From a candidate division WOR-3 bacterium (GTDB taxonomy: Bacteria > Hydrothermota > Tepidihabitantia > SM23-42 > JAOAFX01), in contig JBDRWD010000002.1 in assembly GCA_039802205.1 (NCBI GenBank), positions 1 to 56,005 on the forward strand: a stretch of DNA of 56,005 nucleotides, in the 5' to 3' direction. The translations under genes and the position numbers were made by a program. Position 1 is the first letter of the stretch. Each line of letters begins with the position of its first letter. The notes below the pieces were generated by a model, which was given only the letters and a program-made list of their open reading frames with translations, had not been told where the DNA came from and did no database searches. Below, in pieces: positions 1 through 56,005 of the stretch.

Positions 1-1
1 G

Positions 2-154
2 ACACCCCTTGAGTATGCTAAAGAGATTATGCCTGAATTAAATCCCAATATTGCGCTATTTCCACCAGTGATATTGGATAATCTGACTACAAGTTCTTAC
101 TGGAGGAGTGTAAATAAGGTCCCCAGACATTACAAAATTTTAAATTCATTTTGA
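2..154 (+). CDS. C-terminal fragment of an unidentified protein (5' end outside window)
   Basis: An open frame runs from the window edge to a TGA at 152-154 and gives the last 50 residues of a protein. The fragment contains an aromatic/proline stretch (LFPPVILDN) and ends KILNSF. No motif lets me assign a family. It is followed by about 215 bases without a convincing gene, so it is probably the end of a separate transcription unit and not part of the tusA block. That it is coding is inferred only from the uninterrupted frame and an ordinary amino-acid composition. Confidence 0.45.
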   Translation, partial: TPLEYAKEIMPELNPNIALFPPVILDNLTTSSYWRSVNKVPRHYKILNSF

Positions 155-352
155 GAGTGCATTCCACTATTAAATAACTCCCTTCTATCGATAGCGATAT
201 TTTCATTAATTTAACCATAAAATCATGTTCTTTGATTTTTTAGATAGCTCTTCAGATTTGATTAGACGGTTAGCATATTTAAAAATCTTTGATTGGTCCA
301 AAGTACCACCCATCAAAAGAAAAGAGAAATTGGAAAGCCTAAACGAATAATA

Positions 353-380
353 TTGACTGCTGAAAAAAATTGGATATAAT
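353..380 (+). promoter_or_regulatory. Promoter of the tusA-rnf block, leaderless type
   Basis: TTGACT at 353-358 and a perfect TATAAT at 375-380 are separated by 16 nt. The expected transcription start, about 7 nt after the -10 box, falls on or next to the ATG at 388, so the tusA message should have essentially no 5' leader. The box also lies inside an in-frame TTG-initiated extension from 370, which argues against that earlier start. Confidence 0.75.
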
Positions 381-387
381 GCATTAT

Positions 388-621
388 ATGAAACAGATTG
401 CAAAGACGATTGATGCTCGGGGATTATCTTGTCCGATGCCAATAGTTAAGCTGGCACAGGCCATCAAGGAAGTTGAAATCGGCGGAGTAATAGAAGTTTT
501 GGCTTCGGATCCTTCATTTATTCCCGATGTTGAAGCATGGTGCCGCAAAACCGAACAGATTCTCTTAGAAGTGATTGAAGAAATGGGGTTGATAAAGGCA
601 TATATCAAGAGAAATAAGTAG
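388..621 (+). CDS. tusA: TusA/SirA-family sulfur carrier protein
   Basis: This is a 77-residue TusA-like protein. The family carries a persulfide on one cysteine and passes sulfur between desulfurases, rhodaneses and DsrE-type proteins. The diagnostic GLSCPMP motif places the carrier cysteine at residue 15. A second cysteine (residue 52, in AWCRKT) matches the W-C/T-K-T region of many TusA-like proteins. I chose ATG 388 because a strong -10 box ends 7 nt upstream; the in-frame TTG at 370 and ATG at 379 lie inside or touching the promoter. It is the first gene of a plus-strand block holding four DsrE-type proteins and a NifS-like protein, which supports a sulfur-transfer role. TusA in tRNA thiolation is the best-known case, but TusA paralogues in sulfur oxidation or respiration also fit. 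Confidence 0.9.
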   Translation: MKQIAKTIDARGLSCPMPIVKLAQAIKEVEIGGVIEVLASDPSFIPDVEAWCRKTEQILLEVIEEMGLIKAYIKRNK

Positions 622-631
622 GGGAAGAGTG

Positions 632-1114
632 ATGAACAATAGAGAGCGAGTTTCAATAATTGTCTTCAGTGGAGATTTAGACAAGTGTCTTGCTGCTTTT
701 ATCATTGGCACTGGAGCAGCCGCTTCGGGTATGCAGGTTGATATGTTCTTTACTTTCTGGGGTTTGAGTGTATTACGTAAAAGAGGGATAAAAGTAAAAG
801 GAAAATCGCTTACGGAGAAGATGTTTGGAATGATGTTACCGAAAGGAGCAGACTCGCTTGCACTATCAAAGATGAATATGTTAGGGTTGGGAACAAAAAT
901 GATGAAAGAGGTGATGAAAAAGAAACGAATCGCCTCCTTACCCGAACTTCTTGAGATTGCACAACAATTCGGAGTGAATCTTTATGCCTGCGAAATGTCG
1001 ATGAAGGTAATGGGTTTGAAAAGAGAAGAACTGATCGACGGAATAAAAGGAATAGTGGGAGTGGCTACATATCTGGAAAATGCTGCTAAATCTCAGATAA
1101 CCTTGTTTATTTAA
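632..1114 (+). CDS. DsrE2-type (DsrE/DsrF/DrsH-like) sulfurtransferase
   Basis: A 160-residue protein of the DsrE_2 family. It opens with the typical IVFSGDLDKCLAAFIIGTGA segment and continues with the hydrophobic MFFTFWGL motif. Its conserved cysteine is residue 120 in YACEMSMKVMG, the family's presumed persulfide site. DsrE2 proteins are often membrane-associated and encoded with tusA, and they have been linked to sulfur trafficking in sulfur-metabolising bacteria. GTG 629 and ATG 632 are adjacent; I prefer the ATG because GGGGAAG lies about 5 nt upstream of it. The gene starts 10 nt after tusA and is surely co-transcribed. The specific sulfur acceptor is unknown. Confidence 0.88.
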   Translation: MNNRERVSIIVFSGDLDKCLAAFIIGTGAAASGMQVDMFFTFWGLSVLRKRGIKVKGKSLTEKMFGMMLPKGADSLALSKMNMLGLGTKMMKEVMKKKRIASLPELLEIAQQFGVNLYACEMSMKVMGLKREELIDGIKGIVGVATYLENAAKSQITLFI

Positions 1115-1121
1115 AAAGGCA

Positions 1122-1481
1122 ATGAAACGAATCGGTTTTCTCGTCACCGGTGGTCCCTACACATTTGAACATCTTGATACGGTTTATCATTTAAGTAAAG
1201 CGGCTTTAGAAAAAGGTATTGCTGTCGATATCTTTCTTTATTTAGACGGTGTCCTGGCTTTGAATAAAAACATTAAATCACCTGGGGAACGCCATATTCC
1301 ATCAATGATGACGGAACTTGTTAATGCGGGTGCGAAGATTGTAGCTTGTGGTGATTGTGCACACTTCAGGGGAGTATTTCGGGAAAATGTGGTTGAAGGA
1401 ACAAAACTGACTGGTATTGCCACTCTGGCTGAGATGATTGACGAGTGTGACCGATTTATAAGTTTCGGTATAGACCAATGA
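1122..1481 (+). CDS. DsrE/TusD-like sulfur relay protein
   Basis: A 119-residue DsrE-superfamily protein with a Rossmann-like start (MKRIGFLVTGGPYTFEHLDT). A cysteine pair (residues 76 and 79, in VACGDCAHFRG) occupies the place of the active cysteine in DsrE/TusD. In DsrEFH and TusBCD complexes the D/E subunit is the catalytic persulfide carrier. It lies 7 nt after the DsrE2 gene and overlaps the next gene by 4 nt (ATGA), as in a hetero-oligomer operon. Family assignment is from motif and context; whether it works in tRNA thiolation or in sulfur energy metabolism cannot be decided here. Confidence 0.8.
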   Translation: MKRIGFLVTGGPYTFEHLDTVYHLSKAALEKGIAVDIFLYLDGVLALNKNIKSPGERHIPSMMTELVNAGAKIVACGDCAHFRGVFRENVVEGTKLTGIATLAEMIDECDRFISFGIDQ

Positions 1482-1828
1482 AAAAAATAGTAATTTTGAG
1501 CACCAAACCACCCTACGGGTCTTCAATCAATGCTGAAGCATTTCGCGCGGGTTTGGGACTCGCATTTTCGGAAATGAAGGTTGATTTGATACTCATCGGT
1601 GATGGAGTTTATTCCGGAATAAAAAAGCAATCCCCAGAACAACTACAAATGAAGCCACTCTCGGAAGTTTATAAAAATATCACTGAATATCGCATAAATC
1701 TGTTTATTGATAAAGATTCAATCGAAGAAAGGAATCTAAAAACGGACGAACTGGTCTCAGCACCTTTGATAACGCGAGCACAATTGAAAGAGAAAATTAA
1801 TACCGCTGATGTTATTTTAACATTCTAA
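1478..1828 (+). CDS. DsrF/TusC-like subunit
   Basis: A 116-residue protein with the DsrE-superfamily opening (MKKIVILSTKPPYGSS, AFRAGLGLA) and the GDGVY segment typical of the DsrF/TusC branch. It has no cysteine at all, so it cannot carry a persulfide itself. That matches TusC/DsrF, the structural subunit of the complex. It overlaps the preceding DsrE-like gene by 4 nt and is followed 3 nt later by the DsrH-like gene, giving the canonical E-F-H (D-C-B) order. Confidence 0.78.
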   Translation: MKKIVILSTKPPYGSSINAEAFRAGLGLAFSEMKVDLILIGDGVYSGIKKQSPEQLQMKPLSEVYKNITEYRINLFIDKDSIEERNLKTDELVSAPLITRAQLKEKINTADVILTF

Positions 1829-1831
1829 AAT

Positions 1832-2092
1832 ATGAAAACCCTTTATCTTTTTACCCAAACACCAAACGAATTTAACATTAAATTATTAAAAAATTTAATC
1901 GATGATACTGATTGTGTTATATTTATCCAAAACGGAGTTTATTTTGCCAGACATGAGCTTGCCTTGGGTTGTCAAGGATATGTTTTAAATGCCGATTTAA
2001 AGGCGCGGGGTATTGAAACAGGTCTGAAAACAATTAATTATGATGAACTTGTTGATTTGTTTTTTACTTATGAAAGAATAGTCACAATATAG
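1832..2092 (+). CDS. DsrH/TusB-like subunit
   Basis: An 86-residue protein. The motif CQGYVLNADLKARGI, with a cysteine at residue 47, resembles the conserved C-terminal region of DsrH/TusB, where the cysteine precedes a short VLNADLKARG-type stretch. A second cysteine is at residue 28. It completes a three-gene DsrEFH/TusDCB-like set. The stop codon overlaps a strong AGGAGG Shine-Dalgarno for the next gene. Confidence 0.8.
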   Translation: MKTLYLFTQTPNEFNIKLLKNLIDDTDCVIFIQNGVYFARHELALGCQGYVLNADLKARGIETGLKTINYDELVDLFFTYERIVTI

Positions 2093-2101
2093 GAGGCCTT
2101 A

Positions 2102-3319
2102 ATGAGTGAAATATTTGGAAAGGGTATAGATAAAAAGGCAGAGATAAAAGAAATAATAAGAAAGATACATCGCGGGGTGGGTGTGGGAGAGATGAAAAAA
2201 AAGTTTGCTGATATAATAAAAGGCGTATCACCAGAAGAATTAGCCAAAATTGAGGAAGAATTAATAAAAGAAGGAATCCCGGTTGAAGAGATACGCCGGC
2301 TCTGTGATGTTCATATTGCCTTGTTTAAAGAATCCATCGAAAAAGAATTACTCCTTGCACCGGAAGGACATCCAATACGGATCTTAATGGAAGAACATAA
2401 AATATTGTTATCATACGCGCAGGGAATAAAAAATCTTGTTGAAGGGCTAAAATTAAAAAAGTCTTTCAATGAAGTCAAAAATCAGCTTGATACACTTGAG
2501 GATATCGCTTCTCATTTTAAAGATTCTGAAAAGCATTATTTAAGGGAAGAAAATGTTCTTTTTCCCTACCTCGAAAAACACGGTATCACCCAACCCCCCG
2601 CGATTATGTGGTCTGAACATAATCAAATTCGTGAACTGAAGAAACATTATTATGATATTCTTGCAAAAAAGAATGTTTTAGATTACAACGAATTTATCAA
2701 ACAGATTGATGAGGTTGGAATAAAAATTAATGAAATGCTTGTGAGTCATTTTTACAAAGAAAATAACATTTTATTCCCAACTGCAATGAAAGTAATTAAC
2801 CAGGATGAATGGGGCGCAATCAAAAAGGAATTCACGGAAATAGGCTATTGCTGTTTTACCCCGAATGTTGCAGAAAAGAGTTTGGAATCAACCGGTGAAA
2901 CGCTTTCTCATGTATCCGAAAACCGGATAAATCTTGAAACCGGTACTTTGACGATTGAAGAACTCGAAAATATCCTAAATACACTGCCAGTAGATATCAC
3001 ATTTGTCGATAAAGATGACACGGTGGTCTATTTCAGTCAAACAAAAGAACGAATTTTTACAAGAACCAAGGCAGTAATAGGAAGAAAGGTTCAACAGTGT
3101 CATCCACAAAAAAGCTTACATGTTGTTAATCAAATTCTTGATGACTTCAGAAATAAAAAAAGGGATTTAGCAGAATTTTGGATTAATATGGGCGGAAGGG
3201 TGATTTATATAAGATATTTCGCAGTAAGAAATAAAAGTGGCGAATATCTTGGATGTTTAGAAGTAACCCAGGACATTACAGAAATACAAAAAATTACTGG
3301 TGAAAAAAGATTATTATAG
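2102..3319 (+). CDS. DUF438-hemerythrin-PAS domain protein
   Basis: A 405-residue protein with three recognisable parts. Residues about 10-80 are a helical DUF438-type region. Residues about 88-228 are a hemerythrin-like HHE domain with likely di-iron ligands H99, H138/H145 with E149/E150, H173, H216 and E220; the HYLREENVLFP and HFYKENNILFP segments are diagnostic. Residues about 280-395 are a PAS-like sensor domain (ITFVDKDDTVVYFSQTKERIF). There is no kinase or output domain, so it is probably an oxygen-, NO- or redox-sensing protein or a protein partner. AGGAGG 5 nt upstream fixes the start. Its place between sulfur-carrier and ferritin-like genes suggests redox sensing or protection for the cluster (inference). 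Confidence 0.88.
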   Translation: MSEIFGKGIDKKAEIKEIIRKIHRGVGVGEMKKKFADIIKGVSPEELAKIEEELIKEGIPVEEIRRLCDVHIALFKESIEKELLLAPEGHPIRILMEEHKILLSYAQGIKNLVEGLKLKKSFNEVKNQLDTLEDIASHFKDSEKHYLREENVLFPYLEKHGITQPPAIMWSEHNQIRELKKHYYDILAKKNVLDYNEFIKQIDEVGIKINEMLVSHFYKENNILFPTAMKVINQDEWGAIKKEFTEIGYCCFTPNVAEKSLESTGETLSHVSENRINLETGTLTIEELENILNTLPVDITFVDKDDTVVYFSQTKERIFTRTKAVIGRKVQQCHPQKSLHVVNQILDDFRNKKRDLAEFWINMGGRVIYIRYFAVRNKSGEYLGCLEVTQDITEIQKITGEKRLL

Positions 3320-3327
3320 GAGGGTTT

Positions 3328-3834
3328 ATGGCTAATCTTTTTTGTGCCAGCGAAGTTGTGGAAATAAGCATTGAAGCCCGGAAAAGAGGATTTGAATTTT
3401 ATAAACGCGTAGCAAAAAAAACAAAATCCCCAGACATAAAAGAGACATTTAAATGGTTGGCGTCCCAAGAAGAAAAACAGATTGCCATGCTACAAGATAT
3501 TCTGAAAAAAATTGAAGTCTGTCAGCCCTTTGAACTGTATCCTGATGAATACGCTATGTATGTGCAGGCATTATTAAAACGCCATACTTTTAATGATATA
3601 AAAAAGAAAGACTTATTAAAGAAAATCAAAACAAATGCGGATGCCGTGGATACAGCGATTGAATATGAAAAAGATTCTTTACTCATTCTCTACGAAATGA
3701 AGAATTTCGTCCGCAAACAGGAGAAGAAGATTATAAACAAATTGATAAAAGACACCCAGGCCGATATAAACCGACTAAATAATTTAAAAAAATGTCTGTC
3801 AAGCAAAGATCTTAAAACATGTCTGTTGAAATAA
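3328..3834 (+). CDS. Ferritin-like/rubrerythrin-like protein with degenerate di-iron site
   Basis: A 168-residue four-helix protein with the spacing of the ferritin/rubrerythrin family: E16 in helix 1, QEEKQI (48-52) in helix 2, AIEYEKDS (E112) in helix 3 and QEKKI (E132) in helix 4. In active members helices 2 and 4 carry ExxH. Here both positions read ExxI, so both metal-ligand histidines are missing. There is no rubredoxin domain, but there are cysteines at 6, 65, 156 and 165. The preceding gene supplies an AGGAGG site, and the stop is 1 nt before the NifS-like gene. It may be a non-catalytic structural member or bind iron differently. Confidence 0.75.
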   Translation: MANLFCASEVVEISIEARKRGFEFYKRVAKKTKSPDIKETFKWLASQEEKQIAMLQDILKKIEVCQPFELYPDEYAMYVQALLKRHTFNDIKKKDLLKKIKTNADAVDTAIEYEKDSLLILYEMKNFVRKQEKKIINKLIKDTQADINRLNNLKKCLSSKDLKTCLLK

Positions 3835-3835
3835 A

Positions 3836-5056
3836 ATGAAGCAGGTCTATCTTGATAACGGATCGGCAACCAGAATTGACCCCAGGGTTCTTGAAGCGAT
3901 GTTGCCTTTCTTAAAAGAGGAATATGGTAATGCTCAGAGCCTTCATTCTTTAGGTCAACGAGCGAAGGATGCTCTTGAGACTGCTCGGATAAGCGTTGCC
4001 CGATTGATAAATGCCCAGCCGGAAGAGATAATCTTTACTTCATGCGGTTCAGAATCTAATAACCTCGCTCTTAAAGGTATTGCTCATGCCTACCAGGAAA
4101 AAGGGAAACACATCATCGTTTCCAGTATTGAACATTTTTCGGTTTTGCAGGCAGCAAAAAGACTTGCCCGAGAAGGTTTTGAGATAACCTACCTACCAGT
4201 TGATAAGTATGGATTCGTCAAACCTGATGATTTAAGAGCAAAACTGCGAAACGATACCATTTTAGTTTCAATCCAGCATGCCAATCCCGAGATTGGAACG
4301 ATACAACCGATAAAAGAGCTCACTGAAATTACCCATCGGGCGAATGCCTTATTTCACACCGATGCCGTGGCGAGTGCGGGTGTTATACCCTTGGATGTTA
4401 ATAGACTTGGCGTTGACCTTCTGAGTTTTGTTGGTGCGACCATGCACGGGCCTAAAGGAGTAGGAGCATTATATTTAAAGAAAGGAACTCGAATTATTCC
4501 ATTGATCGACGGTGGGGTTCAAGAATCAGGGAAAAGGGCGGGTACCGAAAATATTCCTGCGATCGTCGGTTTCGGCAAAGCCTGTGAAATTGCTCTTATG
4601 GAAATGGAAATAAATCAAGCAAAAATACAAAAATTGCAACAAAGATTGATTCAAGAATTACCGCAAAGGATTGAATATATTTATTTAAATGGCCACCCCC
4701 AGGAACGTTTGCCTAATAATGTAAATTTCTCAGTAGAATTTGTGGAAGGTGAAAGTATGCTTTTATTTTTAGATCAGAAGGGAATATATGTTACCAGCGG
4801 CTCGGCTTGTACATCACGAGCTTTGAAAATGTCCCATGTATTGGAAGCCATAAAGCTTGATCCCGCTGTAGCCCAAGGTTCGGTATTGATGGTGTTATCA
4901 AAGTATAATACCGAGGAGGATATTGATTATGTTCTCAATGAATTTCCACCAGTAGTTCGCCAATTGCGAGACATGTCTCCACTCTATGCTTATTTTTTAA
5001 AAACTGGAAAGAGAATGGAAGCCGGACCAGGCACTGATTATGAACACCATCATTAA
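3836..5056 (+). CDS. NifS/IscS-like protein lacking the PLP-binding lysine
   Basis: A 406-residue protein collinear with IscS/NifS cysteine desulfurases, with a constant four-residue offset to E. coli IscS. It keeps H100 (IscS H104) and the persulfide-loop cysteine C325 in SGSACTS (IscS C328). The Schiff-base lysine is replaced: where IscS reads S-G/A-H-K, this protein reads VGAT, with T202 at the K206 position. Other cofactor contacts are also altered: P151 for N155, A179 for Q183 and A201 for H205. The frame is intact and the fold motifs are kept, so this is a pseudoenzyme or an altered enzyme, not a decayed gene. The C-terminus ends in three histidines. Its neighbours suggest that it binds or passes persulfide to TusA/DsrE proteins (inference). 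Confidence 0.88.
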   Translation: MKQVYLDNGSATRIDPRVLEAMLPFLKEEYGNAQSLHSLGQRAKDALETARISVARLINAQPEEIIFTSCGSESNNLALKGIAHAYQEKGKHIIVSSIEHFSVLQAAKRLAREGFEITYLPVDKYGFVKPDDLRAKLRNDTILVSIQHANPEIGTIQPIKELTEITHRANALFHTDAVASAGVIPLDVNRLGVDLLSFVGATMHGPKGVGALYLKKGTRIIPLIDGGVQESGKRAGTENIPAIVGFGKACEIALMEMEINQAKIQKLQQRLIQELPQRIEYIYLNGHPQERLPNNVNFSVEFVEGESMLLFLDQKGIYVTSGSACTSRALKMSHVLEAIKLDPAVAQGSVLMVLSKYNTEEDIDYVLNEFPPVVRQLRDMSPLYAYFLKTGKRMEAGPGTDYEHHH

Positions 5057-5065
5057 AATAAGAAG

Positions 5066-6337
5066 GTGGACGACCGTCTAGTAAAATTGAAAAAGCCAAA
5101 AAACCTTTTAGATCTTCCTATTGAAGTGATGCCCACTCCGGCACGAGTCTTTATTCCGTTACAACAACATAAAGGATTACCAGCAATTCCGGTGGTAAAA
5201 AAGGGAGAAACGGTCAAAATTGGTAGCAAAATTGGCGAAGCAAATGGTTCTGTCTCGGCAAATATTCATGCCAGCGTTTCCGGAAGGGTTGTTGATATTA
5301 AACTTCATCCTCATCCTAATTTGAGAGAAAGTTGGTGTTGCATAATCGAAACGGATTATGCTAATAATTTGGCCCAAGAATTTTCTGATTTTGATTTTTA
5401 TTCACTTCGTCCTGAAGAACTTCTTAATAAAATTGAGGAAGCTGGGATTGTAGGTTTGGGAGGCGGTGGGTACCCCACCGCTCAAAAATTGCGGGCGGCA
5501 ATGACTCGGGAGTTAAATTTACTGCTTATCAACGGTTGTGAATCGGAACCCAACCTCACCGCCGATTATCGTATCATGCTTGAGTATCCTGAAAAAGTAA
5601 TAGAAGGAGCAAAAATCATCCAGAAAATTTTGGATGTACCAAAAATGATTTTTGTTTTTACCAAGCGCTATCAAAAAGCCGCTGAATTATTTAAGAAAAA
5701 GGGAGTCCAAGTGAGGGTCTTTGCTGATAGTTATCCTCTTGGTGCTGAGCGTCTTCTTTTAAAAGAATTTACCAAAATTGTTCTTCCCTATGATAAGTTG
5801 CCCATCGATGCTGGAGTAGTAGTGCATAATGTAAACACATGCTATGCAATTTATCAGGCTATAAAGTCCGGCAAACCGTTAATTGAGCGCGTGGTTACAA
5901 TCAGCGGTAATGCCATTAATAAACCAAAAAATCTCTTGGTAAAAATTGGGACACCAGTGCGCGAGATAATCCAGTACTGTGGAGGTTTGAGAAGAAATTT
6001 AAAGAAAATAATCTTTGGCGGAGTGATGACCGGCAATGCTCAGTTTTCTCTTGATACGCCGGTCATTAAAACCACTCCGGGCATCGTGTTTCAAGATACG
6101 ATTATGAATGAAGAAACACGGGATTGTGTCCAATGCGGTAAGTGTATTGACGTTTGCCCAGTTGGTATTTTTCCTGCTATGATTTATAGAACTATCCGAA
6201 GGGGACAGTTTGAAGAGGCCCCTAAATACGGCCTTAACGAGTGTTTAGAATGCGGAAGCTGTGCTTATATTTGCCCCGCATTCATTCCCTTGGTTCACTA
6301 TTTTAAATATGCGCGGCTGCGAAATGTTGCCGGATGA
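5066..6337 (+). CDS. rnfC: RnfC-like electron transport subunit
   Basis: A 423-residue RnfC homologue. In Rnf complexes RnfC is the cytoplasmic subunit that exchanges electrons with NADH through FMN and two [4Fe-4S] clusters. An N-terminal biotinyl-lipoyl-like region (FIPLQQHKGLPAIPVVKKGE) is followed by the nucleotide-binding glycine loop GLGGGGYPT near residue 130. Two complete ferredoxin motifs follow: C354-C357-C360-C364 and C393-C396-C399-C403, each CxxCxxCxxxCP. The start is GTG with a weak ribosome site (AAGAAGG abuts it); the alignment to RnfC N-termini supports it, although the usual GGIHPP tip is shortened. It lies 9 nt after the NifS-like gene and overlaps rnfD. Confidence 0.92.
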   Translation: MDDRLVKLKKPKNLLDLPIEVMPTPARVFIPLQQHKGLPAIPVVKKGETVKIGSKIGEANGSVSANIHASVSGRVVDIKLHPHPNLRESWCCIIETDYANNLAQEFSDFDFYSLRPEELLNKIEEAGIVGLGGGGYPTAQKLRAAMTRELNLLLINGCESEPNLTADYRIMLEYPEKVIEGAKIIQKILDVPKMIFVFTKRYQKAAELFKKKGVQVRVFADSYPLGAERLLLKEFTKIVLPYDKLPIDAGVVVHNVNTCYAIYQAIKSGKPLIERVVTISGNAINKPKNLLVKIGTPVREIIQYCGGLRRNLKKIIFGGVMTGNAQFSLDTPVIKTTPGIVFQDTIMNEETRDCVQCGKCIDVCPVGIFPAMIYRTIRRGQFEEAPKYGLNECLECGSCAYICPAFIPLVHYFKYARLRNVAG

Positions 6338-7322
6338 TAATCTAATTGTTGTCTCCTCTCCCCCACATATTCACTCCGGTCTAAGTATAAAGAAAGCAGT
6401 ATTCATTGTAATTTTATGTCTTATACCTGCTGTGGTTGTAGGAACAATGGTTTATGGTTTTTATGCATTGAGCGTGGTGTTAATAAGTGTCATTTCGGCC
6501 GTGCTCTTTGAGCAATGTTTTGAATATTGGCACAAGCAAGGTCGATTCATTACCGATGGCACAGCGGCTTTGACTGGACTGCTCCTGGGACTTTCCTTAC
6601 CACCTGCGATTCCTCTCTGGATTCCTGCAATAGGAGGAGGTTTTGCCGTTATCATTGCTAAGCATGCCTTAGGTGGCTTGGGATTTAATCATCTCAATCC
6701 CGCATTGACCGCCCGGGCATTTCTAATGCTATCCTTTCCACAGATAATGATTACGAGTTATAAATCACCGTTTCATGGGACATTATTGGGGTTGGATACT
6801 ATCACTACTGCTACCCCCCTCACACTATTAAAAAACACTGGTTATTATGGCACACCAACGGGTGTTTTAGAACAATTGCATAGTCCGGAAATGTTTAAAC
6901 TCCTTTTTCTCGGTAATATTGGTGGATCTATTGGAGAGACTTGTAAAATTGCCCTTATCGCTGGCGGCGCCACCCTTTTGATATTAAGAATCATTGATTA
7001 TCGAATCGTTACCGGTTACATGGTTAGTTTTTGCTTGATTAATCTCATTCTACCCGGAAGAATCAATCTTTTATTTCAACTATTTACGGGTGGATTGTTG
7101 CTGGGAGTATTTTTTATGGCCACGGATTGGGTAACTTCTCCAATCACCCCAGAAGGCCGCTGGTTATTTGGAATTGGTTGTGGCTTATTTACGGCCCTCT
7201 TTCGGTATACTTTGGAATATCCGGAGGGTGTAACACCCGCCATCCTGCTGATGAATCTTTCTGTGCCCCTGCTTGATAAAATTGTGGTTTGGAAAAGGAG
7301 TAAAAAATGGCAAAGAAATTAA
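6324..7322 (+). CDS. rnfD: RnfD-like membrane flavoprotein subunit
   Basis: A 332-residue polytopic membrane protein of the RnfD/NqrB family. The start is set at ATG 6324 (MLPDDNLIVVSSPPHIHSG), which aligns with the usual HIHS-type N-terminus; upstream in-frame codons lie inside rnfC. The covalent-FMN motif DTITTATPL is at residues 158-166, with T164 as the expected flavinylated threonine; family members usually read SGATPL or TTATPL. FNHLNPALTARAF and the late ATDWVTSPITPEGR segment are strongly conserved. It overlaps rnfC by 14 nt and rnfG by 16 nt, showing translational coupling. Confidence 0.92.
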   Translation: MLPDDNLIVVSSPPHIHSGLSIKKAVFIVILCLIPAVVVGTMVYGFYALSVVLISVISAVLFEQCFEYWHKQGRFITDGTAALTGLLLGLSLPPAIPLWIPAIGGGFAVIIAKHALGGLGFNHLNPALTARAFLMLSFPQIMITSYKSPFHGTLLGLDTITTATPLTLLKNTGYYGTPTGVLEQLHSPEMFKLLFLGNIGGSIGETCKIALIAGGATLLILRIIDYRIVTGYMVSFCLINLILPGRINLLFQLFTGGLLLGVFFMATDWVTSPITPEGRWLFGIGCGLFTALFRYTLEYPEGVTPAILLMNLSVPLLDKIVVWKRSKKWQRN

Positions 7323-8212
7323 ATGCTAATTTAATCGTCTTTATTTTTCTTTTATTGAGCTTCATTGTAAATACCGAGATTTACTTTCACATCCGTCCCC
7401 TGATTGCACAGACAGTGACAAATAACAAGCAAGGAAGATTTAAGACCCTTATCGATGGTGCTGAATTTTTTACGATTATTCCCGATACCCTGTGGCAGGC
7501 ACTTGATTCGGCAAAAAACTTAAAGGGATATATATTTAAAGTTTGGCCCAAGGGCTATGTTGGAATTATCCCAATAACTGTAGGAATTGATACGGCTCAA
7601 AGGGTCAGCGGTATCTATATCGGTGGTCCTGCCGAAGGTTTCAAAGAGACCCCTGGTCTTGGTTCTCGGGTTCGCGAGAAATCATTCCTTAACCAATTTT
7701 TGGGCAAGGAAATTTCTAAAATCGCATTAAAAAAAGACGGAGGTGAGATTGATGCAGTATCTGGGGCAACAATATCGTCCCGGGCAGTGTGTGAAGGGAT
7801 CAAAAAAGGGTTTGAACAATTACAGCCTCTGCTGTTTTCATCTGGCAAGTCTGATATACGCCAGGAAATCTTTTCCGGTGCCAGAGTTTTTGAGGAAATT
7901 ATAAAGGACACACTCTGGTATGCCCTATCTGGCGGTGAAACTTTGGGGCTCGTGTTCACCGGATATACCCTCGGTTACCTGGATACAATTAAATACCTTG
8001 CAGGTATAAATAAAAATGGCGGTATAGAAAGAATTATCATCACCTATTCTCACGAGACTGATGGAATCGGAGAGAAAATTAGAGAAGCAGAATTCCTCAA
8101 TAAATTTAAAACCGAGATTCCCGACGCGATAAGTGGGGCGACAATATCTTCAATGGCATTAATAGAAAGTATCAAACAAAACCTCGAAAGATTTAAGGAA
8201 TACCTTAAATGA
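7307..8212 (+). CDS. rnfG: RnfG-like subunit with two FMN-binding domains
   Basis: A 301-residue protein, about half as long again as ordinary RnfG. A single N-terminal membrane helix (residues about 9-22) is followed by an extracytoplasmic FMN_bind domain with the flavinylation motif DAVSGAT (149-155). A second, shorter FMN_bind-like domain ends in DAISGAT (273-279). Both fit the Dxx(S/T)GAT pattern recognised by ApbE flavin transferase, so two covalent FMNs are expected where RnfG normally has one. The conserved ETPGLG segment is present in the first domain; the second has only ETDGIG. It overlaps rnfD by 16 nt and rnfE by 4 nt. No apbE is visible in the window. Confidence 0.9.
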   Translation: MAKKLNANLIVFIFLLLSFIVNTEIYFHIRPLIAQTVTNNKQGRFKTLIDGAEFFTIIPDTLWQALDSAKNLKGYIFKVWPKGYVGIIPITVGIDTAQRVSGIYIGGPAEGFKETPGLGSRVREKSFLNQFLGKEISKIALKKDGGEIDAVSGATISSRAVCEGIKKGFEQLQPLLFSSGKSDIRQEIFSGARVFEEIIKDTLWYALSGGETLGLVFTGYTLGYLDTIKYLAGINKNGGIERIIITYSHETDGIGEKIREAEFLNKFKTEIPDAISGATISSMALIESIKQNLERFKEYLK

Positions 8213-8787
8213 AAGAATCCATCAATAAAGAAAAAGAATTTATACAAATCATCATGGGCACCATACCTTTGATAACATTTACGGATTCAATCACGAATGC
8301 CTTAACAAGCGGAGTTTTATTGCTTTTAACCTATCTATTATCAGCCACCATTTATCTACCAGTTGTTAAGAGGTTAAATGAGCCAGCAAAAACATTCACC
8401 TTTTTGATTATCACTGCGACTATCATTTCAATTTTTGATAATTTTATTGCCGGCTATCTACCCCAAATCCATATTGGTATAAACCAATTTCTGCCCCTCA
8501 TTGCTGTGAATAGCTTCCTCTTTGCGGGATTAAGAAATCCGACGTTGACAGATTCAAATGCAAACTTTATTCTGTATCATACGCAGAAATGTTTCCATTG
8601 CATTTTTTTACTGACTATTATTGGAATGTGCCGAGAAATAATCGGGAAAGGAACTTTATTTAATCAACCATTGATAATTTCGGAACCTGATGGATATCTA
8701 TTTTTGCCGGCAAGTTCATCTTGGGGTGCCTTGTTGATTGTCGCGATGGTATTTTTAGTTTACGGTCTGCAACGTAGAAAAAAATGA
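8209..8787 (+). CDS. rnfE: RnfE-like membrane subunit without the cluster cysteines
   Basis: A 192-residue six-helix membrane protein. Conserved RnfE blocks are easy to see: TNALTSGV, FLPLIAVN and CREIIGKGTLF. In canonical RnfE one cysteine in GLCP and one in TNC help hold a [2Fe-2S] cluster at the RnfA/RnfE interface in the middle of the membrane. Here the first reads GTIP (I19) and the second VNS (S102), so both ligands are gone. There are other cysteines (127, 130, 140), with C127xxC130 in a different segment. The gene overlaps both neighbours by 4 nt. It is intact and probably translated, but electron transfer must differ from that in known Rnf. Confidence 0.87.
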   Translation: MKESINKEKEFIQIIMGTIPLITFTDSITNALTSGVLLLLTYLLSATIYLPVVKRLNEPAKTFTFLIITATIISIFDNFIAGYLPQIHIGINQFLPLIAVNSFLFAGLRNPTLTDSNANFILYHTQKCFHCIFLLTIIGMCREIIGKGTLFNQPLIISEPDGYLFLPASSSWGALLIVAMVFLVYGLQRRKK

Positions 8788-9356
8788 ACGCAATTTTATC
8801 GCTCCTTTGGGAAACATTAACAAAAAATAATGTTTGCCTCTATTACCTGCTGGGAATCTGCCCGTTACTTCTCTATAATTTAAATTTAGGAGAATCATTC
8901 ATTACCGGCTTGGTCATTATCCTCCTCATGGTGCTTGGTAATTGGGTAGTTTTTATTATAGAGAAAATTTTCCTTTTACCACTGGGATTGAGCTATATGC
9001 AAATTTCTTTCTTTGTTTTAATCATCTATCTCCTTCTCTATTATTCAAAAATTATGGTTAAAAGGCTGCCGGGGAACTTATCAGATTTATTTGATAACTA
9101 CCCTGAATTCTTTTTCACCAACTATGCAATATATGGGGTGATATTTTTAAATCGATCCAGCAATTTGCCATTTTGGGAAACTACCGTTGCTTCATTTGGT
9201 TTTGGATTTGGTTATCTGGTAATATTAGTCCTCTTTATGCTGATAAAGGAAAAAATGAATATAAATGAAAGAATGCCTATCCCTGTTTTCCGACAATTGC
9301 TCATCCTCAGTTTGATGAGCCTGGTTTTTATGAGTTTGATTTTTAAGCAAAGATGA
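8784..9356 (+). CDS. rnfA: RnfA-like membrane subunit with one of two cluster cysteines
   Basis: A 190-residue six-helix membrane protein of the RnfA/NqrE family, recognised by NNVCLYYLLGICP near the N-terminus and the FTNYAIYGVIFLN segment, which aligns with TTNCAVLGVALLN of RnfA. C26 in GICP is kept. The second ligand of the interfacial [2Fe-2S] cluster is replaced by Y114. Together with RnfE, only one of the four expected cysteines remains. Sequence drift is greater here than in rnfC/D. It overlaps rnfE and uvrD by 4 nt each. No rnfB follows; the next gene is a DNA helicase. Confidence 0.82.
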   Translation: MNAILSLLWETLTKNNVCLYYLLGICPLLLYNLNLGESFITGLVIILLMVLGNWVVFIIEKIFLLPLGLSYMQISFFVLIIYLLLYYSKIMVKRLPGNLSDLFDNYPEFFFTNYAIYGVIFLNRSSNLPFWETTVASFGFGFGYLVILVLFMLIKEKMNINERMPIPVFRQLLILSLMSLVFMSLIFKQR

Positions 9357-11287
9357 ATAATCGTTTCCAGATCAATTTTACAGGAGAATTGAACAAAGAA
9401 CAATGGGAAGCCGTTCAGATAATCGATGGACCCATTTTAATTCTCGCAGGTGCGGGAAGTGGCAAAACAAGAGTCATCACCTATCGCATTGCTTATTTGA
9501 TAACAAAAGGAATAAATCCGGAAAATATCCTGGCAGTAACTTTTACTAACAAAGCAGCTGAGGAGATGAAAAATCGGGTTTGTTATTTGTTAAACCAAGA
9601 TGATACCGGAGTTTGGATTCGGACTTACCATTCAACCTGTGCCCGAATTTTAAGGAACGAATCGGAAAAAATTGGAATTCCGCAGAATTTTGTTATATAT
9701 GATGAAACCGATCAACTCTCTCTAATCAAAGAAGTGTTGAGTGAATTGAATCTTGACACTCGGGAGTTAAAACCGGATTTTGTCTTACAGTGCATTAATC
9801 ATGCAAAGGAAAATTTGATTGACCCTGATAATTATTATAATCCAGTCGATGATAGATTCAGCAACATAATCAAAACCATTTATCGAATATATAATCAAAA
9901 ACTTAAGGAGTCTAATGCCCTGGATTTTGATGACCTAATTTTAAAAACAATCGAATTGTTTAAAATCCAGCCCGAAATCCTTGAAAAATATCAGGAGCGC
10001 TTCAAGTACATAATGGTGGATGAATATCAAGATACCAACCGCGCGCAATACATTTTTACCAACTTATTGGCAGCAAAATACCGAAATCTCTGTGTGGTAG
10101 GTGATGATGATCAGTCCATTTATTCCTGGCGCGGGGCTGAAATCAGAAACATTCTTGATTTTGAACGGGATTACCCAGAAGCCAGAATTATCAAGCTTGA
10201 ACAAAACTATCGTTCCACGAAAATAATTCTTAGAGCTGCATCAGAAGTAGTAAAAAATAATACCCAGCGGAAGCCAAAAATCCTTTGGTGTGAGAATGAG
10301 ACTGGTGAGCCAATTGAATACTTCAATGCAGAAGATGATAAGCAGGAAGCACAGTTTGTTGCTCAGAAAATCCTCGAGGAACATTATCGAGGCATGGAAT
10401 TTAGCGAAATCGCCGTTTTTTATCGTTTAAACTATCAATCAAGAATTTTTGAGGAATATTTCACAGAGTATAAAATTCCCTATGAAGTGATCGGTGGATT
10501 AAAATTTTATGAGCGCGCCGAGATAAAAAATATACTCGCATATTTACGAGTAATAAACAATCCTACCGATTCGGTAAGTTTGAAGCGAATAATAAATCTA
10601 CCAGCCCGAAATATCGGAAAAGAAACACTTGATAAAATAATCAGATTTCAAAAAGAAAATAACTTAACACTTTTTGAAAGTTTAAGAAAAATTTCTGAAA
10701 TAAATGGAATAAGTAAAAAAAGTTTAGAAAGTTTAGAGACTTTTATAAAAATGATAGAAAAATTTAGGGAATTGAGCAAAAAATTAAATCTCTATGACCT
10801 AACTCTCCGCATCGCCAATGAAACGGGTTATCTTGAATATTTGCATAGAAGAGAGACAGAAGAAGAAATCAATCGTCGTAAAAATGTAGAGGAATTGCTC
10901 ATATCCATAAATGAATTTGTCAAAAATAATCCATCAGCCACAATTCAGGATTATTTAGAAGGTGTTTCTCTAAGAAGCGATATTGATGACTGGTCAAATG
11001 AGAAGGTCTCTTTAATGACATTACATAATGCAAAGGGACTTGAGTTTGATGTTGTGTTTATAACCGGATTAGAAGATGGGATAATACCGCATTATAAGGC
11101 AAGGGAAGAAGGACGGTATGAAGAAGAGAGAAGATTGCTATATGTGGGGATAACAAGGGCAAAGAAAAAATTGTATATTACAACCGCGGATAAACGTCGA
11201 AATTATCAGGGCAATTCTATTTTTACAAGAAATTCACCATTTTTAAAGGAGATACCCGATGAAGTCTTTGCAACATTATACAGATAG
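9353..11287 (+). CDS. UvrD/PcrA/Rep-type superfamily 1 DNA helicase
   Basis: A 644-residue SF1A helicase acting in DNA repair or replication restart. Visible motifs are Walker A AGAGSGKT (32-39), Walker B VDEYQDTN, motif III GDDDQSIYSWRGAE, motif IV LEQNYRST, motif V LMTLHNAKGLEF and motif VI LYVGITRAKKKLY. It is slightly shorter than PcrA/UvrD (about 720 residues), mostly at the C-terminus, so the Rep/PcrA/UvrD subtype cannot be assigned. It overlaps rnfA by 4 nt, so it is co-transcribed with a functionally unrelated cluster. Confidence 0.93.
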   Translation: MNNRFQINFTGELNKEQWEAVQIIDGPILILAGAGSGKTRVITYRIAYLITKGINPENILAVTFTNKAAEEMKNRVCYLLNQDDTGVWIRTYHSTCARILRNESEKIGIPQNFVIYDETDQLSLIKEVLSELNLDTRELKPDFVLQCINHAKENLIDPDNYYNPVDDRFSNIIKTIYRIYNQKLKESNALDFDDLILKTIELFKIQPEILEKYQERFKYIMVDEYQDTNRAQYIFTNLLAAKYRNLCVVGDDDQSIYSWRGAEIRNILDFERDYPEARIIKLEQNYRSTKIILRAASEVVKNNTQRKPKILWCENETGEPIEYFNAEDDKQEAQFVAQKILEEHYRGMEFSEIAVFYRLNYQSRIFEEYFTEYKIPYEVIGGLKFYERAEIKNILAYLRVINNPTDSVSLKRIINLPARNIGKETLDKIIRFQKENNLTLFESLRKISEINGISKKSLESLETFIKMIEKFRELSKKLNLYDLTLRIANETGYLEYLHRRETEEEINRRKNVEELLISINEFVKNNPSATIQDYLEGVSLRSDIDDWSNEKVSLMTLHNAKGLEFDVVFITGLEDGIIPHYKAREEGRYEEERRLLYVGITRAKKKLYITTADKRRNYQGNSIFTRNSPFLKEIPDEVFATLYR

Positions 11288-12407
11288 AATAAATAAATTT
11301 CGGAAATTATTTCCAATAACCAAAGATAAAATTTACCTAAATCATGCAAGCACCGGACCGATGAGTATAAACGCAAAAAAGGCAATTGAAGAATGTATAA
11401 AGGTCTATCAGAGCCAGGCAGAATTTGATTTCGAGACATATTTTGAAAAATTGCGCACCAGCAGAAAACTCTTTGCAAAACTTATCAATGCCGAACCTGA
11501 AGAGATCACATTCACCCATAATACATCAGAAGGGATATATATCGCCCTGATTAATCTACCTCTGAAAGAAGGTGATGAGATAATTGTAATGAACGAAGTC
11601 TTCCCCGCGGTCCGTTATGTTGTTCAATACAACATCCCAGGAATAAATAAAAAATTTGTGAATCTGTGTGGCGGAGATCCGCTCAAAATAATTAAGAAAA
11701 ATATCACCCGTAAGACCCGTGCAGTGGTGCTTGACCATACCCAGTTCTTTACTGGAGAAATGATTGATTTATTCCCATTATCCGAATTTTTAAGAGATAG
11801 AGAAATATATCTTATTGTTGATGGGATACAATCAATCGGAGCGATTGAATTTGATACAAAAAAAATACCAGTAGATTTTCTTGCTTCGGGTGGTGGTAAA
11901 TGGTTATTTGGGCCGGGTGGTGCGGGCTTTTTATATGTAAATAAAAGAAATTTCAAAATTTTAAAAAGGCTTCATACCGGTTGGCTCGGCGTTGACTGGA
12001 AGGGTTTTGAAAATTTTGAGACCTCTCCCCCACTATTTAATGATGCAAGGATGTTTGAAATGGGCACGAGGAACATAATTGGATTGAGCGGATTGACTGA
12101 ACATATAAAAATCTTGCTGGAATTTGGTGTGCGTAATGTTGAAAATAGGGTATTAAGATTAAAGCGGCTGTTAAGAGAAGGATTTAAAAAATTAAATATC
12201 CCAGTAATTACGCCTGAAAAAGGACCACAATCAGGTATCATCACGATAAAGCCAGAAAATCCCAGAAAAGTATATGAATACCTGAACAAGAACAAGATAA
12301 TTATCTCATTGCGTAATAATTGTTTGCGCTTTTCCCCCCATTTTTATAACACGGAAAACGAAATAGAAAGGGTTTTTGAAATATTAAAAAAATCCTTTAA
12401 CTCTTAG
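11259..12407 (+). CDS. Class V aminotransferase (PLP-dependent)
   Basis: A 382-residue fold-type I PLP enzyme of the aminotransferase class V family (isopenicillin-N epimerase/cysteine desulfurase-like). The expected features are intact: the phosphate loop THNTSEG (87-92), D188 and Q191 in IVDGIQSIG, and Schiff-base K214 in ASGGGKWLFGPGG. It contrasts with the lysine-less NifS-like protein upstream. There is no SGSAC-type persulfide loop, so it is unlikely to be a classic group I desulfurase. AAAGGAG at 11246 sets the start, which overlaps uvrD by 29 nt. The substrate is unknown. Confidence 0.85.
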   Translation: MKSLQHYTDRINKFRKLFPITKDKIYLNHASTGPMSINAKKAIEECIKVYQSQAEFDFETYFEKLRTSRKLFAKLINAEPEEITFTHNTSEGIYIALINLPLKEGDEIIVMNEVFPAVRYVVQYNIPGINKKFVNLCGGDPLKIIKKNITRKTRAVVLDHTQFFTGEMIDLFPLSEFLRDREIYLIVDGIQSIGAIEFDTKKIPVDFLASGGGKWLFGPGGAGFLYVNKRNFKILKRLHTGWLGVDWKGFENFETSPPLFNDARMFEMGTRNIIGLSGLTEHIKILLEFGVRNVENRVLRLKRLLREGFKKLNIPVITPEKGPQSGIITIKPENPRKVYEYLNKNKIIISLRNNCLRFSPHFYNTENEIERVFEILKKSFNS

Positions 12408-12535
12408 CGAATAATGAATTTACCATACCTCGGACCGAGACAAAATTCATAGTAAAAATAACACCGGATAAATATTTCAATTTCCATTGCACATCGCTTT
12501 TACAATAGAGATTAAGGTAATTTCGTTTTTCCGAT

Positions 12536-14747
12536 TCACAATTCATACTTACCAACCGGGTCATCGCACCGCACCTCCATTGTCTTCATATCGTTATCCC
12601 AGGTTATCTCCTTTATTTCAACATCACTATCTCTATCTTTGTTTTTCACTTCCATCGCCTCCCGCACCGAAACCGTATCCATCGCCTTATTAAACACCAC
12701 CTTAATCTTTTGATAGATATCAACATCATGAGTACCTGCCTGTGGGTCGGTGGATTCCACCACCGGTGGTCCTTCCACCCGCAATTGAAAGATTGTCTCT
12801 TTGGATTGATGCGTTGGGTCATTGGTTAAATCCTTCACCCTGATTATCACCGGCAATAACTGATTTGGAGTTTCAAGGGTATTGGAAAGCTCATACTCAA
12901 TCTGATACTCATGCTTTACCCCATCAACCTCAATAATTGATACCTTTGCCGGGTCAAATGCCTTATCAACCTGAGAAAAGTCCACAGTCAATGTTGAATT
13001 ATTCCCAATATGCACCTTATCACTCAAATCAACTTTTAACCTGACTTTTTCTTTTGGTTTATACCAGTTATCTGTATCAAGATTCAATACCTCTCTCGTT
13101 GAGCCATTTTGGGGATTCTCTTGATATGATTTCTGAAAGACCGGCACAATCGCAAAGGAATAGCGATACTGAATCTCGGCACCTGAGGTATCAAGATTTG
13201 TTGGGATAAAAATAATCTCGGCAATATCATTCGGGTCTGAACCACCAATCGGAATTGGATAATTGTATGCTTTGTTATTTGCCAATATAATCTCACCCTT
13301 CTCTTTTGTGCCATTAACTTTTACTTTCACAAAAGGCACAGCCCAGATTAACTTTTCGCCATCACCTTCAAAATTGAAATAGAGCATCGTCCTATCATCA
13401 ATCTGGACAGGCTTAACTACTCTGATATAATGGCAGGCAAGATGGGGTAACCAGATTGGTGAACCATTTGGAAAATTCCCCTCCTCCCAGGGCACCGGGG
13501 AACCAATGTTATCTGGCGGTCTATTGGCATAATGCTGATTGTTGTTGGGTGGAACTGTATTATATCTTTGTTCAATGTGAACTTCTGGATAATCGGCTCC
13601 CTCCTCATACCCATCCACCCCAGTCTTTATATAATTCGCACAGACAAAGGATTTGAAGAAATCCTGAAAACTTTTAAGTTTATCAAGTCCCGGGGATGTC
13701 TCTACCAGCACTTTCATCACACTATTACCCCGTTTGCACTCCGCAACCCTGCCAGATCACCCGAATCTGTCCAACACCCCGACGCTCCGAAATCAACTTC
13801 GGAAATATCACAGCCCCATACTCATGGTCACTATTAGAATTATCCAACGACCACTCAGGACAGTCAGTAAAATGATGAATATATCCTACATAATTATTCA
13901 CATCATCATATACTTCATCCTCCATCCATACCGCAGTCCCCTCAATCCACCACTCAGCTTCTCCAGGATCATAACCCGTGAACTGAACCGCATGAAAAAA
14001 CTCATGGGCAACAAAAACACCGCGCAACTGTATAGGGATATCATTATCTAAATGTATTCTAACTACATTAATCAAAAATTCTGTCTTGACTGAACCACCA
14101 GTATTGTAAAGATATACCTGAAGAGGTAAATACCCCCCTGAAATCTCCTTATATTTATACTCACCTATCTCCTGCTGCCAGGAAAAATTAAACCGCCCAT
14201 AAAGGTCATCTATGTAATCTGGCACACCATTTTGATTATTATCTGCACTACTTATCGCATACTCACCCTCAAGCGTATACCTAAAGACAAAACGCCCACT
14301 TGCTTTCCAGGTCAACTACTCAATCGGAGGTAAATCAAGAATTATCTTGGTTGTGTCACCCGGATAATATGAAAAATAATTAAGCAACGCTTGTTTTATT
14401 CCAAAAGGCAGTGACATCCATTTCTCTTTTATCTCATCAATCACACCAGTGCCACACCTTAATCGAACTATGCCCCAAGGTATATCAGGTATCCTCGGTA
14501 ACTTCGTGGTGTCAAATAAGGCATAAACCCTGTATAAAACTGCTGAATCAGGACTTAATCTCCCGATTCGCTCCCAATAATCAATACCACCCAGTGAACC
14601 CCGACGGTAAACCTCTCTTTGCCAAATTCTGGTAAAAAGATAGTAAGTTGTATCAGGTGCTTTAAACCCACTTTCCTCTGCCCCTGCCAGTGAGACCAAA
14701 CACAGGGCAGAGATGATTGTGATCATTAAAGTCCTTTTGCTAAGCAT
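12536..14747 (-). pseudogene. Decayed secreted HEFFH metalloprotease with Ig-like domain
   Basis: Three consecutive minus-strand pieces form one former gene. Piece 1 (14747-14316) has an AGGAGG ribosome site and a signal peptide (MLSKRTLMITIISALCLVSL) and stops at an in-frame TAG at 14318-14316. Piece 2 (14315-13725), in the same frame, carries the zinc-protease motif HEFFH and the downstream glutamate in WWIEGTAVWME. Piece 3 (13720-12536) continues in another frame after a +1 shift near 13755. It reads into beta-rich domains and an SbsA-like Ig domain (ESTDPQAGTHDVD). The family resembles the MXAN_6640-type putative metalloproteases. Two independent lesions make it a probable pseudogene. The C-terminus stops abruptly at GKYEL without a sorting domain. 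Confidence 0.82.
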
Positions 14748-14830
14748 TTATACCTCCTTTTTTAGCACTGAAACACTGAACAAAAAATAAAACACTGAGG
14801 GCACTGAAAAAATCAGGGCGGATGCACTTC

Positions 14831-14900
14831 CTGCAAGCGGAGCGATAATGCAATTCCTGCAAGTCCCAAAGGGACGATACTGCAAGCGAAGCGATACTGC
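14831..14900. repeat. Irregular ctgcaag...cgata repeat array
   Basis: Three successive units start CTGCAAG and end CGATA, with variable cores: CGGAG, TCCCAAAGGGA and CGAAG. The middle core contains the palindrome GTCCCAAAGGGAC (14863-14875). Units are about 25, 23 and 17 nt long. This is a variable-core repeat, not a CRISPR array: there are no constant-length spacers. Confidence 0.6.
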
Positions 14901-15198
14901 CTCCGTTTGACTCCGCTCTAATCCGTCTGCAGCTAAAAATTCCTTTCATCATCTCATATCCCCTCTACAAACTTAATACAACCAATTATACAAAATCCAT
15001 TGCAGATGTCAAATCTAAAATTCTCAAAATTTCTTCTACTATGATGTCATATTCAAACAAACCATTAAGTCAATATGTAAAGTGTCTGAATCATCTCCAG
15101 TTTTATTCAAATTATTTTTATCTTTTAAACAGCCAATTGGGAAATATAAAAATAACACGAGGATATAAATGAAGGGCTTACTCGGCTTTTAAATATTT

Positions 15199-15326
15199 GC
15201 AGACCAAGGTCTGCCACTACAATAAACAATTTTTTATAGTGGGCGAGCTTGCTCGCCTTTAGCAGAGTAAACTCTGCTACTACAGATAATCATTTTATCC
15301 CGTAGTTGTCGAGCTTGCTTGACAAC
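15199..15326. repeat. Cluster of four short palindromes
   Basis: Four palindromes lie within 128 bases: GCAGACCAAGGTCTGC (15199-15214), GGCGAGCTTGCTCGCC (15242-15257), a 20-mer TAGCAGAGT-AA-ACTCTGCTA (15260-15279) and GTTGTC(G)AGCTTGCT(T)GACAAC (15305-15326). The stems differ in sequence, but each has an AA or TT centre, and two are followed by a CTACA-type tail. A degraded relative (GCAGGCTGAAGTTTGC) follows at about 15540. Confidence 0.75.
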
Positions 15327-15594
15327 TTACAGCCCAAACCCCGAAATGGGTGTATCGCAATTTAAAATGTCGCCAATTTGTAGCGGTTTGACCCGTGATT
15401 TGCATCAGGGTAAGTTTATCAAACATTATCAAATTGCATCCCTTTTTAATTCTTTTGACCCATAAATGCGATTGCTACAGTGGTTATGACACATGCTCTG
15501 AAGGTTTGTCCTGCGATTATTTTATATAAAAATCATACGCAGGCTGAAGTTTGCGGCTCCGAGATGGGGACTGATGAAAATCGGAGGCGGATAG

Positions 15595-16047
15595 TTATAA
15601 TTGTGGATAGAGAAATTTTATGATAACGATTATTAATGCTGTATAGATTGCGGACCCGAGGTCATCCAGCATAATGCCCCAGGCACCAGGAAGTCTTTCC
15701 ATCTGTCTTAGCGGCGGTGGTTTTATGACATCAAAAATCCTGAATAAAACAAATGCAATAACAAGTGGCAAAATTCTTTTCGGCACAAAATACAAAGGTA
15801 AAAGCAGTGTTGCGTATTCATCAACCACTATTTTCCGCGGGTCTTTACCCCATTCTTTTACAAATTCCTGACTAATTATCAAACCCCATATAAATAGATT
15901 CACAAAGACCGCCCAATAAATTAATGGAAAGTCAACGAGAAAATACCAGATTATGACACTTATTAAACAGGCAAATGTTGCTGGAGCAATTGGGATGTAA
16001 CCTGTGCCGAGTCCAGTAAGAAATCCAATTTTCAAAATTTTAATCAT
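15595..16047 (-). CDS. pgpA: Phosphatidylglycerophosphatase A
   Basis: A 150-residue membrane phosphatase of the PgpA family, which dephosphorylates phosphatidylglycerol phosphate to phosphatidylglycerol. Recognisable blocks are GTGYIPIAPATF near the N-terminus, DPRKIVVDEYATLLL in the middle, FRIFDVIKPPPL and PGAWGIMLDDLGSAIYTAL near the C-terminus; the paired aspartates LDD are the expected metal ligands. Family glycines in APGT and PGG are replaced by alanine, a mild deviation. Four hydrophobic segments fit an inner-membrane protein. It lies 99 nt downstream of secF and may share its transcript. Confidence 0.88.
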   Translation of the reverse strand: MIKILKIGFLTGLGTGYIPIAPATFACLISVIIWYFLVDFPLIYWAVFVNLFIWGLIISQEFVKEWGKDPRKIVVDEYATLLLPLYFVPKRILPLVIAFVLFRIFDVIKPPPLRQMERLPGAWGIMLDDLGSAIYTALIIVIIKFLYPQL

Positions 16048-16146
16048 ATCAGTTTAAAAAGACACATCAGCAAACTAATGCATTCCTACAATGCAAACTC
16101 ATTATCGTGCAGATGCGTTAATAATATAATTTTATTCAGAAAAGTC

Positions 16147-17043
16147 TTATTTTCTCTTCTGGGGAAATTTTGTTTCCCACTCAGTTACCAGTGCACAAAC
16201 CACAAATGTTGAAGAATATGTTCCAAATATTAATCCGACAATGAGTGTAAACGCAAAGTCAGCAATAACCGGACCGCCAAGGAAAAATAGACAGAAGAGC
16301 GTTACAATTACGAAGAATCCTGTTAAAATGGTACGGGAAAAAGTTTCATTAATACTGGTATTTATAAGTTCCACGAATGGAATACCACGGAGTTTTTTAC
16401 GGTTCTCACGAACCCGATCGGAAATGACGATAGTATCATTTATTGAATAACCCACAATCGTCAGAAGTGCTCCAACGACAACAATTGTAAATTCTCTACC
16501 AGTAAGGACCAATGCACCTATTGTAATCAAAACATCGTGGAGTATTGCAATCACCGATGCAGCGCCAAATCTAAAATCAAATCTAAACCATACATATATG
16601 CCCATTAGGAACAATGCAACAAGCACTCCAATGATTGTGTTTCTTGTTAATTCAGCACTTATCTTTGGCTCAACTGTTTCTTTTGCCCTTAAATCCAGTG
16701 GATTATCAGCAAAGTCCTTCTTCAATTGGGCGATCACATCATTGGCGAATTTATCCGGGTCAACCTTAGTGACCGAACGGATAACAAATTCATCCGTTCC
16801 TGCAAGTTTTTGAATAGATGCCTGTTCCTGTCCGATCTTCGCAAGCGAGTTTCTGATATCACTTACTTCCAGGTGTTTCTCAAATTTTACCCATACGAGT
16901 GCACCACCGGCGAAGTCAACACCGAGTTTCGGACCTTTTAAAAATATTAATAATAGCGAAATAATAACAAGAATGCCGGAGAAGATAAATCCATACTTTC
17001 TCCAGGACATAAATGGTAGGTTGGGATTTTTTATCAATTCCAT
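16147..17043 (-). CDS. secF: Protein translocase subunit SecF
   Basis: A 298-residue SecF, partner of SecD in using the proton-motive force to help preprotein export. It has an N-terminal membrane helix (residues about 15-34), the periplasmic P1 region opening with GPKLGVDFAGGALVWVKF, and five further membrane helices carrying VVGYSINDTIVISDRVRENR, the RND-family signature. The start is 2 nt from the secD stop, so translation is coupled. The length is typical. Confidence 0.95.
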   Translation of the reverse strand: MELIKNPNLPFMSWRKYGFIFSGILVIISLLLIFLKGPKLGVDFAGGALVWVKFEKHLEVSDIRNSLAKIGQEQASIQKLAGTDEFVIRSVTKVDPDKFANDVIAQLKKDFADNPLDLRAKETVEPKISAELTRNTIIGVLVALFLMGIYVWFRFDFRFGAASVIAILHDVLITIGALVLTGREFTIVVVGALLTIVGYSINDTIVISDRVRENRKKLRGIPFVELINTSINETFSRTILTGFFVIVTLFCLFFLGGPVIADFAFTLIVGLIFGTYSSTFVVCALVTEWETKFPQKRK

Positions 17044-17045
17044 GG

Positions 17046-18557
17046 TTATATCCTTAGCTTGCTAACTTCAAATTTATAAGTAAAGTAATCAAGAATTGTT
17101 CGGGTAACAAAAACCGCGCAGATGAGATTAGCGATTAGACCGATGATCAGAGTTAGTGCAAATCCTCTTATTGGACCGGTTCCGAAGATATAAAGTACAA
17201 TGCCAGTGATAATCGTGGTAACATTGGAGTCAAAGATAGCCAGCCAGGCCCGAGAAAAACCTTGGGCGATAGCAGTGCGGACCGTTTTCCCCAAGCGCAG
17301 TTCTTCTTTTATTCGTTCAAATATCAGAATGTTTGCATCCACCGACATGGCAATTGTAAGGGCAATCCCGGCAATGCCTGGCATAGTCAAGGTCCCCCCG
17401 AATGCCGAAAGAGTACCGATCAACAAGATTACATTAAGAAGCAAAGCAAAATTTGCTACCAGACCAGTGAGGTAGTAATAAACTAACATGAACACTACCA
17501 CAAATAACGAGCCAATTAACGATGCCCGAATTCCGTTGATAATTGAATCTTTCCCCAATGATGGTCCCACCGAGCGTTCTTCAACAATCTTCAGTGGAGC
17601 TGGCAGGGAGCCTGCTTTTAAAACAATCGCCAGGTCCCTTGCCTCTTCTGCTTTAAAATTTCCGGTAATTATGGCTTTACCTTGAGGTATTCTCTCCCGA
17701 ATGTAAGGTGCGGATTGAACAACATCATCAAGAACAATCGCCAAACGTCTCCCAATATTCTTGCCGGTCACTGATGCAAATAATCTTGCTGCTTCTCGTC
17801 GGAATTCGATTTCTACTATCCAAGAACCTGTATATTGCAATTCAGCTCCTTGATAGGGTCGATGCTGGGCATCGCGAATCATCTCACCGCTAAGCTCAGG
17901 CTCTTTTTTAAGGAGATACAATCTCTTAATCTCTTTGCCCTGGTAATGCTCTTTGGGTCCAAAGTAAAATTGCCATTCTTTAGGAATTATTTCTTGTGCC
18001 TGAGCAATCAGCATCTTCAGTGAGTCTTCATCCCTAACATCAAAACCTAAATCGCCTTCAACGCTGAAGAGATAAGAACTGAAAGGCTCTTCGAAACCAA
18101 GGGTATCCCCTTTCGCAAGGTATGTATCGATGTTTTTTATCACATCCCGGGTCTTATCGCTTACCAATTTGAATTCCAAATGGGCGACTTTTCGGATGAT
18201 ATTCAAAGCGCGCTCGCGGTCCACTCCCGGCAGTTGAACAAGAATTCTTGAACTTCCTTGTTTTTCTATAACAGGTTCAAAAACCCCAAATTCATCGATT
18301 CGATTTTTTACGATTTCCAGTGCTCGATCGCGTAAATCAGAGGGTTTTTCTTTTAATCCGGTGGTATCAATTTCAAGGACCAAGTGCATTCCGCCTTTTA
18401 AATCCAACCCGAGGTGAATTGCCCTTTTGAGTAAATTATTTTCTTCTTCTTTTGACAATCCAGAAGCAGTATAAAGGCGCAGAGTTGGATAGATAGTATA
18501 TAGTCCAACGATAAAAATAATTATGACCACAGCCAATCTAAAACCAATATTTCTCAT
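17046..18557 (-). CDS. secD: Protein translocase subunit SecD
   Basis: A 503-residue SecD. It has an N-terminal membrane helix, the hallmark GLDLKGGMHLVLEID, a large periplasmic P1 domain (residues about 35-330, with LVQLPGVDRERAL) and the membrane block with GIAGIALTIAMSVDANILIFERI. The conserved aspartate in MSVDANILIFERIKEE belongs to the proton relay. It overlaps pdxJ by 4 nt and is followed by secF, the usual order. YajC is encoded separately at the far end of the window. Confidence 0.95.
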   Translation of the reverse strand: MRNIGFRLAVVIIIFIVGLYTIYPTLRLYTASGLSKEEENNLLKRAIHLGLDLKGGMHLVLEIDTTGLKEKPSDLRDRALEIVKNRIDEFGVFEPVIEKQGSSRILVQLPGVDRERALNIIRKVAHLEFKLVSDKTRDVIKNIDTYLAKGDTLGFEEPFSSYLFSVEGDLGFDVRDEDSLKMLIAQAQEIIPKEWQFYFGPKEHYQGKEIKRLYLLKKEPELSGEMIRDAQHRPYQGAELQYTGSWIVEIEFRREAARLFASVTGKNIGRRLAIVLDDVVQSAPYIRERIPQGKAIITGNFKAEEARDLAIVLKAGSLPAPLKIVEERSVGPSLGKDSIINGIRASLIGSLFVVVFMLVYYYLTGLVANFALLLNVILLIGTLSAFGGTLTMPGIAGIALTIAMSVDANILIFERIKEELRLGKTVRTAIAQGFSRAWLAIFDSNVTTIITGIVLYIFGTGPIRGFALTLIIGLIANLICAVFVTRTILDYFTYKFEVSKLRI

Positions 18558-19264
18558 CTTGCTCCTTTGATAATCCTAACCATCTCCTCAGTTGCCTGAC
18601 GCATGCCTACAAAAACTGCGCGGGCAACAATGGCAAAACCGATAGAATAACTTGTTATTTCTTTTATCTCCAACAAACGGGTGATATTCTTATAATCAAT
18701 ACCGTGACCGGCGTGGACTTCGAAACCAGATGCATAGGCTCGCTTTGCGAAATCTCTTATTTTCACTATTAGCGATGGCGACTTGGGATTTTTAGAGTAT
18801 TCATTGGTATTTATCTCAATGTATTCAGCCTGAACCTTCAGGGCTTCGTCTATCTGATTTATATCTGGGTCAATGAACAACCCTACCTTTATTCCAGCTT
18901 CTTTAAGTCGCTGAATAAATACCTTTAAATCACTGGAAAAGTTTATTAGATTAAGACCACCTTGAGTGGTTATTTCCCCTGGTGCTTCGGGAACAAGTGT
19001 CACCCGATCCGGTCGAATCTTGCAGGCAATCTCAAGCATTTCGTTGGTAACCGCCATTTCCAAATTCAATTCAGTTTTGATAATGTCTCTTAATAGACGC
19101 AAATCTCTTTCTTTGATATGTCTCCGGTCACCTCTTAAGTGAACTGTAATTCCATCTGCACCACCCAACTCCGCCTCTACAGCAGCATAAACGGGATCCG
19201 GGAATTTCTCCCTGCGTGCCTCGCGCAAGGTAGCAATATGATCAATATTAACAGAAAGTTCCAT
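18554..19264 (-). CDS. pdxJ: Pyridoxine 5'-phosphate synthase
   Basis: A 236-residue PdxJ that condenses 3-amino-2-oxopropyl phosphate (1-amino-acetone-3-phosphate) with deoxyxylulose 5-phosphate in the DXP-dependent vitamin B6 pathway. Signature segments are SVNIDHIATLREARR at the N-terminus, GADGITVHLRGDRRHI, VTLVPEAPGE, FIDPDINQ and EVHAGHGIDYKN. The usual HTG in the IELHTG block reads NTN here, a small departure away from the main catalytic histidines. The ATG is only 5 nt from a TATAAT box, so translation is probably leaderless. It is the first gene of pdxJ-secD-secF. Confidence 0.95.
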   Translation of the reverse strand: MELSVNIDHIATLREARREKFPDPVYAAVEAELGGADGITVHLRGDRRHIKERDLRLLRDIIKTELNLEMAVTNEMLEIACKIRPDRVTLVPEAPGEITTQGGLNLINFSSDLKVFIQRLKEAGIKVGLFIDPDINQIDEALKVQAEYIEINTNEYSKNPKSPSLIVKIRDFAKRAYASGFEVHAGHGIDYKNITRLLEIKEITSYSIGFAIVARAVFVGMRQATEEMVRIIKGAR

Positions 19265-19269
19265 TGGAA

Positions 19270-19297
19270 ATTATATCCATTTTTTTATTTGTGTCAA
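19270..19297 (-). promoter_or_regulatory. pdxJ-secDF promoter, leaderless type
   Basis: Reading on the minus strand, TTGACA (19297-19292) and TATAAT (19275-19270) are 16 nt apart. The pdxJ ATG begins 5 nt beyond the -10 box. It lies back-to-back with the promoter of the divergent LUD gene. Confidence 0.8.
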
Positions 19298-19317
19298 CAG
19301 CATGAAAAATTTTGGTA

Positions 19318-19345
19318 TTGACATACTTGATTGATTACATATAAT
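19318..19345 (+). promoter_or_regulatory. Promoter of the LUD-domain gene, leaderless type
   Basis: TTGACA at 19318-19323 and TATAAT at 19340-19345 with a 16-nt spacer. The ATG at 19352 is 6 nt past the -10 box, at the expected transcription start. The in-frame TTG at 19331 falls inside the spacer and cannot be the start. Confidence 0.8.
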
Positions 19346-19351
19346 CATTCC

Positions 19352-19993
19352 ATGAATGAAGTGAAAAAATGGCATCAGGAAAAGATTTTGCTGCGGGTAG
19401 TAGAAGCATTAAGAAAGCGTGATTTTAACGCCGAATATTTCCACTCGGTTAATGAAGTAAATGACTATCTTTTAAGAAATATTCCCGTTCACGCCAGTGT
19501 TGGCATCGGTGGTTCTATGACAATTAGAGAACTTAGCATCATTGAAAAACTTGAAGAGAGAGGGAATAAAGTAATCCACCATTGGCAAAAAGGATTGACC
19601 GAAGAAACAGATAAAGAAATACGGAAAAAAGAAATGCTTGCTGATTACTATCTGACAAGTGCCAACGCAATTACGAAAAATGGTGATATCATCAACATCG
19701 ATGGAATCGGAAACCGCATTGCGGCCATGGTTTATGGTCCGGATAATGTTTATATAATCGCGGGCTATAACAAGATCGTTCCTTCAATCCATGACGGTAT
19801 AAAAAGGAGCAAAGAGATTGCCGCGGTAATGAATGCCAAACGTGTCAGTGCTCAAACCCCATGTGTTAATACCGGAATGTGCATTGATTGTAATGTAAAA
19901 GGGAGGATCTGTCGTGTGATCTCAATAATGCAATTTCGTCCTTGGCATACAAATATCACGGTTTTACTCGTCAACGAAACACTGGGATTCTAA
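19352..19993 (+). CDS. LUD-domain protein (LutC/DUF162 family)
   Basis: A 213-residue protein of the LUD (lactate utilization) family. The glycine-rich SVGIGGSMTIRELSIIEKL near residues 50-70, the NAITKNGDIINIDGIGNRI block and a C-terminal cysteine-rich segment (CVNTGMCIDCNVKGRIC) are typical of single-domain DUF162 proteins. The four cysteines suggest metal or Fe-S binding. The family includes LutC, but isolated members like this one have no established reaction. ATG 19352 is chosen from the promoter position. It stands alone, divergent from pdxJ. Confidence 0.85.
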   Translation: MNEVKKWHQEKILLRVVEALRKRDFNAEYFHSVNEVNDYLLRNIPVHASVGIGGSMTIRELSIIEKLEERGNKVIHHWQKGLTEETDKEIRKKEMLADYYLTSANAITKNGDIINIDGIGNRIAAMVYGPDNVYIIAGYNKIVPSIHDGIKRSKEIAAVMNAKRVSAQTPCVNTGMCIDCNVKGRICRVISIMQFRPWHTNITVLLVNETLGF

Positions 19994-20104
19994 AGATCTT
20001 TATCTTATGTAATATACGAGAATCTTACAACATGCTTTTTAATGCGATATCAGGTATGACTTAATTCACCATCATTCTTATCATCAACTTAAACCAGTCT
20101 GGAA

Positions 20105-21478
20105 TTATTTTAAAAATGCAATCCTCTTTATTGAACGATTATTATTTAAATTGCAGTGCAAGATATATAAACCAGCGGGAATTTTTTTTCCGGTGTCATC
20201 CTGGCCGTTCCAAAGGATTTCGTAGGAACCGGGTTCTTGTATCTCGCTAACCAAGACTTTAATCTTTTTTCCAGTAATATCGTAAATGACGATTTCGGAC
20301 AATGTTTTGAAATCCACAGTATAATTTACTTTCAATTCACTAGCAGTTGGATTAGGAAATATTTCGATAAATTCCTTTAGCAACGGAAGTGCAAGATGAT
20401 TTTCATTTTCAATGCCTACATAAGGATGGACATGCGTGAATTCCCAAACCTCACCATTTCTATTGCAACCATAAACCCTTACTGTATCATCATTTCTCCC
20501 CCTGCCGATTGCAACACCGCAGGTAGCAGCAGATACCGCATCAATCACCGTATCAACCCAGGCTGACCCTGTCCAGGATACTTCAAGCAATTGTGTTCCC
20601 GAGCAGGTTACATAGACACGATTTTTTCCATCAGACTTTGTCCTGCCTAATGTGATATTATACCGACCTTCATTTCCATAAGCGGGGATTATATCCACTG
20701 TCTGCCATACCCCTGATTGGTAAGTAAATTCATATACTTTTGCCCTGGAACTTACATACAAACGATTTATTCCATCATTCCTGCCCGGACCGATCACAAT
20801 ACACAAAGGATTTCCATCAACTGGAGGTAAGTCTGAACGCACAAAATTAGAACCAGTCCAAGTATATTCAGCAACAGTGTATGAAGAACCCATTGAGTTG
20901 GGGAGATATAAGCGATTTATCCCATCATTCCTTCCCGGACCAACATAAGGCAGCCATTGTTGGAGATTTGCATTTTCGACTGTATCTTTATCCCAGAAGG
21001 AACCTGTCCATGAATATTCAACTGGTGGCACACCATCACCGCTTGCATAAATGCGATTTATTCCATCATTCCTTCCCGGACCAACAAATACACCATAGAT
21101 TGTAGAATTTGGATTTCCAAGTGCGGTCCTAATCCATTGTGTTCCATTCCAGAAGAATTCATAAACATTTCCATCAATTTGTGTAGCATAAACACGATTG
21201 AGCCCATCATTTCTACCCTTTCCAATGTCTATACCAAGACACCAGCCTGAACCAGGCAGTATGCCAACAGTAGCACGTGTCCAACCACTCCCTGTATATG
21301 TCCATTCATAGACACGTGCATCCTCACATATTGCATAGACCCGTTGGACTCCATCATTCCTGCCATCGCCAACTCGGATCAGATTTAACACATTCGGTGC
21401 TGTTCCAACGAGTGATTTACGCCATTGCCCATAGAGGGCTATAAAAATTGATAACCCAACAAGGATTTTCGTTATCAT
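20105..21478 (-). CDS. Secreted seven-repeat (GRNDG) propeller-like protein with sorting domain
   Basis: A 457-residue exported protein. The N-terminus is a signal peptide (MITKILVGLSIFIALYG). Seven repeats of about 48 residues follow, each with a G-x-GRNDGxNRxY core and a WTGxxW motif (for example GPGRNDGINRIYAS, GPGRNDGINRLYVS); the sixth and seventh copies are worn (GRTKSDGKNRVY, GRGRNDDTVRVY). Seven such blades would close a beta-propeller. The C-terminal 85 residues (FPNPTASELKVNY, YDITGKKI, GLYILHCNLN) look like a type IX secretion sorting domain. The ligand is unknown. GAGGTC precedes the ATG. Confidence 0.8.
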   Translation of the reverse strand: MITKILVGLSIFIALYGQWRKSLVGTAPNVLNLIRVGDGRNDGVQRVYAICEDARVYEWTYTGSGWTRATVGILPGSGWCLGIDIGKGRNDGLNRVYATQIDGNVYEFFWNGTQWIRTALGNPNSTIYGVFVGPGRNDGINRIYASGDGVPPVEYSWTGSFWDKDTVENANLQQWLPYVGPGRNDGINRLYLPNSMGSSYTVAEYTWTGSNFVRSDLPPVDGNPLCIVIGPGRNDGINRLYVSSRAKVYEFTYQSGVWQTVDIIPAYGNEGRYNITLGRTKSDGKNRVYVTCSGTQLLEVSWTGSAWVDTVIDAVSAATCGVAIGRGRNDDTVRVYGCNRNGEVWEFTHVHPYVGIENENHLALPLLKEFIEIFPNPTASELKVNYTVDFKTLSEIVIYDITGKKIKVLVSEIQEPGSYEILWNGQDDTGKKIPAGLYILHCNLNNNRSIKRIAFLK

Positions 21479-21502
21479 AAGACCTCCTCGGATATATCAA
21501 AT

Positions 21503-21561
21503 CCCTCTCCCCCTGTGGGAGAGGGCAAGGGTGAGGGGTAACCAATTTTATCACCCTCACC
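21503..21561. repeat. Purine/pyrimidine inverted-repeat element
   Basis: CCCTCTCCC (21503-21511) pairs with GGGAGAGGG (21517-21525). Downstream, GGTGAGGG (21530-21537) pairs with CCCTCACC (21554-21561). This gives two adjacent hairpins between the two secreted-protein genes. Elements of this type recur in intergenic DNA of many bacteria; a transcription-termination role is possible but not shown. Confidence 0.65.
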
Positions 21562-21731
21562 TTAATCCTCTCCCCTCAAGGGATAGGATAATCTTATTAA
21601 ATTTCATAGCATTTTTATGTACCATAAGTGGTACCCCAACATTCCCTTGATTTAATCAGGGAGCTATTAAGCCTTATCCTATTAAAATTATTTTTACTTT
21701 TTCTCGTTACCATAAGTCTTTTAAATTGAAT

Positions 21732-23828
21732 TCATTTCACTTTTACGAGCCTTATCGTGAAATCGCCACCTTTCAAAAAATAAACACCGGATTTAAGTGC
21801 GCTGGGCAAATAAATCACTCCATTGGTAGGTCTACAGATGCCACGATATCTACCTGACGCATCGTAGATTTCTAAAGTTTCTATACCTTCTGGAAAATCT
21901 ACTTTGAATGAACAAACAACTGGATTTGGATATATCAGTGTATTAGAACAAATTTGTTTCTTTTCCGTTTCTTGAATTCCTACAAGTGGACCTTGATAAA
22001 CCTGCAACCCTGCACCATAATCAGCGATATAAGTGTTATTGCCCGATACATATACTCCGTATGCCAAGTCAGGAGTAATATAATAACCAACTTCAAAAGG
22101 ATTTGTCGGAATCGTTACATCAACTATTCTCAAACCAGTTTGGTAGCCGGCAATGTAAGCATAGCCACCTGAAACAAAAATATCTTCATTAAAACCGGTT
22201 AGACTGCAGAAACCTACCTGCTGGGGATTGCTGGGAATAGAGATATCAATGATTCTCAATCCTTGATACCAATCAAGGACATAGGCATAATTACCTGATA
22301 CATATACACCCCAGGCATAACCGGGTATATCGCAGACACCGACTATTGAAGGTGCATATGGATTTGAAACATTTATTATCACTAAACCCATTGATGTATC
22401 TGCCACATAAGCATAATTCCCTACAACGAATACATCCTTTGCCCAACTCGGTGGCATACAGACACCTACCTCAATTGGGTTAGATGGCGTTGAGACATTG
22501 ATAATTCTTAGACCCATATTCCAGTCTGCAACATAGGCATAATTGCCTGATACAAAGACACTCAATGCAATACCCGGACTTGGCCAGGAACCGAGTTCAA
22601 TCGGGTTTGATGGCAGAGACACATTTATTATCCTCATTGATGTATAATCAGCAACATAGGCAATATTATTGTTCACAAACACATCCCAGGAAATTCCGGG
22701 TGTATCAAGGTATCCTGCCCTTGATGGATTATTGGGATTAGAGATATTGATTATTTGCAGTCCTGCGTAATCATCAGCAATATAAGCATAAGAACCACTC
22801 ACAAAGACCTTGCGCGCATAGTTTAAGGGATTGAAATAACTTACTTCGTAAGGGTTATTCGGTGTTGATACATTAACTATTCTTAATCCGCCATAATCAT
22901 CTGCCACATAGGCATAATTACCATATTGAACGACCTCGTATGAATTTCCCGGAGTATTATAATAACCAACTTCATAAGGAGATGCAGGATTGCTTATATT
23001 TATGATTCTCATCCCGGCATCAAAATTTGCCAGATATGCATAATTACCAGATACCCAGACACCCATACACCAACCCGAAGGAAAACACGAACCAACATAG
23101 TATGGATTTGACGGGTCAGAAACATTGAGAATCAAAAATCCTGCCACCATATCAGCAATATATGCATAGACACCAGAAACAAAAACATCCCAGGCAATAC
23201 CCGGTGTATCATAACTTCCAACCTGATATGGATTTGACGGATCAGCAATATTGAGTATAATCAATCCACCCATATCATAGTCTGCAATATACGCATAACT
23301 ACCTGCAACTACAACTGCCATTGCAAGTCCCTGGTCCTGGTCCCAGTAGCCAACCTCAATAGGATTGGAAGGAGTTGAGACATTGACAATTCTGATACCG
23401 TTTGTCCAGTCTGCAACATAGGCATAATTGCCGTATACATAAACATCCTTTGCCCTTCCTGGTGTAATGATTGACCCTAACTTAGCAGGTGAACTCGGCG
23501 TGGTCACATCCCATATCTCCAATCCATATTTCCCACCTGCAATGTATAATCGGTTATTGAGATAAAATAAACCTTCAACAAAACCCCTTGATTTAATTTG
23601 TGAGACTTCAACTGGAGCTGAAGGGTTTGCTACATTCAAAATACTTATTCCCCCGCCTGAACCCATAAACACAAGATTTCGCGCTTGGTCTATTGCCACT
23701 GCATTTGAAGGACCAAAGGGCCAGTTTCCAATGAATCTAACATTTGATGAGTCATAGGCAAAGATAGAATTATCCCCACTCCCGATTGTTTGAAAAAAAG
23801 CAAAAAAACATAGACAGATAAAATTCAT
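21732..23828 (-). CDS. Secreted LVIVD-repeat beta-propeller protein with sorting domain
   Basis: A 698-residue exported protein. A short signal sequence (MNFICLCFFAFFQTIGSG) is followed by about 14 repeats of 42-45 residues of the LVIVD type. Each runs roughly YAYVAD-x-GLRIINVS-x-P-x-NPxEVG (for example GNYAYVADWNMGLRIINVST). Fourteen units could form two seven-bladed propellers. The last 70 residues (IYPNPVVCSFKVDF, LEIYDASGRYRG, SGVYFLKGGDFTIRLVKVK) match the T9SS type A sorting-domain pattern. A GGAGG site lies upstream of the ATG. It is probably surface-exposed and binding in function; the partner is unknown. Confidence 0.87.
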   Translation of the reverse strand: MNFICLCFFAFFQTIGSGDNSIFAYDSSNVRFIGNWPFGPSNAVAIDQARNLVFMGSGGGISILNVANPSAPVEVSQIKSRGFVEGLFYLNNRLYIAGGKYGLEIWDVTTPSSPAKLGSIITPGRAKDVYVYGNYAYVADWTNGIRIVNVSTPSNPIEVGYWDQDQGLAMAVVVAGSYAYIADYDMGGLIILNIADPSNPYQVGSYDTPGIAWDVFVSGVYAYIADMVAGFLILNVSDPSNPYYVGSCFPSGWCMGVWVSGNYAYLANFDAGMRIINISNPASPYEVGYYNTPGNSYEVVQYGNYAYVADDYGGLRIVNVSTPNNPYEVSYFNPLNYARKVFVSGSYAYIADDYAGLQIINISNPNNPSRAGYLDTPGISWDVFVNNNIAYVADYTSMRIINVSLPSNPIELGSWPSPGIALSVFVSGNYAYVADWNMGLRIINVSTPSNPIEVGVCMPPSWAKDVFVVGNYAYVADTSMGLVIINVSNPYAPSIVGVCDIPGYAWGVYVSGNYAYVLDWYQGLRIIDISIPSNPQQVGFCSLTGFNEDIFVSGGYAYIAGYQTGLRIVDVTIPTNPFEVGYYITPDLAYGVYVSGNNTYIADYGAGLQVYQGPLVGIQETEKKQICSNTLIYPNPVVCSFKVDFPEGIETLEIYDASGRYRGICRPTNGVIYLPSALKSGVYFLKGGDFTIRLVKVK

Positions 23829-23854
23829 AAAACCTCCCTGCTCTAATGTAAAAA

Positions 23855-23882
23855 ATTTTATTCAAAATATTTTACAAGTCAA
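23855..23882 (-). promoter_or_regulatory. Promoter of the LVIVD-repeat gene
   Basis: On the minus strand TTGACT (23882-23877) and TAAAAT (23860-23855) are 16 nt apart. A leader of about 20 nt with GGAGG precedes the ATG at 23828, so this is a conventional, Shine-Dalgarno-led unit. Confidence 0.6.
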
Positions 23883-23910
23883 GCATCCATATCAAATCAA
23901 TCTTATTATC

Positions 23911-23974
23911 TCCTCTTCACCCTTCTTTACCCTTATTCTCCCATCTTCACCCCTTTTCTTCCTTCTTCACCCTT
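23911..23974. repeat. Pyrimidine-rich degenerate repeat
   Basis: A nearly pure C/T stretch on the plus strand contains four imperfect copies of a TTCACCCTT-type unit, immediately after the DUF4139 stop codon (a purine run on the coding strand). It may be a slippage-derived repeat; no function is visible. Confidence 0.5.
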
Positions 23975-25525
23975 TCACACTAATCCTTCTATCCTCACAC
24001 CTTCGGGTGATTCTACTACAAAAGAAACTTCTATTTTTAACTCTTTTTCTGGTCCCAATTCACCTTTCCAGTAATAGATACCAAGGTCCTTCTCCTGTTC
24101 AGAAGGTTCAGGTTCAAATTTCACATCCTGAATCTTCAATTCTGGACTCTGTGGAACTGGTAATTGGTCAATGAGTGTATATTTAACAGGTTTTTTATGG
24201 AAATTTTTCACAATATTTTCATAGGCAAATTCATATTTAAGAGCCTTCTTCACAAGCCCAGTCTTTTCAATGTGTGATTTTTTCTGTTTCCTTTCCACTT
24301 TTAGATGTTCGTCAACACCAAAAGAGAATACTATTTTCTCGTTCGGTGCGATTGTATCAAGATAAACCTTACCGGTCAAATCATCACCAACATAGGTGTT
24401 TCCTTCGCCACTCAAAAATAGATAGGCAGTTGTATTCTTCGCTTCCCCTTTCAAATATGCGAGCTCTGTGATTCTTGGGATAATAAAATATTCAAATTCT
24501 GCATCCAGTAGAGCATCGCAGATTTTTACTTTTTTCGCCTGTTCACCACTTCTAATCATATATTTGCCGGGTAAGGGATATCTAACAGCAATTCCAGTTT
24601 CTACCGGAGGTGCTGGTTCGTATTCAACCTTTTGGTCCATTGCTGGTGCAGATGCCAATGCTTCAGCAGACTCTGGAGGCATTGCCCTTTTTGCCTTTGC
24701 TACCGCCGGTCTTGGCACATAAATGGTTATATACCAGGGTTGTGGTTCTGGTGCAACCCCACCAATAGACGGCTGTGCGGTTGATAAAATTATCTGAGCA
24801 TTATCCCAGTCTTCCCCTGTTCTCTGTTCAATCTTGGCAAAATAAGAAAGTTCAATCTTTGATTCAGAAGGATTAGCCCTTACTTCATAGTAAGTATACC
24901 AGTTTGCACCATATACTACATAACTGATTTCTATCTGTCCTTTACCTTTTGATTGCGGATAGGCATCAAAAATAATGGTCTTTTTATTCTGGGATACTGC
25001 CTGCATGTCGTTCATTTCCCTTTTCAACTCTTCCATTTTCTCTCTGAGTTCAATCCTTTTGCGCTCTATTTCGGCAATTCTCTTTTTGACATTGAAAAGT
25101 TCTTCACCAATAAAATTCAATCCTGCACGCCAGGCGTCAGGTGAAATACTTCCGGTAAAGAGTTCTTTTGAAATGGTCTGGGGGCTGCTCACCGAGATTG
25201 TGCTGAGATACTTCGCTTTTTCCTGCAGGACAACGGTCTCATCAGCAAGGGCTCTGTCTTCTATTGAGATTTCTTTAATCCTATCTTCAATTTTCTTTAC
25301 ATTTGGAGCCAGTTCTTTTGTATATCCAGGCTTTACCTGGACTTCACCCACTTTTATGCCCTTTGCCTTTATCCTCACTGATTCATCATCAAGAGAACCG
25401 GGAAGATTTGGAATTAAAATATCAGAACTTTCATTTAAATTGACTTCACAGGTTCTTATTACCTGAACACGGTCAGGATAAACTATGACTGTATCAATCT
25501 TTGGAAAAATTTCTATTTCTGGCAT
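23975..25525 (-). CDS. DUF4139 (mucoidy-inhibitor A-like) protein
   Basis: A 516-residue protein of the DUF4140/DUF4139 family. The N-terminal beta segment (VIVYPDRVQVIRTCEVNL) is followed by a coiled-coil stretch at about residues 75-175 (EIERKRIELREKMEELKREM). The beta-rich DUF4139 core includes GANWYTYYEVRAN and AQIILSTAQPSIGG, with a proline/alanine-rich insertion around residues 270-310. The end is IYYWKGELGPEKELKIEVSF. No signal peptide is obvious. The function is unknown; a bacterial relative was named for suppressing mucoidy. A remnant of a second copy lies just upstream. GGGAGG precedes the start. Confidence 0.85.
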   Translation of the reverse strand: MPEIEIFPKIDTVIVYPDRVQVIRTCEVNLNESSDILIPNLPGSLDDESVRIKAKGIKVGEVQVKPGYTKELAPNVKKIEDRIKEISIEDRALADETVVLQEKAKYLSTISVSSPQTISKELFTGSISPDAWRAGLNFIGEELFNVKKRIAEIERKRIELREKMEELKREMNDMQAVSQNKKTIIFDAYPQSKGKGQIEISYVVYGANWYTYYEVRANPSESKIELSYFAKIEQRTGEDWDNAQIILSTAQPSIGGVAPEPQPWYITIYVPRPAVAKAKRAMPPESAEALASAPAMDQKVEYEPAPPVETGIAVRYPLPGKYMIRSGEQAKKVKICDALLDAEFEYFIIPRITELAYLKGEAKNTTAYLFLSGEGNTYVGDDLTGKVYLDTIAPNEKIVFSFGVDEHLKVERKQKKSHIEKTGLVKKALKYEFAYENIVKNFHKKPVKYTLIDQLPVPQSPELKIQDVKFEPEPSEQEKDLGIYYWKGELGPEKELKIEVSFVVESPEGVRIEGLV

Positions 25526-25590
25526 AAAACCTCCCTGTTTATATTAAATAAAATGGTAGAATGGCTCAAAAAGACTCAAGGTGTCTTTTT

Positions 25591-25735
25591 TTAATAAAGC
25601 ATTTCTTCAACATTTGCCGTCTCCGGTGCCTCAACTGAGAATGAGCTCCTTATCTTGAATGTTTCACCTGGTTGATTGTAACCTTCCAGTAGTATATTCC
25701 GCGGTCTTTATCTTCTCCACAAGGGACATCTCGCT
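25591..25735 (-). pseudogene. C-terminal remnant of a second DUF4139 gene
   Basis: Reverse translation from about 25735 gives GEDKDRGIYYWKVTIN, matching EKDLGIYYWKGELG near the end of the intact DUF4139 protein downstream. After a one-base deletion near 25684 (AACCAGG where AACCCAGG would keep frame), the other frame continues GETFKIRSSFSVEAPE, matching the family's LKIEVSFVVESPE. It then runs to a TAA at 25593-25591. No N-terminal part is present. This is a broken tandem paralogue about 48 codons long. Confidence 0.8.
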
Positions 25736-25753
25736 CTGCGCAATAATTCGCAT

Positions 25754-25836
25754 GGGAGCTCCCTGCGATATGGGTGAAAATGGAGGGCAAGGCTTTAGCC
25801 TTGCAAAAATCTGCAAACCTGAAGGTTCGCCCTACA
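25754..25836. repeat. Second palindrome cluster
   Basis: It holds GGGAGCTCCC (25754-25763), GCAAGGCTTTAGCCTTGC (25787-25804) and GCAAACCTGAAGGTTCGC (25813-25830). The last is followed by CCTACA, the same type of tail seen in the 15199-15326 cluster. It sits between the DUF4139 remnant and the 3' end of the transpeptidase gene. Confidence 0.7.
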
Positions 25837-25842
25837 TTAAAT

Positions 25843-26592
25843 TCATAAATCATACAGATATTTTCCTTTATCATTCACATGAAATTTAAGAATCTGCTTA
25901 TTCTTCATAAAAATATCATAACCCTGTTTTAAATTCTGCCAGAAAGACCATAAGCCCGTATCTTCTCCTGCAATCATCTTGAGCGAATCCATATTTAAAC
26001 TATCCATCTGACAGGGGAAAATATAAACCATAATCTTATTCTGCCCCTGATTTTTCGTATCAAGGCATATCAGGTACAATTCTTCTATCGCCTCATTACC
26101 TATGGGAATGCATCCAATCGTCACCGCCTCACCATGAATTAAAATATCACCACCAGGGTCTCTTCTGCTACCCAGAATCTTATCCGAAGCATTCGGGTAA
26201 TTTATTCGCAGCGATAAATGAAATTGTGACCTCGGATTGAAACGGGTGATATGATAAAAACCTTCTGGAATCTGCAAGTCCCCCCTTTTTCTTTTCGGAC
26301 CGAGTTTTCCACTAAATGCAGTAAATTTGTATTCCCTCGCCTTCAAAAATTCTGCCCGGTCTTTTGATTCCACCCACAATTGAAGAATTTGTTCTTTTTT
26401 ATATGCGGTAATCAAGACCTTCTCCGGCGGATATTCTACACCCAGACTATCAAAGAGCAAATCAATCTGTGATTGATGTTTCTCCCTTGCAGCATTAACC
26501 CGGTCTTGATTGCGCGGTTGCAATATTAGATCGCCTGTAAGGATAACAATCATCAAGGGGACAACAGAAAAACGCTTTGTTGGTAATTTCAT
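25843..26592 (-). CDS. L,D-transpeptidase family (YkuD) protein
   Basis: A 249-residue protein with an N-terminal hydrophobic segment (VPLMIVILTGDLIL) that would act as a signal or anchor. The C-terminal half is a YkuD domain. The catalytic motif reads IHGEAVTIGCIPIGN, with H153 and nucleophile C161, the HxG...S/TxGC pattern of this family. Members cross-link or attach proteins to peptidoglycan; some are periplasmic murein endopeptidase-like variants. ATG 26592 is preferred over the in-frame ATG at 26622 because a promoter (-35 at 26630-26625, -10 at 26608-26603) occupies the region between them. Confidence 0.85.
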   Translation of the reverse strand: MKLPTKRFSVVPLMIVILTGDLILQPRNQDRVNAAREKHQSQIDLLFDSLGVEYPPEKVLITAYKKEQILQLWVESKDRAEFLKAREYKFTAFSGKLGPKRKRGDLQIPEGFYHITRFNPRSQFHLSLRINYPNASDKILGSRRDPGGDILIHGEAVTIGCIPIGNEAIEELYLICLDTKNQGQNKIMVYIFPCQMDSLNMDSLKMIAGEDTGLWSFWQNLKQGYDIFMKNKQILKFHVNDKGKYLYDL

Positions 26593-26602
26593 CTTATTAG
26601 TT

Positions 26603-26630
26603 ATTCTATTTAAAAGATGCATAAAGTCAA
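26603..26630 (-). promoter_or_regulatory. Promoter of the YkuD gene, very short leader
   Basis: On the minus strand TTGACT (26630-26625) and TAGAAT (26608-26603) are 16 nt apart. The ATG at 26592 follows after 10 nt, leaving a leader of only 3-4 nt. Confidence 0.6.
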
Positions 26631-26781
26631 CCAGAAAGCAAGCCCAAAATTGTATTTTTGCACAATATATGTAATCTTTTACCTATTTTTGTGCATATGT
26701 TAATCTAAATTTATGATATTTCAAGACAAATTTTTGAAAAATCAGGCACGATTATTGCCTTATATAATTATAGGAGATTTT

Positions 26782-27051
26782 ATGCCAGCCATTAAGCAAA
26801 GAATTGAACCACAAGTTTGCACATATCTTGACCCTGAAGCGTATATGCTCATAGTTCAAGTCGTTCTCCCCGGTGCTGAAAAAGATAAAATTTGTGTTAA
26901 GGTTAAAACGGATGCAATCTTAATCAGGGCAGAAAGTGATGAAGTGGATTATTGCAAATATATCTTTTTATCAATGCGTTTGAAAAAAGCATTGAGTAAG
27001 GCTATATACGAAAATGATATTTTGCGAATAACAATTCCGGCGCAGGAGTAG
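26782..27051 (+). CDS. Small Hsp20/alpha-crystallin-like protein
   Basis: An 89-residue protein that is essentially a bare alpha-crystallin/CS-type beta-sandwich. The signature VVLPGAEKDKICVKVKTDAI corresponds to the VDLPGVKKEDI..V of small heat-shock proteins, and the C-terminal strand ends LRITIPA. It lacks the N- and C-terminal arms of full Hsp20. The ATG at 26782 has AGGAG 5 nt upstream; an upstream in-frame ATG at 26713 has none. A TATAAT-like box at about 26762 lies upstream without a clear -35. A chaperone-like role is inferred only from the fold. Confidence 0.72.
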   Translation: MPAIKQRIEPQVCTYLDPEAYMLIVQVVLPGAEKDKICVKVKTDAILIRAESDEVDYCKYIFLSMRLKKALSKAIYENDILRITIPAQE

Positions 27052-27107
27052 AATATTTTTTAACCCCCCCCTACTATCCCCTCTCAAAAAGAAAGATTAA
27101 GGCAGAT

Positions 27108-27635
27108 TTAATCTCTCTGTATCAATAATTCAATTATCTGCTCAGGCAAGGTATCCCGATTTGCCAATGTTACTTCAAAAATTTTTGTATCCTTCCTTTC
27201 TTTGATTCTGTCGCAGAATGGATTGGATGAGTATAGAATCGTCGCCAGCACAGGACATTTTGAATTGAGAGTCTCAATTACTACATCTCTAAATTTATGG
27301 GAATAGAGTTCCATCTTACCAATTTCATCAATTATTACAATCTTATTTTCTACGATTGCTTTCTTTATTGCATCAACACCGATATAATCAATGCACTTCA
27401 GGTCTACGCCATACTTACCCACCTTATAAGAGCTTTTTATATCCTTATGCGCCATTATACAACTATTTCCGCTTAATGTAATCAATTTAAATCCAACCCT
27501 TGTATTATTTTCTCTTATCTCTTCAGTATAAAATCCCGCACACTTATCTTTATACCTTTCTACAACCTTTTTTATAATCGTCGTCTTCCCCACCCCAGGC
27601 AGACCAGTTAGCAGAAAATTCTTTATTTCATTCAT
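27108..27635 (-). CDS. THEP1-type nucleoside triphosphatase
   Basis: A 175-residue P-loop NTPase of the THEP1 (NTPase_1) family. Walker A is GLPGVGKTT (11-19), and Walker B with the family signature reads IVIIDEIGKMEL. The CAGFYTEEIRENNTRVGFKL segment matches the conserved GF.T.EIRE..R.GF block. The length is typical (about 175-190). Characterised members hydrolyse ATP/GTP in vitro, but the physiological role is unsettled. It overlaps the upstream secreted-protein gene by 8 nt and is probably co-transcribed with it. Confidence 0.9.
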   Translation of the reverse strand: MNEIKNFLLTGLPGVGKTTIIKKVVERYKDKCAGFYTEEIRENNTRVGFKLITLSGNSCIMAHKDIKSSYKVGKYGVDLKCIDYIGVDAIKKAIVENKIVIIDEIGKMELYSHKFRDVVIETLNSKCPVLATILYSSNPFCDRIKERKDTKIFEVTLANRDTLPEQIIELLIQRD

Positions 27636-28395
27636 TATGCGTATAAATCACATATTTTTTAAGAACCGAAGGGGTTATATAGTGGCTCGTAACCGCCGTC
27701 TTTATGCCATACCTCTTTTCAATAAGTTTCTTTGCCCTCATAACACTATTCTTTGTTAAATACAGCCCGGTATAACCATGATAAAAACCATCTTTTTCAT
27801 ACTGGTAGAATGACATCGGTGAATATAATCCACCTTCAACCTTAAGCCATAAAAATTCCTCATCAGGGCGGTCATAATTTATATCTAAACCTTCAATAAG
27901 TGCGAGTATTCCATTTTTTGTTTTGCACACCCCTATATGGAGTGAAAATAACCAGATACCGGCGGTAACATTTGGGCTGATTGTATAATCCTTTATTCCC
28001 CATAAATCTTTCAAAATCTTATTAACCGCAATTGAATCTGTAAGCCGTAAATGAATTTCTTTGCCATTCTTTATATATGACTCCTTAGGTATCCTAAAAT
28101 TTCCTGCATAATTATCTATCAATTTATACTGCAGGTAATTTTTAATTAAACCCCGTCGCACATTACTTTTAATCAAACTATCAAGTCTAATGACAACATT
28201 TGTAACTTTTATTGCATCTTTAACAAAATTTTCTGCACGTTCATCGCCACCATAATTATTGATATATGTGGCATTGAAATATGCTGAATTGAAATAGCAT
28301 TCTTCAGTGTCAGTGGCAAAGAGAAATGTTGTAAAAAACATATTACATAAAAATGCGATACCAATAAATTCTTTGATAAAAATTTTCAGCAACAT
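27628..28395 (-). CDS. Exported protein of unknown function
   Basis: A 255-residue protein starting MLLKIFIKEFIGIAFLCNMF, a plausible signal peptide ending near FATDTEE. The rest has no motif I recognise; it includes DNYAGNFRIPKESYIKNGKE and a C-terminal helix-rich tail. ATG 28395 is chosen because a TTGACT-17-TATAAT promoter ends 6 nt upstream; an in-frame GTG/ATG extension to 28515 would run through that promoter. It is co-transcribed with the THEP1 gene, which overlaps its 3' end by 8 nt. Confidence 0.65.
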   Translation of the reverse strand: MLLKIFIKEFIGIAFLCNMFFTTFLFATDTEECYFNSAYFNATYINNYGGDERAENFVKDAIKVTNVVIRLDSLIKSNVRRGLIKNYLQYKLIDNYAGNFRIPKESYIKNGKEIHLRLTDSIAVNKILKDLWGIKDYTISPNVTAGIWLFSLHIGVCKTKNGILALIEGLDINYDRPDEEFLWLKVEGGLYSPMSFYQYEKDGFYHGYTGLYLTKNSVMRAKKLIEKRYGIKTAVTSHYITPSVLKKYVIYTHNE

Positions 28396-28401
28396 CAACA
28401 A

Positions 28402-28430
28402 ATTATATTTATCATCCTTCAGAAAGTCAA
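28402..28430 (-). promoter_or_regulatory. Promoter of the unknown exported gene and THEP1, leaderless type
   Basis: On the minus strand TTGACT (28430-28425) and TATAAT (28407-28402) are 17 nt apart. The ATG at 28395 begins after 6 nt, at the expected transcription start. Confidence 0.75.
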
Positions 28431-28634
28431 TGCAAAAATACCTTATGAACTCTGCAGTGACATCTATGCCACCCATATATCGATTCAAAATAAATCTCAT
28501 CACCTGGACCGTCATTTTTTATCTATTTCACTTTTTGCAAAAGCGAAATAATCTTAGACAATTGCTCGCTAATTTCAGAAGGTTAATCGAATATTGCAAG
28601 AATGAGAATAACTCGCATATTGGTTCTTGTAATA

Positions 28635-30197
28635 TCAACATATTGTTTTTAAACTTAGAATTCGGTCGATGCGGAAGGTTCTCTCTTCTTTTCTTTTTTC
28701 ACAATATGCCCTTACTCCCAAAAATTTCTTATTCTGAAAATCAAATTCACCAACTTCATAGGGCTGGATTATCCTCTTGCTCTTTTCGTCATTGGGTTTT
28801 AAATATACAATCTCAAGTAAAGCCCCTCTGGCAATTGCATTTTCTATAATTTCAATTTTTTTCTCAAGGGATATCTCCCTTTCTGATAATTTATACTGGA
28901 AGTTCGTCAAAAATTTTACAATCTTCCAGTCGGTAAATATATGTCCTTTTTTAATCGGTTTTGACAGACTTATTCCTTCAAATGATGTGCACCTGCTCAA
29001 TGCCACATAGACCTGTCCACCCGCAAATGTTCCCCGACCTAAATCAATTATCACCTTATCAAATGTCTTTCCCTGACTCTTATGAATCGTCACCGCCCAG
29101 GCAAGTTTTAATGGATATTGGGTGAACTTGCCGACTGTTTCTGATTCAATCGTCTTTGTATTCTCATTATAATAAAAATGGAAAATCTCCCAAGTAAATG
29201 GTGTAACATATTCAATATTATCATCCTGAAGCTGAACCGCTATTGTATCACACCCCTCCTTTTTACTATAGCGAACATTCAAAACCCTACCGATAGATCC
29301 ATTAACCCACCTGCCCATAGAATCGTTATTTAACATCATCACCTGGGCACCGGGTTTTATCGTCAAGATATAATCGGTTGGAAAAGAATTTTTATCAAAC
29401 TCACCCTCAATATCAGCAGTCCATTGATAAACCTTACCAGGCAACTTTTGGAGGCATTCTTCGTTTATCCTGTGTGCCACTTCATTAAGTGTTGTGAGAT
29501 ATACTACAAAGTCATTTTTTCCTTTTTTTAGTTGTGCACCAACCCGGGTATTTAAAAGTCTAATGTCCTCTTCAGTAACCGTATTGTTTCTAATTCTATT
29601 CAAAAGTTCAATAAAATTTGCATCCTTCTGGCGATACACCTTTTCCAGTTCGACAAATTCTACAGGCAAATCCTTAAATACTTTTGCATCAAAGAAATAG
29701 GCACTTTTATAATATTCGCTGAAGATTTTCTTTTCTTTAGATGTTACAACCGGCGGTAATTGATATAAATCGCCGATAAAAATCATCTGAATCCCTCCAA
29801 AAGGTTTATTTGAATCTTTACCGTTCAACCTTAAAAAATGGTCAACACAATCAAGCAAGTCAGCACGCACCATAGAGATTTCGTCGATGATTATGGCATC
29901 AAGTTCCCTGTAGATTCGGGCGTCTTCCGGTTTTAGTTTTTTGACCGTTTTAATCGTTACATCGGGTTTGAAGCCAAAAAATGAATGAATTGTTTCACCC
30001 TGGACATTGAGTGCTGCGACACCAGTTGGAGCTAAAACAACAATCTTTTTACTGGTTATGGAACGGAAATATTCTAAGAGTGTTGATTTACCTGTCCCTG
30101 CCTTACCGGTAACAAAAACATTTTTGTCTGTGTTCTCCATCAAAGCTAATGCTTTTTTAAACTCATCGTTGAATTCGATGTTAATTGAATTGCTCAT
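28635..30197 (-). CDS. Pif1-family DNA helicase with C-terminal WYL domain
   Basis: A 520-residue SF1B helicase. Walker A GKAGTGKS (31-38), the APTGVAALNVQGETIHSFFGF block, Walker B IIIDEISMVRADL, GDLYQLPPV and the late WAVTIHKSQGKTFDKVIIDLG identify the Pif1/RecD-like family. The last 75 residues (IENAIARGALLEIVYLKPND, QPYEVGEF, FRIDRILSLK) form a WYL domain, a known ligand/nucleic-acid sensing module. A Pif1-WYL architecture is described from Thermotoga. The start at ATG 30197 follows a promoter by 16 nt with no strong ribosome site. A weak hairpin at 28526-28548 could end the transcript. Confidence 0.9.
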   Translation of the reverse strand: MSNSINIEFNDEFKKALALMENTDKNVFVTGKAGTGKSTLLEYFRSITSKKIVVLAPTGVAALNVQGETIHSFFGFKPDVTIKTVKKLKPEDARIYRELDAIIIDEISMVRADLLDCVDHFLRLNGKDSNKPFGGIQMIFIGDLYQLPPVVTSKEKKIFSEYYKSAYFFDAKVFKDLPVEFVELEKVYRQKDANFIELLNRIRNNTVTEEDIRLLNTRVGAQLKKGKNDFVVYLTTLNEVAHRINEECLQKLPGKVYQWTADIEGEFDKNSFPTDYILTIKPGAQVMMLNNDSMGRWVNGSIGRVLNVRYSKKEGCDTIAVQLQDDNIEYVTPFTWEIFHFYYNENTKTIESETVGKFTQYPLKLAWAVTIHKSQGKTFDKVIIDLGRGTFAGGQVYVALSRCTSFEGISLSKPIKKGHIFTDWKIVKFLTNFQYKLSEREISLEKKIEIIENAIARGALLEIVYLKPNDEKSKRIIQPYEVGEFDFQNKKFLGVRAYCEKRKEERTFRIDRILSLKTIC

Positions 30198-30213
30198 GGC
30201 TTTTTTCTGTATT

Positions 30214-30241
30214 ATTATATAAAAAATGTAGGGGTGGTCAA
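30214..30241 (-). promoter_or_regulatory. Promoter of the Pif1-WYL gene
   Basis: On the minus strand TTGACC (30241-30236) and TATAAT (30219-30214) are 16 nt apart. The leader to ATG 30197 is about 10 nt and purine-rich but has no clear GGAGG. Confidence 0.65.
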
Positions 30242-30369
30242 GAAACTAAAAGAATGATGGTTGAAGCAGTTAAAAATTAAATGATAATCAAAAATGAAAG
30301 ATATGAGAGTTGAGGTGTGGTATTCCCCAATGACCCTTAAAAGACACCAATTTAAAAATTAAGATTCAT

Positions 30370-33300
30370 TTAAAATTGATAAGAGATACTTTTTTTAAAC
30401 TCATTAATTGCCCGGATCTTGATTTCACCCTGACAAGCAAATCTTATTGCTTCAATCTCGGCATAGGCAGAATTCAAAGCAGTTATAAACGGAATGTTGA
30501 GTTCCACAGCGAGGCGGCGCATGGTATAACCATCCCTTTTGGCACTATAATTCATTGTTGGGGTATTGATTATCAAGTTGATCTTACCCTGACGCATCAA
30601 ATCCAGGGCATTTGGCGATTTGTGCTCACTAATACGATAAACAGTCTCAACTTCGATACCCTTTTCCTGAAGATATTGAGCAGTTCCCCGGGTGGCGACA
30701 ATTTTAAATCCCAGATCCTTCAACGCCTTTGCAATCTTGACTATTTCTTCTTTGTCTTCATCGCGTACAGTGATGTAGACAGTTCCTGATTTGGCAAACT
30801 TATTATCAGCGAGGATTGCCTTATAATATGCAGCACCAAATGTTTCATCGACTGCCATCACTTCACCGGTTGATTTCATCTCCGGACCAAGTATTGGATC
30901 AACACCCGGCAATTTGAGAAATGGAAATACCGGACCTTTTACTGAAACAAAATTTAAATTTAAATCTTTAGGTAGATTTAAATCTTTAATTTTATAACCG
31001 AGCATGATTTTGGTGGCGATTTTCGCCAGAGGAATTCCAATAGTTTTTGAGACATAAGGAACCGTTCTTGATGCCCGGGGATTTGCCTCAAGGACATATA
31101 TTGTGCCATTTTGAATGGCTAACTGAATATTTATCAGTCCCACAGTATTCAACACCAATGCGATATCCCGGACAATTCTTTTTATCTCCCGGATGGTTTC
31201 CTCTTGAAGATTTTGAGGTGGCATCACACAGTATGAATCCCCAGAGTGTACCCCTGCTTGCTCGATATGTTCCATGATGCCGGCGATAAAAACATCTTCG
31301 CCATCACACAAGGCATCCACATCTACTTCGATGGCATTAGCAATATATTTATCAACAAGAATTGGGTGATCTGGCGAAACTTTTACTGCCAATCGGATAT
31401 ATTTTTCTAATTCCTGTTCATCATAAATGATTTCCATCGCTCTCCCCCCTAACACATAACTGGGGCGGACGAGCACGGGATAACCAATCTTTTTTGCAAT
31501 TTCTCGCACGTCTTCGAAACTGTAACCGGTAGCAAATGGTGGCTGGAGGAGATTGAGTTGGCGAAGAATTGTGGAAAATGCCTCCCGATCTTCAGCCTGA
31601 TGCATGCTGAGTGGACTAGTACCCAAAATTTTAGTTTTTAAGCCATATTTTTTCAAAGCATGAAACAATGGCATCGCTAAATTGACCGATGTTTGCCCAC
31701 CGAATTGTAATATTACTCCGTAAGGATCTTCCCGCAATATTACATGCAAAATATCTTCGAGCTTCAAGGGCTCAAAATATAATCTCGTGGAAATATCAAA
31801 ATCAGTTGAGACTGTTTCGGGATTATTATTAATTATGACTGCTTCATATCCTATTTCTTTTAGAGCCAGTGCCGAATGGACGCAACAATAATCAAATTCT
31901 ATCCCCTGCCCAATGCGAATTGGTCCGGAACCAATTATCAAAATATTCCTCTTGTTTTTCTTTCTTCGTTTTTTGGCTTTGGCTTCAGCCCAATAGGTAG
32001 AATAATAGTAGGGAGTATATGCCTCAAACTCACCGGCGCAGGTATCAACAATGTTATAACTCGGCAATATCTTCTGCCGAAGACGAAATTCCGTGACCTG
32101 TTCTCGGCTTAAATTGAGAATTTTACTTATGTATTCATCACTAAAACCCATTTTCTTTGCCTGCAGAAGACACAAGGACTCCATGCCGTGTTTCTTTATC
32201 GCTTTTTCCATTTTCACAATATTTTCAATTTTGGCAATAAAGAATTCGTCTACTCTTGATAAAAAAGCAATTTTTTTCCTTGAATAACCACGACGTAGGG
32301 CTTCTGCCACCGCGAAGATAAAACGATCTGTTGGTTCCTGTAACTCTCTGATTAATTCGTATTCCTTCCAGGCATCCGGTTCCAGACCAACTTTATCAAT
32401 CTCTAAAGAACGAAGTGCCTTGAGGAGCGCTTCTTCAATCGTAGAACCGATCGCCATCACCTCACCCGTGGACTTCATTTGAGTGCCAATGCGCCGGTCG
32501 ACCGTGGGAAATTTATCAAAAGGCCAACGCGGAATCTTGATCACCACATAGTCCAGTGCTGGTTCAAAGGCGGCGGTGGTTTTTTTAGTTATTGCGTTGG
32601 GAATCTCATCAAGATTAAACCCAACTGCAATCTTAGCACTCACTCGTGCAATAGGATAACCAGTGGCTTTAGAAGCGAGAGCTGAAGAACGGGATACCCG
32701 TGGATTCACTTCAATCACCCGATATTCCCATTTCCTTGGATTCACCGCAAACTGAATATTACATCCCCCAGCAATCTTTAACGCCCTGATTATTTTTATC
32801 GCCGAATTCCGTAAAATCTGATGTTGCTTATCAGTCAGGGTCTGGGCGGGAGCAACCACGATACTCTCGCCTGTATGTATTCCCATTGGATCAATGTTCT
32901 CCATACTGCAGATGATAATGCAATTATCGTTATTATCTCGCATGACTTCATATTCGTATTCCTTCCAACCCAGAACACTTTCTTCGATTAAGACCTGATG
33001 GATTGGAGAACGATTAAGTCCAGTAATAACCGAATCATATAATTGATCAATATCGTATACCACACTGCTCCCGGTGCCACCAAGGGTATAGGCTGGGCGG
33101 ATTAACAGTGGAAAATTAAGATTTTTCACTACCGTCCGCGCTTCTTCATAATTGTGAACGGCATAACTGCATGGAATCGGTTCGCCAATCTGCTTCATCA
33201 GGTTACAAAAATATTCACGGTTTTCAGCCATCTCTATCGTCTGGAGATTAGAGCCGAGCAATTCCACTTTAAATTTTTCCAGAACGCCCTGACGTGCAAG

Positions 33301-33603
33301 TTCATAGGCTAAATTCAAACCAGTCTGACCGCCGAAACCAGGCAAAAGTCCCTGTGGTCTTTCTTTTTCGATTATTCGAGCAATGACCTCAGGGGTAAGA
33401 GGTTCAATATAAACAATGTCGGCAGTCTCAAGATCGGTTTGAATCGTTGCCGGATTTGAATTTACAATTATCGTTTCGTACCCTTCTTCGCGTAAGGACC
33501 GGCTGGCTTGAGAGCCGGAAAAATCAAATTCTGCGGCTTGACCGATGATAATCGGTCCGGAACCAATTATTAAAACTCGTTTAATATCCCTGCGCCCGGG
33601 CAT
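30370..33603 (-). CDS. carB: Carbamoyl-phosphate synthase large subunit
   Basis: A 1077-residue CarB of normal length. It has two homologous ATP-grasp halves, each beginning with a PGP-type loop: VLIIGSGPIIIGQAAEFDFS near residue 10 and ILIIGSGPIRIGQGIEFDYC near 560. The MGS-like allosteric domain is at the C-terminus (LKDLGFKIVATRGTAQYL). It makes carbamoyl phosphate from bicarbonate, ATP and ammonia delivered by CarA, for arginine and pyrimidines. It overlaps carA by 23 nt, so the two are translationally coupled. No pyr or arg genes are adjacent. Confidence 0.97.
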   Translation of the reverse strand: MPGRRDIKRVLIIGSGPIIIGQAAEFDFSGSQASRSLREEGYETIIVNSNPATIQTDLETADIVYIEPLTPEVIARIIEKERPQGLLPGFGGQTGLNLAYELARQGVLEKFKVELLGSNLQTIEMAENREYFCNLMKQIGEPIPCSYAVHNYEEARTVVKNLNFPLLIRPAYTLGGTGSSVVYDIDQLYDSVITGLNRSPIHQVLIEESVLGWKEYEYEVMRDNNDNCIIICSMENIDPMGIHTGESIVVAPAQTLTDKQHQILRNSAIKIIRALKIAGGCNIQFAVNPRKWEYRVIEVNPRVSRSSALASKATGYPIARVSAKIAVGFNLDEIPNAITKKTTAAFEPALDYVVIKIPRWPFDKFPTVDRRIGTQMKSTGEVMAIGSTIEEALLKALRSLEIDKVGLEPDAWKEYELIRELQEPTDRFIFAVAEALRRGYSRKKIAFLSRVDEFFIAKIENIVKMEKAIKKHGMESLCLLQAKKMGFSDEYISKILNLSREQVTEFRLRQKILPSYNIVDTCAGEFEAYTPYYYSTYWAEAKAKKRRKKNKRNILIIGSGPIRIGQGIEFDYCCVHSALALKEIGYEAVIINNNPETVSTDFDISTRLYFEPLKLEDILHVILREDPYGVILQFGGQTSVNLAMPLFHALKKYGLKTKILGTSPLSMHQAEDREAFSTILRQLNLLQPPFATGYSFEDVREIAKKIGYPVLVRPSYVLGGRAMEIIYDEQELEKYIRLAVKVSPDHPILVDKYIANAIEVDVDALCDGEDVFIAGIMEHIEQAGVHSGDSYCVMPPQNLQEETIREIKRIVRDIALVLNTVGLINIQLAIQNGTIYVLEANPRASRTVPYVSKTIGIPLAKIATKIMLGYKIKDLNLPKDLNLNFVSVKGPVFPFLKLPGVDPILGPEMKSTGEVMAVDETFGAAYYKAILADNKFAKSGTVYITVRDEDKEEIVKIAKALKDLGFKIVATRGTAQYLQEKGIEVETVYRISEHKSPNALDLMRQGKINLIINTPTMNYSAKRDGYTMRRLAVELNIPFITALNSAYAEIEAIRFACQGEIKIRAINEFKKSISYQF

Positions 33604-34675
33604 TGATTAGCTTAAAGAATCTCTCAAAGAGAAAAGAAGTATCATGGGGTCCAGGAGCACCTTCAGGGTGGAATTGAACAGAAAAGATTGGAAGTTGATG
33701 ATGACGCATCCCCTCAATCGTGCCGTCATTGAGATTTATCCAATCAAAAATCATATCCGATTTTTTGTTTTCGCCTAAAATTGCATAGCCGTGATTTTGG
33801 GCGGTAATGTAAACGCGATTAGTCTCCAAAAACTTAACTGGATGATTATAGCCCCGATGGCCAAAGGTCAATTTATAGGTCTTTAACCCCAGAGCCAAGC
33901 CGATAAGCTGATGGCCTAAGCAGATGCCGAATATTGGATATTTATTTTCAATTAATTGCTTTAAAGTCTTTACCGTTGTGTTAAGTAGCGCGGGATGGGC
34001 GGGATCACCAGGACCGTTGGATACAACAATCCCGTCAGGGTTTAACTTTTTTATGTCTTCAAGGGATATATTATAAGGCACTTGAAAAACTGATGCGTAC
34101 CGGAGAAGATTATTCAAGATACTCTTTTTAACTCCGCAATCGATGAGCACAATCCGATGATTCTTCTTTCCTTTATGAAATATCACCGACTGACATGAAA
34201 CTTCATGCACAAGATTTTCAGAATGAGGATGGGGTTTTTTTATTAACTGAGTCAAAAGGTTTTTTATATCGATCCTTCGTGTGGAAACAGAAAGCATTGC
34301 TTTCATGGTGCCGTAATATCTAAGTTTCAATGTAAGCTCACGAGTATCAATGTCCCAGATACAAGGAAGATGATTCTGGATTAAATAATCATCAATCCTT
34401 CTTCTGTTAGTTGAAAAAAAAGCAGGTTCTTTTATAACAAGCCCACGAATTTTAACCGCAGCGGATTCCTGAAATCTATGGTCAAAACCGTAGTTGCCAA
34501 TCAGTGGATAGGTTAACAATAAAATTTGCCCAGCATAAGAAGGGTCAGTGAATGCCTCTTCATAGCCGGTCATTGAAGTATTAAAAACAATCTCTCCATA
34601 TACGGTTTTGTTTGGTCCCAAGCCTTTACCCTGAAATACAGTCCCATCTTCAAGAATCAAAGTTCCTAATTTCAT
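33581..34675 (-). CDS. carA: Carbamoyl-phosphate synthase small subunit
   Basis: A 364-residue CarA. The N-terminal domain (MKLGTLILEDGTVFQGKGLG, FNTSMTGYEEAFTDPSYAGQ) is followed by a class I glutamine amidotransferase domain with the nucleophile cysteine in FGICLGHQL and the His/Glu of QFHPEGAPGPHD. It hydrolyses glutamine and channels ammonia to CarB. ATG 34675 lies 6 nt from a TATAAT box, so the transcript should be leaderless. Confidence 0.97.
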   Translation of the reverse strand: MKLGTLILEDGTVFQGKGLGPNKTVYGEIVFNTSMTGYEEAFTDPSYAGQILLLTYPLIGNYGFDHRFQESAAVKIRGLVIKEPAFFSTNRRRIDDYLIQNHLPCIWDIDTRELTLKLRYYGTMKAMLSVSTRRIDIKNLLTQLIKKPHPHSENLVHEVSCQSVIFHKGKKNHRIVLIDCGVKKSILNNLLRYASVFQVPYNISLEDIKKLNPDGIVVSNGPGDPAHPALLNTTVKTLKQLIENKYPIFGICLGHQLIGLALGLKTYKLTFGHRGYNHPVKFLETNRVYITAQNHGYAILGENKKSDMIFDWINLNDGTIEGMRHHQLPIFSVQFHPEGAPGPHDTSFLFERFFKLINARAQGY

Positions 34676-34681
34676 CCGGCT

Positions 34682-34710
34682 ATTATAATCAAAAATTTAT
34701 AAAAAGTCAA
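34682..34710 (-). promoter_or_regulatory. carAB promoter, leaderless type
   Basis: On the minus strand TTGACT (34710-34705) and TATAAT (34687-34682) are 17 nt apart, with the carA ATG 6 nt beyond. There is no space for a leader attenuator or pyrimidine-sensing element, unlike many carAB operons. Confidence 0.78.
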
Positions 34711-34723
34711 TATTTATGAAACT

Positions 34724-35647
34724 TTATACATCAAAATTTTTGAATTTCACATACACCGGCACGACCAGATTAATAACGCTCTTGGCATCCTGAGTCTTTT
34801 GAATATAAGGATCTTTGATATAGTTGAGGATTATTGTTATAAATATTGAATCCTTGAAGCGTTCAAGTTCATCATACTCGAAAGCTGATTTTTTTTCAAC
34901 AAATTTGCGGATTCTATTCAAGGGTTCTCTAACTATTCCCAACCCATTATAATTTATCCCACCGATGCGTTCTTTTGCTTTTTTTATCTCCTGATCAGTG
35001 GTAAGAAGAGCTAACTCCACCTTTGTTTCATAGTCATCGATAAGGATTGATAGATCCTGCTGGGGAATTGTATAATTATGCAATTTGGTGGTATCAATAT
35101 GTTGATTTTTGTTCAAAAGTCCGTAAAGGTCCCCCACCTGCCTTATATACTCTTTCGTTTGTTCACTCAGCCGACTGAAAAGACTTTTGTGTTGAAGCCA
35201 ACGTAAAGATACTGCTACCTTAATCCTTCTTTTGGTTTTATCGACGTGGGTCTCCCCAGGTTTATTATTTGTCTCTTCAAGAATTTTTTCAATATTCTCG
35301 GTATTCAAGTAAATCGGCTCGTATTTGGGTTTTTTTAGAAGTTTGTGGATATCATCAAGAATCTTCTCAATTTTCTCTTTTCGCCCAACCTCTGATAGCT
35401 GGGGATAGGTGCGGTCAATAAAAAACTTTACCAAATATTTATTTATTGTGTACCTTCCTTCCTCAAGTTCTTGTTTGCTCACTGCCTTTGGGCACCATTC
35501 GGCGAAAATTTCCACATCCGGTCTTTTTAAAAAATCAAGATCAAAAGGCAATTCTGTTATCACAGTATCAGGCTGAATAAGCCACTGGAGATTCATTAAA
35601 ATCTCTTCCAGATTATCAAGATGCGTCTTACCCGACCAAGCCATCAA
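34724..35647 (-). CDS. Protein of unknown function (charged, helical)
   Basis: A 307-residue soluble protein that I do not recognise. It is rich in charged residues and predicted helices (GRKEKIEKILDDIHKLLKKP, DYETKVELALLTTDQEIKKA), with no signal peptide, membrane segment or nucleotide-binding motif. The C-terminal strand-like tail ends VVPVYVKFKNFDV. ATG 35647 has GGAG 7 nt upstream. It has its own promoter and lies directly downstream of a strong terminator, so it is an independent transcription unit. Confidence 0.75.
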   Translation of the reverse strand: MMAWSGKTHLDNLEEILMNLQWLIQPDTVITELPFDLDFLKRPDVEIFAEWCPKAVSKQELEEGRYTINKYLVKFFIDRTYPQLSEVGRKEKIEKILDDIHKLLKKPKYEPIYLNTENIEKILEETNNKPGETHVDKTKRRIKVAVSLRWLQHKSLFSRLSEQTKEYIRQVGDLYGLLNKNQHIDTTKLHNYTIPQQDLSILIDDYETKVELALLTTDQEIKKAKERIGGINYNGLGIVREPLNRIRKFVEKKSAFEYDELERFKDSIFITIILNYIKDPYIQKTQDAKSVINLVVPVYVKFKNFDV

Positions 35648-35707
35648 TCACTCCTTTTTATGGAAAAAAACGAAACATTCATTGAACATAATCGCAGATC
35701 ACTTATG

Positions 35708-35735
35708 ATTTTATGCAAAAATTTAAAAATGTCAA
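35708..35735 (-). promoter_or_regulatory. Promoter of the unknown gene 34724-35647
   Basis: On the minus strand TTGACA (35735-35730) and TAAAAT (35713-35708) are 16 nt apart. It starts just past the terminator of the upstream TPR gene and gives a leader of about 50 nt with a GGAG site. Confidence 0.6.
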
Positions 35736-35738
35736 TCA

Positions 35739-35773
35739 GCGAAAAGCCCGCCTTTTTCTGGCGGGCTTTTCGC
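35739..35773. terminator. Strong bidirectional-looking hairpin terminator
   Basis: A perfect 14-bp stem: GCGAAAAGCCCGCC (35739-35752) pairs with GGCGGGCTTTTCGC (35760-35773), with a 7-nt T-rich loop. The A/T tracts flanking the GC core are part of the stem. It lies 38 nt downstream of the TPR gene stop on the minus strand and ends that transcript. It is the clearest intrinsic terminator in the window. Confidence 0.85.
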
Positions 35774-35810
35774 GGCAAATCTTAGATTTAAAAATTTATC
35801 TAAAAAGGAT

Positions 35811-37451
35811 TTATTCACCCCCTTTTAGCACCTTTAACCTTGCCTCGGTCCTCTTCTTATAATCTTTGGCACCTTTGTGATTAGGATCGAGTGCCAATAC
35901 CTGATTAAACACCTTTAAAGCTTCATCGTAATTGTTTGCTGAGAATAGACTAACCCCCTTTTTATAAAGTGCTTCAATTTCCTCAGCCGTTACCTGCTTA
36001 GCGGGTTCTTTCGGCTTTGTTGTTGTGGGAGGTTTCTTCTCCTGCCCTAGTTTCGTTTTCAATCGGTTTATAGCCGCACTCGATTCTGAATTCTGGGGGT
36101 CAAGTTCCAAAACTTTCTGATAAAATTCAATAGCCTTTGCCAAATCATTCGCCTTTTCACGATTTCTTGCTTCAGTTAAATAAGCATTGATAAGTTCCGT
36201 ACGCCTTGTTTCAATGTTCTTTAAATAATCTTTGGCTTCAGCATTGTCCGGGTCTAAAGATATCACCATCGCAAAGGCCTTTTCTGCTTCTTTTAAATTA
36301 CCTTCAGAAAAATATATCTTCCCCTGAGAGAGATAGGTTTTGATGCTCCTTTCCCGTTCCATTGCGGCAATTTCTCGTTGAATCGCTTCCTCGGTCTTTT
36401 TCATATTGAAGATAAGTTTGCTCTTCACCCCAGGCTTAACCGTTATTTTTGCCATGTAATCAACATAATTAGGTGTCGTGACGGTTATGGTATAATTTCC
36501 TGCTGGTAAACTCAAACTGAATGTTCCTGCAGGTGCCCGATACCGTTTGTTGATTTCTTTTATGTCCACGATGCAATTAGGCAAAAGTTGTTTATTGGTT
36601 TGATCCTGAATAACACACTCAATTGAACCGACCTTAGGTGCTGATACAGCAGTACGGTTATTACCTTCAAGCCCAAATGTCCATCGAGGAGACCAAGGAC
36701 GGAAGTGACCTAAATATTCTACTTTACAAAGTGCTACTGTAGCAGTTACAACTGGGAAATGATATTTTACTCCCAAATTCGCATCACGGCCATCCATTTC
36801 TACTGACATTTCGAGTCCGAAAGGAAATTTTAAAGCTCCACCGGCAAAAAGACCGAACGCCCACCAGGAATGGTCTTTGGTGTCGTAATCGTCACCCAAT
36901 ACCAAAAAGTCAGTATTGAAAATATGACTTCGCCACCCATACCCGACAAACCTGCCCCGTCCCAGCCCCACAACGATGTTCGCAATATTCCCGAAATATT
37001 TTTGCATGGCAACATATGCAGAGAAAAGTTCCCAAGGCCGGCCGTTGGCATATTTGTGATAACTTATCTCTTCTATTGAACCATCATTTCCGCCAGCACC
37101 GAGTGTGGAAATGTGTTTAGCATATGATATATCATCAACCCCACAGAACCAGTAAGTTCCACTCTCTTTCCCTTCTTTCAACAAATAACTTACACTCGCG
37201 ACCCAGGTAGTGGGAGTGAACATTGATAATGCCACCTCACCTTTACCTAAGCCATATTTGAAAGCCATGGCGAAATCTTTTGGGTCAACATAGATACTGT
37301 CATTAGGGTTGGGATCTTCGGTATACATCGGAAATGAAAACATTGTGGTTATGCCCCACATACCCCGAATATCATACTGTGGTACAGTAGGGATATCGAG
37401 ATACCCGGATGTGCGACATAACTGGGAAAGGATTAAACAAATGATTAACAT
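35811..37451 (-). CDS. Exported beta-rich protein with PEGA-like and TPR domains
   Basis: A 546-residue protein. The N-terminus (MLIICLILSQLCRTSG) is a short signal sequence. Residues about 20-290 are rich in aromatic beta strands with glycine turns (TTMFSFPMYTEDPN, WWAFGLFAGGALKFPFGLEM) and could form an outer-membrane barrel. A carboxypeptidase-regulatory/PEGA-like domain follows at about 290-370 (PAGTFSLSLPAGNYTITVTT). The C-terminal third carries about three TPR units (EGNLKEAEKAFAMVISLDPD, NDLAKAIEFYQKVLELDPQN, ANNYDEALKVFNQVLALDPN). The terminal location and barrel are inferred; it may organise an envelope complex. Confidence 0.75.
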   Translation of the reverse strand: MLIICLILSQLCRTSGYLDIPTVPQYDIRGMWGITTMFSFPMYTEDPNPNDSIYVDPKDFAMAFKYGLGKGEVALSMFTPTTWVASVSYLLKEGKESGTYWFCGVDDISYAKHISTLGAGGNDGSIEEISYHKYANGRPWELFSAYVAMQKYFGNIANIVVGLGRGRFVGYGWRSHIFNTDFLVLGDDYDTKDHSWWAFGLFAGGALKFPFGLEMSVEMDGRDANLGVKYHFPVVTATVALCKVEYLGHFRPWSPRWTFGLEGNNRTAVSAPKVGSIECVIQDQTNKQLLPNCIVDIKEINKRYRAPAGTFSLSLPAGNYTITVTTPNYVDYMAKITVKPGVKSKLIFNMKKTEEAIQREIAAMERERSIKTYLSQGKIYFSEGNLKEAEKAFAMVISLDPDNAEAKDYLKNIETRRTELINAYLTEARNREKANDLAKAIEFYQKVLELDPQNSESSAAINRLKTKLGQEKKPPTTTKPKEPAKQVTAEEIEALYKKGVSLFSANNYDEALKVFNQVLALDPNHKGAKDYKKRTEARLKVLKGGE

Positions 37452-37505
37452 AGTTCCCCCTTTTTTAAAAACATGACCCTCATAAACACTCCAAGGTTAT
37501 GATAG

Positions 37506-37533
37506 ATTATATCCATAATTGCTATTCTGTCAA
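37506..37533 (-). promoter_or_regulatory. Promoter of the PEGA/TPR gene
   Basis: On the minus strand TTGACA (37533-37528) and TATAAT (37511-37506) are 16 nt apart, with a leader of about 50 nt ending in a GGGGG ribosome site. Confidence 0.72.
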
Positions 37534-38241
37534 GCTCCATTTCGATGCCTTTAGAAAATTTAGTTTATTACGCTTGCGCTCCCAGGTGCCTTTGAAGGTT
37601 ATGAGGAAAGAGATAAAAATCAATTTCAAGTCCAGCCAAAAACTCATCTTACGAATATAAAGTAAGTCATATTTAAATTTATGCCGACGAGGTAAATCCC
37701 GGGGAGTGAATATCTGGGCAATTCCCGTAAGTCCCGGCCGTACCATTATTCTTTTGTGGTATCCAGGGATTTTCCAAACATGAAGATAACAATCATTCTG
37801 TTCTACTTCGGCAGGCAGCAAAGCCCGGGGACCAACAAAACTCATATCACCAAGGAGAATATTCAATAATTGGGGTAGTTCATCTAAGGCAGTTTTACGC
37901 AGAAACCTGCCCATCCGCGTAACCCTTGGATCATTCGAGCTTGCCTGAATGTTTATTTTTTCATTTAAAGAATTCCGGCGCATGGAACGGAATTTTATCA
38001 CTTTAAAAAGTCGGCCATTTTTACCCACCCGGAATTGCCGGATGCAAACCGGTGAACCATCTTCGCACCAAATCCCTATCCAGATCAAAGCCCATAGCCA
38101 TGATGAAAACAACAAACCCAAACTGCTTAAGATAACATCAAAAATTCTTTTCGCCCTTGGTTCTCTTATGGTTGCATTCTCTTCGATTGCTTCCAAAGGT
38201 TTAACAGACAAAAGCATATCCGATCTCACTTCCATATGCAT
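37522..38241 (-). CDS. Sugar transferase (undecaprenyl-phosphate phosphoglycosyltransferase)
   Basis: A 239-residue protein of the bacterial sugar transferase family (PF02397; WbaP/WcaJ C-terminal domain type). One hydrophobic segment (VILSSLGLLFSSWLWALIWI) precedes the catalytic domain with QFRVGKNGRLFKVIKFRSM, LRKTALDELPQLLNILLGDM and SFVGPRALLP, plus the VRPGLTGIAQI block. Such monotopic enzymes start glycan repeat units by moving a phosphosugar to undecaprenyl phosphate. No other polysaccharide gene is nearby. AGGAGG lies 9 nt before ATG 38241. The 3' end overlaps the promoter of the downstream TPR gene. Confidence 0.9.
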   Translation of the reverse strand: MHMEVRSDMLLSVKPLEAIEENATIREPRAKRIFDVILSSLGLLFSSWLWALIWIGIWCEDGSPVCIRQFRVGKNGRLFKVIKFRSMRRNSLNEKINIQASSNDPRVTRMGRFLRKTALDELPQLLNILLGDMSFVGPRALLPAEVEQNDCYLHVWKIPGYHKRIMVRPGLTGIAQIFTPRDLPRRHKFKYDLLYIRKMSFWLDLKLIFISFLITFKGTWERKRNKLNFLKASKWSLTE

Positions 38242-38301
38242 TTGTATTTAACCTCCTTTTTGAATCAAAGATCGGGGGGTAGAGTATAAGAACTGTGGAT
38301 A

Positions 38302-38329
38302 ATTATATCAAAATATTTAATTCTGTCAA
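38302..38329 (-). promoter_or_regulatory. Promoter of the sugar transferase gene
   Basis: On the minus strand TTGACA (38329-38324) and TATAAT (38307-38302) are 16 nt apart. The leader is about 55 nt and ends with AGGAGG. Confidence 0.75.
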
Positions 38330-38477
38330 CAGGGCGATTTGAATCAAACACGAGCAATCTTAGATAGAGTTAATTAGAAAGGCGTGGCTATGAACCCTAT
38401 AGTCATTCCAAAGCATGAAAGCAACAATTTAACGAAACTTCAGCTACTTAATCAAAAAGTGAAAAATAGCGAAATAT

Positions 38478-38494
38478 CGCCTTTCGCAAAGGCG
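38478..38494. terminator. Possible hairpin after ppdK
   Basis: CGCCTTT (38478-38484) and AAAGGCG (38488-38494) form a 7-bp stem with a 3-nt loop, about 40 nt downstream of the ppdK stop. The T-run that follows on the minus strand is interrupted, so termination efficiency is uncertain. Confidence 0.4.
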
Positions 38495-38536
38495 TGCTCA
38501 ATGAAATTTGGGAAATTTTAAAATATCAAGAGGCCT

Positions 38537-41287
38537 TTATCTCTTCTTACTCCGTTTACCCTTTTTTGTTTTAAACATTACATTTGCTTGGGCCGCTGCA
38601 AGCCGGGCAATCGGCACACGAAACGGAGAACAGGAAACATAATCCATTCCCACCTGATGGCAGAAGTAAATAGAATTCGGATCTCCCCCATGTTCACCGC
38701 AAATTCCTACCTCCAGATTCGGCCTCACTTTTCGACCACGCTCAATTCCAATCTTGATAAGTTCGCCAATTCCACGAATATCAATCGACTGGAATGGGTC
38801 TTTAGGCAGGATTTTTTTATTCAGATAATCGGGTAAAAAGCTACCAATATCATCACGAGAAAAGCCAAATCCCATTTGAGTTAAATCGTTCGTTCCATAA
38901 GAGAAAAATTGAGCAACCCGGGCAATCTCATCAGCCACTATACAGGCACGGGGAATTTCAATCATCGTACCGTACATGTGCTTTATCTTTTTTAAACCAA
39001 ATTTTTGCAAAACTTCTTTATATACCCGTTCCACTATCTCCGCCTGATGTTTTAGTTCATTGACATCGCTCACCACCGGCACCATGATTTCCGGATAAGG
39101 ATTTTTACCTTCTTTAATCAATTCCGCGGCCGCTTCGAATATCGCCCTCACCTGCATCTCGCTTACCTCTGGATAGGTAATACCCAGTCTCACCCCTCGA
39201 TGCCCCATCATTGGATTTGACTCGTGGAGACTGTCTGCCCTTTCGTTCAATTCCTCAATTGTAATCCCCAATTCTGCAGCGAGTTTTTCTCTTTTTTCTG
39301 GCTCATTGGGAACAAATTCATGGAGGGGTGGATCAAGCAATCTGATTACCACTGGATAGCCATCCATCGCCTCCAGCACACCCTTGACATCCTTTTTTAC
39401 ATAGGGAAACAATTCATCCAACGCCTTGCGTCTTTCCTCTTCAGTCTTTGAAACAATCATCTTCCGCAGGATGAAGAGTGGTTCATCAGAACCTTTTCCA
39501 TAAAACATATGCTCGGTGCGCATCAAACCGATCCCTTTGGCACCAAACTTCCTTGCCCGCGTGGCGTCGGCGGGAGTGTCTGCATTAGCCCTTATCCCAA
39601 GCCGTTTTACAGAATCACAGATTTTCAAAAATTCCTGGAGTAGCACATTCTCTTCAGCAGACGCGAGCATGGGAAGTTTTCCTTCATAGACATTCCCCTT
39701 GGTACCATTGAGGGTTAACCAATCACCTTCCTTAAATACCTTGCCGTTAACTCGGAGCACTTTTTCTTCATAGTCGATCTGTAACGCTCCACAGCCTACG
39801 ATACAACATTTGCCCCACCCACGGGCAACCAATGCTGCATGGGATGTCATACCACCACGGGCAGTCAGAATTGCTTGGGCTGCGCGCATTCCATCAACAT
39901 CCTCAGGATTGGTTTCTTCGCGCACTAAAATTACTTTCTTGCCTTGTTTGGTCCATTCTACTGCATCTTTAGAAGTAAACACAATTTGACCAGTTGCTCC
40001 TCCAGGACCCGCGGGCAATCCTTTTGCGAGTACCTTTGCGTTCATCTCGGCTTTCGGATCAACCATCGGATGCAATAGTTCATCAAGCTGCGCCGGAGTA
40101 ACCCTCATCACAGCCTCTTCCTTTGAAATCAAGCCTTCTTTCAACATATCCATTGCGATCCTTACAGCCGCCGGTCCATTTCGCTTCCCTACGCGACACT
40201 GGAGCATATAAAGAACACCTTTTTCAATCGTAAATTCAATGTCGAGCATATCCCGATAATGACGTTCCAGTTTTTTCTGGTACTGGTATAACTCTTTGTA
40301 GACTTCGGGCATCGCTTTTTCAAGAGAAATAAGATCTTTGTTATGTTCACTCTTTGAATACTCATTCACTGGTGCCGGGGTGCGTATTCCAGCTACCACA
40401 TCTTCTCCCTGAGCATTAATCAAATATTCACCATAAAACTGATTCTCTCCATTGCCTGGATTCCGGGTGAACCCTACCCCGGTTGCCGAATCCTCTCCCA
40501 TGTTGCCAAAGACCATTGCCTGGACATTGCAAGCGGTTCCCCAGTCATCAGGGATACCTTCAATCCTTCGATACGCAACAGCCCTTTTACCATTCCAGGA
40601 CGCAAAAACTGCCTTTATCCCTCCCCAGAGTTGTTCATTGTGGTCATCAGGAAATTCCTTCCCCAAAACTTCTTTAACTTTTTCTTTAAATTGTCTGCAT
40701 AATTCTTTCAAATCATCAGCAGTAAGATCGGTATCACTCTTATACCCCTTTTTTTCTTTCATTTTTTCCATAAGAGCCTCAAGTTGTCTGCGGATTCCAG
40801 AATCTTCATCCTTAGGTTCAATACCCGCTGCCTTTTCCATCACCACATCTGAATACATCATTATCAAACGTCGATAAGAATCATAAGCAAATCGCTCATT
40901 GCCGCCGCTCTGTTTTATCAACCCTGGTAGGGTCTTTTCTGTCAGACCGATATTCAATACCGTCTCCATCATCCCGGGCATTGAAGCTCGTGCACCAGAA
41001 CGGACCGAAAGAAGCAAGGGATTGTCCGGATCCCCAAATTTTCTGCCCATGATTTCTTCCACTCTTTTCAGCGCTTTTTCTACTTCTTTCTTCAATTCTT
41101 TAGGCAAGCGCCCTTTGTTCCTGTAATAATAATTACAAACCTCGGTAGTTATTGTAAAACCAGGAGGTACCCGGATTCCAAGATTTGTCATCTCAGCTAA
41201 ATTTGCACCCTTACCTCCGAGCAGATTTTTATCTTTCGCCGAACCATCAGCTTTTTTACCACCAAAATTGTAGACTAATTTTTTCAT
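38537..41287 (-). CDS. ppdK: Pyruvate, phosphate dikinase
   Basis: A 916-residue PPDK that interconverts pyruvate/ATP/phosphate and PEP/AMP/pyrophosphate. The N-terminal ATP-grasp part is recognised by LLGGKGANLAEMTNLGIRVP and SVRSGARASMPGMMETVLNIG. The central phosphohistidine is in GGMTSHAALVARGWGKCCI. The C-terminal PEP-utiliser TIM barrel has GIGLMRTEHMFYG, MGHRGVRLGITYPE and GEHGGDPNSI. ATG 41287 is chosen because AAGGAG lies 5 nt upstream; the in-frame ATG at 41311 has no such site and would start inside the 3' part of the preceding gene. The next gene upstream ends 10 nt before, so they are probably co-transcribed. Confidence 0.96.
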   Translation of the reverse strand: MKKLVYNFGGKKADGSAKDKNLLGGKGANLAEMTNLGIRVPPGFTITTEVCNYYYRNKGRLPKELKKEVEKALKRVEEIMGRKFGDPDNPLLLSVRSGARASMPGMMETVLNIGLTEKTLPGLIKQSGGNERFAYDSYRRLIMMYSDVVMEKAAGIEPKDEDSGIRRQLEALMEKMKEKKGYKSDTDLTADDLKELCRQFKEKVKEVLGKEFPDDHNEQLWGGIKAVFASWNGKRAVAYRRIEGIPDDWGTACNVQAMVFGNMGEDSATGVGFTRNPGNGENQFYGEYLINAQGEDVVAGIRTPAPVNEYSKSEHNKDLISLEKAMPEVYKELYQYQKKLERHYRDMLDIEFTIEKGVLYMLQCRVGKRNGPAAVRIAMDMLKEGLISKEEAVMRVTPAQLDELLHPMVDPKAEMNAKVLAKGLPAGPGGATGQIVFTSKDAVEWTKQGKKVILVREETNPEDVDGMRAAQAILTARGGMTSHAALVARGWGKCCIVGCGALQIDYEEKVLRVNGKVFKEGDWLTLNGTKGNVYEGKLPMLASAEENVLLQEFLKICDSVKRLGIRANADTPADATRARKFGAKGIGLMRTEHMFYGKGSDEPLFILRKMIVSKTEEERRKALDELFPYVKKDVKGVLEAMDGYPVVIRLLDPPLHEFVPNEPEKREKLAAELGITIEELNERADSLHESNPMMGHRGVRLGITYPEVSEMQVRAIFEAAAELIKEGKNPYPEIMVPVVSDVNELKHQAEIVERVYKEVLQKFGLKKIKHMYGTMIEIPRACIVADEIARVAQFFSYGTNDLTQMGFGFSRDDIGSFLPDYLNKKILPKDPFQSIDIRGIGELIKIGIERGRKVRPNLEVGICGEHGGDPNSIYFCHQVGMDYVSCSPFRVPIARLAAAQANVMFKTKKGKRSKKR

Positions 41288-41297
41288 TGTGCTCCTT

Positions 41298-42620
41298 TCA
41301 ATTATCTTCAATTTCTAATAATCTTTTAATCTCTTTTTCAAGTAAATTGCTATTCCTTTCTTTCAATTCATAACTGACTTTAACGGCAGGCTTATTTATC
41401 TTTAAAAACTTTCGCAAGTCAACCGGCGTGCCGATGATCACCACATCCGCAGGAGTTCGGTTGATACTCCTGTTGAGCTCCTCCATTTGCAATTTAGAGT
41501 AACCGAGCGCCGGGATCAATCTTCCGATATGAGGGTACTTTTCGTATGCCTTTTTGATAGAGCCAATTGTATATTTTTTCGGGTCAATAATCTCTTTTGC
41601 TTTATATTCTTTAGCAGCAATAAATCCTGCACCAAAACTCATCTCTCCATGGGTAAGAGTAGGTCCATCCTCAATCACCAAGACTCGCTTATTTCTAATC
41701 AATTCCGGATTATCAACGACGATCGGAGAATAGGCTTCAATTATCTTAGCCTTTTTATTTAACATTTTTATATTTTCCTTCAATTTTTCAACATTTTTTG
41801 GGGGAGCTGAATCTATTTTATTAATAATCACAATATCCGCCATCCGTAAATTTGTTTCTCCAGGATGATAGGTCATCTCATTTCCCAATCGCAATGGGTC
41901 AACGACGACGATATGAAGATCCGGTTCAAAGAAAGGAAAATCATTATTTCCACCATCCCAGACAATGACATCGGAAATTTTTTCGGCAGATTTGAGGATT
42001 TTATAATAATCAACCCCTGCAAATACGGTATTGCCTCTCCGGATATGCGGCTCATATTCTTCTCTTTCCTCAATTGTGCAGTTATATTTATCCAGGTCTT
42101 CCATACGGGAGAAACATTGAACCTCCTGCTTTAATAGATCTCCATAAGGCATGGGATGACGCACCACCGAAAATTTGATTTTATATTTATTCAATATTTC
42201 ACAAACCCTTCTTGTAGTCTGGCTTTTACCAGCGCCTGTCCTAACCGCACATATTGCAATAACCTTGCGACATGACTTCAGAATTGAAGATTTGGGTCCC
42301 AAGAGCCAGAAATCAGCACCAGCCGCCAGTGATTCAGATGCTTTATGCATCACATATTCGTGCGAAATGTCCGAATATGAAAATACCACGACATCAATAT
42401 TATATTTTTTTATCAAATTAGTGAGTTCTTTTTCCGGGTATATAGGAATACCCGTGGGATAGTAAGGTCCTGCCAATTCTGCAGGATATTTTCTCCCTTC
42501 AATATTAGGAATTTGAGTTGCCGTAAAACAAACCACCTTATAGTCTCGATTATTTCGGAAAAAGACATTAAAATTATGAAAATCCCTGCCAGCCGCACCC
42601 ATGATCAGCACTCTTCTCAT
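41298..42620 (-). CDS. Cyclic 2,3-diphosphoglycerate synthetase-like P-loop protein
   Basis: A 440-residue protein resembling archaeal cyclic 2,3-diphosphoglycerate synthetase and its bacterial GTPase-like relatives. The start RRVLIMGAAGRDFHNFNVFF is diagnostic for this group. A P-loop follows (AVRTGAGKSQTTRR near residue 145), then IVWDGGNNDFPFFEPDL and IVIINKIDSAPP, the last resembling a G4-type NKxD. In archaea the product is a thermolyte; bacterial members are uncharacterised. ATG 42620 has AAGGAGG 5 nt upstream, which rejects the in-frame ATG at 42713. It is followed by ppdK, a PEP/pyruvate enzyme, a metabolic link to phosphoglycerate (inference). Confidence 0.82.
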   Translation of the reverse strand: MRRVLIMGAAGRDFHNFNVFFRNNRDYKVVCFTATQIPNIEGRKYPAELAGPYYPTGIPIYPEKELTNLIKKYNIDVVVFSYSDISHEYVMHKASESLAAGADFWLLGPKSSILKSCRKVIAICAVRTGAGKSQTTRRVCEILNKYKIKFSVVRHPMPYGDLLKQEVQCFSRMEDLDKYNCTIEEREEYEPHIRRGNTVFAGVDYYKILKSAEKISDVIVWDGGNNDFPFFEPDLHIVVVDPLRLGNEMTYHPGETNLRMADIVIINKIDSAPPKNVEKLKENIKMLNKKAKIIEAYSPIVVDNPELIRNKRVLVIEDGPTLTHGEMSFGAGFIAAKEYKAKEIIDPKKYTIGSIKKAYEKYPHIGRLIPALGYSKLQMEELNRSINRTPADVVIIGTPVDLRKFLKINKPAVKVSYELKERNSNLLEKEIKRLLEIEDN

Positions 42621-42648
42621 CAAAACCTCCTTAAAGTTATCGACTTTC

Positions 42649-42674
42649 AATCCATTATTATTAATTAATGGATT
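42649..42674. promoter_or_regulatory. Hairpin in the leader of the cDPG-synthetase-like gene
   Basis: AATCCATTA (42649-42657) and TAATGGATT (42666-42674) form a perfect 9-bp stem with an 8-nt loop inside the roughly 114-nt leader of the minus-strand transcript, about 18 nt above the Shine-Dalgarno. It is AT-rich and has no T-run, so a terminator is unlikely. A leader-structure role is possible. Confidence 0.4.
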
Positions 42675-42740
42675 TGAGCTGCCCTCTAAGGAAAAATTGG
42701 ATTGGAAGGGCATTTAAATCGTAAACACAAGGAACCTAAA

Positions 42741-42768
42741 AGTATATCCAAAACCGGGAAAAAGTCAA
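42741..42768 (-). promoter_or_regulatory. Promoter of the cDPG-synthetase-like gene and ppdK
   Basis: On the minus strand TTGACT (42768-42763) and TATACT (42746-42741) are 16 nt apart. It gives the longest leader seen in this window (about 114 nt). Confidence 0.65.
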
Positions 42769-43021
42769 TATTTATTTGCGGCGCTTTAGTGATGCAACTA
42801 ATTAGGTAATCCTCCTGGGTAAAGGGCTTGGTCAAGGGAATTAGGCAGAGTTTAATAAAGCCGCGTTAAAAGAATTGAGAATAAGAAAAATCTGTTTGGA
42901 ATAGTGCAGGAGTTTAAATATACCTGACTCTATTGAATAATCCAGGGGATGTTTAAAACCTCAGGAGAGATTTTAACCTTGGGGTATGGATAACTGCATT
43001 GGATTTAGTTAAACCACATTA
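42769..43021. other. Intergenic region with nothing recognised
   Basis: About 250 bases between the two divergent promoters (cDPG-synthetase-like and folD). I see no open frame of note, RNA gene, repeat or hairpin that I can support. Confidence 0.5.
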
Positions 43022-43049
43022 TTGACTTTGTCTTTTTTTGGGATATAAT
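43022..43049 (+). promoter_or_regulatory. folD-mtnA promoter
   Basis: TTGACT (43022-43027) and TATAAT (43044-43049) are 16 nt apart. A leader of about 25 nt with AGGAG (43071-43075) precedes ATG 43081, so this unit uses a normal ribosome site. Confidence 0.78.
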
Positions 43050-43080
43050 CGTTGTCCAAGCTTGATAGATAGGAGTAAGA

Positions 43081-43968
43081 ATGGCAAGGATTTTAAGTGG
43101 CACCGAACTTGCGGAAAAGATGCGCGAAGAGATGAAGCAGGAAATTGCTTTATTAAAGACAAAATATAACATTACTCCTGGACTGGCTGTAATCCTCGTC
43201 GGGGATAATCCGGCTTCAATCTCATATGTCAAGGGAAAAGAAAAAGCTTGTGCAGAAGTTGGGATTATGTCCCGAGAGTATAAATTCCCTGCTGATTATA
43301 AGGAAGCAGACCTTTTGAAACTGATCGATCAGCTTAACAACGATCCGGCGATCCATGGAATTTTAGTTCAATTACCCCTGCCAGAGCATATCAAAGAAGA
43401 AAAGGTTTTATATGCAATCGATCCGGATAAAGATGTTGACGGATTTCATCCCGTAAATGTGGGTAAATTGATGATCGGTGCTGATTGTTTTCTTCCCTGC
43501 ACACCCCACGGCATCCAACAATTATTGCTTCGCAATGGAATTGAGATAGCGGGCAAGCATGTAGTGATTGTGGGAAGAAGCAATATCGTCGGCAAACCGC
43601 TGGCAATGATGCTTGTTCAGAAAAAACCGGGTGCCAATGCCACGGTTACTATGTGTCACACTGGAACGAAGAATATGGCGGATTATACTCGACAGGCGGA
43701 TATCCTTATCGTTGCTGCGGGTAGACCCCATACGATCACAGGTGATATGGTAAAAGAAGGAGCGGTGGTGATTGATGTGGGTGTCAACCGGATAGACGAC
43801 CCGACGAAGAAGAGTGGCTTTCGTTTAATAGGCGATGTAGATTTTGAAGAAGTGAGCAAAAAGGCAAGCGCCATCTCACCGGTGCCGGGTGGAGTTGGTC
43901 CCATGACGATAACGATGCTGCTTTATAATACAATTTTAGCTGCAAAAAGACATGCGGGTATAGAATAA
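43081..43968 (+). CDS. folD: Methylenetetrahydrofolate dehydrogenase/cyclohydrolase
   Basis: A 295-residue bifunctional FolD that interconverts 5,10-methylene-, methenyl- and 10-formyl-tetrahydrofolate. The catalytic lysine lies in SYVKGKEKACAEVGI; other signatures are HGILVQLPLP, KDVDGFHPVNVGKL, PCTPHG and the NAD(P) motif GRSNIVGKPLAMML, with PVPGGVGPMTITML near the end. It is read from AGGAG-ATG and followed immediately by mtnA without a gap. 10-formyl-THF is also the substrate of Fmt, encoded later in the window. Confidence 0.97.
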   Translation: MARILSGTELAEKMREEMKQEIALLKTKYNITPGLAVILVGDNPASISYVKGKEKACAEVGIMSREYKFPADYKEADLLKLIDQLNNDPAIHGILVQLPLPEHIKEEKVLYAIDPDKDVDGFHPVNVGKLMIGADCFLPCTPHGIQQLLLRNGIEIAGKHVVIVGRSNIVGKPLAMMLVQKKPGANATVTMCHTGTKNMADYTRQADILIVAAGRPHTITGDMVKEGAVVIDVGVNRIDDPTKKSGFRLIGDVDFEEVSKKASAISPVPGGVGPMTITMLLYNTILAAKRHAGIE

Positions 43969-44985
43969 ATGCTCACCTTTAAAACAATCGAATACGATGA
44001 GAGGAAAAAGCAGATAATCATCCTGGATCAAACTCGCCTACCTGAAAAAGAAGTCTATTTATGTTTAAAGACGATTCAAGATGTTTACCAGGCAATAAAA
44101 CAGTTAAAAGTTAGGGGCGCACCACTTATCGGTGTCGTTGCCGCATACGGCATTGTGCTTGCCGCTACTGCCAATAAAACCAAAAAGCTGATAACTGCCG
44201 CCGAATATCTAAAGTCTGCCCGACCCACGGCAGTGAATCTCGCTTGGGCGATCGAAAGAATGCTTGAATGCATAAAAAAACACCAAAAAAATAACCTATA
44301 TCCACTCCTTTTAGCCGAAGCCCGTAAGATTGAAAGGGAAGACAAAGAATCGTGTTTAAAAATAGGTCGTTGGGGGGCTCGGCTTATAAAGAATAATTCA
44401 AAAATAATGGTCCACTGCAATGCCGGAGCCCTGGCAACGAGTGGTATAGGCACAGCCCTTGGGATTTTATACACTGCTAAAAAAATGGGGAAAAAATTTA
44501 AAGTCTATGCATGTGAAACGAGACCCCTTTTGCAAGGTGCGAGATTGACAACATGGGAATTGACCAGAAACGGCATTGAAACTTATGCTATATGTGATAA
44601 TATGGCAGCCACTTATATGCCCGAAATGGATTTAGTCCTTGTGGGTGCGGATCGGATCGCAGTAAATGGAGATACCGCCAATAAAATTGGGACCCGGGGA
44701 CTGGCGATTATTGCCAATTATTATCGGGTACCCTTTTATGTTGCAGCTCCAATTTCAAGTTTTGATTTCAAAATAAAGTCCGGTGCTGAAATACCTATTG
44801 AAATCCGCCCTTCAGAGGAAATACGATATTTTAATAAACGACCTGTCGTCGCCCCGGAAGCAAAAATCTGCAATCCGGCTTTTGATGTGACACCCCATAA
44901 TTTGATCACCGGTTTTATCACGGAAAAAGGTATTGTGCGAGAGCCGTTTGGGATGAAATTTGCGCAATTTTTAAAAGAGACATAG
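43969..44985 (+). CDS. mtnA: S-methyl-5-thioribose-1-phosphate isomerase
   Basis: A 338-residue MtnA of the eIF2B-alpha-like family, acting in methionine salvage from methylthioadenosine. Signatures include RGAPLIGVVAAYGIVLA, the catalytic cysteine in CNAGALATSGIGTALG, ETRPLLQGARLTTWEL and VGADRIAVNGDTANKIGT with the catalytic aspartate. No other salvage genes are adjacent. The start codon directly follows the folD stop. Its 3' end overlaps the convergent suhB gene by 15 nt. Confidence 0.94.
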   Translation: MLTFKTIEYDERKKQIIILDQTRLPEKEVYLCLKTIQDVYQAIKQLKVRGAPLIGVVAAYGIVLAATANKTKKLITAAEYLKSARPTAVNLAWAIERMLECIKKHQKNNLYPLLLAEARKIEREDKESCLKIGRWGARLIKNNSKIMVHCNAGALATSGIGTALGILYTAKKMGKKFKVYACETRPLLQGARLTTWELTRNGIETYAICDNMAATYMPEMDLVLVGADRIAVNGDTANKIGTRGLAIIANYYRVPFYVAAPISSFDFKIKSGAEIPIEIRPSEEIRYFNKRPVVAPEAKICNPAFDVTPHNLITGFITEKGIVREPFGMKFAQFLKET

Positions 44986-45768
44986 CCGTCTTTTTTCGTT
45001 CAATACCTCCAACATCTGGGTGTGGATATAACCATTTGATCCCAATACCTCTTTACCATAGATACTGAATGGCCGTCCCCTGAAATCAGTAATCATACCC
45101 CCGGCTTCTTTAAGTATCAAAGAGCCCGCAGCCTGATCCCAAGGCGACAGTTTAATCTCCCAGTATCCATCAAAACGGCCGCAAGCAGTATAACACAAAT
45201 CAAGGGCCGCTGAACCCAAACGACGCACCGCCTGGGATTTAAGACAAAACCGAGCAAAGTAATTCAGGTTGTTTTCTTTGCTCTCCCGGATATCGTAAGG
45301 AAATCCCGTGACCAGAAGACTGTGGTCAAGTTTTCGGGTTTTGGAAACCGAAATTCTTTTCCCATTCAAAAATGCTCCTTTACCCTTTATGGATGAGAAA
45401 AGTTCCTTACGTGTTGGATCATATACTACGCCCAATACAATTTCACCTTCAATCTCAAGAGCTATGGAGATCGCCCATATCGGCAGGTTATGGGCAAAAT
45501 TGGTTGTGCCGTCAAGCGGGTCAACCAGCCATTTGATATTGTCATGGGTATGATAGCTAATATTTTCTTCGCTGAGTATCCCGTAGTCAGGAAATTCCTT
45601 TTTTAGGAATTTTACAATCTGACGCTGGGAAATTTTATCAAACTGGGTTACGAGGTTGACCACCCCTTTATAAGCGATCTGTTTTTTAGCGCGAGAAAGG
45701 CGGTAAATGCGATCACCGGTAGCGGTCACAATCATAACAATTTTGTCTAAAATTTTATTCAGTTCCAT
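44971..45768 (-). CDS. suhB: Inositol monophosphatase family protein (SuhB-like)
   Basis: A 265-residue Mg-dependent phosphatase. The two family signatures are present: WLVDPLDGTTNFAHNLP and SPWDQAAGSLILKEAGG, plus GILSEE for the first metal glutamates. Members hydrolyse inositol-1-phosphate, and some also fructose-1,6-bisphosphate or NADP; the substrate cannot be told from sequence. It is the last gene of the Roadblock-CheRDB operon (14-nt overlap with the TPR gene) and ends inside mtnA on the other strand. Confidence 0.9.
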   Translation of the reverse strand: MELNKILDKIVMIVTATGDRIYRLSRAKKQIAYKGVVNLVTQFDKISQRQIVKFLKKEFPDYGILSEENISYHTHDNIKWLVDPLDGTTNFAHNLPIWAISIALEIEGEIVLGVVYDPTRKELFSSIKGKGAFLNGKRISVSKTRKLDHSLLVTGFPYDIRESKENNLNYFARFCLKSQAVRRLGSAALDLCYTACGRFDGYWEIKLSPWDQAAGSLILKEAGGMITDFRGRPFSIYGKEVLGSNGYIHTQMLEVLNEKRRLCLF

Positions 45769-46627
45769 TTTTAATTTGTTTCTTTAAAATCTTTTCCGGC
45801 TCAATGAGCGGTCGGATTTTTACCACTTCCTCTGCTGCAAGTTTGCCATATTTAGAATCTTTATCAATTTTAATACAGCGTTCAAAATAATCCACTGCCC
45901 TTTGAAACTCATAGCGTTTTAACTCTGCAAGGGCTAAGTAATAGTAGGCGTCTTGAAGGTTTGGTCCAATTTTTAAAGTCTCCTCAAAAAACTTTATGGC
46001 GTCCGCAATCATTCCTCTCTCATAGTAGACCAATCCCAGATAAAAATTTGCATAAAGCCTTGCCATCCGATCTTTGGTTTGTTTTGCAACCTTACTTAAA
46101 TGCTCAATCGCCTCTCCCCAGATGCCTTTTTTATAACAGATAAATCCAAGATTATTAAGGGCAAACGGATTTTCAGGTTCCAAAAGTAAAACTTTTTGGA
46201 AGTATAGCATTGCTTCATCATAAAGTTCTTTGTTCATCAACGCCAGACCACTCAGACCCAAGGCGCGAACATTTTTGGGGTCAATATCCAGAGCCTTTTT
46301 TAAAACAGCCATTGCCTCGTCATATTCTTCCATCACAATTAAATTCCACGCACGGTCCAAAAGGGTGGCCAAATCAAGTTCCGGGGATGAACGGGCTTTT
46401 ATAAAAGAGTAAAAACGATTCATATCCACCTGGCTCCGTTTTTTGTCGCGGATGCTCTGGGCAATGGTGCGTAATTCATTCTGCGCTTGATTTAAATATT
46501 TCATCCCCCCCGCAATCTCAATATAGATGCTTTTTATCATTTCCTTGATCGTTTTTTCTTTTTCCGGCGTATACTCGCGGACCAGTTTCTTTAATTCTTC
46601 CATCTTTTTCTTGATCTCTTCAATCAT
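45755..46627 (-). CDS. TPR-repeat protein of the Che-like operon
   Basis: A 290-residue soluble protein. An N-terminal charged helical region (EEIKKKMEELKKLVREYTPE) precedes about five TPR units from residue 88 onward (EEYDEAMAVLKKALDIDPKN, ELYDEAMLYFQKVLLLEPEN, GMIADAIKFFEETLKIGPNL, YEFQRAVDYFERCIKIDKDS). TPRs mediate protein-protein contacts. It overlaps cheB by 4 nt and suhB by 14 nt, and is likely an adaptor of this signalling module. Confidence 0.87.
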   Translation of the reverse strand: MIEEIKKKMEELKKLVREYTPEKEKTIKEMIKSIYIEIAGGMKYLNQAQNELRTIAQSIRDKKRSQVDMNRFYSFIKARSSPELDLATLLDRAWNLIVMEEYDEAMAVLKKALDIDPKNVRALGLSGLALMNKELYDEAMLYFQKVLLLEPENPFALNNLGFICYKKGIWGEAIEHLSKVAKQTKDRMARLYANFYLGLVYYERGMIADAIKFFEETLKIGPNLQDAYYYLALAELKRYEFQRAVDYFERCIKIDKDSKYGKLAAEEVVKIRPLIEPEKILKKQIKNGTE

Positions 46628-47634
46628 GTTGCGAGTTCTGTTAGTTTCCTGACGATTAAATGAAGCGGCAGAACATGATCGGCAGCACCGGCGTCGATTG
46701 CCGACTGGGGCATACTGGCGATGGTTGCTTCGGATGGTTCCTGAACAATTGTTATTCCACCCATTTGCTTAATCTTCAGTAACCCCTTTGTTCCATCATG
46801 CCCCATACCGGTGAGAACGATGCCCAATGCTTTCTGTTTAAAAACCTCAGCCATCGATTCAAAAAGGTAATCGGCACATGGTTTCAAGCCATAGCGCGGT
46901 GGTTCGTCACTCAAAGTAACGACTTTGCCCGAAGGATGGATTTTAATATGGGCACCTCCTGGTGCAATGAGCACCGTTCCAGGAAGTATAGAATCGCGGT
47001 CCCGTGCTTCTTTTATGTCCAGTCCGGATCTTTCGTTCAGATGATTAGCCAAAGTCGCTGTGAAAAATTTCGGCATATGTTGAACGATGATAATTTTAAA
47101 ACCCAACTCCCGATTTAACGCGGAAAGGAGAAAATTTAATGCCTTCACTCCACCTGTAGAAGCAGCGATGCCGATAATATAATCCACTTTCTTAATTCCA
47201 GGCACAACCGGTGGTTCAAAAACAATCGGTTTTAAATTTGCATTAGCGACATATCTTAATTTCGTAATCAATTCCTCTTTGAAATCATAAAGATCAATAG
47301 AGATTGGACCCGAAGGCTTGGGGAAGAAATCTACCGCACCTAAGTTTAATGATTTTATGGTAATCTCGGCACCCTGATGGGTATGAGCGGAAAGCATGAG
47401 CACCGGTCTTGGGTTTATTGTCATAACGCGCTGGAGGAAAACCAACCCATTCGTCCCGGGCAATTCATAATCAAGGGTTATCACATCCGGTTTCAATTTA
47501 TTAAATTTTGCCCACGCTTCATCCACATCCCGGGCATATCCACAAACTTCAAATTCTCCCGAAGATTGGACGATATCGCCGATCACCCTCTGCATGAGGA
47601 CTGAATCTTCGACAATCAATACCTTCTTTTTCAT
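46624..47634 (-). CDS. cheB: CheB protein-glutamate methylesterase/deamidase
   Basis: A 336-residue CheB. The N-terminal receiver domain has phospho-acceptor D55 in TLDYELPG (usually DVEMPG), and the C-terminal methylesterase domain has the triad S159 (IAASTGG), H186 (VQHMPKFF) and D280 (LTGMGHDG). It removes methyl groups from chemoreceptors and is normally activated by CheA phosphorylation. No CheA, CheW, CheY or receptor gene is present in this window, so its kinase and substrate must be encoded elsewhere. It lies 6 nt after cheD. Confidence 0.95.
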   Translation of the reverse strand: MKKKVLIVEDSVLMQRVIGDIVQSSGEFEVCGYARDVDEAWAKFNKLKPDVITLDYELPGTNGLVFLQRVMTINPRPVLMLSAHTHQGAEITIKSLNLGAVDFFPKPSGPISIDLYDFKEELITKLRYVANANLKPIVFEPPVVPGIKKVDYIIGIAASTGGVKALNFLLSALNRELGFKIIIVQHMPKFFTATLANHLNERSGLDIKEARDRDSILPGTVLIAPGGAHIKIHPSGKVVTLSDEPPRYGLKPCADYLFESMAEVFKQKALGIVLTGMGHDGTKGLLKIKQMGGITIVQEPSEATIASMPQSAIDAGAADHVLPLHLIVRKLTELAT

Positions 47635-47640
47635 CTCGAC

Positions 47641-48102
47641 TCAAATCACCTTTTCACCATAGCGATAGGATTTAATCAAGACTTCACCAGTTTGCACATT
47701 GAAAAAAACTGTCCTACCCCAATTACCCAGTACATCTTCACCTACGATCGGAATAGAGTGTCTTTTTAATTCTTCACGAGTTTCGTTTACATTACGTGGT
47801 CCGACGGAATTCTGAAGCAACTCACCAAACATCGTCGCCCCGCCGACTATCTTTGCCACAATCTTGCTTTTTTCTACCCCCAGTTCGGCAAACCTTCTCA
47901 ATAATTCTTCTATTGCTCCCCGGGGATGTTTAAAACTGCCATCGACACCATGGGGTAAAAGGATATGGGCAAGACCACCGGTGCGGGTCTGATATTCATA
48001 AAAGACCAAAACCACACAGGAACCCACACCGTATGCAGAAAGTATTGCATCCCCTCTTACGACCTTCACCTCACCGATGCCTACACGTAACTCAACTGCC
48101 AT
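47641..48102 (-). CDS. cheD: CheD chemoreceptor glutamine deamidase
   Basis: A 153-residue CheD. The active-site cysteine is in AYGVGSCVVLVFYE and the histidine in GLAHILLPHG, as in deamidases that act on receptor glutamines and bind CheC. I chose ATG 48102 (MAVELRVGIGEVKVVRGD) because AGGTGA lies 8 nt upstream; in-frame ATGs at 48111 and 48144 lie further inside cheR without a better ribosome site. It overlaps cheR by 11 nt. No cheC is visible. Confidence 0.9.
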   Translation of the reverse strand: MAVELRVGIGEVKVVRGDAILSAYGVGSCVVLVFYEYQTRTGGLAHILLPHGVDGSFKHPRGAIEELLRRFAELGVEKSKIVAKIVGGATMFGELLQNSVGPRNVNETREELKRHSIPIVGEDVLGNWGRTVFFNVQTGEVLIKSYRYGEKVI

Positions 48103-48895
48103 AAGAGACATCACCTGAAACTTTTTGATAAATACGTTCGGCACGATTTATGATATTAAAAAATTTTGCCTCTGGAATACCAAGAAGGAGTTCCACCTTA
48201 CCAATCACCAGATAACCACCCGGTTTTAAGGCCTCATTAAAACGGCGTACCAACTCGGATTGCGCCTCCCGGCTCAGATAAATCAAGACATTCCGACACA
48301 TGATTAAATCACACTTCTCATAAGGGAAACAGTCAAAAAGGTCATGGTGAAAAATGTTCACATTCCTTTTTATTTCATCCTTCACCTGATAGCCTTCAGC
48401 ACATTTGATGAAATACTTCTCACGATATTTGGTAGGAGTATACTGGAATGCAATATCCGGGTAGATACCTGCCTTGGCTTTTTTCAGAGCATCGTCATCA
48501 ATATCAGTCGCATAGATTATCGTTTTATCCAAGATACCGATCTCGGCAGCGATTATCGCCAGGGAATAAGCCTCCTCTCCTTGGGCACATCCTGCGCTCC
48601 AAAAGATTATTTTTGGAATATCGCTGAATCTAGGGAGAATATCATTTTTCAGATATTCAAATGTCTCAAAGTTCCGGAAGAAATAAGAAAGGTTGATGGT
48701 GATGGTGTCCAGCAATGTTTTGAACTCCCCAGGATTATTGTTAAGAAAATCATAATACTCAGAAAACTCCCTTAACCCCAGGGCGCGCATGCGGACGCGG
48801 ATGCGCCGGGTAAGGGGTCTCTCTTTATAACTATGACATTTAAATCCAGTTTTTTCCTCAATCAGTTTGATCAGGTCTTGAAAACTATGTCCCAC
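48092..48895 (-). CDS. cheR: CheR protein-glutamate methyltransferase
   Basis: A 267-residue SAM-dependent CheR. The N-terminal helical domain carries the basic receptor-binding segment (RPLTRRIRVRMRALGLREFS); the SAM-binding motif reads FWSAGCAQGEEAYSLAII. TINLSYFFRN, LIMCRNVLIYL and GGYLVIGKVELL complete the pattern. It has no extra TPR fused, unlike some FrzF-like CheRs. It overlaps the upstream DUF4388-TPR gene by 11 nt and cheD by 11 nt. Confidence 0.95.
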   Translation of the reverse strand: MGHSFQDLIKLIEEKTGFKCHSYKERPLTRRIRVRMRALGLREFSEYYDFLNNNPGEFKTLLDTITINLSYFFRNFETFEYLKNDILPRFSDIPKIIFWSAGCAQGEEAYSLAIIAAEIGILDKTIIYATDIDDDALKKAKAGIYPDIAFQYTPTKYREKYFIKCAEGYQVKDEIKRNVNIFHHDLFDCFPYEKCDLIMCRNVLIYLSREAQSELVRRFNEALKPGGYLVIGKVELLLGIPEAKFFNIINRAERIYQKVSGDVSYGS

Positions 48896-50471
48896 GGGAC
48901 TTCTTCAAAAGTTCAATATTCTGATTGATAATTGGATGGGTAGGATTCAAACTGCGTGCCTTTTCCCAGTAGCCCAGGGCACTATCTCCATCCCCCAGGC
49001 GTAAAGCGATGTTACCTAATTTAAAGTAGACTTCCCAGTCTTTTTCTTCTTCCGGTATTCGTTCATAAAATTCCTTTGCCGCGCCGAGTATCTGTGATTC
49101 ATAATAAAATTCCGCAAGATTCCGGCAAATGCGAGAATTTGTAGGTTCATCACTTAGTGCCTGGCGGTAGAGACGTTCAGCTTCTTCCATTAAATCCAGG
49201 CTTTCATAAACCACCGCAAGATTATTTTTGAAAATTCCTAAGCGCGGGAATTTATTGATGCACTCTTTGAGGAAATCAATCGCCTGTGGTAGATTGTTTT
49301 GTTTGATATAGATCAGGGCAAGATATACATAGGGTGTTATAAATTCAGGTTTTTTCTCAATGAGGGTTTTCAACACTTTTTCAGCCTCAGCCCAATCGCC
49401 TTGATGAAAAAGGGCAATCCCCAAATTGCAAGCAACCCGAGGATTATCAGGTGCAAGTTCTGCAGCTTTTCTTAACCAATTTATGGCTTCTTCAAAACGC
49501 GCAAGCCGGTTGTAAAGATAACCGAGATTATTCAATATCGTGGGATTTGTCTCCAGTTCATTCGCCTTTCTGAAAAATTCTTCGGCTTTAGAAAAATTAT
49601 TCTTCTTTAACTCAATCAAACCGAGATAGAGCAGGGCCTCAATATTTTCCGGTGTGATTTCCAAGACCCTCCGAAATTCACGTTCTGCCTCATCATACAT
49701 ACCCGTCTTAAAAAATGCGAAACCTAAATTCAGATATTCTGCAATATCGGTTACGGATTTTTTGACGAGTTCGGTTCTTTCGACCTTTTCAACTATCCCT
49801 GCCGAAAGCAGGGCATAAATCGTGCGACAGGTCTCAAAGAAGTCAAATTCCGATAATTTTAAAATCTCATCAAGTGTCCGATTACCGTCGACCAGTTGGA
49901 GAATTCTGGTCTCTTCTTCGGTTAAAGGTACTTCGTGGTAGTCCTTTTTAATTGCCAAAATAGATTCAAACGGGGGCAATCTTTTTTCCAACTTACGCCA
50001 TTCGTCAATACGCCGTGCGCCTTCCAGGAGTAATTCTTGGGGTGAAAGTTGCACAAGGAATTCTTCGTTTCCGGGCAAAAGATCAGCTTCAAAATTGAAA
50101 TAACCGGTTTCCCAGGTAAGCATTGTAAAAATTGTCTCGGCAATTTGATTGGCCAGTTCACGTTCAAGGGTCTCGCGGGTTATGTGACCTTTTTCCACCA
50201 AAATTTCACCGATACGCTTATTGGTTTTTCTCTGTTCCTCAAGTGCCCACTTTAGTGTTGCCTCATCAATAATCTGTTTTCGTACCAGTAAGTCACCTAA
50301 TCGGTCCTTTCTGTTTAACAATGTCGCATATATTATTTTGCCATCTTTGATAAAAATATTCCCGAAATTCCTACCATCGGTTAACGAAAGGCATCCTGAA
50401 CGCAACGAAAAACTCAGCAGTTGAATCACATCTGGAAGAGATGCTTCGCTCAATGAACCTTTTATTGCCAT
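48885..50471 (-). CDS. DUF4388 (PATAN)-TPR protein
   Basis: A 528-residue protein. Residues 1 to about 75 form a DUF4388/PATAN-like domain (KGSLSEASLPDVIQLLSFSL, GKIIYATLLNRKDRLGDLLV), followed by an IGEILVEKGHITRETLERE segment like the N-terminal domain of type II/IV secretion ATPases. A winged-helix-like stretch covers residues about 185-230 (RILQLVDGNRTLDEILKLSE). From residue about 245 to the end there are about eight TPR units. PATAN domains occur in two-component and gliding/taxis regulators. Its start codon directly follows the stop of the ATPase gene (TAA-ATG). Confidence 0.87.
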   Translation of the reverse strand: MAIKGSLSEASLPDVIQLLSFSLRSGCLSLTDGRNFGNIFIKDGKIIYATLLNRKDRLGDLLVRKQIIDEATLKWALEEQRKTNKRIGEILVEKGHITRETLERELANQIAETIFTMLTWETGYFNFEADLLPGNEEFLVQLSPQELLLEGARRIDEWRKLEKRLPPFESILAIKKDYHEVPLTEEETRILQLVDGNRTLDEILKLSEFDFFETCRTIYALLSAGIVEKVERTELVKKSVTDIAEYLNLGFAFFKTGMYDEAEREFRRVLEITPENIEALLYLGLIELKKNNFSKAEEFFRKANELETNPTILNNLGYLYNRLARFEEAINWLRKAAELAPDNPRVACNLGIALFHQGDWAEAEKVLKTLIEKKPEFITPYVYLALIYIKQNNLPQAIDFLKECINKFPRLGIFKNNLAVVYESLDLMEEAERLYRQALSDEPTNSRICRNLAEFYYESQILGAAKEFYERIPEEEKDWEVYFKLGNIALRLGDGDSALGYWEKARSLNPTHPIINQNIELLKKSRGT

Positions 50472-52361
50472 TTATCTTTCCTTCTGACTGGTGACATAAT
50501 TCTCTTCAATGAGTTCATCCGGTATTTCCTGGATTATCAGCCTTTCTTCTTTGAACTTTTTAAGAGGCATCTCAACCCTTGGCGCGGATGGTTCAATACC
50601 GGGTTCGATGGCATGGGTTATTTCCAGTGCTGGTTCAATTTCTTTAACTTCCTCAGCCTTCTCCAATTCTTCTTCCCCAGGCAATCCCAGCATCACCAGT
50701 CCTTCTTCGGTTGTCTTTTCTTCACCAGGTAGACTTCGGGCTTTAAAATCGGCAATATATGTATCTATTTCAGCAAAATTTTCAAATTGAGGCAGGGATT
50801 CATTTTTTATGGCTTCATATTCCTCCGGGGCAAGTTTTGATTTGAGATAATTATCCACCATTTGAAGATCCGGTTCCTTTAAACTAACCTCCACCCCACA
50901 TTCAAAGATAAGCTTTTCATCGTCATTAAGCACTGCCCCCTCCAGGGGTTCCGAAAAGATAAAAATTCCCTTCTCTTTTTTTATTAAGTCCAAAATTTTT
51001 CCGGCAATTTGGGTACGCAACTCCGAGTTTAAATTAAAAATTTTATGAAAGTTATCAATCAATAAAACATCAAATTTTCCCTCAACTTCTGAAAATCTTT
51101 CACCATCTTCAGCAAAATCAACTATCAGCGGATTTAAACCGCGTAATTTTAAATCCTCAGCAATTTTCTGGGCAAGAAAAGTCTTGCCGGTTTTATAATT
51201 TCCAAAAATGATATAAGGATTGAATTCCTTCCCAAGAGCCGGAAGGATACTCTTTTCATACAGCTCAATAACGTTTTGATTACAGGCACTGATAATATAA
51301 CCTTCAAACCGACCTTTTATTGGGGCTTGAAGTTTTTCTTTTACGGTATTTAATAATCGTTCAATCTCTTCTACCTTATTCGGTGAAAAAAACATGCTTT
51401 CAATCTTCAAAGCCTCTTCCGGAAACTGTGAGATATCAAGGGCACCGAATTCTTTCTGTAATTCAATCAACCGTTCCACTTTTTTGATGAATGAGTTGTA
51501 AGCTTCGGTCAGTTTCTCTATATCCCCATCGAGTAATGGTTTCAATTCCGAGGTATCAAAACCTTTCATCTCCCAGATGTAAATCTTTTCTTTATATTCA
51601 GTGCGGGGATCTTTGATTTCTGTTATCTGGGTGAGCACCTCATCGGCACTCTTTTTCAACTCTTCTACCAGTGAGGAGACCGGACTGTAAATTCCACGCG
51701 GATAAAACTCTTTTAAGATTAAACGAATGGTGTTTAAATCAAAGGTGATATTACCCAGCGAGGCATATGCCACCAGCCGATTTAACATACCATCGATCGT
51801 GCGGAATGAACCTCCAGAAAGCTGGGTGAGTTCCAAGGCGATCTCATCAGGGACAATTATTCCCCGTTCCTCCGATTTTCTCTTGATAAATTCCACCAGG
51901 GCAATCTCCCGGGGTGCCTGTAGATCACAAACAAGACCTCCTTCAAGTCGAGAAGCGATCTTGGGACCGAGGTTTTTCAACTCCCGGGGCGGTGCATTCC
52001 CACTGAAACAAACTTGTTTATTTTTTGCAATCAGCGCATCGATCATTGCTAAAATTGCATCCTGATACTTTTCACTTACTCGATTGACATCATCCACAAA
52101 AATTGCTGAATCAAATTGAGTATTCTTTTGTAGATAGTCTTCGAACTCCTTGGGCGTAAATATCAGGGCAGGTTCTTTTTTGCTCAGTTCGGTATAAATA
52201 GTCCATAAAAGGTAAGTCTTTCCGTAACTTCCCAAGGCATACAAATAAAAGGGATTAAAAATCTCACCAGGGAACTCCACGATCTTGCGCGCAGCCATCA
52301 AGGCAACTCTGTTACCTTCGTAAACATAAAAATTTTCAAAACTAAAACTCTTTTTAATCAT
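50472..52361 (-). CDS. Tandem DnaA-like AAA+ ATPase without DNA-binding domain
   Basis: A 629-residue protein with two P-loop modules. Module 1 (residues about 1-225) resembles DnaA/Hda: Walker A is the divergent GSYGKT (44-49), Walker B IFVDDVNR (D90-D91), then an arginine-finger region ASRLEGGLVCDLQAPREIAL and a sensor-2 helix GGSFRTIDGMLNRL. A helical linker spans about 230-350. Module 2 has a canonical GNYKTGKT (387-394) and Walker B VLLIDNF (D436). The acidic C-terminal tail (about 545-629) is low-complexity. DnaA domain IV is absent, so it is not an initiator. Its neighbours suggest a polarity or signalling ATPase (inference). Confidence 0.82.
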   Translation of the reverse strand: MIKKSFSFENFYVYEGNRVALMAARKIVEFPGEIFNPFYLYALGSYGKTYLLWTIYTELSKKEPALIFTPKEFEDYLQKNTQFDSAIFVDDVNRVSEKYQDAILAMIDALIAKNKQVCFSGNAPPRELKNLGPKIASRLEGGLVCDLQAPREIALVEFIKRKSEERGIIVPDEIALELTQLSGGSFRTIDGMLNRLVAYASLGNITFDLNTIRLILKEFYPRGIYSPVSSLVEELKKSADEVLTQITEIKDPRTEYKEKIYIWEMKGFDTSELKPLLDGDIEKLTEAYNSFIKKVERLIELQKEFGALDISQFPEEALKIESMFFSPNKVEEIERLLNTVKEKLQAPIKGRFEGYIISACNQNVIELYEKSILPALGKEFNPYIIFGNYKTGKTFLAQKIAEDLKLRGLNPLIVDFAEDGERFSEVEGKFDVLLIDNFHKIFNLNSELRTQIAGKILDLIKKEKGIFIFSEPLEGAVLNDDEKLIFECGVEVSLKEPDLQMVDNYLKSKLAPEEYEAIKNESLPQFENFAEIDTYIADFKARSLPGEEKTTEEGLVMLGLPGEEELEKAEEVKEIEPALEITHAIEPGIEPSAPRVEMPLKKFKEERLIIQEIPDELIEENYVTSQKER

Positions 52362-52765
52362 ACTGTTTTCAAAATCCTTTTAACATTCTTCGAAAACTCA
52401 GCAGCCGCCACTTTCACCACTCCAGGTAGTGTGCGGTCGTCGAATAATGATACAAGCAGATAATCACCATCAAGCGTCACATAGTAAATACTCGTCCGTT
52501 TGCCTTCCTGGAGTAACTCACAAAAGTTTCTTTCCCCGATGAGATGTGCCAGCTCCATGGTAGAATTAAATATATTACAGGTAAGGGCGGCAATTGTTAA
52601 TACATCGAAGGTTCGCGTGAAGCCACGCTGAACCAAAAGATGTCCAGAACTTGTAATGACTATCGCCCATACTACATTTGTCTGGTTATAAAAATCCTTA
52701 AGCATTTTCTCTAAACTCTTGATCTGTGCATCCGTGAGCGTAATGGTCGTCAGATTCCCTTTCAC
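52358..52765 (-). CDS. Roadblock/LC7 domain protein
   Basis: A 135-residue Roadblock/LC7 protein (VWAIVITSSGHLLVQRGFTR, FDVLTIAALTCNIFNSTMEL, IYYVTLDGDYLLVSLFDD). Such proteins dimerise and often regulate small GTPases such as MglA; here the neighbour is an AAA+ ATPase, and no GTPase gene is present. The start is GTG at 52765, placed 5 nt after a TATAAT box, so translation is probably leaderless. The 3' end overlaps the ATPase gene by 4 nt (ATGA). It leads an eight-gene operon. Confidence 0.88.
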   Translation of the reverse strand: MKGNLTTITLTDAQIKSLEKMLKDFYNQTNVVWAIVITSSGHLLVQRGFTRTFDVLTIAALTCNIFNSTMELAHLIGERNFCELLQEGKRTSIYYVTLDGDYLLVSLFDDRTLPGVVKVAAAEFSKNVKRILKTV

Positions 52766-52770
52766 AGAAA

Positions 52771-52799
52771 ATTATAATAAATTTTTTAAAAAAAGTCAA
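52771..52799 (-). promoter_or_regulatory. Promoter of the Roadblock-Che operon, leaderless type
   Basis: On the minus strand TTGACT (52799-52794) and TATAAT (52776-52771) are 17 nt apart. The GTG start of the Roadblock gene follows after only 5 nt. Confidence 0.78.
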
Positions 52800-52806
52800 T
52801 ACAGAA

Positions 52807-54063
52807 CTATTTAATTCTTTTCAAACGCGCGGCGAACACGCCATCGGTACCATGAAAACCAGGTAAAATTTTGAGATAGACATCGGCGTTGGGAACAAAC
52901 TCCTTTGCTGGTTCTAATTCAAAATTTTTATTCTCGTTTAGAAAGCGTTCGATAATCTCTTCATTTTCTCGGGGGAGGATACTGCAGGTAGAATAGACGA
53001 TTGAGCCCCCAACTCTCAAAAAGGTTGCAGCATTGGTCAGTAGACCATACTGTAAATTAGTCAATCGTGCAAGCACTTTTTTGTTTACCCGTTCTTTTAC
53101 CTCCGGTCTTTTGGCAATAACTCCCGAATTGGTACATGGTGCATCAACTAAAACTTTATCAAAATTCTCTAAGCAATAACGCCGTCCATCGGCGAGCAGA
53201 TATTTTATTATCCCCAGCCCCAACCTCTCTGCGTTTTCCACCACCAGCCGGAGCCGGGCGCTGCTTACTTCCCCAGCGACAATTAAACCATGATTATTCA
53301 TTAACTCTGCCATATAGGTTGCTTTACTACCGGGTGCAGAACAGAGATCCACAATCCTCTCACCAGGTTTAGGGTCTACGAGTCTACATATCATCCCCTG
53401 GGCTTCATCATGGATCGAGATAAAGCCCTGTTTGAGCAGAACATTATTGATCAAATTACCGAGACGGCTTATCTTGCGAAAATCCTCCAGCCAATTTGCA
53501 GGTCCAAATTCAATCCCCATTTCTTTAAGTTTTTGCTCCACAATCTCCGCGTTAGCTTTCAAACGATTGATGCGGATATAAGGGGTGGGACGCTCTTTAA
53601 ACGATTCAATAATCCTTTCCCCCTCAACCGGATAGGCTTCAAGAATTTTGCGCAAAATCCATACCTGCGGTTCGCGCATCGATTGTACTTTTTTATTGCG
53701 TATCACACCCCGGAGCACAGCATTGATCAACGCCTTCTCCTTAAGGCTGCGCCCCAATTTTACTGCCTCATTGACCACTGCGTATACCGGGATACGGTCC
53801 AGGAACAAATATTGATACACAGCAAGACGAAGAATATTTTTCAGCACCGGGTCTGCAGCATTGAAATCCCCTACGAATGTCTCCTTGATTATCTGATCAA
53901 TCTCTTCCTGATGGCGGAGGGTCCCAAAGGCAATCTCATTGGCTAGCGCCCGATCTTCTTCAGAAAGTTCATCGCGCTCAAAGATTACCCCCAGGGCTAA
54001 TTTTAAATTTGTGCCCTGATCTACCTCACATAAAGCTTGAAGCGCTGCTTCCCGAGCATTCAT
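52807..54063 (-). CDS. rsmB: 16S rRNA (cytosine-5)-methyltransferase RsmB
   Basis: A 418-residue RsmB/Sun protein. An N-terminal NusB-like RNA-binding domain (MNAREAALQALCEVDQGTNL to about residue 140) precedes the SAM-dependent m5C methyltransferase domain. The SAM motif reads VDLCSAPGSKATYMAELM; the two cysteines are in VDAPCTNSGVIAKRPEVK and YSTCSILPRENEEII, the latter the nucleophile. Motif IV reads PCTNSG instead of the commoner PCSGTG. It overlaps fmt by 4 nt and is last in yajC-def-fmt-rsmB. Confidence 0.95.
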   Translation of the reverse strand: MNAREAALQALCEVDQGTNLKLALGVIFERDELSEEDRALANEIAFGTLRHQEEIDQIIKETFVGDFNAADPVLKNILRLAVYQYLFLDRIPVYAVVNEAVKLGRSLKEKALINAVLRGVIRNKKVQSMREPQVWILRKILEAYPVEGERIIESFKERPTPYIRINRLKANAEIVEQKLKEMGIEFGPANWLEDFRKISRLGNLINNVLLKQGFISIHDEAQGMICRLVDPKPGERIVDLCSAPGSKATYMAELMNNHGLIVAGEVSSARLRLVVENAERLGLGIIKYLLADGRRYCLENFDKVLVDAPCTNSGVIAKRPEVKERVNKKVLARLTNLQYGLLTNAATFLRVGGSIVYSTCSILPRENEEIIERFLNENKNFELEPAKEFVPNADVYLKILPGFHGTDGVFAARLKRIK

Positions 54064-54980
54064 CTTTTAAATGCCTCGCCGTTTTTAATCCGATAACCAT
54101 TTATAAAGTCACTTCCAGACATTACCCTGCGATTTGCAGGTTTTAAGAGTCTAATAATCAGTGCACCATCACCACTACCCACTAAGAGTTCTTTATTTCT
54201 GATGTATAGCACACCCGGATCAATCTTTTCATCACAAGGTTCAACCTCGAGAATGGTCAATTCCATTTGCCGGAAATGGGTTCGGGCACCCGGACAGGGA
54301 TTAAGGGCACGTACCAGATTGAATATTTTCTTGCTGGGCTCATACCAGTTGATAAATGTCTCCTCCTTTTTGATCTTTGGAGCATAGGAAGCTTCGTTTT
54401 CGTTTTGCGCAATGGGTTGATATTCATTTTTTTCAATCATACGTAGCGCCTGGATTGCGAGTTCCCCTCCTAGTTGTGCGAGCCGCTGACTTAGACTTCC
54501 GTAAGTTTCCTTTTCACCAATTGGCACCTCTTGTTGGAGGATGATCTTACCGTGGTCAATCTTTTCGTCCATAAAGAAAATCGTAATGCCGGTTTTTTGT
54601 TCGCCAGCCATGATTGCCCTCTGTATCGGCGCAGCCCCGCGGTATTTGGGCAAAAGTGAAGGATGAATATTGATGCCACCAACTCGGGGGACTTTGAGCA
54701 AATCACCGCTGAGGATGTGGCCATAGGCAGAGAGCACGAAAATATCGGGTGCGATATCTGTTAATTGTTTGATAAAATCAGGAGCGTTGGGGTTATCGGG
54801 TGCAAAAAGCATTATATTATTTTCATTTGCCCATTTACCCACCAATGGCAATTCGACCGTCAAGCCGCGGCCTTTAGGTTTAGGTTTGGTTATAACCACA
54901 CCCGCCAGTCCATAAGACTCATGGATTTTTTGCGCAATCGGCTGGGAAAAATCGGTAGAACCAAAAAAGATTATCTTCAT
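54060..54980 (-). CDS. fmt: Methionyl-tRNA formyltransferase
   Basis: A 306-residue Fmt that formylates initiator Met-tRNA using 10-formyl-THF. Signatures are IIFFGSTDFSQPIAQ at the N-terminus, NIHPSLLPKYRGAAPIQRA with the catalytic Asn-His, and IDHGKIILQQEVPI; the C-terminal OB-like domain includes PCPGARTHF. Between def and rsmB it forms the common def-fmt-rsmB order, with 4-nt overlaps on both sides. Confidence 0.96.
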   Translation of the reverse strand: MKIIFFGSTDFSQPIAQKIHESYGLAGVVITKPKPKGRGLTVELPLVGKWANENNIMLFAPDNPNAPDFIKQLTDIAPDIFVLSAYGHILSGDLLKVPRVGGINIHPSLLPKYRGAAPIQRAIMAGEQKTGITIFFMDEKIDHGKIILQQEVPIGEKETYGSLSQRLAQLGGELAIQALRMIEKNEYQPIAQNENEASYAPKIKKEETFINWYEPSKKIFNLVRALNPCPGARTHFRQMELTILEVEPCDEKIDPGVLYIRNKELLVGSGDGALIIRLLKPANRRVMSGSDFINGYRIKNGEAFKR

Positions 54981-55504
54981 AATTGACTCAACGATTGCAA
55001 ATACTGTTTCACCTTTGCCTGTTCCTCTTCTTTCGTATAGTCAATAAAAAGAATTCCATCTAAATGGTCACTCTCATGCTGGATTGCCCGGGCAAGAAAA
55101 CCTTCAGCCTCCATCACTACCCTTTCGTTGAAGAGATTCTGGTAATGAAGGAGCAATTTTTTCGCGCGGGGAATGTGCAGATATAATCCAGGGAAACTGA
55201 GACATCCTTCTTCTTCCTCTATTACTCCTTCCTTCTTGAGAATCTTAGGGTTAATTATTACCGCAGGTTCAGGAGTATCTTCAAACGGTTTGAGATTTAC
55301 CACAAATAAGCGCCAGAGGGCACCAACTTGGTTCGCTGCCAGTCCCACACCATCATTTTTTAGCATCGTCTTAATCATTCCTTCCGCGAGCTCGAATATC
55401 TCATGGGTGATCTTTTCCACGGGCTTGGCTTTTTCCCTAAGCACTTGATTCGGATATTTTATAATATCCAGCTGCTCATTCTTTTTTACTTTTGAACTTA
55501 ACAT
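54977..55504 (-). CDS. def: Peptide deformylase
   Basis: A 175-residue deformylase. The three metal/active-site motifs are GVGLAANQVG, EEGCLSFPGLY and QHESDHLDGILFID (HExxH-type metal site). A lysine-rich eleven-residue N-terminal extension precedes the usual start (LDIIKYPNQVLREKA). It lies 28 nt after yajC and overlaps fmt by 4 nt. Confidence 0.96.
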   Translation of the reverse strand: MLSSKVKKNEQLDIIKYPNQVLREKAKPVEKITHEIFELAEGMIKTMLKNDGVGLAANQVGALWRLFVVNLKPFEDTPEPAVIINPKILKKEGVIEEEEGCLSFPGLYLHIPRAKKLLLHYQNLFNERVVMEAEGFLARAIQHESDHLDGILFIDYTKEEEQAKVKQYLQSLSQL

Positions 55505-55532
55505 TTCTAATCCCGACCAACTTACTGGCCAC

Positions 55533-55847
55533 TTATTTTTCGTTTTCCACCGAACCCACTTTAGAGATTATATGGTTCTTATCGATATCCACCTTTACTC
55601 CATCAGCAATTACCAGACTGACGATATTATCCTTCAAATTGGCAATCGTCCCGTAAATACCAGCCGAGGTAATCACCCGGTCGCCTTTTTTCAAGGAATT
55701 TAGTAATTGCTGATGTTGTTTCTGCCTTTTCTGCTGGGGCAGAACCAGTAGAAAGTAAAATACGATAAAGATAAGGATTAACGGTAAAAGGCTTAACAAT
55801 GGGTTCGATTGACCCTGATTTCCGGTTTGTCCAAAGAGTAGTTCCAT
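55533..55847 (-). CDS. yajC: Preprotein translocase subunit YajC
   Basis: A 104-residue YajC with one membrane helix (LLSLLPLILIFIVFYFLLVL), then RPQQKRQK-type QQKRQKQHQQLLNSLKKGDR and a cytoplasmic beta domain (VITSAGIYGTIANLKDN). It associates with SecDF, which is encoded separately at 17046-18557. GGAG lies 4 nt upstream of ATG 55847. Confidence 0.95.
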   Translation of the reverse strand: MELLFGQTGNQGQSNPLLSLLPLILIFIVFYFLLVLPQQKRQKQHQQLLNSLKKGDRVITSAGIYGTIANLKDNIVSLVIADGVKVDIDKNHIISKVGSVENEK

Positions 55848-55863
55848 TCTGCTCCTTTATCCA

Positions 55864-55891
55864 ATTATATCCACTTTTTGACAGAAGTCAA
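55864..55891 (-). promoter_or_regulatory. Promoter of yajC-def-fmt-rsmB
   Basis: On the minus strand TTGACT (55891-55886) and TATAAT (55869-55864) are 16 nt apart. The leader is about 10 nt and just holds the GGAG ribosome site. The remaining bases to the window end show no gene. Confidence 0.75.
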
Positions 55892-56005
55892 TAAATCGAT
55901 TTGAATCAAAAATAATCTTACCGAAGTGGGGTTATTTAATCAAAATAAAATATCTTACCCAAATACTTGAAAACATAGGCACCCCTGGATATATTCTATC
56001 CGAAA

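Follow-up and report, generated by a model that had tools for sequence, protein, structure and literature searches.

Textbook Fe-S cluster assembly begins with a cysteine desulfurase. In Escherichia coli that enzyme, IscS, draws on cysteine to form a persulfide, which it passes to TusA. Both IscU and TusA are partners of E. coli IscS (PMC2854127), and its K206A and Q183E variants are each inactive, while R354K is not and K206A retains some PLP binding (PMC9978102). The minimal ISC (MIS) system comprises a cysteine desulfurase and a scaffold with no carrier (PMC12192291), and in anaerobic E. coli sulfide can feed IscU without IscS (PMC13015791).

Lysine-less forms of IscS are already known from archaea and from at least one Aquifex-type protein. 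The IscS of Archaeoglobus fulgidus (IscS2; PDB 4eb5, 4eb7, 4hvk, and 4r5f for a D199K variant) has Asp in place of the catalytic Lys and is reported to be without desulfurase activity and to contribute a Cys as ligand of the [2Fe-2S] cluster on IscU (PMC7585200); 4eb5 and 4eb7 are, by their PDB titles, structures of its complex with IscU. IscS1 of Methanosarcina acetivorans (MA0808), another archaeal protein and one that we liken to ours by description rather than by sequence, is likewise without the catalytic lysine, and IscU1 is encoded together with it (PMC7585200). Among bacteria, the Aquifex-type protein of PDB entry 9wfy reads AHL at the lysine motif, while six related entries (9wfe, 9wfb, 9wf8, 9wew, 9wer and 9wep) have K there and, read from their sequences, would be lysine-restored variants. 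This series shows that work on a lysine-less protein from bacteria is already in progress, and our literature search turned up no paper on lysine-less desulfurases of bacteria or on the 9wfy entries themselves.

A NifS/IscS-like protein without the Schiff-base lysine

The window analysed here is a stretch of 56,005 nucleotides from a candidate division WOR-3 bacterium, in which a reading of the DNA letters alone had picked out a NifS/IscS-like protein with Thr at the place of the PLP lysine (Table 1). Pfam, an AlphaFold2 model and structure matches agree that the protein has the class-V aminotransferase fold of the IscS group. Its best NCBIfam model is NifS (TIGR03402), at 510.1 bits and under the 530.75 cut-off, and the model, built with 38 homologues, has a mean pLDDT of 92, its best structure matches being NFS1, E. 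coli IscS and A. fulgidus IscS (Z of ~55-58). Residues 324-329, the Cys loop, have pLDDT values below 50, so the model makes no statement on the position of the loop.

Table 1. Features of the sulfur-carrier operon, the lysine-less gene and its key codons (positions in the window)
Feature	Position	Strand	Evidence
TusA-like sulfur carrier, SCPMP motif, Cys15 and Cys52	388-621	+	Pfam TusA, 5e-21
DsrE2-like sulfur carrier	629-1114	+	Pfam DrsE_2, 5e-58; NCBIfam SulfCarrDsrE2, 6.6e-28, under cut-off
DsrE/TusD-like subunit, CxxC (Cys76, Cys79)	1122-1481	+	Pfam DsrE, 1.1e-23
DsrF/TusC-like subunit, without cysteine	1478-1828	+	TIGR03010, 2.9e-20
DsrH/TusB-like subunit	1832-2092	+	Pfam DsrH, 3.9e-11; TIGR03011, 9.5e-12
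DUF438-hemerythrin-PAS protein	2102-3319	+	Pfam
Ferritin/rubrerythrin-like protein	3328-3834	+	Pfam Rubrerythrin, 7.7e-6
Lysine-less NifS/IscS-like protein, 406 aa, class-V aminotransferase fold	3836-5056	+	Pfam Aminotran_5, 7e-84
Codon 202, ACC (Thr), PLP-lysine position (K206 of E. coli IscS)	4439-4441	+	Sequence, alignments
Loop cysteine Cys325 (C328 of E. coli IscS), in SGSACTS	4808-4810	+	Unchanged in all 44 bacterial and all 15 archaeal lysine-less rows
Codon 331, Lys, basic residue adjoining the Cys loop (E334 position)	4826-4828	+	Row comparison
Rnf-like genes (C, D, G, E, A)	5066-9356	+	Gene order

The protein was aligned with E. coli IscS, in a sequence whose key residues land on the published numbers. 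Where the HK motif with the Schiff-base lysine should be, the window protein has Ala201-Thr202 (H205>A201, K206>T202), and the DNA around the ACC codon reads SFVGATMHGPKG. The further substitutions N155>P151 and Q183>A179 and the retention of H104 (His100) and C328 (Cys325) are as originally described; D180 (Asp176) and T243 (Thr237) are likewise retained. A small detail of the original prediction that has to be amended is its constant four-residue offset from E. coli IscS, which holds up to K206 and is three at C328. Not remarked on before is the replacement of R354 by Leu351. With K206, Q183 and R354 all gone, and with the E. coli K206A and Q183E variants dead, cysteine desulfuration should be abolished in the window protein; the expectation that normal desulfuration would not occur is, on this comparison of residues, well supported.

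Thr at this position is shared with two congeneric genomes, in which the motif reads ATIYGPKG and STIYGPKG. Among the three copies dN is 0.08-0.11 and dS runs from 1.7 to saturation (for the window gene against its congeners, dN is 0.10-0.11 and dS ~2.3 or saturated); this low dN beside a high or saturated dS indicates strong purifying selection on the protein.

The operon and its genome

The lysine-less gene lies in an operon with genes for TusA, DsrE2, DsrE, DsrF and DsrH, and the DUF438-hemerythrin-PAS protein encoded with them is possibly an iron or redox/NO sensor or donor. The Rnf-like genes begin 9 bases past the NifS-like gene; their names were given by reading the open reading frames, not by family search. 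In one congener the same block from TusA to the lysine-less NifS is found and the Rnf-like genes are not adjacent. Farther along the window, 11259-12407 (+) encodes a second protein of the class-V aminotransferase fold, with its lysine kept in GGKWLFGPGG and 29% identity over 177 residues to the 3836-5056 product, and at 12536-14747 (-) three abutting open reading frames (143, 196 and 394 aa) look like pieces of a single peptidase-type protein (HEFFHAVQF), split by an in-frame TAG at 14316-14318 and by a break in the region of 13720-13725.

No IscU gene adjoins the lysine-less gene in the window or in its nearest relatives. The genome (2.65 Mb, 96% complete) encodes a single NifU_N/IscU protein, on another contig (C92), in the order ferritin-like, ferritin-like, IscU, thioredoxin-domain protein, ferritin, second TusA, P-type ATPase; a search of the same genome found no SUF core proteins. 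It has one other close homologue of the lysine-less protein, a normal NifS with the HK motif (C13:49324-50472) that is 51% identical to it and has MnmA directly after it. In two relatives (L122 and L123) three ferritin-like genes (Rbr-Rbr-Rbr) precede the lysine-less NifS gene, which in L123 is followed by IscU. The first of the three belongs to the family of the window gene at 3328-3834 (27-29% identity, the highest among the three), and the first C92 gene has its best match in the second (45-48% identity), so that the ferritin-like paralogues tie the window gene indirectly to the distant IscU.

A bacterial lineage that has released its catalytic residues

The lysine-less state is not a peculiarity of one genome: the check for clade-wide loss proposed with the original prediction found it shared across a lineage represented by 44 bacterial rows and present in about a dozen bacterial phyla. 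Within the phylum of the window's own organism, lysine-less copies score at least 590 bits with the group profile and occur in families f1, f5, f6, f7 and f9 of the class, while the remaining homologues score at most 556 bits, those that were fetched (L142-L149) all having HK. A scan of 85,000 species genomes yielded about 35 further lysine-less copies, which by their record names come from Elusimicrobia/Endomicrobia, Desantisbacteria, Omnitrophota, Planctomycetota and Scalindua, Anaerolineales/Dehalococcoidia, Acidobacteria/Aminicenantes, Saganbacteria, Clostridia/Syntrophomonadaceae, Desulfobacterales, Nitrospirae, Aquifex and Proteobacteria. In most genomes that encode a lysine-less copy there is a further NifS homologue.

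Across the lineage the K206 position drifts among Q, S, T, R, V, I, L and P (Q in 20 rows, S in 9, T and R in 5 each, V in 2, the others singly). Q183 is retained in 4 of the 44 rows and R354 in none, while C328, H104, D180 and L333 are present in all of them. Position 334 is K or R in 44/44, as against K in 1 of 31 lysine-bearing rows, where Glu is usual; in addition A106 has become S in every row and H350 has become Q in 41. This pattern, as read from the aligned rows, is beyond chance, and with Q183, K206 and R354 lost and C328 invariant it indicates that the catalytic residues were released and the cysteine was not, a basic residue being gained nearby.

One member of the lineage, from Nitrospirae (L074:8001-9152), retains HK together with Q183C, R354Q and E334K and adjoins TusA and IscU; it is possibly an intermediate or a reversion. 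The 9wfy protein resembles the window protein in having a Lys after the Cys loop (SACVSLALKQS) and has Pro at Q183 and Val at R354 but, unlike the window protein with its Ala201, retains H205. Its relative L093 forms a deep or separate branch in our trees.

Sulfur carriers beside lysine-less genes

Neighbours were counted within 1.5 kb and on the same strand for 28 archaeal and 55 bacterial lysine-less genes and for 66 lysine-bearing genes, the family names being checked by Pfam on representatives, MnmA included. TusA or DsrE adjoins 27 of the 28 archaeal and 22 of the 55 bacterial lysine-less genes (15 of the 43 with full flanks), as against 2 of the 66 lysine-bearing ones, and those two, L074 and the archaeal L069, both have a degraded Q183. 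At many of the bacterial lysine-less loci no TusA gene is in range. MnmA shows a different distribution, being adjacent in 2/28, 0/55 and 24/66, respectively. IscU, a second conserved partner that the original prediction did not name, is adjacent in all 28 archaeal and in 35 of the 55 bacterial lysine-less loci, but its adjacency to lysine-bearing genes is similar (42/66) and so is by itself no marker of the lysine-less ones.

Fisher tests of the TusA/DsrE linkage, which ignore phylogeny, give p = 3.8e-5 for the bacterial and 1.5e-16 for the archaeal genes; a tree-aware sign test of the TusA association has only 1-3 independent contrasts and no power, so the strength of the linkage rests on its recurrence in two lineages and on the varied gene orders. 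The residues of E. coli IscS that contact TusA (W45, E49 and R237) are conserved in neither the lysine-less nor the lysine-bearing group and, being variable in canonical proteins too, are uninformative on TusA binding.

Other neighbours were also seen. ODP-type (flavodiiron-like) proteins adjoin 9 of 44 lysine-less and 0 of 28 lysine-bearing genes (L009:296-1474, L034:9337-10632 and relatives), hinting at an oxygen-stress context. In family f6 (L014:3346-4142 and relatives) lysine-less NifS and IscU are followed by a glutaredoxin and then by a ferredoxin-thioredoxin reductase beta chain fused to a rubredoxin domain.

The archaeal parallel and the number of origins

The archaeal precedent, also new relative to the original prediction, is close. 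A. fulgidus IscS is ~49% identical to the window protein over 377 residues (1.2 A), and its sequence, checked against PDB 4eb5, has lost the lysine, has Ala at Q183 and Leu at R354, as the window protein does, and keeps the loop Cys. Its archaeal relatives have lost the lysine, Q183 and R354 alike, and Cys328 is invariant in the 15 archaeal lysine-less rows; the same losses with the same retained cysteine, an Archaeoglobus-type signature, are found in the window protein. The two groups differ at the site itself, where the archaeal clade has a fixed Asn-Asp at 205-206 (Asn-Glu in one case) with Gln or Glu at 334, whereas the window protein has Ala-Thr, the bacterial lineage is variable there, and its residue 334 is basic (Lys in the window protein). 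In gene order, A. fulgidus IscS has IscU next door, whereas the window gene has it on another contig; the A. fulgidus gene has DsrE directly upstream, and its close archaeal relatives have TusA and DsrE there.

In trees built after removing the trait columns, the archaeal lysine-less clade nests among archaeal lysine-bearing NifS proteins, apart from the bacterial lineage (SH-aLRT 96 in the larger tree). Its sister is a hydrothermarchaeotal protein (L069:6200-7357) with HK retained and Q183I, which adjoins TusA and IscU. The archaeal and bacterial lysine-less lineages were joined in 0 of 1000 bootstrap trees, and the AU test of joining them gave p = 0.08, and p = 0.32 on the larger, quick tree. 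A single common origin of both losses is thus disfavoured but not rejected, and the trees favour, without proving, separate origins.

Discussion

The reading that we prefer, with a probability of roughly 0.58, is that the window protein is a platform of the IscS type that is not a desulfurase, and that it hands sulfur on to IscU or contributes a cluster ligand, its own sulfur coming from TusA/DsrE or from sulfide. A protein of the NifS/IscS fold that has lost its PLP Schiff-base lysine and other cysteine-handling residues would no longer desulfurate cysteine, but its fold and mobile Cys loop would still offer a platform for the IscU scaffold. Sulfur would be supplied by carriers of the TusA/DsrE type or directly as sulfide, and Cys325 would either relay it to IscU or, like the cysteine of A. 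fulgidus IscS, ligate the cluster for a time. Iron delivery or protection against oxygen may be the task of the ferritin-like and hemerythrin proteins, and the separate normal NifS beside MnmA would perform cysteine desulfuration, at least for tRNA. E. coli IscS shares with the window protein the fold, the Cys loop, H104 and D180; with the cutting site gone from the window protein, sulfur would be expected to travel the opposite way. The original prediction had suggested that the loop could still carry a persulfide, with transfer to the TusA at 388-621 as a point to check. The cysteine that might carry it is retained throughout the clade, and the gene linkage in both lineages argues for a connection with TusA; if there is transfer, its likely direction is the reverse, from TusA/DsrE to a protein that is not expected to make persulfide from cysteine.

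A role as a sulfur-trafficking hub among TusA, DsrE2 and DsrEFH, serving tRNA, cofactors or stress and with IscU no partner here, would fit an operon from which IscU is absent, and the f9 relatives, in which the lysine-less NifS gene is accompanied by DsrE2 and TusA, again without IscU. The frequency with which IscU adjoins lysine-less loci elsewhere, and the IscU complexes solved for the archaeal protein, make this unlikely. It is improbable that the protein is still a PLP enzyme, binding PLP non-covalently through H100, D176 and T237 or using another lysine such as K331 for slow desulfuration or some other reaction: the H104, D180 and T243 equivalents are retained, E. coli K206A binds some PLP and all of the bacterial lineage has a basic residue at 334, but the E. 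coli K206A and Q183E variants have no activity, the A. fulgidus protein is reported to be inactive too, R354 and Q183 have gone along with the lysine, and the K206 position drifts freely. We give little credence to a regulatory pseudo-subunit that would form heterodimers with canonical NifS and tune or redirect its sulfur; NifS/IscS proteins are dimers, and a canonical partner is at hand in this genome and another homologue in most of the others, but the two genes do not lie together, and the lysine-less copies stand in operons of their own with IscU and TusA. An assembly or sequencing error at codon 202, or a decaying pseudogene, for which nothing speaks beyond the odd residue, is ruled out by the congeners that carry Thr there too, by lysine loss in other families and many phyla, by the full-length open reading frame and by a dN of ~0.1 against saturated dS.

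If the platform reading is extended to both domains, it is tempting to suggest a cysteine-independent ISC branch, in which an IscS fed by TusA/DsrE could dispense with its desulfurase site; the site would have decayed at least twice, in bacteria and in archaea, and what remained would be nothing but a relay or ligand platform for IscU, with L074 and L069 as surviving intermediates. We offer this tentatively, at odds somewhat short of even. As far as the searched literature shows, three things are new: how widely the bacterial lineage extends, its joint loss of Q183 and R354 accompanied by the gain of a basic residue at 334, and the TusA/DsrE linkage common to both lineages. If the platform reading is true, cluster assembly in many anaerobes would draw on sulfide or sulfane sulfur by way of a former enzyme, genes annotated as cysteine desulfurases in these phyla would often not encode desulfurases, and what has been a single unusual archaeal case would become part of a general pattern.
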